A stretch of DNA of 64,000 nucleotides from Polytrichum commune (taxonomy: Eukaryota > Streptophyta > Polytrichopsida > Polytrichales > Polytrichaceae), in assembly GCA_950295325.1 (NCBI GenBank), contig OX485808.1, positions 8,496,501 to 8,560,500 on the forward strand, given 5' to 3'. Under the pieces are notes generated by a model. The model saw only the letters and a list, made by a program, of their open reading frames with translations, did not search any database and was not told the origin of the DNA. Of this stretch, positions 1-64,000 are shown in pieces. A program made the position numbers and the translations under genes. Numbering within the stretch: the first letter of the stretch is position 1; each line of letters begins with the position of its first letter.

Positions 1-487
1 TCAACCGTAGGAGGGTTGCGGCATGAAGGATTGCGTGGCCCCATAATGAATTTGGGAACTTAGCGTGGATGAGGAGAGGTCTGGTTACTAACTGTATTTT
101 CTTAATGAAGGCTTCCGCAAGACCATTTTGTGAGTGTTCGTAAGGTACAGCATAGGTAAGGGTGAAACCTGATGCGGTACAATAATCCTCAAATGCATGT
201 GACCTGTATTCCAATACATTATCTATTCGGAGGAACTTGACAGGGTGTTCGGGAAAGTGGTTTTTATAGCGTATCATAATTGCAAAAATTCTGGAAAATA
301 CAAGGTTCCTAGTGGTCAAGAGGGCTACCTCTAGATGGCTTCCCGAAGCATCTATGAGCACTAGAAAATATCGAAATGAATTTGAAGGTGGGTTGATGGG
401 TCCACAGATATCACCTTGAATTCGATGAAGCAGCGGTGGTAATTCGGTGGGGAGTTGCCACTGGGACGGCCTCTTGATCATCTTGCC
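1..487 (-). pseudogene. copia integrase core (rve), partial
   Basis: Continuing in frame past the stop near 488, the minus strand reads as an integrase catalytic core. D-I-C-G-P gives the first Asp, R-I-D-N-V-L-E-Y the second, and H-S-Q-N-G-L-A-E-A the Glu of the D,D-35-E triad. No further stop is seen down to base 1, where the window ends. The enzyme would insert element cDNA into the host genome. It is cut off from the upstream frame by one stop codon. Confidence 0.72.
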
Positions 488-1240
488 TTAAATGCATGTC
501 TCGCAGGGGGTTATTTTGCTAGCATCCGCAGTGGTAAGGTTATGGCCAGCCAGGAGGGGGAGCATCCTCCGAAATATAATAGTGCCAGGGTGCCCAAGCC
601 TTTTATGCCATATATCTGAGAGGGCGGCCGCCATGAGATATAGGCCAGTTTTCCGGGCTAAGTTGCGGGCTCTTGCACCAGGACCTTTATCCCGTGCAGC
701 CAGGCTAACTTCTTTCTCAGCCCTAGGGGTGGGGCTAATCGCTTTGATAGCGATCTCATATAGGCCATTGACTCCCGCTATGGCGGTAGCGAGGGTCCTC
801 TGTCCCTGCCGGAGTTCAAGCGCCTCTTCATCATTCTCTATCTTGGTAGAGACGTAGATACCATTTGTCCTTAGGTTCCGGTAGCTGATCAGGTTCCGGG
901 GGGCATCGGAAGCATACATAGCGTCCCGACATGTCATCGGGTGATTTTCGGGCAGCAAAACAGTTGTTGTACCTTCTTTGAAAGTTATGTTTTTTTGTCC
1001 TACTATTGTGGTAACGTGGCTAGTCCGCCAACCTATGTTACCAGTCGGGAATGAGAAAAACGTCAGACTCCTCAAGATGGTATGTGTGGAGGCACTGTCC
1101 AAGAGGGCAGTCTCCATACCTTGAGTCATTGGAGTTGTGACAGTCATGTAATTCTCTACATCCATATCTGAGATAGATGGAAGTAAGACTGCATGAGACT
1201 CTCTGTTTTGGCTACGTAACTTCTGTAGCTCTTTATACAT
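488..1240 (-). pseudogene. copia protease and GAG-pre-integrase segment
   Basis: A 250-residue frame follows gag. Near residue 47 is LLDSASTHTIL, the aspartic protease active-site region in the variant form lacking the Gly of the common D-S-G-A-S motif. Near residue 210 is DIWHKRLGHPG followed by CETC at the end, which is the His-His-Cys-Cys zinc-binding pre-integrase domain just ahead of integrase. The frame stops at TAA directly after the C-x-x-C-I, and the integrase core continues in the same frame beyond it. The stop therefore looks like a disabling point mutation rather than a gene end. Confidence 0.75.
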
Positions 1241-1245
1241 CTCAA

Positions 1246-2049
1246 TTATGTATGTTGATGCTTGGTAATCCCTAGCATAATGGCTTGGACGGCCACACTT
1301 GTCGCATGAAGATGAATTTTGCTTTGAAGCTTTGTGTTTTGGCGGGACATACCTCGGTTTTTGGTCTCTAGGCTTAAATTTGAATGGCCTAGGTGGAGGC
1401 CAACGCTTGGCGATTGGCGTGGAGCCTCCGAGAGGTGGACAGCTGGTACTCCATTTGATGATCTAGCAGCTATCATGGTGTGGATCTCACGTGCGGGCCT
1501 CGACTCTGCATTTTTAAATAACAAAGCCTGATGTTTCTCTGCAAGAAGGAGGTGAGACATCAACGTGCTATGTTTGGTAAAATTCATATTTCGGTATTGC
1601 TGTGCAAGGATTGCAGAAGCAAGTGGAAAGGTGAAGAGAGTCTTATCGATCAACTGTGCATCGGTGACTTGTTTGCCACATAAACGAAGTTGAGCATAAA
1701 TGCAGATTGTTTGCTCATGATGGAATTTGTCATGTAGTTGAGTCCACAAATCAGCAGGGTGATCTACTTGGATGTACTGCTCTCTCAAAGATGGATGTAT
1801 GTGCCTTCGTAGAATAAGCAATGTTTGACACTTGAGAACATATGGCCGACCCTCGGTCGTTGTTTTGTCTAGGTATATTGTTAGTTCCTCGACACCTAGA
1901 ACTATCTTAGCATCATTTGCCCATTCTAGGAAGTTCAATCCCTCTGCAGCAAGAGGGCTGAACCTAAAGGCTTTAAGGAATGGACCAGAATCTACTGGAG
2001 GTCTACTTATTGTGGCCATGGTTACAACCTGATCCGAAGAAGATGCCAT
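1246..2049 (-). pseudogene. copia gag (capsid-like) frame with displaced zinc knuckle
   Basis: A 267-residue frame begins MASSSDQVVTMATISRP. Its middle (W-T-Q-L-H-D-K-F near residue 100) fits the UBN2-type gag domain of plant copia elements. A CCHC-like zinc knuckle is visible only in another frame at about 1265-1320 (CDKCGRPSHYARDY). The 267-residue frame therefore ends in shifted sequence, which indicates a frameshift. The last ligand of the knuckle is Tyr instead of Cys. The start shown is simply the first ATG. The product would have packaged element RNA; this copy is probably inactive. Confidence 0.7.
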
Positions 2050-2946
2050 ATCGGGGCAACTTTGTAATCTGGTTGTAACGGGTGAACTACATTTGTGTAT
2101 TCTGATGCAATGCTTATACTAGAGTGATGATATTTTTTGGTTTCGGCCTATTACAGTCTGTTATGATTAGTTGTATCAGCTTAAGTATACAAATATACTT
2201 CTGATCTAGCAAAAATGGGGTTATATAGACCCTGGTCTAATCTGATAATGATTCAGACTTCAAAACAAACGAAACCGAAAGTTGAATCAAGTGTGTATCC
2301 TACTACTTGTGTAGATGTGGCCTGATCTAGGAGTTTAGGTTCGGTACAACAGTTCTAAGTTCGCAAATCAGTTTAGAACCGGACCTAAAACTTATGAAAA
2401 AAAAATAAAAAATTGTAATATCTTATCCGGAGTTAGAGTGCGGCAGTCTGCTGCTGTCTGAGGTTGAGAAGACTTTAGGTGGTCTTGGCAGCTGGAACTT
2501 GATTGTGTTGTTGCTTTAGTAGCAGCGATAGTCGGCAGCTCCGGGCGATCATCGGTCCATTGGCTGCATCAGCTAGGGAGTGGCTGCAGTAGCTACATCG
2601 ATTTCATGCGATCGAGGCGATGGCGGCAGCGATCGAAGTGTTGCAGTTGAAAGGTGTTGCGGCGGCAGCAGCAAGCAAGCAAGCAACCTAAACAATATGA
2701 GTTTTCATCTAAGTATCTCTCGGTTTGCTGTCTAAGCTGGTTTCTAGTGTTCTGGTGCTAGGAGCGACTTGATCTAAGGTAAATTAGAGACAAGATTGAT
2801 GCTCGATTAGAGCTTCCGCATGGTGTTGCGGAGAAAGAAACTAGACAGCAAGTAGAAGGCGAGAGAGAGAGAGAGAACTAAGCAGGAATGAGAGGGGATT
2901 TTTTTTTAAACTAGGCAGGTGTATTGAGCAATCGTGATTGATAACG

Positions 2947-3241
2947 TGTTAAGACTAGGCAATAGTCGGGTAGAGTCAATACTGCAAGTGACCAGCAAGG
3001 GCCATGTGTTGGTATATATATTCTTTGTATTAATTACAATAATGGGGCTTAGCCGCCACTTAGCCACCACTTAGCCGCCTATGGTCTAATCTGTATAGCC
3101 TGCCTATACTATCTTTAATTACCTTGATTATACCCTGGACCCACTGCCTTGGGGGCAGTGCAGTTACCTCGCCGGTACTGCAGCTACCTACATAGTCGTC
3201 TATACGTCGTCCAGGCTATGTAGCTACAGGCTACCTTAACA
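2947..3241 (-). repeat. 5' LTR of the copia element
   Basis: The 295-bp segment begins TGTTAAG and ends CTTAACA, the short inverted ends (TG...CA) of an LTR. It sits immediately outside the primer-binding-like site of the element. The body holds TATATATATTC-type AT-rich sequence. The partner LTR and the second target-site duplication are outside the window, so the assignment rests on the ends, the size and the position only. The bases beyond the LTR (3242-3246, CTAGT) would be one copy of the target duplication. Confidence 0.65.
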
Positions 3242-5949
3242 CTAGTCAAAGATATATTACTACTAGCACTAATTCTAGATACCTAGAACATGCTCAGACC
3301 CTAATTCAAGAGTTTGAGGTGGTTAAAGTGAAGATTCTTTTTTTTTTAAGTGTTGACAAAGGACCTCCCAATTATGTTGACAATTGACTTTAGAATGATG
3401 AATATTTGGAATACATAGTAATCCAAACGTTCATCATTTTTTTCATCCTTGATGGACGTCTACAACCTGATTTTTTTTTGCAAATTCTCATAACATTTAC
3501 CATATATGCTCACCCAAAGTAATTCTAACATTATGTCAATCTTAAATGATCACACATTCCAATGATCTCAATCAATACATATTGGACGCCCTCCTATTGA
3601 TTTAAGGTGGCAATTTCAACATCCCACGTGTTGATAACCCCCTCTGGCCTCTTCCTCTAGCAATGTCCACTCATGAACATTCAAAACGGCCTTACATGAG
3701 ATGGTGGCCACATTCCAACTTGCACATTTGACAAGGGGCGCAAGCATGGTCAAGTACACAACTCCATTACCTTGCACAGGTTTAAGTGAAAGAGATTCAA
3801 AACTATAAACTAACATTGAATTTTTTAAGGAGAAAATCATAAACATTTGAATAACACATTGATCTACAAAGCCAAGCAATTTATGTTGACAACTTTTTTT
3901 TTTTTAGAAGTTCAAGAAAAGTCTACATATTTTAGAAGACGGTGCAAATAGTGTGCAACTAGATATAATGAACACGTAATTTTCTAGAATTTGTTTAAAA
4001 AATGATGAAATTACGTTAAATTTATATTTTTCTACAAATTTTGTAATGGTGCCCTCAAGTTTATAATTCAAGAAAAAAAAATCCAACTTCAAATTATTTA
4101 AGGTCATGAAATCTATGTCCAAAACCAAATTTATCCATTATGTTTTGAGCACTACTTTTAATGATAAGTTTTGGACATCTCATCTTGATATTTTATATTT
4201 GAGTGCTAAACACAACAATATAAGGGCATCATGAAAACAATTCAAATTGAAACAACATTTTGCTAATACTTTTAAGCGTTTGACCCCCCAAAAAAAATGG
4301 TTTTAGTATATTGGAGTATTTTTTCTGTAAACTTGACCGTGCTTGCTCCCCAAGACAAATCTACTCTTTCATATGTTGGCCCTCCCTATTCTTTATGAAA
4401 GTGCTCATACAACAAGTTCCTTGAAGATACCACACCAAGGGTTTGCCAACATCGATAAAGTCAATTTTCCTTCTCCGGAACCTCTTGCACATGGAAACAT
4501 GTTCCAAGAGTATCTTTTACATTTGAATAACTTATTCCACTCACTATGAAAATAAAAATAAAACTCCGCCTTGTGTGCTGTATAAACGAATCCATTGACT
4601 CCACTAAGATATTTTGCCATGTTGCCCTCCTATGGGCATTGTCAACTCCAAAGACAATTTTGGCCATTTGATCATATTGGGAGGTGTCTTAGCAATCGCA
4701 AATCACAAAAGACCATCATTTCAAATTTCTTACCTCAAAGTTGAGATGTGAAAGTTACAAGAAGTCTAAATGAAGCTTTTCTTCTCCTTAAACAAGTACT
4801 TTAAGAAGAAAGTCTAATCTCATTGAGATTTGGTTACATGTGTTTCTTTTTGGTGTTCGTTAATCTCATACATGTCTTGCCATATACCACTGAAATGTCG
4901 GTGCCTAACCCGTGTCACTGAGGCGCTGTGAACGCCCTCCCATCAACTCGTGCGCTAGGAAGATCCAGCTGTCGATTTCCATTTGAGAGATCTAAAGGCT
5001 CCTATGCTGCCCCAACTTATGGCTTCTCTTCCCCTTAGGTAGAGCTTGAAAAACTGCACGTTGGACGAAGTATCCACCTCCATCCACTTATGAATCTAGG
5101 ATGAAAATTTTCAAACTCAATCCTTCATTAAAAGGACTTATGAAAGAGATGATGCTCACGGGGGGAACTCCATTGGGAACTTTGGGAACCCTTTGGTAAC
5201 CTTCAAAATCCCACACAAATGCTCTCATACAACCGGATGAACAATCAACCCCTTCATCTTGCAAACATTGATTTTTCATCCATTGGAATTTCATTTGTCG
5301 GAAGTTCTTCTTTCGGGTTGCCCGAGAAGTTTCACATACCGTAGGATGGGGCGCTCTGAATGGATGGCTTGGATGTAGTCTACCCACGAAACCACGCCTT
5401 CCATTCACAACGCCTCAATGACATGGGTGCTCAACTAAGGAGACTGTTCCACATGTCAACTAACTCCGGGTATCTGATGCTTGAATTCCAAAGTCAAATA
5501 TGGTGTGAAAACACACGGGCACCTTGAATTTATGCAAAGGCTTTCACTTGTGGCCCCCCATTAAATACCGACATATCCTACTTTGGGTATATGGGCCATG
5601 AACAGGTCTACGAGTTACCGACTTGATAAAGAAGAGGTCCCACTGCCCACACAGCTTTAAATTGATAGGTTCGTACCATTGTGTATATATGCAGGCCCTT
5701 TTGGTTGAATTTCCAAAAATTGAATCATCAGATGCCCAGGGACCTTGAGAGCGCATCTATTTTGATGTCTCCTGATGATTCTGCCTGCATAATTACAGAT
5801 TCCAGCAAGTCCATAACACTACTAAGGGCAAGGTTCCATGTATCGGTTTTCAGTCCATTTTTTGAAAAATAAATGGGTGGGCAGGTCAGAAAAGGGTGGT
5901 GCCATGTGCCCATCCACCCTCACACAAGGACTGGTACCCCCATGGATGG

Positions 5950-6180
5950 GTGTCCTACATCAATGATCGGGGAGAACTGGTAGTTAATTACAAATGAACC
6001 GGTTGAGTTTGAGAATTAACCAGTTGAAGTTCAAGACTGCAGGAAAATTACCCATCATTTTAGACGAATTTATAGAATACGCCCCAATTTAATTAAGGAA
6101 AACCGGAGGTTGCCAACATGTAACTGGTTGGACTTGCAAACACTAGGATCTCAACCGGTTATGCCCAAAAATCTCCTCGA
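5950..6180 (-). repeat. dispersed repeat 'CCGGTT family', copy 1
   Basis: This segment is the reverse complement of sequence at 19365-19760 and 53848-54060. Shared blocks include AAGTCCAACC, GAGATTTTTGGGCATAA and repeated AACCGGTT-like words. It lacks the MITE that interrupts the 19.4 kb copy, so it serves as an empty-site reference. No coding potential is seen. Confidence 0.7.
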
Positions 6181-6949
6181 TCATTGTCCCACATTGTATG
6201 TTGTGCAAGGTCTGGTGCCAAAGGACCGGCGGTCCTAATGGTCACAAGAAGGACTTGTGCCGGTTAGAGAGCTCCAGTGACCGGATCGGCCGGTCACCTT
6301 GGATACACCCTTGGGTACTGAAGGCCACTTTGTTCTTCAAGTCCTTTCTTTTGAGGGGTACTCCTAGGGATCCTTGTGGTGCAGTGGTACTCCTTTGAGA
6401 AGGGCAAGGGTACACATCAATCACCTACATGAGATTTTGCAAATGTGATGTTATATTAGTATTAATTACTACTCTATTGAGCCTATTACTATGCACGAAC
6501 AATCATTTAGTTTCTATTCAAGTGTATGAGTAATTTGTATATTCATTGAACTAGAGATCTTAATAGTAAAAAAATATGTATACAAAATGCAATACGATAA
6601 TAAGTGTCTGGTTTAATATGAAAAATCAAAGTCTACACAAAATTAATGTATCAAAAATCACTTATAAACAGTGTACAATCACGATTTCAACCGAAAGTAA
6701 AATATATAAATATTTATATATTTCCATAGATGACATCTGTGCCACCTATGGACAACAAGAACACATAATTTGGAATCATTCAATAAATGTACAAAAATTA
6801 TTCTGCAAGTCAAATATCAAAAGTTAAATGACGATGACCTTCATTACCGGTCACCTTCGTAAAATGTGATATCTTATGACTCACCAAATTTGGTGAGAAA
6901 GTAGGAAATCGGAATAAACCGGCACCCCACATAGAAGTACCTATCCATT

Positions 6950-6985
6950 AAATGGGTGACATCACCCACTTTTTGGATGATGTCA
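6950..6985. repeat. short perfect inverted repeat
   Basis: The arms AAATGGGTGACATCA and TGATGTCACCCATTT are exact reverse complements separated by about a dozen bases. It lies in otherwise featureless intergenic sequence and is probably the core of a decayed foldback element. Confidence 0.6.
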
Positions 6986-9900
6986 CCCATTTCTCACCCA
7001 CTTAAAAATGGACCGGCACCGGCACATGAAACTTGGCCCTAAATAATGTGCATTTGTTCTGTAGGCCATGAGAATATAACCATGGGATTCATAAACCTTG
7101 CGCAAGGAGACTTAGGTTAAGAGTGAGTTCCTAGCATCCCACGGTTGTTATATTCCCAGGACCCACTATTGCTAAGTGATGTTGAGTGTGATATCTACTA
7201 CCCATCCTTCATTGTCATTAGCCCAAAATATGTGTATTACCGTATGTATGATTAGTTTGAAACAATCACAAGGTTTTATAGAAATAATCATCTCTACAAA
7301 GTCAAATTTGCCTTGGCTTGTCAAATGACTTGGCTTCTTTTTGTCCACATCCTGGTTCTTGATGCTAAGGCTTGTGAGTTGGTCATTTTGTCTGAAGACA
7401 CAATTTACGTCAAAATTACCATGAATGTCAATTTAAGTCAAAATTCCTATATTTTGATAAATGGTATAGTTTACAAACAAAATAGAGTTTATAAAATAAA
7501 ATTATGTTGTAAATTATATATAATACCTATAGGGTCTTGAAAAATACCTCAAAGTATCATTTAATTTACTGCCAAGGTGCCAATTATTCAAGAAATTTAA
7601 ATAGCCCATCTTAAATTGATAAAGAAACACTCAAGGAAGACTTAAAACATGATTGGATAATATCTAGGTGTCTCAATAAGTTTGATTAAGGTAGAAACAT
7701 GTTTACTGTAGGTTATTTAGGGTTTTATTTGACAACAATGAAGATTATTTCTCAATTAGAGACTCAAACTTAAGGTTCTTAGGCAACATGACATACATTT
7801 GTGGTTTTCGCTTATTCTCCCTACAATAGTCTGTCAATGAGTTCATCTTATTTAATCCTTGTACGATGTGCAAACATAGGCAAAACCATCGTCGATCCTC
7901 TTGCAATTCAATAACCCATGTTAAATCTCAGAAATCAACTCATAAGCTCATTTCTTACTTAGCAACACTTTTGAGCATTCATTTCAATTATTATAATTTC
8001 ATGACTATGTACTAGTGCATTTAGTAATCATAGTGGTCCAATTGAGTTTCACAGGCAAATGGGATCAAGTTAAAATTTTGTATTACAATATTAACAATAT
8101 ACTTGGGGACTTCTTAACGGTTAGCACCTAGACACATTACTACTTGGGCTTTGATGTAGTTTGGGTCTAGTACCCAACTATGTTGTGTTGGTTCAAGGCA
8201 ATGAAGGTGGGGGTCCTCATCATATGCAAGGTTGCCATACACGGGACCTATGGATTGGTTTAAGGAAGCTAATAGTTTTGACTTTGAATATTCATCAAAT
8301 ATTCAATTGAGATTATTATTTTTTTCTTTCTTGATACCTATGTTTACTCCAAAGGCTAATATGAATTTATTTACTTATTTATATCAACCACATAGCCATA
8401 TGTGTGTGCAGTAGCTTAAAGTGTTGGTTTAAGCACCCTCAACCTTAGCTATTATATGTTCGGAGTGCCTTGTCTCCTTCTCAGCCGATAGTCTCCTCCA
8501 ATTGTCCTTTTGGTTTCAAGCTTGCCAATGGTTAAAGAAAGCAACCCAAGATTCACAACTTATTATTCGTTAATTTGGGACTTTTTTGGCATTTTGAGAC
8601 AGTTACAAATATAAGAACATGGATAAAATCACACAGATATTGGAGAATGTTGTAAGATGCAAATACTTTGAAGCGGGTGTTCATATCAAGAACCCAATTA
8701 AGAACTCATATCAAGATGGTTTAGGTAGGACGACCCAAACATTAGACCATGTTGTTGTGATCCATATATTCATTTGAGACAAGAGAAAGTCTCAAATTAA
8801 CGAATATAGTGATCAATGGCCTCAACTTCTCAAATTGCAAGGTAGAGGTGGAACATCTCAGCCTATGGACTGCGGTCTTTTACACCACGTGAGATCCTAA
8901 ACCAAGACTGAGATAATTTTTAGTCTCGGGGAAATTTTGTTGATTGCTGTTTTTCTCATGGACATCAACTTGTTTTTTTGAAAGGAGTGCACTTGCTCCA
9001 CGGCTTGCAAGGTTCACTCAAGCAGCAGCCTGGTTTGCTGCTCTCACAACACAAACAACTTTACTTACATGTGCTTCTCTTGAATGACAACAGAGCGCTA
9101 AGTTTTTTGAGAAATAATGTCTCACTTTGAGACGTTAGTTGCATTGTGAGGAGTTTAGACAAGACATTGCCGAGACATTCACTATAAGAATGTCTAGATT
9201 GAGACATTTTCATGTATTAACATTAACATGTCATAATAACATGCAAGATGACTGTTTCTCTCCATTAAACTCATCCACCTCCCTCGCAAATGATAGGCTT
9301 GGAAGAAGTAGTTCAACAACTCAATCCAAGGTCTGATCTGCTCACACACTTTATAATACACAAGGAGCATTTGGGGAACTCCCACATGGGAAAAGGGATG
9401 CATGCATGGTTTTCCCACTATGAACATTCCCACTTTGGAACACTTCCCTCCTTTTGAAGGGAATTCTTACATTTTTCCCACATGCAAGAGGGAATTGTGT
9501 CAAGAGGGAATGTCGTAAACCCTCCTTGTGAATCATCATCAGACAATTGACTCACGATCCAACTCCCATACAAGTCTGCTTATACATACAAGAGAGAGAA
9601 AACTGGAGGACAGTACTCGCCGCGACTTGATCCTCAATCAGCTTGCCACCAGTACAAATCCTTGATGCTGCACAATGCAAGTTTGCAAGTTTGCATGCAA
9701 TCTACTCATTCCGTAGGACGAATATATATCAGATCATTCTTTACTCAACGTAGACCATTGATTTTCAGAATGTAGCTCGTCAAGCCCACAATTTTAACCA
9801 TCAATTTACTGGAAGTACATAAAAGACAATGGTATGAGGAATCACTCCTCCACATTCAACTAGCATCTATAGTTTAGTGAGGAAATAACGCAGACAATAT

Positions 9901-10612
9901 TATCAAGGATCAATCAGTGATCCGACAACGCCATATTATTTGCTGAAAAGACAATTGAAATTTCAATACAGTTGAGTTCATGAAAAATTAGTATCTAGCT
10001 CTATCCCTTGTCTAAAAATGAAGCCTATATATATATCTGAAAGGAATGACATATGTTAATTTCATATATAAATATGATGAAAGCCCTTGCACAATAATTA
10101 TCTTAGTATCAATAATTGATGTTGACTTCAAAATAAAGCGCATAGCCAATTTCAAAATTGGGGATGCTCCAATCTAGTCGGCATTTGAAAAGATGGCGGT
10201 TAGTCAACGGGCAGTGCGACAACTCCCCGTGACAATGCTCACTTAATATATTAGATCTTTACATGATCTAGATATTCAGGGCATCCACAGTCCTTTCTCC
10301 AAAACTAATTCATATCCCAAACTTTGATATTACAATTTACGACATTCTATCATACGAACCATCATGGAAATGTACAAGGTTATCAAGGATGCACAATCTT
10401 AGTCCCAAGCTTGTGCAATAAATATACAGTTGAACGTGTCTAGAGTCTGCCTTTCAATAACTGATGGGTGGGATACAAATCCAACTCCTTACTGGACAAT
10501 TGCAATCCAAGGAAAGAGGTTGATTCGTAGAAAGGTTTCCTACAAAAAATGAAAGAAATGTCCACCTTTTCTACCTATACAGATGAATAATTCACTGCTG
10601 CTTATTGTAATT

Positions 10613-18784
<8,172 letters not shown>

Positions 18785-19364
18785 CGCAGTTACTCAAGCT
18801 TAAGCAGCTCCCTTCATGTCGACTCGCTTGAAACATAACAATTTATCCCACACACTTACACTAAGTCACACTTCTTCTCCACGGCCATGGAAGTCCTTCA
18901 AAACATTGCTTCAGAGCACGGTCCTGTGTCAATAAAATGGCCAGCTCCATCAACCGGTCTGTTAAAAGGCCACCTCCATCTCTTCAAAGACCGCAAGAAA
19001 ACCCGCAAGAGTCTGATCACTTTACTCCCCCGCCTCTCAACCACGGTAACAAGTTGCTAAGCATGCAAATTAAACGCGAATATGAATGATCCCTCGGGGT
19101 TGGATCGGAGCGCGCGTAGGCGGCATTATTCTGTGTGAATTCCTTGGTGTCACTGTCTTTGATCTGTGCGCGTTCGTTCGGAGTCGGGGACCACTTCCGG
19201 TCTACTGTTGGCAGGCGGGAGAGCTTCCGGATGGCCTGCACGATATTCATCCGTGAGTGCTGGTCAATATGGATATTATAAGTTTCGGGGAGAGCACCTT
19301 TTGTGACTAAGGATTTAATATCTTTTTATTCCCAAGACCAGGTGGTCAATCCCAGGGGGCTGGT

Positions 19365-19760
19365 GCAGTGTTCAGGGAGATTTTTGGGCATAATGGGTTG
19401 AGATCCTAGTCATACATAACATTATTCAAATCCATAATGGAGGTATGTGTGATTGACAATATTCCACAAAATATTCTAAAATATTTCCCACATTCCGACT
19501 GAATGTGGGGAATATTTCCTGAAGAATACCATCAGCCCCACAAAACATTGTTATGGATCCGAATAATGTTGTGTGTTTGCAAGTCCAACCGGTTACATGT
19601 TGACATCCTTCGGTTTTCCTTTATTGAATTGGGGTATGTTCTGTAAATTCCTCTCAAATGATCTGTAATTTTCCTGCAATCTTGAACTTCAACCGATTAT
19701 TTTTCAAATTCAACCGGTTCATCTGTAACTAACTGCCGGTTCTCCCTGATCATAGGTTGG
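19365..19760 (+). repeat. dispersed repeat 'CCGGTT family', copy 2, interrupted by a MITE
   Basis: Its two halves (19365-19410 and 19575-19760) match the continuous copies at 5950-6180 (reverse) and 53848-54060. Shared words include GAGATTTTTGGGCATAAT before the break and GCAAGTCCAACCGGTTACAT after it. The 164 bases between the halves are a separate element. Confidence 0.75.
19411..19574. mobile_element. 164-bp MITE with terminal inverted repeats, nested in an older repeat
   Basis: The ends are CATAACATTATTCAAATCC on the left and, as reverse complement of the right end, CACAACATTATTCGGATCC, about 23 bases each with three mismatches. The interior has paired GGAATATT/AATATTCC-like blocks. A related element with the same termini lies at 35398-35551 and a longer one at 37331-37718. 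No transposase is encoded. The uninterrupted paralogous repeats show the target was CCTAGT|GTTTGC, allowing at most a 2-bp (GT) duplication. Confidence 0.75.
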
Positions 19761-20029
19761 TGTCATCCCTTCCGTTGTCATTAAGGACACATTCTGTTAG
19801 ATTGACTTGTCATTTAACCACACCGGTTAGGGTATTTAACGTCACTAACTATTCAGAGTGACATTGTGCTATAACTTTCTACTGTAGATCTCATTTTTTG
19901 GCCCAAAAAAAAATTACAAAAAAAGGTCAAATTGGTTGTTTGAACTCTATAGAACATTAACATCTTCACTTGGTAAAAAATGAAGTTCCATTAAAATGCC
20001 ATAGCAATGTGTAACTCCGACTAATAAGT

Positions 20030-20460
20030 GACTAAATATCATACATGGTGTACCACATTCCTACTACACTAAACATTGTATATAGTGCTACCAACTCTAT
20101 TTGTCTTGCTCAATGCTAATTATAAACCGTCCACACAGTGCCACTAACACTAAACTTACACGTAATATAATCTGTCATTCCTTGTAAAAAAAAAAAGTAG
20201 GGCTTTACGGATTTACAATGTTGCAATATTGTCAAGTTTACTGAGTGACTTTTCATATATTAGATCTCAATCATTCATGTCAATGTCCATTACAAAAAAA
20301 TTAGGATGCAGAATGCACCAATTTCTTTTCTTCAATAGTTGGCATTTAGGTTACCTGAAAATAAGTTGGGTCGATAATGCATACTATAAACTTATCCGTA
20401 AGCCTAGGAGGGTCAGTAGGAAAGTTACCACAGTGACATATTAAAAATACCATATGACAC
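20030..20460 (+). repeat. dispersed repeat shared with 58870-59240
   Basis: Collinear similarity to 58870-59240 includes TATTTGTCTTGCTCAATGCT, TGTCATTCCTTGTA followed by an A-run, CAATCATTCATGTCAATG and a GTTACC..GTGACA block near the end. The left part carries GACTAAATATCATACATGG, a relic of the terminus of the 29.4 kb element. It is probably a decayed non-autonomous DNA transposon; no coding frame is present. Confidence 0.6.
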
Positions 20461-21282
20461 TACATATAATATCTAGTGTAGTGTCATGCGTTCGTGGCGG
20501 TCACAATGGTTTCTCATAAGTCAATTTGCACGACTCTTTTCGCGACTTCCCAAGTTCCGATGCAGTGACATGTAAAGTTCCTTAATCCAAGGCCCATTTT
20601 TGACAAATTATTTTGATTTTAAAAACATTTTTTTTTTGTAGTTGGCACATTCCTGGCCCTACCACGTGGGAATGAGCATCATGATATCCTCCCGAGTGTT
20701 GGTTAATCCTTAAAGCTAGGAGTTCTTCTGAATTGAGCACCTTCAGTTCCGCTCTCGTGACCATTATTTAGCTACCATAAACTATTCCATTCTAATAATA
20801 TCAATGATACTGCTTCACTTGAGTTTATCAAGTTGAACATGCCAGTGTAATGTTATGCTGAGAGAATGAATAGAGAATAATTCCAAAGAGAACTTGGCTT
20901 ATTCCCGGCCTCGTCCATCGTGCAAATTCAGCTAGATTATGTAATGTTCATGAGATTAAAATGCTTGAGATTTGGATAATGAAGGTTTATGCTTCGTTGG
21001 TGCACTTTGAATAGTTTTGAATTTACAAGTTGAGAAAGTGGAGCTTCTAAAGTACTGTGAGGTAAAAGTTACATCAGACAACATCAAGGTATGTGGGCCT
21101 TGTGTGGCCATGACTTTTCTTAATTGGACATCTATACCTTAGTAGTATGTGGCAAGGACCTAAATTTAGAATGGAGACAATAGTGACATGTGGTATGATG
21201 AGATTGGAATATGTGCTCAACATATATATTATACACCATTCTAGATAATACAATGGGGAACGTTTATATGATCACTACAAAA

Positions 21283-21313
21283 GGGGGAAGGGTGGGGGGG
21301 TGGGGGGTAAGGG
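21283..21313 (+). other. G-run tract with G-quadruplex potential
   Basis: Five runs of three to seven G separated by one or two bases (GGGGGAAGGGTGGGGGGG and on) within 31 bases of otherwise AT-rich intergenic DNA. This satisfies the usual G3+N1-7 quadruplex pattern on the plus strand. No gene start lies nearby. Confidence 0.55.
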
Positions 21314-23111
21314 AATCTTCACTTTAACCTCCCCTAACTTTTGTTGCCCCAATTTTGAAACTTAACAATCACCATGATTTGTGATTGCTAAATACATGAA
21401 ATAAATTTTTATCTAATCAATTAGGGAAAAATCGTATGTGAAGTTGGAAGTGCTCACAACATGGCCCACATACCTTAGAGTTCAATGTGTGTACTAGTGA
21501 GCTAATGCATTTCTTCAAATCTTCCGGAACCCGCATAAATAAATACGTCATTTATGGTATTTAGTATCACATGGGAAATAAACACGCCATTTATGGTATT
21601 CACCTAGGAAATGCCAAGCGGAATACTTCAGTGATCCACTAGATGGGGACAGCTCAATAGTTGAACACCTCCACAAATTCTCATGGGAAAATTTGCAAAC
21701 CATAATATGCCAGCCACCTTGCGTTTGGATATGTAAACTATCCCACATTTTCAACCACGTATATTTTGATTGGGGATGATGAGCCATATGGCTTAATGTA
21801 AGGAAGAAAGCATCCATCATTTGAAAATGGGGTGCTTGGGAAGTTAGGGATTAGGACCCAATGCTAGGTTACACGAGTGGCCAACATCTTGACCAATAGT
21901 GTAGCCTCATGTCACTTGGCATTAGTGTCCTTACTAATATCTTTGGCATGAGTATGCTCAATAGTATCTTTCTCTTTCATACTAAAACGTGACACATGAT
22001 AATTGCCATGAGTATGTTCAACAATATCTTGCTCTTGCTTGTCAAAGTTTTAATTTATCATCTCATAACTCCAATGTGCTACACTAAATAAGGTTTCAAC
22101 AAACTGAAAATAGTTACGCACTTCAAAAACTATTGTATCACCCATATTCTTACATGTTACTTATATTAATTTCTATTATTTAATACTTAAACTAGTTTTG
22201 AGGTAATTTAATTATTTAAGTTACTTATGTTGACAAATAGTGCCATCATGTCGATTATTAATGGACATGACATTAGTAGACACTTAGACATCTACATTAA
22301 ATACTCGTATTACTACGAGGCATAATAATTCTCTAGAGCCCAGGCTCATTCTCATATCGAGAAATAATGTGGGCCACATTACTTTTCAACCCACGCTAAA
22401 TTTTTGGTAGAAAGTTCGTATAGGCCACATCAATCGTTCTTCTAGAATATTAACGTTGGGCAATTCTTTCTTTCTTTTTGCTACGATTGTCCTTGACCTA
22501 ATAATCAATGTGTTGATCGGAGGTCTCCATGTAGACTTTGAGGGGAAGACCTGGGGCCTTGGAAGGTGGAGTCGACACACAATAATTCCACGTTGATTAG
22601 AAAATTAGTGTGTCCACGGCCCACACTAATTATTTCCACACTAATTTTGCACTTACAGGAATATGATTATTTAATATAGTTGACATGGCTAATGCGACTT
22701 TTTTTCCCTTATGATAGCAGGCCACCAATAACATAGTGAAGTACCATTTTATGTCATAACATTAATCAACCATGGGGATTTGGGAAGGGTTCCATGACTA
22801 AAAATAGCTTGATGGAGTCTTACCACATCTTGCGGTCACTACCCTAAACCCTTTATGAGGGAAAGGGGAGTAATATTTATGACCGGGATGATGTTAATGT
22901 GCCAGGATGACACTATAGCATCTTCCAGTTTATACCCAAATCATTCAGCTGGCATTCCATGGCCCAATTGTATTTAAGTTATGGGTCTCAATTTTATCTC
23001 AACTTGCTTCAAAAAATCTGGAAAAGTTTAATATGTCGATGTTCAGGTCAAATGCTTGTGCCTAGTCTAGTTCTAGAATAGGTAGTTTCAAAAATGATTC
23101 TAATGGGAATT

Positions 23112-23709
23112 GAGGGCCGGTTTACTTCATGGACCATGAAGTTGGACCATGAAAGATGGCCTTTTCCCATATCCAACTTCATGGTCCAACTTTCATGGTC
23201 CAATTTCTTAAGAGATTAATTTACAAAGCCTTTGGGCCCCTCACTAGGTGTAAACCAAATGTGGACCAAGAGGAATTATGACCATGCACCAAAGAATGAC
23301 TGTGATGACTTTTTTTAACACATGTTCAAAAAGGGCAATTTTGAAAAAATAAAATATTCAAGTTTGACCATTCTCTTATCTTCTCTTGTCTTCTCTTGTC
23401 TTCATATTCTCTTCCCCACAAAAAAAATCATTCAAAATTTATTCTAACAACATTTTTCTCGCCATGGGCCCCTTGCCTTTTTCTACCAGAGCACCTCTTT
23501 TGCCTCTCCAGCCACAAGACCCGTTGCATCATGTCAGTGGATAATGTAGGCCTTTAAATATATGTTTTGGGGACCTCGAACTCCATGATCATTCTGACAT
23601 TTTTTTCCTCGGTGTAAACCGAAACCATCCCAAGACGATTTCAACGATCAATCATAGATTTTAAAGGGCCTTAGGACGACTTCATGGTCCATGGTGTAAA
23701 CGACCCCTC
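23112..23709. mobile_element. about 600-bp terminal-inverted-repeat element (Harbinger-like MITE candidate)
   Basis: The left end GGGCCGGTTTACTTCATGG and the right end, read as reverse complement GGGGTCGTTTACACCATGG, match over about 27 bases including CATGGACCATGAAGT. The first 90 bases also contain internal inverted copies of TTGGACCATGAA, giving a foldback. The flanking triplets are TGA on the left and TCA on the right, not a clean duplication. GGG-starting ends and a three-base flank suggest PIF/Harbinger, but no transposase is present. Confidence 0.6.
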
Positions 23710-26700
23710 AGTACCTCTCTTTTGTCCTTGTGATGAATCGAGTGATGTAAGAAGTGATTTCCAACACCCTCCTTCACTTTATACTCACCCATTTTCTTAT
23801 GTGTCATTTCGGTGTATCATGACAAAAAAATTTAGATCGTCTTCTTTTGGATGGGATGACTTCAATTTTTTCAGCGACCGTAATGAAGAATCACAAGCCT
23901 ATATATGATAGGAACTATGTAAATAAATTCCTAATGAACAATGGTTCATTATATAGAAGTGAGATCAACTTTGAGCTTGACTAACTAACGTAGAAGACTA
24001 GTATTCCTAATTAAATTCCCACTTAGTGGGTCACTAATGCTAATGATCCTAACAAATTCTCCAATGTGACTATTGACTCTCAACAACAATGAAGATTGTG
24101 CCGTGTATATCGAGCATTGAAATACAAACATTCAAAGTTGTAGTTGTTGTGTTGTTGTTTTTGTTGTTCTCATTTTATGCTTTTGTCCTCACAAGTGCAC
24201 ATGCCTTGTTATTTTGAACAAGTGCTTTGTCCAAATATACTTAAATGTCATTTCAAGAATGTTTAATGTGTATGTTACATTCAATATTTTCCATGAAAAC
24301 ATTCTCTTATGAAGTTAAATGCCTTTTAAATGTTGTAACCATATCTTAAGAAATATAATGGGTTTTTCTTATGACACCAACATAATATTATGTAAACATG
24401 TTATGTGTGTATTAAAACAATTTGTATTTGAATTTGCTATTCACCTGCAATTACCCTTTGGATGCCCCGAGGATAAATTAAGAGTAACCTTAATTACCCT
24501 ACCCCTGGTAAAGTAATATGGCCCAATTTAGGAGTAGATACAGGGTTTGAGGTAGGTATATTTAGGCTTCGACAAGAGTGCAATGGAAAACACCCACCCA
24601 ACACTGGTTAATACCTTTGAGTTTTTCTAGAACTAGCAATTGCTACACACATTCGGTTGCCATAGAATGGCATCATGTGTGGTGTGCACTCCAAAGGTGA
24701 CATTAGAAAAAGCCTATCATCTCGATTCCTTACAACAAATCCAACTCGGGGAATATCCTACAAAGGTTCTTGTCTATTTACTTTATGTGCGCTTGAAGAC
24801 AAAAGTGCGCTTTTGTAGGCAAACCTTTTGGGCCAAAGGGGATTGTTTGTATTCAAAAGAATAAATGTCGTATCATTACAAGCATAAGACCTCGTGTCAA
24901 TGATTCCTCCAAATTAAAAGTCCACCCAAGCCATAAATTTGTAGTAGGGGGGCATTCACAGTTGGGGTACTACTTTTGGGTGTCTCATGGAAAAAGGACT
25001 TTTTTGGATAACTTCACATGCTTGGTATGCTTGGATTTGTATTGTGAAGCATATTTTGGATCATACCTACCATTCATACTCCATATTGAGTACACCGACA
25101 AAGTTAATTTAGAAGGAATAGGGTCATCTAAGATATCATTTTGATTCCTTAAAGGACATTTAGGAGTGTTGTCTTAATTGTTCACCTTAGGATCAAGGAA
25201 TGAAAAGGACAACAAGAATTAGTCGAAACGATCCCAAAATTTTTCCTCACAATCATCGTTCAAGTGTGTACCAATAGAACCAAAAATGTATTCAATACCA
25301 ATTGCCCAACTTTACATGTGGCACCAAACATGGCCAAAAATACATATGTACACGGCCACACGTAAAAGGAACGTCTAGTATAAGAATTGGACAAAAAAAA
25401 TTATATGAATGGACACATGACACTTATGCCAAGGTACCAAGATGCAAAACATTAAATAATTGACCACCAATGCACACCTAAATAACAAAAAATGCCATTG
25501 ATGTCGCCAAATTGTCAATTTTTATTTTGGATTCATGCTGCTCTAGAAATCCCGTCACCTTCCCGCTGACGCTTACCCGAGAAGATCCCGGCCGTTGGTT
25601 CTCCCCGATTTTTTGGTAATTAATAAAAATACCCTAAACGTACCCAAATATTGCGAAGTCCTTAAGTCCTTTGTCCCAAAAGTAGTACCTCAATCGTGAA
25701 TGGACCCATAGATTCACCCCAATTGGATCCCATTGGAGTGGATTTCATTGTCAAATACTCCCCCCCAAAGACTCTAGTCTAAACCTCGCTCCCAACTTTT
25801 TCATTCATTATCTGATGACCTTTATTAACTATTCCAAAAATGAATAGTCAAGACATTTAGGCTTAAGAAGAAAGAGAATCTTCACTTGATGATAAATATT
25901 CATAGGAGCTCCAGTAATGAAAAAAATGCATACGACCTGTGGGCATGTACAATCTTGTACTAATTGTGTGTTTAGTATCCTAGGAGAAGTAGGCTAGTAA
26001 GTGGAAAAAAAAATTGTGCTCACTTGTCTTATAGAATAATTCCACTTGACTTAAACTTTGTTACCAATATTGTAGAACATGCAGTAACTTAAGCACATGG
26101 CAAACTTAGGTGTTCTCGAATCTATAAGAGTCACTAGGCCACATGCCCTATAATAGATATCTATATGCTCAAAGCATTGATTGGAAATCCGTGTACCGTG
26201 ACGTAACTCGATCCAACATGTGAGACAAAAGTATAAATATTATATGATGAGTTTGGAATCTATAGTAACATAACGGCCTTGAACAATATATAGGTAATAG
26301 CTATATTAGTATGTAAGATTATGCTATGTGCTCAATTGAATAAATATATGTGTACTTATTTGCCCAACTTCTTAGAAATGTTTTTACAAATCGCCTAAAC
26401 CCTTTTCAAAAAAGATAATTAATTATTAGACAAAATATGCCCAACATGCTATCAACCTACAGTATTCTTCAAACTTCAAAGTCATTGATTCAATTTGAAG
26501 TTTCAACTGGCAAGATTGACGTGACACCATTGTTTGGCAACACTTGATTGACTTTCAGTTAGACTCTACTCCTTGGCAGAGTAGTATGTTGTTTCATGTC
26601 AAGAAAACCTTTCTTAAAAAACTGATGGTTGACTTCTAGACCAGTTTGGCAAAAATTAAAAGGGAGGCAATAAAATGCATTGCATATAGAACGTTTTACA

Positions 26701-26987
26701 AAGAGAAAGAGCCCGAGTCGGCCATGGGCCTGTACGGATCAACCAACAATAAAACTAGTCAATATCGTTCCAAGCTACTGTGACGCGAGATGCGTCCTTA
26801 CATAAATGATGTAAACTTCGTACCCCAAGTACAATCAAATATATTGAAAGAAACATGCATGATATCGGATCACATCCGAAGCTTTCTTAGAAACTTTCAA
26901 GGGGCCCATTCTCTTGAATCACACCAAAGTCAACAAGTCGATTCCAAAGAGTCCTCGGAACCTTGGTCTCCGCCCAACGCTCATTAA

Positions 26988-27003
26988 TTCCCAAAGACCA
27001 TTT
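26988..27003. repeat. target-site duplication of SINE copy 1 (left; right copy at 27197-27212)
   Basis: TTCCCAAAGACCATTT occurs exactly on both sides of the SINE body. Sixteen identical bases bounding an element with an A-rich tail mark a recent insertion. Confidence 0.88.
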
Positions 27004-27196
27004 TTTTTATTTTTTTATTTTTGAGACAGAAGGTTGATAGGCCAACGTCAAAGCACAGGAGGCAGTTGACCACCTGGCAAGTTTTTCGTCATGTGGAGAG
27101 GAGATTTCACAGCCGGGATTCGAACCGCCAACCTCTTCCTTGAGATTTGAGTATCTCTCCACCATCATCCGGTAGTTTAAGGTCATCTCGGACCAG
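27004..27196 (-). mobile_element. tRNA-derived SINE, copy 1
   Basis: A 193-bp element on the minus strand begins near GGTCCGAGATGACC and ends in an A-rich tail at 27004-27040. It contains a perfect RNA polymerase III B box (GGTTCGAATCC at 27126-27116 on the minus strand), preceded by a plausible A box about 30 bases upstream. It is flanked by a 16-bp direct repeat TTCCCAAAGACCATTT at 26988-27003 and 27197-27212. That is the target-site duplication expected of LINE-dependent retroposition. A second copy lies at 50579-50774. Confidence 0.88.
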
Positions 27197-29381
27197 TTCC
27201 CAAAGACCATTTGATCGCATTCCTTCCACCCAGTCCAAGGTTAACTTGGGTTTCGTGAGGTCTTATATATGGACACACAATGGTGGTAAGGTTATTTGAT
27301 AGGATTCTCGGCTCGCCTTTGAAGGCGTTAAGCTAGAGAGGCTTTGCCTTTCACAGCTTTACATTTGTTTGTCTTGGCTTCGTAGCCAATTGCCAAATAA
27401 GGTTAACCCTTGATTGTCTAGACAAGCAAGAAGCTTGACTACTTGGTTTCTTGGATGTGTTGAGTTCTTTTTCGTGGTTTGTAGCATGACATCCCCCTTG
27501 AACACGAATCTTTCATGGGGTTCAATGTCTTGTTGTTAAATCAAATTTGTGTTTATGATTCAATGACATAAAAAACCTTTGCTTATATGTAAAATACACA
27601 ACCTTTGACTTCTTGGTTAAGGGTGTTATAGTGGACACAAAGCATGTATTAAGTGTGATAAACTTGGAGTGCAGATGATGACATTGATCTTTGGGATGTT
27701 TAGAATGAGTAGAGAAGATGAGTTGAGTTCAACTTTGATATGTGCATGTAACCATGATTTATGTCCATAATAATCTCATTAACATCGATTCCATTTTAAA
27801 ATAAATTCAATTTGGAACTTGTACTTATATCAAAATAAATAAGTTGACCTTGGTTCAAAACCGTTGGAATTCGCAAGCTTCATCTCCAACCATCAACACA
27901 ATACATCACTAACTTAGCGTGAAAAATCCTCATAACCCTGACTTTTGAAATCCACCCAATGAGCTTTTGGACTCAATGTTTGAGTGGAGCCTCATAGGTT
28001 GGGCACATGGCCTAAGCTTCCACATCCCAAGTGGCCCTTGGAGGACGTGGGCCACAACTATGAAAAGTAAAAATATGAACGCAACAATAAAAATTACAAC
28101 AAAATGTTTAGTTTTATCTTTTACATTTGGGTAAAACACATGTAATACATTTGAAGTAAAATGCATGCTGCATTTTATTGCAATTTGCAACACGTGTGGT
28201 GCTTACCTTTTGGCTGCAACATGGATTTAGTTGCACAGTACCGCAACCTAGCTAGCTACGTGACCTCGCAAGTGACTGCATAAAGCTAAAGTGACTCCTT
28301 TTTGAGCCAAGTGCCTAGTGCCCCCTTCCCACCTGACTTTAGCTAATAACCAAAGTATCTCCTAAAAACCGGGTAAAGCTCCCTCGGTTATAGCGGAGGC
28401 ATCCGGCTATCCCAATGCACTTACAAGAACTTGCACTAGAGATTTTCAAGTAGGTTTTAGTTAAGTAGCTTTCACACATGGTCAGTGTTTTATCTACCAA
28501 GCAATGAATGTTGGGTAGTTTTTGTCCCATCCCCAAATGCCTTACTACTCATCTATCTTACCGTTGGTTTTTGTTGATGAAGTTCCTCATGCCCTCATAG
28601 CTAAGACTAAAAAACAACCAATCATAAAGGAGACACTTTTAAAGGTCCTATATTCTTGCCTAATGTGTTAGGTACCGATGGCAGGGTCGGTGCTTGAGGC
28701 TTAAATCCTCCACTCTTAAACCATGCCACATCATTTGCCAACTAGGCTCGGCACTAGATAATGTCGATGGTGTGAAGGTCGGGTTGTTAGAACCAACTTT
28801 TAGTCTTAGCTAAAGTCAGGTGGGAAGGGGGCATATTAAGCCTTCTCTCTCCCGGCCTCCCCATGCTTCAAGCCCTGCCAAACCCCACACCTCATGCTGC
28901 AACCCCTGCCCCATGGCTGCCCGACTATAAAAAGCCCAAAAAGTGCCCGTAAATCCACACCATCCACGATGATGGACGGCCAAGATCCCAAGCGCATCCC
29001 TGCATTGCCTTGGCTTGGGTAGGAGCCCCAGGAACTTGGGTGGGTATGCTACCTTATCTTCTGGCCATTACCTTCAACAATTTTCCTGGATGCTGTGAAT
29101 CCTGGGTTAAATAATATCCTTGTGTTATACTATGGCACGCCCCCTCTTGCCGGGAATCGGTAGCCCAACTCGTGCCCCTATCAAACGAAACTTTCCATCC
29201 GGCTCCGCCCATAAAATTGCTGGGGAATATGTTGACAAATACATGTCGGTCCACCGCTTTTCGCATTATTATAGTCGGAGATGCTGGCACATGGTGCTAG
29301 AAGTGGTTGGTGTGATTAGCCCCTCACCCGTGCCTGATCCACTTCCAGGATTCCACCCTCTGGGTCGAAGCACTCGCTCAC

Positions 29382-29986
29382 TACACCATTTATGGTATTT
29401 AGTGTCACGTACACTAGTTGCGAAGGGCATAAACTAGATGCCTAGTGGTCTCGAAGTGTCACGCCTGCTAATTGCCGATATGAATACATTCATCAACACA
29501 AGTACTAACTGCTTCAAGTGAAAAAAATATCTTCATTATGACATTTAGAGTTGCCCATTGGGAAACGTTAGACAATAGTGTTATGTTTTAGTATCCAAGG
29601 GGAAGACATTTTTATGCTTACTAATGCCAAGTGTCATGCATTTACATTTTAGTATCCAAGGGGAGGATATTTAAACTTCCTAATGACAAGTGTCATGCGT
29701 TTACATTTTTAGTATGCAAGAGGTAGATATTCTTGAGCATATTAATGGCAAGTGTCATTTGTGTACACTTTAGTCAATTTGTAGACTACTGTGGAACATA
29801 GACATCCACCTCATAACACTATTGAACATCCTCATCGCAAGATAGCAGTTTACGCACTCAAACGCCAAGTGTCATGAGACGACACTAATGGTGAAGTTGC
29901 AAATCATCAATTTAACCTAGCATACGCCTAAAAATAGGGCAAGACACACTATTTCCTATGTGACACTAAATACCATAAACGGTGTA
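29382..29986. mobile_element. 605-bp MITE-like element with TA flanks and internal tandem units
   Basis: The left end (29382-29408) TACACCATTTATGGTATTTA continuing GTGTCAC and the right end (29960-29986) are reverse complements with one mismatch over 27 bases. TA stands at both boundaries, compatible with the TA duplication of Tc1/mariner-Stowaway elements. Inside, three direct units of about 62 bp at roughly 29583-29770 each carry a TTTTAGTATCCAAGGGG-like block and an AAGTGTCATGC-like block. No protein is encoded. Confidence 0.68.
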
Positions 29987-30405
29987 CTAGACTTCTATTG
30001 TGGTCCCCAGACTCGGAACGCAGCTCCCATGCATTACAACTTCATATAGAATGTGGTCCTCGTCGACCCAAGATTGGACACTATGATTCAGGGATCAAGT
30101 CGTTTACTTGCGAGTATGCATGTTCATCAGACACAGTGCAGGTTCTTGAGTCGATCGAGGCCTGGAAGTTGGACTCCTGAATCCAATTTTAGTGAAGCTG
30201 GGCCGGGATGAGGTTGGGAACTAGTTTCAGGTGCTTCGGAGGTGAAGGTTCGCAGAATGATGGGATTGCCGGGCCACTGAATGGAGCGTAGTGTGAGGCA
30301 ATGATGGTGGAGTGCCCATGGCGGTGTTATTATTTCATGAGTATGCCTGAGGTTTCGAGGTCACGCACATCATTGGACAATATGAGCGTGTTCGTTCTGA
30401 CGAGG

Positions 30406-33400
30406 ATGGCGCTCAGGGTGATGGGAGTGGGGGTTCTAAGTCTCATGTGGAGCGCGCTCACAGTTGTGGCACAATTCTCTCCGGCATCCGCCTGGGCCCA
30501 GGACAATTACGATTACGCTCCAGCCCCGGCTCCTACAAAAGACATCAACTACTCGTTCTATAATGCGCTATCAGATGGCGTGTGCTCTTTTCGATTATGT
30601 ATATTCGGTGGACAGCTGTCAATCCTTGAGTTACGTACCCATGATCAGTTTGATTGAAACACTCGTATATAATTAGTTGCTGGCAAGCAACCTTAGTACT
30701 ACCACCTCACAGGCGCAAGTAAACTATGCTGATATATCAAGATGTTTTAGAATTCTCTTCTGATCAAGCTGGGTTGCGATACCCAAAACATGAAAACTGA
30801 ACATCTGGCAAGAGCACTATTTTCCACAAAGGAAAAGGGCACTAGTTTTCTAAGGAGTTTGACAACTCATGGGATGCTAGGGGAAGTGTTTGAGAGGAGA
30901 TCGTTACTTGACTCTACTCTTGCCCTTCCTTCGACGGATTTTTTCATGAAGCAGTCTATTGAAGTAAATATAGTCGTTCGTCCAACTAATTAACCAGTGC
31001 TTCAATGTTCCACAATAAAAGCGATGAGCAGTATAATGGGAAGCTGGAACCAAACCAATCCCAACCTCGCAAGCCTGATGCCAGCCTGGTCGGTTAACGA
31101 CGTACAGCCCTGCGTTAGTGGTGTTTGGATGGGAATTTTCTGCTTATTTGACTGTTCAAGTGGTCGCACCAACATCGTCGACGGAAATAACGTCACCGAG
31201 GTCCCTGTATGGGTCACTGGCTTGTGAGTGCCCTTCACATTATTTATTCCTCTACTACTTGTCAAGATTGTTTATCGATGATGATAGATAGGAAGTACCA
31301 ACGTTGAGGTGGGTTTTTCTCTAATGGGGAACTAAAAGCAGATGGTTGGCGGTTCATGTAACCATGTGAAACTATGGGGAGGAAGCACCACTTGCAAATT
31401 AACTTGAACAGACATGTTAATAGCTGTCCAGTAATTCTATTGACTTTTGTCTTTAGCTTTTTGATTCTACAGCTGATAGGTAACATATGCCATCCTCCAG
31501 AGTAAACCTGATAAGCCCCTATCGTGATTCTTCTGTCTCCGGATTGATGTTTACCTCAATAATGTGCAGTTAATGAGGCTTAAATGGCGTAACGGGATAA
31601 ACTTGAAAAAACATTGGAAAAAATCTGATAGACTTCATGCTCTCCCAGTTGCCTCTATAACATACAACATGGTGAAAAATGTAGAAACATCACAATAAGG
31701 GATGTGTTAGGTAACCCAGCACTATATACAGCCAAATTTCGTGAGCACAAGTTTCTTCAGTGAGTGGCCAAATTTCCTAGAGAACAACGGATTAAATTGA
31801 AAGTTATTTACCTCGAGATATATCAGCGAATCATCACGCTTCACGATGGCCGATGGTGAGTCACATCGCCAGTGGCTTGACGCGCGACGCCGTTTGTGAC
31901 AAACATGAGAAAAGAGCATCGGACACACGATCTGTGATCCTACTGTTATTGTCTTGGAAGAAACCATGTTCCTGTGCATAAGCAAATGAAACCCGTTTTA
32001 ATTTTATGCAGGGGCCTAAGTAATAACCGTACTGATGCATCACCTATACCCTCCTAGCCTGGCTGAAGCAATTCAAAGGCTTGATTATTCTGTGAGCACG
32101 CACATCCATTTTAAGATTTTCTTTTGTACTCGATCACTTATTAAACCATTTAAATAAAGTACCTGCTAGTTAGATCTAGTTTCTTCTAGACTGGCAGTAC
32201 TCTGCATTCGAATACGTGATGCATGATTCTGCAAGGGAGATATTTTGTCCGGCGTTAATGAGGATGTCAGTATGTATTGGCTGGTGCAGACAGATGGAAA
32301 ATAGCTCCCTTACCGGTGCCGTAGACCCATATCTTATTGGCAATTCGACTCTTCCACGACTCCAATATCTGTAAGCATTTCAATCTTGTCACAATGCTCT
32401 TGATTGCGTTCTCCTTAGAGTCACTATGTAGCATCGCCACAGTGTGCCCTACTTTGGAACTTCATTTTCTTGATCGATAAGAATCAATTTGTATGAATAT
32501 TGGAATCCCTGAAACAAGAATAATCAATATTGCCCTCCACTTTTGCTGGAGGAAGAGGAGGGACAAAAAGAGATTGCGAATGCAGATTGAAAAAGGTAAA
32601 CTCTTATCTCAAATAAGCTACCAACATATGCATTAATTAATCTTGTTGTCATGACAACCAAGCTGATTGTTCCTGTTTCGGATGATTTGACTCCAGAATT
32701 TGAGAAATCAGATGTACAACCGACTCTTTATTCTTACAGAGAACTAAAGGCAGTAACCAGGGATTTCAATCCAAGAGATGAAGGTGGGAAAGGCAGAGTT
32801 ATTTACAAGGTACAAGTCAAGATGTATTCAGCTTGTAACGTCTCAGTGTTGCATCCAATGGACTATAGATTGATTGTCAGTAGAGTAGACAGATCCATTA
32901 CTGATAACCCCCAAATCTTAATACATAGAGTCTCCTAAAGTCGTAAAGTTCCACACATGTAGCCATCATTTTCTAATGTGATGGAAAAGACTGAAGTTTC
33001 GCCATCACGTTCAGAGTGATGGAAAAAGTAAGCACGGATTTGGGTTCCTTGGAAAGGGCACTAATTGTATTCAAGTCTTCATCTCCCAATTATCATAAAC
33101 TCATGATGTGAATATTGGTTGGGAGAGAATCATGCCTTTGAAAATTTATAGTGATTTTAAAACTTGGAAATAAATTGTGATTTTCTTTTCAACATTGTGA
33201 TATCGATTTCCAGACGTGTGAAAAATCACTCCAATATCACACTTGTACTACGCTGATGGGAAATTGCTTAAGCTATCGGAAATGGGTATTTTTACTGTAC
33301 ACCGTATTTCAACTTAAACAAATGTGGTCATCCCGATAGACTTGTAGCCATGGCTTTTCAACAAGGGGTGCACCCTGATGGCACTGAATTGGCTGTGAAA

Positions 33401-35356
33401 CACCTATTGAGTAGGTCACAAGGGATTGATGAGTTTCTTAATGAAGTAGTGCTCATCATAGGTGTCCGGCATAGAAACTTGGTGAAATTGAAGGGATTGT
33501 TGTCTCTGAGATGATAAACGTCTATAGGTGTACGAGTTTGTCAAAAACACCAATCTTGCGGAGGCTCTCTTCGGTATGTTGATGTGCCCCCATTGTAGTG
33601 CAAATTAACAATGTTCAAGTGAGTAACTCAAAGTGTTGAATTGTTGATTTTCTTTCCTCAAAGGCCTATAACCATAATGCATGCTACTCAAGACTATGAT
33701 TTTTTGGGTCCTTGTTTGAAAGTATTAGGTTCAAGCATTTGAATTTGCTGATGTGTTTGAGGTTAACAGAGGGAAAAGGTGAACATGACATGCATTGAGG
33801 AGTATGATAGAGTATATGTCTTAGCATTGCTCAAGGTCTTCATCACCTCCATGAAAATGCCCTACCACGGATAATACAGAGACGTCAAAGCTCCAAATAT
33901 TATGTTGGACAAAAACTTGAATGCGAAGATTGCCAACTTTGATTTGGCCCAATTGTTTCCGATGATGAGAGTCACATCACTACCTTATACGTCGCTAGAA
34001 CCACGTGACTTTTCTATTTTTGAGTCTTGGCATCCATAGCCATCATATTAAGTAGTAATGCTAGCACTTAACCTTTTGATTTCATGCATTTTGTGTTCAG
34101 TAACAACTGTAACTATATATGCTTGTCGAGTAATCATGGTGATTCAAGGTGGACCTTGCTTTGTGAATCTTGCTTGACATATGTTTTCGAACTTGCTACT
34201 TAATGTTAATATGATGCTTGCACATATTTTGACAGTTCAGTTTGTAATATAGTCATTTTCTTTATGAGGTTAAATGCCATTTTTTTCTACTAGATGTCGG
34301 TCACATGTTCAACATGGCTCAATATACAAAGCTTAACTTGGTAGTAAAAACTATTAACTATTTCATTTTAAATATTGTGAAACTAGTTAAACAAGTTCTA
34401 ATGTTTCATAATCAATTTGAACATGTACATAAATTTTTATGATATTGATTGAATCACGCAACTCGTGTTCGAATGTTCCATAGTAATCAACAACTATATG
34501 GCTCTTGACTTATATGCTTCCCAATGCCAATTTACTGAAAAAGTTGACATATTTAACTTTGGAGTGGTGGTGCTCAAGATTGTGAGTGGTAGAAGAAACA
34601 TTGACCCCAAATTATCAGTCAAAGTCTACTTCATTGAACACAGAAGTTCATTTGCTACTTCAGTTTATGCTTAGGAGGACGTCAAATACTTTTTGGATTC
34701 TGTTTTTTGCATCCACCAATATATCCTATACTATGCCCCTTTTCTTTTTTTATTCCAACCGAATTATAGTACATTCTATAATGACTAAAAAAATCCTTTG
34801 CTTTTTTGTAATTCAATATTATATGAGGTTGTGAGGATTAAACAATATCTACTTTGGGGATTCAAATGGTAACTTGGCTCTCTGTTATGTACATGATGTA
34901 AGCATGGAGATGTCACGAGGAAGAAAGGCTACTCGCTATTATGGATAATTCATTGAACTTCCAAGGCTATGAGGCCGAAGTGGAACGAAATTACGATCAG
35001 TGGTGCTCTATTGTGCCTGCAATTGCAACTGGACAAAAACAACCATCCACTGCCAGAGTGGTCTTGTTGTTAAAAAGCCTAGAGAGTCATTCAGTTCGCA
35101 TCAACAGTATGGATCCTTTATGAAGACGGCGGAATCAAATTCTGGAGTAACTGCAATCAACTTCAAAGACTTTGAAAACAAACCTCTTCTCCATTTCCAG
35201 GACAGATTCGATCCCTTCCAGTTCAAGGACACCGTGCTTTCCTCCAACTCAGGGAAATTCCACTTACATCGAGCTTACCACAGTAACTCCAAGATGGTGG
35301 AGATGTACAATTGTGAGGTAAAACCAGTGTGCAATATAATGCAAGTCATGTCCTAA
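30406..35356 (+). pseudogene. decayed LRR receptor-like kinase, inverted paralogue of the 10.6-18.8 kb gene
   Basis: Exon-sized pieces match the intact gene in order: signal peptide and APAPAP linker (30406-30580), LRR cap exon (about 31013-31227, N-P-N-L-A-S-L-M-P-A-W), one LRR exon (about 32290-32371, NSSLTGAVDPYLIG), the post-membrane basic stretch (about 32545-32597, K-R-R-D-K-K-R-L-R-M-Q), the juxtamembrane/glycine-loop exon (about 32697-32810), the VAVK-type exon with ELAVKHLL (about 33368-33575), the catalytic-loop exon (about 33770-34005), the P+1/helix F exon (about 34510-34650) and the tail (about 34900-35340). Damage: most LRR exons and the membrane segment are missing, the glycine loop is changed (E-G-G-K-G-R), there are stops after the VAVK exon, a deletion breaks H-R-D, and DFG reads N-F-D. 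The first donor is GC where the intact copy has GT. No functional kinase can be made. Confidence 0.88.
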
Positions 35357-35397
35357 CTTTAAATAATATCAATGATATGAAATGTAACTTGGTACTG

Positions 35398-35551
35398 CAT
35401 AACATTATTCAGATCCATTACAATGTTTTGTGGGATTGCCAGTTTCCATGGAATATTCCACATTCAAACTAAACGTGGAGAATATCTAGGAATATTCCAT
35501 GAAATATTGTCAGTCACACAGATCATTGTTATGGGTCTGAATAATGTTAAG
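35398..35551. mobile_element. 154-bp MITE, same family as 19411-19574
   Basis: The left end CATAACATTATTCAGATCC and the right end, as reverse complement CTTAACATTATTCAGACCC, match each other and the 19.4 kb element. GGAATATTCCACATTC-like interior blocks are also shared. It lies 40 bases past the end of the receptor-kinase pseudogene. Confidence 0.72.
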
Positions 35552-38500
35552 TGGTTATACTAAATATTGCTAGTTTGGCATCAATATGAATTTATTAACA
35601 ACTTGGGGTAATCGTTGAACAACCATGTTAGGCCAAGTGGCTCATATCTTCATTGGTGTTGAAATATAGACATCTTCTCTTCTTTTGTCGTCTTGTCTTT
35701 TTCCTAATTTTATAGCATCCTAGCAATATTATAGTGGGTTCATTCCATGTAAGAAATGCACTGTGGGTTGACCATATTAGTAAGTGCATTCTGAACCAAT
35801 TGTTTCCTATAAAATGAGATCATGACATGTATATCTAGAATTCACACTCAATCAAGGTTGGAATTGATTGATTTAACACGGTTTGAGTACCCAAAAGGAT
35901 TTTCACTCATCGCCTTCATTTAATACCCTATATACTATTTTTTGGTGGATGAAGATAGACTTGCAATAAGTAAGCCTCCAATATTTTTACATATAAATGC
36001 TTCAACACTGGTCAATGAAGTCATGGAAGATTGTTTCATTTGTTGTATGTCTTTCATACAAATTGCTTCCTACAATAAACGTCATTTTAGTCAACGACTC
36101 AACGCAATTACCCTTTCAAGTCTACCATGGTGTGATTGGTTAAAGAGTCATAAGTCAACATTGAGCCACTTGAATTTTTATACCAACGTGAATTTCTTTT
36201 TGCATATTTGAAAGCCAATTTATGAGCCCGCGTACTTCATTATCTTGTAGTTTATCTACATACGTGCATCGAAGCTTTGAGAGAAGGGTGGCAAGGGGGG
36301 CTATTTATCTAATAATTTTTCTTTTCTAATACCCTATTTTTTTCTACTTCTACTTTGACCCATTTTCTTACACCCTTTGGTAATTTGAGCTTAATTTTTT
36401 CTGTTTAAACTTAACCCTATGTTAATTCCCAAAATGCCACTTTTGTCTTGTTTAAAATCACCTAAACCACTTGCAACTAGTTTGGATTGTACGGGAGATT
36501 TTGAATTGGATGACATGCCACATGAGTACCTAGGTATAAATGTTCATCCACATTGTCTACATCCAAGGGAAGACTCTCTACAAGGTTCGTACCATCCTAA
36601 GCTCAATACCCTAAATGTAGTTCTAGGAAAAAAATATATTACTTGACATTAGAGGCTACCATATAGTATTTAAAATGCAATATGTGAATAGAATAGATGT
36701 TATATCACATTGAATTTTTTTTAAATGCTTGCACAAATGAAGAGTACCCTATATCAAGTCTCACCATATTTCTCATAATTCGATAATGAAGTACCTAGGA
36801 TCTCATTTCAAATTTCCAAAAGTATAATTTAGCTTTTATAATATATCTCGTTCAGTACACGCACGCATGATGACATGGATGTCCATGTTCAAACATATTA
36901 TACCAAACTGCAACCTTGTTTGGGACATGCGCTTGTCCCAAAACATGACCTTGTTCTTGTTGTACAGAACATATGTGTTGCAATTCCTATCTTTGAATCA
37001 CATGACATGGATACGGGACGCGAGACAGACTCATAGTGGATGACATGTTAGCCTCCCATCTCCCGGGTTGGGGTTGATAGTACACACCGTTGTTATTCCA
37101 TATATTCAAGTTGGGCCCCGCCACCTGCCACAATTGGCAATAGATGCTTTACCCTTGTTGATTTACAAACCTTAGCTCAATTAATGTGAGTGGGGCAGCA
37201 GGCACGACGAGGTCCACACACCACAACCCCACTGCAACCCATCTTGGAAGACCAAGCCACTACTCATATGCTCAGCCCAAGAGCCTTTCCAAAAAAATAA
37301 AACTCAAAATAAAATATAAATAGGTAGATGCATAACATTATTCAACCATGTGGGTCAGTTCCAAGACCCATGAATTCACATATTATTTTGTTATGCACAT
37401 ACAGTTGATTAATCATCATATTCCATGGGCCCCATTTTAGGAATATTCATAGGAATTATTGTTCCTCCCTAGAATATTTGAAGGAAACATTGTTCATCCT
37501 AGTAGTACTCCCTATAATTATTATTAATAATAGCATTATGAAAATACTTCCATTATTCATAATATTCTTATTACTCAAACCAGCACTATTCATTATTCAT
37601 ACCGTCGTTAATTTCTTCTTATTTTCTAGATTTCTTCATGTATAGATAAGATAGTGAAGGCCCATGTCACATGCTATATATAGAATGGAACACACCCATG
37701 CAGCTGAATAATGTTATGTGGCATTTCATATGAAATACCCAAAAAAACAACATCCCAATGACAAGAAGGTGTGAGGTTACCAATTGACTCAAGCCTTTTC
37801 TACTATGTTCAAGGGTACCTATAGGATTAAGGACTCAACATTTAATATCTCTAATTTTGTCTCACACTGTGCACTGTGTAGACTACCTGTTTATGATGAT
37901 TTTTAGCACATTATCTGTTGTACTGGCACTACAAATACACAAGTTACAGTGCACTTCGAGAACATCTTTGCCATGTGCTAAAGCTACAGCAGCTTCAGCA
38001 ATATCGGTAACAAATCTAAGGTCAATGGACACATTGTAAATTACTTTATAGGGGTCCTTATGAAAGAAAAACTTTTTCCAATGAGCCCACACCCCTTAGG
38101 AAATTAAACTTTAAATTTGTTTGAGATTATTAGCAAGTCCAAATCCAGCCCATTCTGTAGTCATTTTCTCAAAATTTCTAAGCTCATACAGTATGCATAT
38201 CCTGTACATTGTCAAAGTGAACATTCCTTTTCTTGATAGTATCAAGAAAAGATTGATTTGGAGAAACCATTTGTTCTGCCTTTAAAGTTCTCACTCTGAA
38301 TAGGGTTATTTTATGGGCTTCACCTTGCATATCTGCTTTTTATAAGAAATTAGATTACTACATATTTTCAAGAGAGAGTCCAATGGTTAACAACTACCGT
38401 GCCTTTGGTTAAGTGGCCAATATGGTCAGTCAACAAATTTCAATATTTGATCAGGAATATCGTAGATGCAACCAAAAGATTATCTTATCATGTATTTGAT

Positions 38501-38574
38501 GCCCATAGTTCACTGCTAATTACACGTAAGTCCATATTCATGCCTCCAAAAGAGTAATTGAGATGTCAGTTTTC
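35552..38574. other. intergenic region between the kinase pseudogene and the Nudix gene
   Basis: AT-rich, without a recognised gene. It includes the longer MITE-family member at 37331-37718 and the 3' flank of the Nudix gene. A plus-strand frame at 35942-36211 contains W-C-D-W-L-K-S-H-K and is too weak to classify. Confidence 0.5.
37331..37718. mobile_element. 388-bp element with CATAACATTATTC termini
   Basis: It starts CATAACATTATTCAACCATG and ends with the inverse GAATAATGTTATG, with further pairing of TGGGT/ACCCA inside the ends. The termini equal those of the 164-bp and 154-bp MITEs, but the interior differs (AT-rich, with ATTATTCAT words). It may be a longer relative from which short versions derive. 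Confidence 0.6.
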
Positions 38575-41500
38575 TCATTCATTGTCCCCTTGCTGCAATG
38601 CTTGCTGAAGTTCCAGATACCCATGTTCATTTGGATTGATAAATCTGCAAGGTAAGAATAGTTCAGTTCAAAAATCCTTCATAACAGCTGTTCTCACTTC
38701 AGTATACGCATTCCGCAGTAAGCTGGTCCAAAAAATGTGCATCGTTGTTATTTCTGAGGAAAGTTGTGGGATAGGATGATAAAAAACAAACCCATGTCTG
38801 TACAGGAAATCGATGACAACAAGAGCTGAATTCGGTTTATAGCTTCCAGTGGAGGAGCGAATCATCTTCGCAACATCCACGACTCGCAAAATTTTGAAAG
38901 CATCAATTTCACCATCTGACCATAGCCATCAGAACACACATGCTCTTGGTTTCAAGCTTTGAAGTTCTTCAGTAAGAATCTGACAAGCTAGTATGGAAGC
39001 AACCAGATGTCCATCAAAGCTGTAATTTTAGCTCTAAAGTCAAATGTTGCTAAAGGTTCAGATTATCAGACCATTATTTGTAGGTTGCCAGTCGAATGGA
39101 ACTTCAAGATCGTAGCAAAAGATGACATCTCGCTTGCACATTTCACCATTGATCTGTTCGTAGCTAATGCTTCTCACAGGTATAGCCCTGTAGACCTTGC
39201 CAGTCAGTGCAACAGGTGCCTTTGAAATCGATCCATTATAGTACATTGAGTCCTCTATCCTTAGTATGGCCCTTATTAGCCTTTCAAGGTCAAGGCCGTC
39301 CTATAAGTGCGTCTTTGAAAATTGAGATGACTTGTGTTGAGAGAAACATAAATTATGCTAAAATAATGGGCATCCTAGTAATCCATATATAAGATTTTGA
39401 TAGCAAATAGTTGCAATCAATTCGTAGCAAGGTATGATTTGATGAAATTGGGTCCCAATGCTGAAAACTAAGTACAACAAAGCTTGAAAGACACAACAAG
39501 TACATAGAAATGATGGCTCAAATTATTCAAATTGTACATTGAAATCCTTCGCATACTTGACTGACATTGCACCCTAATTCCAACTGATTTCTTCAAGCGG
39601 AGAACCTCATTAGAAGAAAAAACACTATTTCAAGAAGGCTAACATTTCTAAGAAATGGTTAAAGGTGAAGTCATCAAGAACCAACTTTCAATTTTCTTAT
39701 GTCCAGGGCCAGTCAAGGCTTAGTTGATGTCTAGGACCAATGGTGCTTGCGAGACCAGGGAAGAGCAATTGGGCTTACTTTTCTGCCATGGATGCAGGTA
39801 TGTTAGCTCTTGCAGCAGCATACTTGATAAGGTTCTCCTTTGGGGTGAGGTTCACAGCCTGTTGTATATGAAAAACAACGGACAATATACATGTGCAATT
39901 ATAAGTAACTCTATGAACAGGAAATGATATAAACATCAAACAAGATACCTAAAAGAAAAGACTACAATACACGCCCAAATCAGAGTGGGGTATGATATTG
40001 TGGATGGGTTTAGTAATAAGAACTTGGTTGTCATCACATCGCACAGTCAATGTATAAAGAACTTGTATCAATTTTATCTGTGGCCCAAGAGTCTCTGCAT
40101 AAATAAGAACAGATGACGGTCTTTGCAGAAACCATAACATTCTTAAGTAGCCAATTTAAGTTCCAATACAAATGTAATAATTCTTAGGTAATCTGGATAA
40201 CCTACGAATAAAAATCCATTGGGGACCCGTGCCTTCAATTGAATAGTGGCAGGTGGAAGAAGGCTTTGTATTCAAACATAGACAACAATAAGGTGCCACC
40301 TAATGAGAGCTTGCCACTTGACTATGCTCGATGGCATTTATGCACGTACTCAAGGACCTTCATTAATTTTTTAATCGTTCTTGAAGCTGGAATAGAACGA
40401 GCACGTCCTTGGACATGCTTGAGAATACTATGACTGCAGTAATGAAGGTCGTCAGCATAGGCATCTAAATACACGCAAATTGGAGTGAGGTGGCAGGCAG
40501 AAGAAAGCCTGACCTGGCCACCAGCAACCAGATGGTCAAATCTACCAGGAAAGTCCTGGTGAAGCTTGTTTTCATCCCGAATGCTTACCCACAAAAACCA
40601 CTCTCCTTCAATGATTGTGAAACCATTCAAATGAGTGTGGTATGCCTGCAGACCGGTCCAAGTCGAATTGTATCAGATCAAATCAGATCAAATCAACTTA
40701 AACGCTAAAATACAGTAGGATGTGTGAATATTGAAGACCACTAAGGGGCACTTCACTCTGGAGCTTGAGGGGCCGTGGCCATTGAAATCCAAAACCTGTC
40801 ATGGGTGGAAACTGCCGACATTGTCCCATTTCACTTTACATTAGAACTTGGGGGCTTAAGGGACCAAGGAAGTTTGAATGGTTGAAGAAACCTACATAGT
40901 CCTACAATGCATGCAATGGATAATGTATCATGGTCTACTGAATTGTGGGCCACGCCTACTTCTTCGAGGTGGGTAACCAAACCAATAGACTATGACACTT
41001 CAAAATCAGATAGGCCTTGGATCATCATAACTTGCTGTGTAGAAGAGCTCACATGAACAGGATGGTAATGAAATGACCGAATGCTGAGAGCAAGGTCACA
41101 TATGTCTTTACACTACATTGGAAGGCCCATGACCACACAAAATTCAATGTCACTTCTGCACGGTACGGCCTTTGTATGAATTTCAAATGCCTTTACAATT
41201 TCATGCTCACAGCCCTTATACATATTGTAAAGTGCCCCTAAAAGCAGTATTTTGGCATTTGGGTAACAACCATTGATGTCTTTTGCAATGCATTTCATGA
41301 CATGAAATTTGCGGCTGCGATCTGTAATGTCAGGATGACATTACTCTCAACTTGACAAGGAAAAAGCATAGAACCCGGTTGTAAGTCAGTCTACAGAAAA
41401 CTTACTTTGGTGCCCATATATGGAACACACGCTCGTTCCAACCAAAAAAGAGATGGTGCGCCAAAGCTTGACACCACTGGATATCGCTGTGTGCATATAC

Positions 41501-42846
41501 CCAATATCATGTGATCAATTTCCATACCTAGACATTGAAGCATGTAATCAGAGTTCAACACATGCTACAAAACATTCCTCAGTTGCCCCTAGAAATTTCG
41601 CTTGCCAGAGTAAGCACTATTAGCCAGGTCATAATTAAGGCAACTCCTATGGTCACTGGAAAATGATTCTCTCAATAATCAGCTTTCTAGATTTCTTTTT
41701 TTTCCTTTTTCCTTTTTTTTTTTGGGCGGGGGCGTTAAAGACCACATGCTCATTCCACCCACAAAACCTACATGTTTTCCAAAACCTTATTGCCCACCGA
41801 ATTTTGAGACTAACCCTCTAAACCCCTTCCCACCCTCAAAAATTGAAGGTCAAAGAACTTTAGAAGGTCTTCTCTCTCTCAATAATCGGTGGGCAATGAA
41901 ATTTTTTGATACATGAACTCTATGTGTGAGGTGAGCATGTGGTATTGGCCCAAAATGCTTTGAAAGCCAATTTTCAAGAGGATAGTCTTACAGCGACCAT
42001 AGGCGTAAGGATTGGTGTGGGATTTTGGCACCTCATTGCGCCAACTATGGATCTTCCCTTCCTTTCTCAGAATTTCCATTACTCCTTCAACAGCAGCTGT
42101 GCAGTCCTTTTCCCTTTGCAATGTCCGATTCAGTGTGATAATTTGCCCTCGGCTGTCTTCACTGAATATAAAAATTCCTGGGAAGCGCCTCAAATGTGCT
42201 GCAAATCTGAAGCAACAGATCTTCAGCTACAAATACCTTTTATAATACACAGAAACTATAACCAGCTAAAACAAGAAAGTGTAGCTAAAGAACTCGTGTA
42301 TTTTTAGATTACAAAGTCGGAAGGGGGATCATTTGTGTGGTGGAAATGTTCTTGTCTGTAACCATGTTGACCCTTCTTGCATATGATGAGCAGACAAAAA
42401 ATTCATTTCATAGACTTACTTCGGATGCACATAGCCAACGTGGAGCCCTTGACCAGCAACAAATTTGAGGAAGTTCTTGAGCTGACTCTGTAACATTCAA
42501 ACAAGTTGTATTGTCAAAAGTTTCACCTATCCAAATGCCAGCTCCTTTGCACATGATCCACACAAAGTAATGTCCGTTGCAAAACAAATATCATCATTCC
42601 CAGTTCACTCTATCATCTAATAAACACTACTTAAGGTGATGTAACTATATGTAGATACATTTATGTGGTGTGTACCCGATTGGAGTTGCAAACATTGACA
42701 TGAATCCAGTAGCCCTCCAGACCTTCAATCTCAAGGGCATATCGGGATGGGGTGTTATGCGTTGTCATGGAAGAGAAATTTCCCACCTGATCGATGGGGA
42801 AATCTGAGTAGGCTGTGCCAGGATATCTATTTGGTTTAGGCAACAT
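38575..42846 (-). CDS. NUDX20-like: Nudix hydrolase 20/24-type protein (DUF4743 plus Nudix fold) with altered catalytic motif
   Basis: A 338-residue model in nine exons: 42846-42676, 42487-42420, 42206-42032, 41486-41406, 40645-40514, 39858-39779, 39187-39072, 38915-38792, 38644-38575. All junctions are GT-AG and in phase. The N-terminal half matches DUF4743 (FLKFVAGQGLHVGYVHPKFA, then YPVVSSFGAP, LERACVPYMGTK). The Nudix half has HLVAGGQ, RDVIFCYDLEVP, VDVAKMIRSSTGSYKPNSAL and ends FINPNEHGYLELQQAL. Plant NUDX20/24 and yeast thiamine-pyrophosphokinase fusions share this layout; related enzymes hydrolyse oxidised thiamine diphosphate analogues. Here the metal-binding R/K-E-x-x-E-E-x-G region reads K-Y-A-A-A-R-A-N (residues 221-228), losing all three Glu, so catalysis is doubtful. 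No plastid transit peptide is apparent; an upstream first exon is possible. The donor at 42031 (GTGCCA) is weak but required by the phase. Confidence 0.9.
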
Positions 42847-44074
42847 TGTATTGCTCAATAAGCCCCCTTAAAATTTCTACAGATCCTCCACAGGCTGCAG
42901 TCACCAAAAGCAAATTCTTCTGTAACCACCTTTTGTTCTGTGATTACGTCCCACCAACCCTGGGAAAAACCAGCGTCCTGCTACTTTTCTGAAAAAACAT
43001 CAACCTAGGTTCACTTAGTTCAGGACCAAGGCTCTGACATCTGAACTGTATGTCACGATCTTTCTCTGGAAGTGGTTTCTAACTGCAGCTCTTCGTATCT
43101 CCAATCAGGATTTATCATCCTTTCAATTCTGCAACTGGAGGTACAACTCTTGAACAACCCTAAAACACTTCTATCACCTTTTTTATTTAACACAAGACTG
43201 CATTGTGCATTGACCAGTTCAGAAATCCTACCATCTTGACAATAAAGCACCAATTGAAAGCAATCCCAGTGCCACTTGATTTGCAGAGGACAGAATGTAA
43301 TGCACCTACAGTTCTTGAGGACGTGGTGCCCAGTCATGGCGATAAGAAAATCGAAGTAATTGCTGAAGCCTACAATGCTGAAAGAGACTAAGACACCTGC
43401 GGTCTTTTTCTTGACAAATTTGAGGTATGGATGCTCAAAGCCCATCTCCCATTGACAGAAAAGCAAGGACCAAAGTATAGCAGACACTAGCTGTCCATTG
43501 ATATAGCATAGTATGACATTCAAACAACCACTTCACTTGCATTTACAAAAATTGATGCGAGATGTCAACATGTGATACATTGCATTAATTTGGCAACTAT
43601 CCAGGAGCCTCCAGAAAGTGTCTGGAACATTCAAATATTTAACAAACTGCAGTCCTTGATATCAAGATATAAATACATGCAAGGAACCAATTCCCGGCTC
43701 TTCCCATGTTCGGACTCAAGAGTGGTATGAATAAAGGGACTGACGATAGTACAATAACATTGACATCTATCATTACATGCACTATGTGAAATCTACGTCA
43801 GAAGTCCATTATTTTTACCATAGATAATTGAATTCATCTCTTATTGTGGAAAAACATCAAATTATGCTCGAGTAAGGAGCCAAAATTTTATGATACAGAT
43901 GGTAAGAGTGGCAATCTTACATATGCCATATCTTACACTTGGACAATCCACAAAGCCAGATAATGGCTAACATTGAGCCAATGACAATGATCGTATCAAC
44001 TTCAAGAGTAAATCTTGCCCTGCTAAAAAGCCATTGCCAAGACAAAACTGCTGCCCAGAAAAAGAAGTATCCAT
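42847..44074. other. interval between Nudix 5' end and CAX 3' end
   Basis: It holds the presumed promoter and leader of the Nudix gene and the 3' end of the CAX gene, both on the minus strand. A 156-residue minus frame at 43053-43523 has no recognisable domain. A second open stretch next to the CAX stop (43940-44090) looks hydrophobic, but splicing phase ends the CAX frame at 44075. Confidence 0.45.
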
Positions 44075-47000
44075 TTAGCTCCCAGCTGCACCATACAATT
44101 AATTATGTGTTAGTCACCCCTGATTTCACCAGATGTGCGAAACCCACCCAAAAGTTTTAAAAGAAAAAGATTTTACTCACGATGCTTGTCTGGAAGATCC
44201 ACGTGGACAAAGAAGCTAGCCCCAACAATCAAGTAACATAGCACCAGCATAAGCCCCTTGAAGTAGTTGGCAGTACCTTCCTGTTTCACATAGTTGCAAC
44301 AACATGAAAAGAAGTGAATATAAAATAATCAGCTTACTAAATCTTAATATTTGTTGAATCAAGTTACTGCAATATAGATGCACAGATGACAAGAGCAATT
44401 CAATCTGATCACTTCGTGAAATGCCTTTTACCTCTCAAATCTCGTCAGAAAAAGCCCATAGACACACAAAATATAATCTGATGGGAGTTAGAATTAAATG
44501 AAATCATTAGAAGTGCTCCACAGTACATTCAGCTCAAGTTTCACATCCAAATAACTTGTAGAGCCCCAAAACATTACACCCTCAGAAAACAAACATGTAA
44601 GTGAACTCAAGTTATAATGACCAAGTTCAGCTTTTGCAGCTAACTCTTCCAAAGCACTCCCTTTTGTTGCTGATTACCTTTGGGGGTAAACATAAATAAA
44701 CTATATAGACATAGCAAAATATATAGGTGGATAGATACATATTTGAGTGAGTCCTCACCTTGAGCATGAAAGCAACCACCAGAACAGTGATGAAAAGGGA
44801 TGCAGTCTCATAGAGTTCAAAATTGAGGTCCATGTGAGTTCCCATAGGCCATCCAATGACAACACAAAACGGAATCTGCACAAGCAAGCTTTTAAATCAA
44901 CTCAAAGTCTCAATTCACGCAAATGATCATTGCTGTACCACTTGAACTATCCATTTTCACGAAGGCCTTTTTTCTACTCACCACAAACATTGAAATTTGC
45001 GTGGACGAACCAATGGCCACACCCAAAGATATATCCTGCCAAAGAGATGGAACAACTCCAATGAGTGAGATACAGTACCATCAGAAGATTTTAAAGATGA
45101 GTGCAGACTGTGTTTACACATGTGAAATAAGTTTAGGTGGGGTTTTAGGTCCTGGCTACATGCACGGATCTGCACCATGCCAACATGAAAAGAAAATTGC
45201 AAAAACCAAATCAAATGCTGCTAAGTCCAGTGCAAGTATGAATAGAAGACTCAGCATACATTATGGTATCACTTACCAGTTTATCTTTCAAAGCAAACAT
45301 TATTGCACTTGTATGTTCTGCTGCATTCCCAACAATTGGTAGGATGATAACACTTATGAACGCAATAGGTATGTTCCACGAAGCTGAAGCTCCCTAAGCA
45401 TCACAAAGAACACACAATGTAAGAACATGATTAGACACTACCTAATTTAACTACCACAGGGTTTCATCAAAATCAAACCTGAGATTGTGCTTACTTTAGA
45501 GTTACCCATAAGGTTTCCAATTCAATCTCCGGGTGAGTTGGCTAAGAAGTGAGTTTGAAACTTATGTGTACAATCACCCCAGGGTTTCTTAAAGCTTCAC
45601 ATGCTAGAAGAGCAGGGCCGGGCTATAAGTGGATTGGTGGGCCAAACTAGCCTTGCATAGGCCAAGCCAGGATTTAGGGTGGCAGGGCCAATGGGTTAGA
45701 CCCTATAATTTTAGATCCTAAAGTTCTCTCTAAATATTTTGAACTGAAAGAGGGCCAAGAGTCTCACCCAACTTTGAAAATCAGGCTCCAACAAAAGATG
45801 CTCTTACAAGCTCTTAATAGAAAAGTGCCTCAAAGAGTGACCAACTTCCTAGTTTGGTCCCTCTTTTGAGAGACTTTGCAGATAACTCTAGCTCCAGCCA
45901 ATATATCAAGAACAAAAATAAGTGATGTACCTCAATTGCACCAACTAGATATTCAGAGAGGATGGATATAAAAATTGTCAAGGCAGCCAACCAGCCGATG
46001 GAGGTCCAGAAACCTAGTAAAATCTCCTCTGAATCCAAGGGACCCGCATCGTCTCCTGTCTCCTAGAAAACATAGCCAGAAACTTGTTGAAGCTTTCAAT
46101 CTATTTTACAAATATTGTATTGTTCTAAGAGAATGAAATAAATCAGAAGCGCAGCTTAAGTCATGACAAGAATTTCTGCCTGATACTAGAGATAACTCAA
46201 CATGACTTTTGGTCGGGAGTTGGTTATTTTGCATACATCACCTACCAAGTTTGGTTAAGTTTTTGGTGCATAAATGAAGGTAGTGTGGAGGTTCGACCAA
46301 ACAACATTCTATATCGGTTCAATAAGGGTCAAACTCATTTTGGCATGCCAAGAGGTGCTAAAATGAGTTTGACCCTCAATGAACAGAAATAGGTTGCTCT
46401 TTATTCAAATTCAAACACTACCTCCGAGCATGCACCCCAAGTGAAAGGAAATTATTGATTTTGTATGCAAAACAACCAATGGAAAATCATAGGGAACTGA
46501 CTCCTAACACAAAGTCCATTGAGTTAAACAATAACTCTACTTGATGGCTTTAATAATTCCAAGAAGCTCCTAGATGATTCTTCACCTCTTCTGAGTCATA
46601 TAGATCTCGGTGACTTTTGAGCTGGAAATATAGGTAGGCTGTGTATGCCACCAACATTACAATGCTGCTGAACCTTGACAAAACAAGCTCAGATTTTCCA
46701 ATTTGCAGTTCAGTTCCAGTAGCATGGAGAGCTGCTGGGAAAAGAAGGCCCATGACTGCCATTAACAACAGGCTTGAACTAACTTGAGCTGTCACCTGCA
46801 TAGTGGGACAACAGTAAAGTATAAACAAGATAGAAACCTTACCCTAAAAAAGAAGGTGCTATAACCATTAAGTGTTGAGTATAGCTAATATTATTAGATT
46901 GATACGACTTTAAATATTCTTTAAATATGCAAGTTACCAATCAAAAGGGATTCCAACGCACCAAAACAAACCTTATTTGAATTTGGTATGCAGAACCTAT

Positions 47001-48562
47001 AAAGATTTAAAGTGCTGTTAGCCTAAGATCCAAAACCATCACAAGAGCTTAATGTTAAGGGGGTGGAGCTTCCCAAAATCAATATGTACTTAATATGCAA
47101 GATTTTGGGGTGTGGTTTTGAGTGGGGTATGCTTTACCTACACATCAACTCCTCCCATTGCAATGTATTTTGAAGATAAATATTGGAGTATACTGTTCAT
47201 GGGATTCTAGATTGATAAAAGCAACAGATAGATGTGGATCCATACAGATATTCAGCACAATCATCTTCTATCATGATAAGAGACCTAAGGGTTATTACAG
47301 CAAGGAAGTATAACCTGGAAAGAAAACAGTTGAGAACTTGAAGAGACTTTCAGTTAAAAACAATTCATAGAATTTCAGGATAGGAAGGCACGTTTCGGGA
47401 TACTAACCTTGTTGAATTTCTGATCTTTTCTGGGGTGTGCAAGGCCTCCAAAGAGAAAAGCACATCCTAGCACTAGAAGCATGTTGGATAAGATGGAGCC
47501 AAGAAGTGACAATTGTACAACCCGGATCATATTCTTGCGCAATGCCATGATGCAAATTATCATTTCAGTCGCATTGCCAAATGTAGCATTCAACAGACCT
47601 CCAACTGCCAACAGGACCAATTTTTAGTTAGTGAAAGAGATCTCACTTCAATACTGGACAAGAGAATACATTCTAACGTTTGAATCGTCTACTGGAAAAG
47701 TGCATAAACATGAAGTCAACATTTTTTGAAACAATCTCTAATCACTTTACCCTATACTGCCGTTCAGAACCTAGAATTTAGCATGTACTGTTCACCCTAA
47801 ACAGTAAACCGCAACATGGACACTGAATCTTACCTGTTGATCCAGTGAAAAATGACAATTGCCTGCAGAGAGGAATACGCGCATATATAAGTTGACCACA
47901 AGTAAAAGCTGTAATTATTTAACAAACCTGCTAAATTCGTGCAAATAGGTTCACACGTACAGATACATGCCACTGAGCTTTTAATTCACAAGCATAGCTA
48001 ATTTTGCTCGATTTTACTCGATCAAGATAATTGAAAGCAAGCTTTTAAACCGCCTAACAAAGTTCCTAACCAGTGAAAGTAGATGGCAACTCACTCCGTT
48101 ACAAATCCAAGCCGCTCAGCTAGCGGCGCCATACCTAGTAAACTCAACAAAAATACCCAGCCCTGCATAAAGACAAATTGCAAGCTTTTGAGTTTGGCCA
48201 TGTTGCACAAAAACCTCAAAAACCATAACATTTTGTGAAGCCCTTAATGTCTCCCTCCATTAGAAACAAGTCATTAAGGCTCTGTTATTTTTTTTTTTTA
48301 AAAAGGATGTACATAAGGTCGTAGAGAAGAAGCTTACATGTCCAACATTGAGCTGCGCAGCAATTATTGCTACTGGGACACATAGAAGTAAACAATTCAG
48401 CTTCGTTCCACAAACCACATGATACATACTCCAATAGAGATAAGTTGGCAACTTATTAACCCAATTTCCACCCCTAGCCCTGCTTTCACAACGGGTCTCC
48501 ATTGGTGAAAACTCATGGTCCTCTGAAAAGCTGGAGTCACGGTGTAACCTCGAATCTGACAT
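44075..48562 (-). CDS. CAX: vacuolar-type cation/proton exchanger (CAX family)
   Basis: An exchanger that in plants moves Ca2+ and other divalent cations into the vacuole against protons. Eleven exons: 48562-48338, 48162-48095, 47862-47834, 47604-47408, 46795-46586, 46062-45931, 45393-45277, 45035-44982, 44875-44759, 44280-44181, 44085-44075. The model has 419 residues, close to the usual 420-460. Both alpha repeats are present: [12 protein letters not shown] (residues 110-121) and [12 protein letters not shown] (306-317). [19 protein letters not shown] opens the first half, and the acidic stretch DSEEETGDDAG (from about residue 240) lies between the two halves as in the family. Several membrane helices are evident. 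The last exon is only 11 bases and ends P-G-S-stop. The start is uncertain: the frame stays open upstream of the Met at 48562 to a possible acceptor at about 48594, so an earlier coding exon may exist. A GC-richer block at 50200-50450 could be the 5' leader. Introns carry a foldback element and a dispersed repeat. Confidence 0.93.
45575..45900 (+). repeat. dispersed repeat inside a CAX intron, paralogous to 58470-58815
   Basis: Collinear similarity to 58470-58815 includes GGTGGGCCAA..TAGCCTTG, AAGTTCTCTC/AAATTCTCTC, TCACCCAACTTT, ACAAGCTCTTAATA and GAGACTTTGCA/GGGACTTTACA followed by ATAACTCTA. No terminal repeats or coding frame were identified; type unknown. Confidence 0.65.
46213..46505. 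mobile_element. foldback/MITE-like element in a CAX intron
   Basis: The centre is a perfect 17-base inverted repeat (AGGGTCAAACTCATTTT at 46325-46341 and its complement at 46360-46376, 18-base loop). The outer parts also pair: GTTGGTTATTTTGCATAC at the left against GTATGCAAAACAACCAAT at the right. The right half recurs in inverse orientation at about 51870-52020. It is intronic and does not interrupt the CAX frame. Confidence 0.65.
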
Positions 48563-50199
48563 GAGTGGAGCTTCCTCCACTAGGGCAATCAGCTGTCCAA
48601 CAATAAAAATTGAGTTAATTGTCACACTGGAGGACTCTCTTTCCAATATTTGAATAAGCTAGGTCTACATGTTGAAGGAAATTCAACGACATTTCTCACT
48701 GGAATTACTAATGAACAGGTGATACAGCACATAAATAACTCAACTTCATGAGAGAAAAAAAAAACAAAGATTCCTAGCCATTCCAAAGGATAGTGAGCGG
48801 CCTACACAAGCTACAACAGTACAAGAAAACAACATTGGAGCCACATGTCCTCAAACGCCTGGCCAATGTCTCAAGCATCCAGATATTGTTTGATTTCATC
48901 TTGATCTTCACCCAATTTCATGATCGCTCTATCATGAATTCTGTTGATGTATTTGTGGATAGTTTTTGAAAGCAGCAGATTTTATTTTTAAATATATAAT
49001 TATTTTAAAAATAAAAATAAAACTCTTCATTCAAGGTTGTCTGGAAAAATCACCTCGAGATCTCTACCATCACTTTGAAAAGAGTCTCTCTTCAAGTCGC
49101 CTTCGTGATTGTCCAGGGCAGAATTCCCAGGTCCTCCCATTTCCTCGAACCCAAAAACCCAAATTACCAGCTTGGCTGGCCCCTGTATCAGGTGAAATAT
49201 CCAATGACGCACACACACTTTTCTATGAGCAGATTTGAGCCGCCCTTGATCTACATTGATGACTAAAATGTGGCCATCCTCAGTTCATTCTTAGCCCTTG
49301 TATACCTTGGAACGCCAATATTCACGGTTATGGTCCGCACATTGATAGGATCCACTCGAAAACAATACTGACCTAAAGGTCATTGTTATTCTCTCATCCC
49401 CGACCGCCCTGATAAGCTCTCTTTCAATTCCAGAAGGACAACCAAAAAAACCAAAAAAAAGGAAACTCATTCACTGTGCCCTACTAAATCTCCCAGCTGC
49501 TGCACAGAAAAATTCCACAAATGACCCAAAATTAGTTCTCCCTATAGATATCCAAAATATTAAACCTAACCCACCTCACCCACTTGCCAAAGCCCGCTGA
49601 ATTAGACACTCCGGACACAATAGAGGTCGAATCAAGCTCGAATCAAGCTCGAATTAAGGTAAGCGGGCCTTATTCAGTTACTTTTTCCTAATCAGACCCC
49701 TTGACATAGTTGAGTGGTGTGTGGTTAGGTGTGGATCCAAGAACAACGGACACCAACGAGGGCACCATCATCATATTTTTGAAAGAAATTGGACTACGTG
49801 GTCATCAAAACTTCTTAACCATTCCAGTAAGCTCAATAATCAATCAACACCATAATCGGGAAGACTTATATGACCGTTTCATAAGCTCGAGAATCGTCAC
49901 TTTATGAAAGAGAATGAATAAGATATTCATATAACCTCCGAAAATTATGAGAAAAATCACTACGGAAAATAATTGGAGTTCTCAATCATCTCATCTCGGA
50001 CTAATTTGCGTTATGTGTTTCATATCCTGCGAGAAGTGGACGCAGAGCTAAAAGTGTCCATTTAAAGCCCACCTACCATTTTTCCGAAGTAGACAATCCA
50101 GAAGGCTGAGCAACCCAAGAACTCCACTTCATCTTAAGTTAAACACCAAACATTTTGGAACACACTTGCCACAGTTCGTCAACAAATCAGAGGTGGTGA

Positions 50200-50450
50200 C
50201 ACACATACACAAAGCTCTATTGTGAGATTGCAAAAAGAGATCTAGAAGAGACGCAATAATAATCAGCTGTGACGGAATGTTGAAGCAATACCAACGAGTC
50301 ACCGGGATGCAAGGCAATGCGGGGATGAGTGAATTGAAGAGGACGATGAAGCGTCGCCGGAATTGCGTGGAGTTTGCTGTAATTGCACACCAAACAACTC
50401 CAGGGAACGGCACGGAGAGTCTTCATGAGTGTGCCGGGCCTTGACGGGGT
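50200..50450 (-). promoter_or_regulatory. possible CAX 5' leader/promoter block
   Basis: This block is distinctly richer in G and C than its surroundings, with CCGGCGACG-like words. It is upstream of and on the same strand as the CAX start, and the CAX reading frame seems to begin after an intron acceptor near 48594. It could be a noncoding first exon. The evidence is composition and position only. Confidence 0.3.
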
Positions 50451-50578
50451 GGGAGAAAGGTGGGTGGGGCCCGGTGGGGCCCACGGTAATACAAACTACC
50501 CTGTCCGAATTCAGAGCCTTTTCACATGTGAGTATGAGAGTTCCCCCTCCAAACCAGGCTCTTTAATAATGTAGTTTT

Positions 50579-50774
50579 TTTTTTTTTTTGGGTCCGAGAT
50601 GACCTTAAACTACGGGTTGATGGTGGAGAGATACCCAAATCTCAAGGAAGAGGTTGGCGGTTCGAATCCCGGCTGTGAAATCTCCTCTCTACTTGACGGA
50701 AAACTTGCCAGGTGGTCAACTGCCTCCTGTGCTTTGGCGCTGGCTTGTCGGCTTTCTGTCTCAAAAAATAATAA
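50579..50774 (+). mobile_element. tRNA-derived SINE, copy 2
   Basis: It is collinear with the 27.0 kb copy from GGTCCGAGATGACC to the tail. The B box GGTTCGAATCC at 50659-50669 is perfect and an A-box-like word lies near 50621-50633. The tail ends in A-rich and (AAT)n sequence. The flanking direct repeat TAATAATGTAGTTTT (50564-50578 and 50775-50789) is a target-site duplication. The extra T run between the duplication and GGGTCCGAG differs from copy 1 and may be slippage or a templated junction. Confidence 0.87.
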
Positions 50775-51869
50775 TAATAATGTAGTTTTGACATTCACTT
50801 TATTAGATTTGTCATGTGGGAAGAGACCTAGGGTTTGGTGTCTAAAACTAGTCAAAGTTTCACAGCCAACCAAAACCAGCCACATGTAACATTAGTAACT
50901 CGCTTTTCAAGTGAAGTCCAATTATAAGTGATTGTTGATGCAAAAATAGTCTCCCAAATGAGTCAAAGTTTGGTCTTGGTTGAACAACCAACCATAATTG
51001 GCCACATGTCCAAGATAATACTAGGGCACGATACTCTTGTGACTAGTTGCTTTGTTCAAGGGAAGGCTAATTGTTGGATTGAAAGAAACTAGATACATGC
51101 TCATGACATGTTGCTCAATTATTTCCATCCCTCCACTTTTGGCAATTGCTTGTTGCACTACTCCTGCAATCTTATGAAAGTCCCAACTATCTCATGTGTA
51201 AAAGTTCCACAACTCATCATCAACTCATATACATGTGAGGGATGAGTTATATGGAGTTGAGGAGCGTCCTAATCTTGAGTGGCTTTTGGACCTGGAGCCC
51301 TAATGTGTTTTTCAACGGTCATTTTACAATTAAATTCTTTCATTTGAGTTCATATAGGGTAATATCACAAAACTTGATATTTTTTTATTAAAGTCTTCAA
51401 AGTGAACATATAGGGGTAGTATTCAACCCCCCCCCCTTTCATGGTACGTGTTAATACGCAAATGAAAACTTATAAACAATCTCAATAAAAAAAATTGAAT
51501 TTAAACATATTTGACAATAAAAATCATAAATTCTAAATAAATATACCAATATTATTGGGGTTTTTTTGGCTATCTAAACTATTTACCATCCTCAATGGTT
51601 GGGTGGAGCTCGCAAAGCCTTTAATTTATAGTGTAGTTCTTACATCCAAGCTATTCTCAAGTTTTTCCAGGCTACCATAAGTAGATGGCGTTGTACTTCA
51701 TCTTTCCTAGTGCTTACATGTAGTTTCTAGATGGGATACAAGTGTGTCATAGCCTATGTAAGCACGACATGTGACAAAATTTGAAGAAAGAATAACCATT
51801 TACAGTCGGAATGAAGAACCCTCTATGGTAATCAAAGGAAATTTTTCATTGAGAGTTGGTCAAATAGGT

Positions 51870-52020
51870 ATTTTTTTTTAGTGGTTGTGTGACATGCAAA
51901 ACCAATAATTTCTTTCCACTTGTGATGGAGGCTTGGAGGTGGTGTTTGAATTTAAATAAAGAGCAAGCTATTTCAATTCATTGAGTGCCACACTTGTTTT
52001 AGCACCTCTAGGCATGGCTC
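51870..52020 (+). repeat. partial inverse copy of the CAX-intron foldback element
   Basis: Words such as GCAAAACCAATAATTTC, GGTGTTTGAATTTAAATAAA, GAGCAAGCTATTTC and TTTTAGCACCTCTAGGCATG match the reverse complement of 46345-46482. The other half of the foldback is absent here. Confidence 0.65.
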
Positions 52021-52149
52021 ACTAGGGCCTTGCCGGGAGGTAGGGCCCAGTGGGATCCATCAACAGGTTGTCCAAATTCAATGCCTTTTCACATGTCAAT
52101 ATGTTTACCTCCTTCAAACCATGCAGTTTTTATTATATAGTTTTTACAT

Positions 52150-52257
52150 CCATAAAATTGTTTTTCAAAGATGATTAACTTGAGACAATTTCGATATAAA
52201 AATAAGGAATATCGAAATTGTCTCAAGTTAATCATCTTTGAAAAACAACATTTATGG
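52150..52257. repeat. perfect long hairpin (40-bp stem, 11-base loop)
   Basis: The arm 52158-52197 and the arm 52209-52248 are exact reverse complements; the left arm contains TTTTTCAAAGATGATTAACT and runs on to CGATAT. The loop is AAAAATAAGGA. After a one-base mismatch the pairing resumes outward with CATAAA against TTTATG. Either strand would fold into an almost perfect duplex. The arms show no divergence, so the inverted duplication is young or is being homogenised. No coding role is apparent. Confidence 0.85.
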
Positions 52258-53847
52258 TGGCATGGCCTTTGGTTTTTTCTTTTCTTTTCTTGCACCAACT
52301 CCTAAATGCCTAAGAAACCCAAATGTGTTATGTCCATGTTGTTGAAAGTTATGTTAACTTATAACACCCAATTTTACAACATTTAATTTTTTATTGCATA
52401 TATTCTCAAGCAATTGAATAGGAAAATCTTGTTTAATAAAATAATGACAAAAGACTTAAAACTAAATTCTTCACAAGATGCTTTGAAAGAGAGTTAAAAG
52501 TACGATCATACGTACCAATGTTGAAATGTACATATATGAAATGAAACCACAATAAGTCAATTATAAGTTATATTTTAAGAATTCAACATGCAGTTGCATG
52601 GACAAAATCTCTTAAATCACATGCATACAATTGAAAAATAACTTCAACATCTTCAAATGCCAAAACACTATGTAAAAAGTTTGATTTAAAGTATTTATAA
52701 ACAATTCATAGAGACATGTAAGATAATAAATTTATGTCATGAGGCTCCAAGAAAATTAAATTCTTTACAACATAGGTTATAGGATTTCAAATCTACAAAA
52801 AAGAAAAAGTTGAAATGACGACAAAAAAAAATGCCAAATGTTGCATAGAATTGAACCCTATTTTCTTCATGTGGTTGCACCCCAATCTAAGCCCATTTCT
52901 TCCACCTGAGAATGTCATTAGCCCAATAAAGCTACTTTAATAAGGGTTGCTATTCCAAGACACGACTAACGATTAAACTATCAACAAACAAATAATCAAA
53001 ATCAAGATCACTCCTCTTGTCTTCAAAGCAAAACAAAACCTTGCTCAACGTACTTGTAAAGTTTACTATATCATTGGCTCACTATGTTATGATGAGCAGT
53101 AGCCTTGCTAGATGTACAAGGAACTAATGACTAGCTAGTAAGTTCACCATGGAATGGAACTCACTAGGGCTAAGGACAGAATGCTAAGGGAGACTCACTA
53201 ATATGAATACAATGACTTGCCTTTAACGCATGGCCCAAAAAATAACATCAAAATTATCACTTATTTTAGTTTGATCATGTTGGCCCTATCCTATTCAGAG
53301 TCCCCTTGGTACATGAGCAGCTTGACTGCTTACCTTATAGTAGGTGGGTTCTATTTAAGCGTTATGCTATAACATCAAATACCCCTATGTGGAGGGGAAC
53401 ATCCTAGTACGTTTACTATGTACTTTTTGTTTCTTTAGAACAAGATAAGTGAGATGCTTATGGCGATTTGGTGTATTGCTAAGACTTGGATATTTTTATA
53501 TAGTATTGGTGGGGGAATGTGAAGATTACTGGCGGTTTTCATTGACTTTACGGTTGTGACTGAGATTGCACATGAAGTAAGAGCACATTCATCGTAAGCT
53601 GCAATAGGAAGTCTTCCTGTTACATTTGCAAGGCACTTTCCATGTAAGACCAAGTTGTGGCACTTGCAACAAGTCAAGGAACACATTCATCCTACATAAG
53701 AGCATGGTGGTTATATTCTGTTTGTGCACTCTAACAGGTAGAATGTTTGTAGATTATTGTAGTTTGGCACAGATTTTTACTAACATGAAATGTACAAAAA
53801 TTGTATCGAGGCAAACAAGGGATTTTCCAAACCTTGCAGTACAGAAT

Positions 53848-54060
53848 CTGGGGAGATTTTTGGGTATAATCGGTCAAAATCCTAGTCTTTCCAAGTCCAA
53901 CCAGTACTGATCTTTCAGTTTTTCTTTACTAATTTGAGGTAGATTTAATAGATTCCTCTAAAATGATCAGTAATTCCCCTGGAGTCTTCAAACTCAACCA
54001 GTTGTTTCTCAAACTCAACTGGTTCATCTCTAACTAGCACTTGGTTCTTCCTGTTCATTG
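53848..54060 (+). repeat. dispersed repeat 'CCGGTT family', copy 3
   Basis: It is collinear with 19365-19760 minus the MITE: GGGGAGATTTTTGGGTATAA, CAAAATCCTAGT, CCAAGTCCAACC, CTCAACTGGTTCATC and CTTGGTTCTTCCTG correspond in order. A shorter inverse fragment is present at about 60357-60412. Confidence 0.7.
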
Positions 54061-54347
54061 TTGTAGTAGGTGCGTCTTGGTTGACAACTTGGATAAAATT
54101 TTCACAGGGGAGGTGCACATATTATTGTACTCAAAGTATTCCTTGTATCCACGCGAGTGTCACATTCTTGGCTATAAGAAAGTGCATGATGTGATGAATA
54201 AAATGCTTCCAATTGAGTAGGTACATAAGTAGCTGCGTATCACACCTGCTAGTATACAATAAAAAAGTTTACTACCAAGGACAGTTCACATCTGATGTTA
54301 ATCAAAACTTTAGATAGTCTTGTGGCAACTTCGGATCTTAATCTGTA

Positions 54348-54818
54348 TCAAGCAAGTGGAGAAAGAATTTTGTCTAAGATCCCTCTCAACCAACATATGT
54401 TATGCAACCCCAATTGCGTTGATGCTACCTTAGGTACCCATAAAATCTGATATTTAAAGGGAAGCAGAACAATTTGTACACGTGTGCCATCCAGAACATC
54501 AAATACACACTCGCAAAAATTACATAGGTATATCACAAATACATCAGAAACAGGGGAAATTGGAAGCTTGGCGAATCTTAAGTTATGCCAACTATTCACT
54601 GCCACAACCTTCACACTGTCAACATCCTGCTCAAATTTGAGAATCTCGCAAATGAAATACAATCCACTTTCTTCTATTTTCTTCTTTTTAAACAAAAGAA
54701 TTTTGGATATGGGGAACTTCCAACCGACCATACTAACACCCAGTACCGGGAGGGTTGTCAACCCATCATTGTTTACCAAAGAGTCTGTCAATAGAGAGTC
54801 ACAAAGGGAGGGAAACAA
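54348..54818 (-). other. unrecognised 156-residue open frame
   Basis: A minus-strand frame starts MFPSLCDSLLTDSL and contains VVAVNSWHNLRFAKLPISP. I do not recognise a domain. It lies 300 bases past the nitrobindin stop on the same strand and could be 3' untranslated sequence, a gene relic or chance. No splice or homology support is available. Confidence 0.2.
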
Positions 54819-55121
54819 TGCCCTACTTAAGGGGAAGAGAGAATCTCTATGTAGTTACTGTTTTCTCACTTCAAAAACTGTAACTCCCCCATGGTTAGCT
54901 TTTGACAGGCTGACATGCCTTTAGGTGATTAGCCAAAATTCCTATACAATCAAATGACTTGAACTCACTGCCCAACCACTTCCTGAGATGAGCTGCTGAT
55001 TTCGAATTGCGCAATCCAGAGCAATACACAACGAGCACTTACACTGTCTTTTCATGGTGTTGACACAAAATGTGTACCTGCTTTTTCTCAAATGGAATAA
55101 TATCTCCAGAAGATGGATAAA

Positions 55122-58100
55122 CTAAATGTTGATCTTTTTCAAAACAGCACGGAGGTGAGGCTGTTGTTCATGACCGTGTATTGCCATCTCCACTGTGTAT
55201 CTCAATTCCTCTCCATCTACTTCGAACAGACGCCCTATGTCTTTGACCTGCAACAGGGTAACCATGTTAGTTGTTTCCTTGTGAATTCACTGCTGACTTA
55301 ACAAGTGTGTGAGGGCCCTCGTTAACACACTTTTGTGCCATGGCCCTCGCTAATTTTAGAATAGAGCTCACTAGGCATAGGACACTTAGAGGGATCGTTG
55401 GATAAGAGCGTACCTATCATCCATCCAACATAAAAACTTGACCCCCTCTAAAGTTGTGGATGATTCATCTCAATCCACTTTGACTAGACTAATTCAGGGT
55501 CTTTGAAGATAATTCTAGTATTAAATCAACTTCAAATAGTAACCTCCAGACTGCATACCGTTTCAGGGCTTTCATATTGGATAAATGAGAAGTACACTCA
55601 TGCAATAATTCCCTTTTGCCACTAAGGGGCAACCACCAAAGTGGATGCAATAGCCTGTCTGAAGGCATGGCCCAACAAATCGCATGTAATGGACTTGCAC
55701 TTCAAAAGAGGCAGGACCCTCCACCATGTACATGGTCTTCAAAAGTCCATGATTCTAACAAACGACTGCTATGAAACTTCTATTATGTATTGGCAAAATA
55801 AGACCTCTTTGACTTGACCAAGTTTGATCACTGACCTTTGAAGCATTGCCAACAAGAGAGCTCTGGAGTTGCACTGTTTTCTTTTCTGCATCAAATGATC
55901 CTTTCTGCATACACAAAATGACAACACTCCAGATACTTTAGGTCTTCCACCAAACGCTAATTCAATAGGAAAGTATGTTCAACTACATGAATCAGCAACA
56001 ACCCATCTCATGAGGACATATGTATAAGTGTGAAAAATCAATCAATCTTCTTCTGTAACCGTAACTGGTAATTGCTGCGAGCATGTCAAGATGACATCAA
56101 TTATGGTGGCTTGAGGACTGGATGAACTCAATATCATAGGTGATAAGCAGGTTCAAAACTTTGGTGCCGAATAATAAATTTTAATATGACACATGGATTT
56201 TTGTGGAGGTTTTGAATCATAGAAAAATGGCACATGACACTTAGCTCATAAGTTGAAATAATTTGTGCCAAACCTGCTTATCACCTACAGTGCTGTAGAG
56301 CCATCTTTACAGACAAAATGTGGTATGACTTGTTAACTCACTCATCATCATCATGAAAGGAGTTGATAATTGCATACCTGAACTTCAGCCAGGCCAGTGC
56401 TTTGCGCAATGACCACTTCTATCGTACCATCTGGTTTTGGACGCCAGTATCCGCTCTCTGCATGCATAGGCTCTCCTGAAGCCGCTTTCCATGTCCTTTG
56501 TGAATATGCTATCACAGGCTGCATCCATAGCCACCCAAACTCCGGTTACTATGCTATTCACATGTTCCATATTGTTGAAACATTTGAGGGAGCCCAACGC
56601 ATATTATAATATAAGACAATAGCAGATTGGGGGACAGAGGGACGTGATGGGCAGATTTTGTCGATCATGGCTTACCCTTGATATCAATAATTCTATTTGA
56701 CATATTTTCAATTCAAAAGTATTCAACACAAAGAACCACAATTTTAGATTCTGACCAGCTCAACAGCCATCAAAGCTATTTGAATGACTTGATTACTCAG
56801 ACTAGAATGATCCAACCTCTTTAGGGCCTCCTTGATAATTTTGCATTCACCAAGCATTAAGAAGACTCCCCATCCAGAACGAGCACAACCCTAAAATGGA
56901 AAAGGAACCAGCTCCAAGGTAGAGAGAATCGGTGCGATTCTTACTAAGTCTACAATTACGCATTGTGGTTTAAGTGCTTCATCTGCAAATTTTGCTTTGA
57001 GGTTTATGCTAACTAAAGGCCGCTGTTCTACAAACTCCATAATTTCCGTACCGAAGAGATTATGCCCTCCAACCACACACTCGAACACATCCACCTCGTC
57101 AATAAACTGACACATGGTCCTCAGATTGTTCAGGGCTCTTTAATGATGTGCATAACCTTTTTCCAATGGAAATTATGTTAGATAATGGCTTTTGGAAGAA
57201 CCCGGCTCATGGCCACCCCGCCGCTCAGTCAAGTCTACCCATTATCCATTATCTGGAACCTCGTTCCCTTGATGCATCAAACGCACTAGATAGTGGCAAT
57301 TGGGCGAACAGGGTCCATCCATGGGCCATTATTCAACGTAATTCCCATCAGAAAATGATTATGCACATCAACCAAAAATCTGTAAAAATATCTCAGACCA
57401 TATGACTGACATGTTCTGAGTGAGGTGGATGTGCTTGAAAATGTGGTTCACCCTAAAAAACTTCAGGTGGAGGTCATAATCTCTTCCCTACGGAAATCGC
57501 GTCAAACACCGAGCTCATCATTCAAGACAAACATCACCAAAAATTGAAGAAATACCATCCCAAGGCTGAACCCACAATGCTGCTTCACCAGAATAAAGCA
57601 TACCATACCCATCCCACGATCAACCCAAAACTCCCAAATCTTCAAACAACAAAGGTAGGTATCAACAATACAGGTGATAAATTCTCTCCTATTTGATCCA
57701 AGCTGTTGAACACACCTTGGTGCCCGTTGTGCCCAGAGCTTAATCTCCTCGCCGTACTTGAAAGTCAATATCTAAGGTAGTGTAATTTCCTTTCTAAAAT
57801 ATTATCCAAATCATCCAAAAAGACTATCTGTTGGAACATGCGACAAATTTTGAGTGAGGAAAATACATGACACTTTGGAGACAATCTGTTGGACCATGTG
57901 ACAATGTCTGAGTGAGGTGGATGTGCTTGAATGTGTGGTTCCCCCTAATCAACTTCAGGTGGAGGGCATACCGCTCTCTTCCTGATGGAAATTAAGTCCA
58001 AAAACAAACAAAAAAAATCCCAGAGATTCAATCAACACAGACAGGTGATACAATAGAGGCAGGTGATGAATTCCTTCCTAAAATGAGGCGAGCTGGTTCA

Positions 58101-58250
58101 ACAAACCTTGCCGGTGTGCCACAGCTTAATCTCCTCGCCGTACTTGAAGGACTGGATAGTAGGGAATCCGCCCTCGCCTTCCCCGCGCCATGTGCCCAGG
58201 AGGAAGGCGATGGGCTGCACCAGCGGGTGCACTGGCGGGCTTTCCGCCAT
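55122..58250 (-). CDS. nitrobindin-type heme-binding protein (THAP4 C-terminal-like / DUF1794 family)
   Basis: A small beta-barrel protein; the Arabidopsis member At1g79260 binds ferric heme and nitric oxide. Four exons, all GT-AG and phase 0: 58250-58107, 56518-56378, 55904-55836, 55247-55122. They encode 159 residues, close to the family's roughly 160-170. The sequence opens MAESPPVHPLVQPIAFLLGT and holds the signature GTWRGEG (residues 19-25), YPT-like FPTIQSFKYGEEI, HAESGYWRPKPDGTIEVVIA, TGLAEVQKGSF and SLVGNASKVKDI. The proximal heme-ligand His is kept near the C-terminus in Q-Q-P-H-L-R-A-V-L (His149). No targeting peptide is seen, so it is probably cytosolic. The first intron (1.6 kb) contains a degraded copy of the end of exon 1. 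Confidence 0.93.
57413..57765 (-). pseudogene. partial copy of nitrobindin exon 1 end and adjoining intron, inside intron 1
   Basis: On the minus strand FKYGEEIKLW is repeated here (about 57764-57735), with the following intron sequence (GAATTTATCACCTG / GAATTCATCACCTG, then the blocks ACTTCAGGTGGAGG and GTGAGGTGGATGTGCTTGAA) collinear with 57905-58140. The copy has lost the exon reading after the W and has no acceptor in register. It is a duplicated, nonfunctional exon fragment. Confidence 0.8.
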
Positions 58251-58469
58251 ATCTGAGGAGGATGATGAAGCTCACTCGTGAGCTTGAGCTCTGTTAAGTT
58301 CGCCATCGCCATGGCAGTCTTTTCGCTCTTCGCTCTTCAACGTCCAGCAGACGGCACGAATACCCGGCGGATATCGCACATATCCGAAGCTGAGGAGGCA
58401 ATAGAGTTATCCGTAAAGTTAGGCAGATGAAAACATGCGTTTAGTCCCAAACCTTAGAGTTTATGAGAG

Positions 58470-58815
58470 TTAACACAAAGTCACCCAAGTTTTTCTTAAT
58501 GCTTAAATTACAATACATAAAGTGTGGTATCAGGCTTTTATCTTGTTCTATAAGGATAGGTGGGCCAAGTTAGCCTTGGATAGGTTGATCTAAGATTGAA
58601 GATAATGGGTCCCATGCGCATACTTTATTTTAGACTTTAAAATTCTCTCAGAGTTTTTGAGGTGGAAAAAGAAGGTCCCAAAAGTTTCACCCAACTTTCA
58701 AAATAGGCTTCCATGCACAATGAGCTAACAAGCTCTTAATAAAAAAAAAATTCTCAAAGAAGGATCAAATCCACGGTTTCACTCTTTGAGGGACTTTACA
58801 CATAACTCTAATGAG
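58470..58815 (+). repeat. dispersed repeat paralogous to the CAX-intron copy at 45575-45900
   Basis: Same order of blocks as at 45575-45900 (TAGGTGGGCCAAGTTAGCC, TTTCACCCAACTTTC, ACAAGCTCTTAATAAAA). Both copies are in the same orientation. Confidence 0.65.
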
Positions 58816-58869
58816 GATGAAATGTTGACTGAAAGTTATTGTACAAGAGTTTGGATTGAGTCAATACCA

Positions 58870-59240
58870 CGCTAATTATTGCATGTAGTGTCACCGTTCC
58901 TATTTGTCTTGCTCAATACTAATTGCAACCCGCATATGTAATGTCACCAATACTACATATAAACCTAACGTTATTTGTCATTCCTTGTATAAAAAAAATT
59001 GGGCATTATAGAAATAAAAAATCTTGCAATTTTTCATCCATCTTTCAATCATCCGTGACAATATTTCATTACAAAATGGTACGATGCATAATGTACCAAA
59101 CTTTGTGTAGAAAATTGGCATGAGTTTCATCCAAATTTCAATCATCCATGACTGTACTTGTAAATTTATTCATAAGAAGTTTTGTTAGACAGTTACCATA
59201 ACGACACTATATACAGTATTTAATGTACTGCTATGGTAAG
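58870..59240 (+). repeat. dispersed repeat paralogous to 20030-20460
   Basis: Matches include TATTTGTCTTGCTCAATACT, TTGTCATTCCTTGTATAAAA, CAATCATCCGTGAC and CATTACAAAATGG in the same order as at 20.1-20.3 kb. Noncoding. Confidence 0.6.
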
Positions 59241-60779
59241 CCTGCAAAAACATTGCATTTCAATTCATTGTCTCTATTCTTTTCTTTTTATTTAAATATG
59301 TGATTGTCAATCAGTAACACACACTTATTCAAATGGACATCTGGAATATTCTGGAATTATCCCTTGGATGCTATAAGTGATTATTATGCTACCTTCACCC
59401 TTGCAGTAACTTATCCCAATGTGTCCAAACATAATACACCTTAAACTCCGTAAAATCAACCTCCATAATGTCACACACTCTCTAATATCCCAAAACTCTA
59501 GGGAACGGATGTTTGTAGTTCAAATCTCACTCCTTATTGTCACATTTCTTTCCCTTATATCATGAAATTTGTCATTAATACAAATCACCAAAGAAGTCAA
59601 CCCACACCCTCGCATTGCATCATGTGTCAACATGTGGAGTGTCACCTTCTTATTCTTATTCTTCTTTTTATACCACTCGTTGAATGTTGGTGCATGCGTC
59701 CACCACATTGCCCGGGAAGGCCACGTGGAGTGGATTACACTAGTGTAGGTGATAGGAGAACGAATTCAAATTGTCCTTAGACCTCCTTTGTGTTATTCCA
59801 TAATGTCACATGCTACACTAATTCTATAGTATCACGCATCCATGTTAACACTACAAAACTCCATAATATCTCGTGCACTTTGATCACCACACATGTTATA
59901 ATACGGAGTTTAGAGTGTAATGTATATGTGGATTTACTTTGCAACGTCAAGATTGCACATTGCAAAACAAGTTATTTGGGGGGGGGGGGAACTAAACAAA
60001 TATAATAGAAATCCTAATTATACATATTTTGAGAAGCAATGTGGTCTAATAATTGCTATAGATTTTTATTTTCATAACTAATACAATGTGCGTGTAACAT
60101 AAAGTGTATATAACAAGAGATTCAATCCACATCTAAGACTACAATAGTTTTGACAATTCTATGATAGGATCTGCCCATAGAGAATGCATTTATACAATTT
60201 CGTCATGTTCACAATCCATGCTAATATGATGAGTATCGTCATCTCTAGATGTACTTGAAACCACGATATTATTCTAAATATGCATATATATCCTCATAGG
60301 ATATTTCAATCAACATTGTCCATTCTTTTCAATGAACATGTATGCATCATGGGCAATAAATGGGGAGTGCCGGCAATTAGTTACAAGCTAGCCAGTTGAT
60401 TTTGAGAACTTCTTAATGAAATAGAAATGCTCATGAAGGGGTTCCGGAAGAAAATTTGAGGTTTTTGGAAACATGCCGATTAGGAAAAAAAAATGTCGAC
60501 ATTTAGGCAAGTTGCCCAAAGTACCCATGGCAAATCACTGATTGAAAGGCATTTTTCACGGTGGGTAGCTACCCATACATATACTTTTTAGGGGAAAAAA
60601 ATTAATACTATGCATAGTTGGAGTTACCGCTCACATAAAAGGCTTCAAACTCCCTCCTCTTGTGGACCAAACCACATGTAAGTGTTAAATTTTAGCCTTT
60701 AAACTTAAGTGCACTCCAAAATGGGGGGATTAGAATTTTAGGGATTTGTGGGGCATGAAAACTTGGAATCATGCTTTGC

Positions 60780-61133
60780 AAGCACGGTACCCCAACCTCT
60801 TCATTCTTGCAGAGTTAACTCATGTGCAATGTGTTTCTACATCGACGTGTGAGCGTGCTTTTAGTGTGCATAATGATCAAGACTAAGGTTAGAAATAGGT
60901 TGGGCAGTAAGAATCTTGAGGCAATGCTACTAATTGCCTTGGAAGGGCCAAATGAGGGGGTAAATGACATTATCAGTGACGTTGTCCCACTTTGGAAGAA
61001 TAACAGTAAATACCATTTTTTGTATACTAACCCCTCTTCTTATTTGAATTCTCCTAATACACTGAGTGTGAGTGATGTGCCTTGTTCGTTTGGGGTAGTT
61101 GATACTGACAACAATGGTATGCAAATTTCGTGA
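60780..61133 (+). pseudogene. hAT-type transposase C-terminal relic
   Basis: One frame reads YPNLFILAELTHVQCVSTST then CERAFSVHN. One base out of phase it continues IKTKVRNRLGSKNLEAMLLI followed by ALEGP. This is the hAT dimerisation region as also found in zinc-finger-862-like proteins (S-x-x-C-E-R-x-F-S ... I-K-T-K-x-R-N-R-L ... L-L-x-I-x-x-x-G-P). A one-base frameshift separates the two parts, and no DDE domain or BED finger was found upstream, so it is a fragment. Confidence 0.75.
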
Positions 61134-63105
61134 CTTTCAATACTAACCAACCTCTGGAAAATACTTGGACCCTTTGTGAATCTTGTATTTTCTGAAGGCT
61201 ACATCCTTGGCCCTAAGACGGTAGGGGCTTTGCTAGGTTCAACTCTCAATAAGGATACTATTTAGACCAAAAAAGAAAGAAAGATAGTGAATGCCAACAT
61301 TCTTCAACCTTTAATACTTGAAAAAAAGAAAAGGGAATGAAAGACAATGGAACTTAAGGGGGAAAAAAATGGAGAGGGAATAAACATCCACCACCAAATT
61401 ACAAAACCGGTCCCATTTTAAACATTTAGAAAAATAGATAAATGAAAAAAGAAATGTCGACTAGTTGCCTGAATACATTAAGAAATGGGGGATATTAAGG
61501 CACTTTATATTAGGGCCCATTTCTAGGGCCTATTTCCAAACCCTAGGCATCAACCAATGAGAGTGCTTAGATTGCCCAAATGGGCCCTAATATGGGCCCA
61601 AGGGCTTTATATTGAGAGTCAGCCCACTTCTCCTAAAGCTTACGTGGCGGGTGACATGGCATCTTTTTGGAGGGAAAGAAATGGGCCAATGCCAAAAAAT
61701 TGGGTCGAGGGTTTATGGAGACCCACTTCACACCTTCGGCCCACTTCACCCAACTTCCGTCATATAGTCATTTATGACTTTATGACTTTATGACTTTATG
61801 ACTTTAGTTCAAGCAAGGGCATAATTCATTTAAGCCCAAGTGGGCCGTGGATTGGGCCTTACAATATAAAGTCCCTAGGCCCATTTGGAAGACCCACTTT
61901 AAAGTAGAATTTCCAATTTGGGTCCTACAAGTGGGCCTATGGACTTTATATTCCAAGGCCCACTCTACGGCCTGCTTTGTAAAGTAGGGCTAAAGCTAAG
62001 GCCCACTTCAAGCCCAAGTGGGCTCAAGTCAAAATGGGTCCAACTCCAAATGGGCCCTAATATAAAGTACCCCTAACCGATAAAATTTACACTCTCTAGG
62101 CCCACTTCCGGGTAAATTTTGAAAAGTCCGAGCCACCTCCTAGAAGCTAGGAAATTATGCGTTTTCTCTATAGAACTCCCCAGACTATCCTCTTCTCAAG
62201 GCCCTACCCTATACATAGTGTTGTAGACCAATGCAATTGCTTGAGTCGAGCTCAACCAATCGACACATGTTGTTTGAGCCAACTGGTTCTAGAAGGACAC
62301 ATCATCGTGTGGACGAAGCACCACGAGGTCACGAATTTGGACAATGCCACCTTGTCCACCTGAGAAAGTGAGAAGGCCCCACTATTTCATCCATCCACAA
62401 TCCAAAATATGTTCATCCACATTCATCCTTTGACGCCGGCATATCATCTATCCTTTTCTCAAGATTCTCAGTGGAGACTCAACGATTGGGTGCGATCCCC
62501 ATCCTCCTCACTTCTATTCCAGTGTTCATCCAGTATTCATCCAAGCGGGTCCTCTTCAGTGTTTGCAGAAGAGAAAGCCACCTCGCAGCTTCTTGTCCCC
62601 CCCGGACCCCCTCTCCAAAGGCTGATGCGAGATTCATCAATCCTCTCCGAGTCTCTGGCCGCCGATGTAGGCCCCGATGTAAGAGAGTCCGGGATAATCT
62701 GCTCACTCATGCAACGACGTGTGGAGCCGTGCGTTTTATTCCTTTTTAAAAAAACAAATTCTCGATTTTCGCAATCCTCCGAGCCCAGGGACGCCCTGTT
62801 TGATGTGCATTTGCGGGATTTCCTGAGTCGTTGAAAACTATATGGGAAGCCTTCAAGGAATGTGAGCCCTTCGGAGGCTTCCTCGGACTCAACGTGTGGC
62901 TCGAAGTCAACTCGCGAGGTTTGCAAGGTGAGTGAAGATTCTGCCCTGGAGAATGTTGAGGTTTGTGTTGAAACGGTTTGGACAGCTTGCGGATTGTGTG
63001 CTCTGTTTTGTGTTGTGTTTTTTTGGTGGACTGATCGCGGTTTTTGTGATTGGATGAGGCACAGACGAGGAAGGGGAAGGCTGGAGTGGAACTGAGATTG
63101 CAAGC
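61134..63105 (+). promoter_or_regulatory. upstream region of the Sec14-like gene, including GGCCCA-dense tract and leader
   Basis: 61480-62110 is densely populated with GGCCCA/TGGGCC words, the core of plant site II (TCP-bound) promoter elements. It also has many ACTTTA/TAAAGT words and a short tandem repeat at 61771-61806. From about 62400 the sequence becomes GC-richer up to the ATG at 63106 and is probably promoter plus 5' leader. The open frames there on both strands (up to 188 residues) have no recognisable domain. Confidence 0.4.
61771..61806 (+). repeat. 8-bp tandem repeat
   Basis: The unit TTTATGAC is repeated four times plus TTTA without error. A small microsatellite-like array inside the GGCCCA-rich tract. 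Confidence 0.8.
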
Positions 63106-64000
63106 ATGTCGTTTAGGAAAGTAGGAAACAGAGGAGGACATGAGGAGCCGACATCTCTTGCTGAGGAAGATGCCAAGGTAGGCTATGTAGCACATTCATA
63201 GATGTTCTTGTTTTTTTCCTTTCTCTTCACAATATTTTGGTGTAATCATGAATTAAGTTTGCAAGTGCATAGAGTTTCATCATGTTGCCATTGTTCAGTG
63301 GTTTGAAGGCGATGATCGGTTCAGAAGCACATTTTGGCAAAAGGATGATGTCGGCGCTTTACTTGAAATCTTCCCAAATACAACTACCTTAAGGCTCCGT
63401 GTGAAAATCTACACAAGTCGCTCAAGGAACCTGTGTCTGCGAAGTTGATGAAATGCAAGTATGTTGTTTAGGAAATTAAGACTTCAGAGGGCACGATGAG
63501 CCGACCTCCCTTCCTCCTCGCCGAGGAAGATTATGCCAAGCTAGTCTATATATTTTCACAGGATTTTAGTGTACCCAGCATAGAATTTCATAATATGTCA
63601 TGTTGCCTTTGTTTCGTGTTTGACGGCGGCGATTGGTTGCACAAGACTGATACCGGCACTTTACACGAGATTATCGCACTTACAAGCGGGCCAAAGGCCT
63701 GCAAACACAACCACCTTGGTCCTCCGCATGAAGATCTAAACAAGTCGGTCAAGGAACCTGTGTTAGTGAAGCCAAGGAATGGCTGAAGGCACACGGTCAC
63801 CGCGCTATGTTTCATTCTTGGCTTTTCCTTGAGAAGCAAGAACCGTGAAAACGTTTACCGACCGTAGGAGTCTAGTCTTGGTAATCTTAAGTCTACATGT
63901 CTCTGAAAGGTTTGCAATCGCAGTTGATGAGAGAGATTTGTGTGTGAATTGCCAGGTTCAGGATCTTCGGGCAGCACTGGGACCACTTACTGGGCGTTCC
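63106..64000 (+). CDS. Sec14-like phosphatidylinositol transfer protein (CRAL-TRIO family), 5' end only
   Basis: Exon 1 (63106-63177) encodes MSFRKVGNRGGHEEPTSLAE continuing EDAK. A GTAGGC donor is followed by a 778-base intron to the AG at 63955, and exon 2 begins V-Q-D-L-R-A-A-L-G-P-L-T-G-R-S and runs off the window. MSF[RK]+..E.P..EE..AK followed by I/V-x-x-[LV]-R-x-x-[LI]-G-P-L is the start of plant Sec14-like lipid-binding proteins just before the CRAL-TRIO N domain. Members bind phosphoinositides or phosphatidylcholine and act at membranes. The junction is in phase 0. The CRAL-TRIO domain itself is not in the window, so the call rests on the 39 N-terminal residues. Confidence 0.75.
63453..63790 (+). 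pseudogene. diverged tandem copy of Sec14-like exon 1 and adjacent intron, within intron 1
   Basis: The segment repeats 63098-63450 at an offset of 355 bases: GCAAGTATGTTGTTTAGGAA mirrors GCAAGCATGTCGTTTAGGAA, CTCGCCGAGGAAGATTATGC mirrors CTTGCTGAGGAAGATGC, and later TCAAGGAACCTGTG is shared. The copied exon (63461-63540) has a stop in the original frame and its donor GT is changed to CT, so it cannot serve as an alternative first exon in the same way. Confidence 0.8.

Follow-up and report, generated by a model that had tools for sequence, protein, structure and literature searches.

The question raised by this locus is what an otherwise intact gene of the Nudix fold may still do after losing the glutamates on which catalysis in the fold depends. 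Nudix hydrolases work with Mg2+ or Mn2+, which is held by the glutamates of the Nudix box. The box sequence is printed in PMC5389931, and the metal-binding form of catalytic members is R/K-E-x-x-E-E. The gene studied here lies on the minus strand at 42846-38575 of the window (the whole stretch of 64,000 nucleotides from Polytrichum commune that was analysed), and all three of these glutamates are absent from its product. The reading which we hold to be probable, with moderate confidence, is that the gene encodes a folded but catalytically dead Nudix pseudo-enzyme which is kept for binding or regulation.

The gene model was built by splicing, and the features are collected in Table 1. The earlier note had described nine exons which join with correct splice sites and phase and without stops; this was borne out, as the nine exons give a single frame of 338 residues, free of internal stops, across eight introns which are all GT-AG and match in phase. 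The G+C content is 45% in the coding sequence and 39% in the introns. When the exons are compared singly with a profile made from 69 proteins of the family, exons 3, 4, 5, 7 and 8 are each significant (E at most 2.3e-4), whereas exon 1 is unlisted and exons 2 and 9 stand at chance level (E 6.4 and 9.8). These last three rest on the unbroken alignment with the solved Nudix protein 3DUP and on the splice sites. Exon 1 enters this alignment with its last few residues only, from H49 onward; nothing in the comparison proteins corresponds to residues 1-47, and the position of the 5′ end is unsure, since an upstream exon or a transit peptide may have been overlooked.

Table 1. Positions in the window of the exons and of the altered segments of the DUF4743-Nudix gene.
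Feature	Position	Strand	Basis and remarks
Exon 1	42676..42846	-	Residues 1-57; open frame, donor gtacac; start codon unsure, likewise a transit peptide
Exon 2, DUF4743	42420..42487	-	Splice sites and phase; within PF15916 match 49-166; weak singly
Exon 3, DUF4743	42032..42206	-	Splice model, PF15916; E 3.8e-6 singly
Exon 4, end of DUF4743	41406..41486	-	Splice model, PF15916; E 2.3e-4 singly
Exon 5, start of Nudix half, last residues VAGGQ	40514..40645	-	E 3.5e-9 singly
Loop, residues 187-198 (IRDENKLHQDFP)	40547..40582	-	Set against the 149 proteins of the family
Exon 6, degenerate Nudix box KYAAARAN	39779..39858	-	Splice sites, 3DUP alignment, family profile, column counts
Codons TAT GCT GCT GCA AGA	39808..39822	-	Y222, A225 and R226 at the three family-glutamate positions
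Exon 7, Nudix half	39072..39187	-	E 2.8e-8 singly
Exon 8, with family-conserved D275-G276-E277	38792..38915	-	E 9.4e-11 singly
Exon 9 and stop codon	38575..38644	-	3DUP alignment runs on to residue 332; weak singly

The family of the spliced protein was determined by profile searches and by alignment. The Pfam scan gave PF15916 (DUF4743) with E 8.6e-29 and 100.5 bits against a cut-off of 25, covering positions 5-118 of the 118 of the profile; the two other rows up to E 1 were both far under their own cut-offs. The protein shares its two-part architecture with 3DUP, to which residues 48-332 were aligned with E 9.6e-50 and 39% identity, and it scored 266 bits over positions 5-276 of the 277 of the prokaryotic family profile (69 proteins), so that its Nudix half is co-linear with the members. 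The Pfam NUDIX profile reported neither the window protein nor 3DUP, and the other five of the six scanned members reached 20-25 bits against its cut-off of 21.1; this profile is of little use here, because 3DUP was missed as well and the members score around the cut-off. The NCBIfam search of the window protein returned no family, and no relative was found in two scans of viral contigs. Judged by architecture and sequence, the gene is a member of the DUF4743-Nudix family, which is that of Arabidopsis NUDT20/24, yeast YJ9J/YJR142W and S. pombe Tnr3, presumably implicated in the removal of oxy-/oxo-thiamine diphosphate; 3DUP itself is presumably a protein of Rhodospirillum rubrum. In PMC12210691, PF15916 is exemplified by a MutT/nudix protein of R. 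rubrum and is linked with thiamine metabolism.

The loss is located in exon 6, an exon of 80 bases between the acceptor ...caacag and the donor gtaagc, which encodes AVNLTPKENLIKYAAARANIPASMAE(K). The exon (AVNLTPKENLIKYAAARANIPASMAEK) was matched to 3DUP without a gap, in a stretch which reads QAVNLTPKENLIKYAAARANIPASMAEKAIPV in that protein, so that K-Y-A-A-A-R-A-N of the window protein stands against K-E-C-A-E-E-A-D, in which 3DUP retains the glutamates. The three glutamate positions are taken by Y222 (39822-39820), A225 (39813-39811) and R226 (39810-39808). The exact exon borders and this alignment uphold what was first read from the letters, and the further claim that all three acidic residues are replaced in a spliceable, otherwise intact gene is supported. 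Among the relatives, 149, 148 and 149 out of 149 have glutamate at the three positions. The prokaryotic-family profile of the box stretch was run against every open segment, in six frames, of the window of 64 kb; exon 6 ranked first, although weakly when taken singly (E 0.28, the runner-up 4.1); with the full prokaryotic family profile it is borderline (E 0.11). Leaving out the three glutamate columns, its mean identity to the family is 0.373, and the other exons lie at 0.26-0.41. Because the three glutamates are gone and an arginine stands at one of their positions, it is very unlikely that a metal site of the usual kind is present.

The comparison set consisted of 149 proteins, 148 of them prokaryotic and the other 3DUP. 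The prokaryotic members came from seven loci of one scan and from PF15916 matches, which were present in three of three individually chosen genomes, in 115 out of the 385 scanned from one class and in 40 out of the 398 scanned from a phylum. Eight PF15916 places were left out (in G280, G452, G477, G515, G565, G587, G651 and G730), and three duplicates (L008, L009, L010) and a frame split into two pieces (L019) were removed before counting. Apart from the seven loci and 3DUP, the members were picked up by PF15916, which covers the N-terminal domain only, so that the box played no part in their selection. All three glutamates are present in 148 of the 149 proteins, and the sole exception, L137, has glutamine at the middle position.

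There are 22 columns in which 95% or more of the 149 proteins share a single residue; they were obtained from 82 printed columns minus 60 whose commonest state is a gap, columns with a gap in the window protein standing outside the count. The window protein matches 19 of these 22, and its three misses are exactly the three box glutamates; that three misses should land there at random is a matter of 1 in 1540, a piece of arithmetic and not a formal test. The first set of 69 proteins had given 15 invariant columns; the window protein agrees at 12 of these and again misses only the three glutamates. At 85% conservation this set has 55 columns, 41 of them kept, and none of its conserved columns lies opposite a gap in the window protein. 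The residues kept are G75, E138, R156 and G163 in DUF4743, and H170, G173, W184, R188, P198, D202, G207, G208, A227, P271, D275, G276, E277, F281 and R314 in the Nudix half. Since these strongly conserved residues remain, the fold has probably been preserved, and with it a part of the pocket. When a tree was built from the window protein and the 149 others, its terminal branch was the 6th longest of 150, and its root-to-tip distance ranked 25th; the long branch may reflect relaxed constraint, or simply the absence of plant relatives from the tree.

Two observations were made on the prokaryotic members themselves. The box of L137 reads V-E-A-D-Q-E-A, and the same genome (G118) has a second member, L060, with an intact box, which is a possible bacterial parallel. 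At L014, L017, L022 and L025, neighbouring DUF4743-Nudix gene pairs lie on the same strand, with the box intact in both copies.

On the reading of a pseudo-enzyme, the gene, a nuclear one of a land plant, would give a folded DUF4743-Nudix protein which is probably unable to hold the catalytic metal, three box glutamates being replaced and one of them by arginine. The glutamates were most likely lost while the remaining protein stayed under purifying selection, and it is this order of events that favours a pseudo-enzyme over an old pseudogene. A diphosphate ligand is most likely still bound, with R226 perhaps neutralising charge in place of the lost metal; alternatively the protein may pair with an intact paralogue. 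In both cases it would act by binding or regulation. That the ligand resembles thiamine diphosphate is suggested by family membership.

The known members of the family are reported to be active enzymes, unlike the window protein, which is predicted to be inactive. Activities of NUDT20/24, YJ9J/YJR142W and Tnr3 on oxy-/oxo-thiamine diphosphate are tabulated in PMC5158307, and a secondary account of the activity of the family is found in PMC4120688. According to the former source, the yeast and Arabidopsis enzymes are slow on oxy-/oxo-thiamine diphosphate and more active on GDP (PMC5158307), so that even the ligand of the family is a putative one. A precedent for a pseudo-enzyme of this fold is Syndesmos/NUDT16L1 (TIRR), a Nudix paralogue which, like the window protein, is without the catalytic glutamates, and which has lost decapping activity and functions as a binding protein, as described in PMC6294507. 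It is paralogous to NUDT16, a decapping enzyme, and its Nudix subfamily differs from that of the window protein. PDX1.2, which concerns a different vitamin and whose fold is unrelated to Nudix, can only illustrate in what way a paralogue without catalysis might work. This plant protein is a non-catalytic pseudo-enzyme which regulates vitamin B6 biosynthesis (PMC6829848). In a limited search of the literature, no pseudo-enzyme of the DUF4743-Nudix family was met. According to PMC5389931, 38 of 78 solved Nudix-clan domains are without the canonical box; such domains are thus already common, and the window protein is a further variant.

It is unlikely, yet the best of the alternatives, that the protein is still an enzyme and has other acids as its metal ligands, such as those of the loop 187-198 together with E277 and D275, and perhaps with an altered substrate, in the manner of the GDP-mannose-type Nudix enzymes with changed boxes. 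The loop, which precedes P-G-x-x-D-x-x-VAGG, is remodelled in a way that suits this: the base at 187, basic in 86% of the family, is lost, the acids D189, E190 and D196 are gained and two residues are inserted at 193-194, and D202, D275 and E277 are retained; further charge changes in the Nudix half are R241, E246 and N321. The plant enzyme AtNUDX9, an AtNUDX9/Nudt22-like protein of a different subfamily, resembles the window protein in its replaced box glutamates; its box arginine and three glutamates are replaced, and it is reported to be active on GDP-mannose (PMC4566977), so that the loss of the motif is no proof of inactivity. The altered box of AtNUDX9 is, however, common to its relatives from green alga to mammals (PMC4566977), whereas the sampled DUF4743-Nudix family retains the box, with three glutamates in 148 of the compared proteins and a single glutamine in the remaining one. 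In addition, R226 brings a positive charge to a position where a metal ligand is expected.

The possibility that the gene is a recently silenced duplicate, in which the glutamates were lost under relaxed constraint and which is now a young, unexpressed pseudogene still to gather stops, seems doubtful to us. Neutral decay was simulated with 400 copies, assuming uniform drift and with the true ancestor of the gene unknown; none of the 400 copies was free of stops at 0.5 changes per site, 2% were at 0.1 and 43% at 0.02. A gene which had long been neutral was rejected on this simulation, as stops would be expected, and a young pseudogene with few changes can remain without them, as the last figure shows. 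The long terminal branch also suits recent silencing, and a loss of glutamates under selection for another role, followed by late silence, would look identical. On the other side, the change of the glutamate codons into TAT, GCA and AGA takes at least two, one and two changes, that is at least five substitutions in three codons; in a stop-free gene such a change fits poorly with neutral decay, and together with the 19 of 22 conserved columns kept elsewhere it makes it most likely that the glutamates were lost earlier than any silencing. The claim of the earlier note that the protein is under selection is thereby supported indirectly, by the conserved columns kept and by the stops which neutral drift would bring.

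An artefact, whether a wrong exon, an overlooked alternative exon or a sequence error, is very improbable, for although exon 6 is short and weak when taken singly and a motif split across an exon junction would escape a motif scan, the exon is gap-free, in phase, between matching splice sites and at the top place of the window for its profile, there is no E-x-x-E-E in the minus-strand frames of 43000-38500, introns included, and at least five separate substitutions are unlike a simple read error. The relaxed pattern [EDQ]xx[EDQ][EDQ] has four matches in the same frames, none of them in introns 5 and 6. An exon with an intact motif between 40513 and 39187, the case which had been set against the first reading, was not found in any minus-strand frame, and an alternative box-carrying exon is therefore ruled out save for a box split at a junction. 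An intact tandem copy in the window is also ruled out, as K/R-E-x-x-E-E-x-[GASDN] has no match in its six frames; a tblastn search of the protein against the window returned its own exons and two short matches (E 1.4 and 5.9).

Other elements were noted in the window. Pieces of a receptor-like kinase gene were recognised by eye in the translations at 10613-12877 (-), and parts of a second, inverted copy lie at about 33757-35356 (+), about 22-24 kb away; the copies are linked by inverted pairs of 126 and 115 bases which are 80% and 77% complementary. What is likely a decayed Copia-type retroelement lies at 488-2118 (-), where two frames of different phase overlap and one of them has a gag_pre-integrase domain (E 5.7e-7); this domain was the sole Pfam match among seven frames of the window, the kinase-core pieces not being among the seven. 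The kinase pieces and the gag region speak for a land plant as the source with high probability, on our reading of the sequence and not by a database match. An inverted repeat at 46265-46436, with 81-base arms, 73% complementary, and a 10-base spacer, is perhaps an old hairpin-forming transposon. A short frame at 30292-30657 (+), with a hydrophobic stretch followed by APAPAP, resembles a plant arabinogalactan peptide by eye and has no Pfam match. The window yielded neither a tRNA nor, at gathering score, any match to Rfam.

Returning to the pseudo-enzyme, a more specific role can be offered as speculation which we regard as rather improbable: a thiamine diphosphate repair enzyme may have become, in a land-plant lineage, a protein which senses or carries (damaged) thiamine diphosphate without a metal, in which the arginine at the former metal site would neutralise the diphosphate, and which would possibly be a regulatory partner of an active paralogue. 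A natural member of the family which is without the glutamates, but has otherwise kept nearly all of the strictly conserved residues, would set binding apart from catalysis. Such a member could tell whether the protein has, besides catalysis, another role in the metabolism of vitamin B1.
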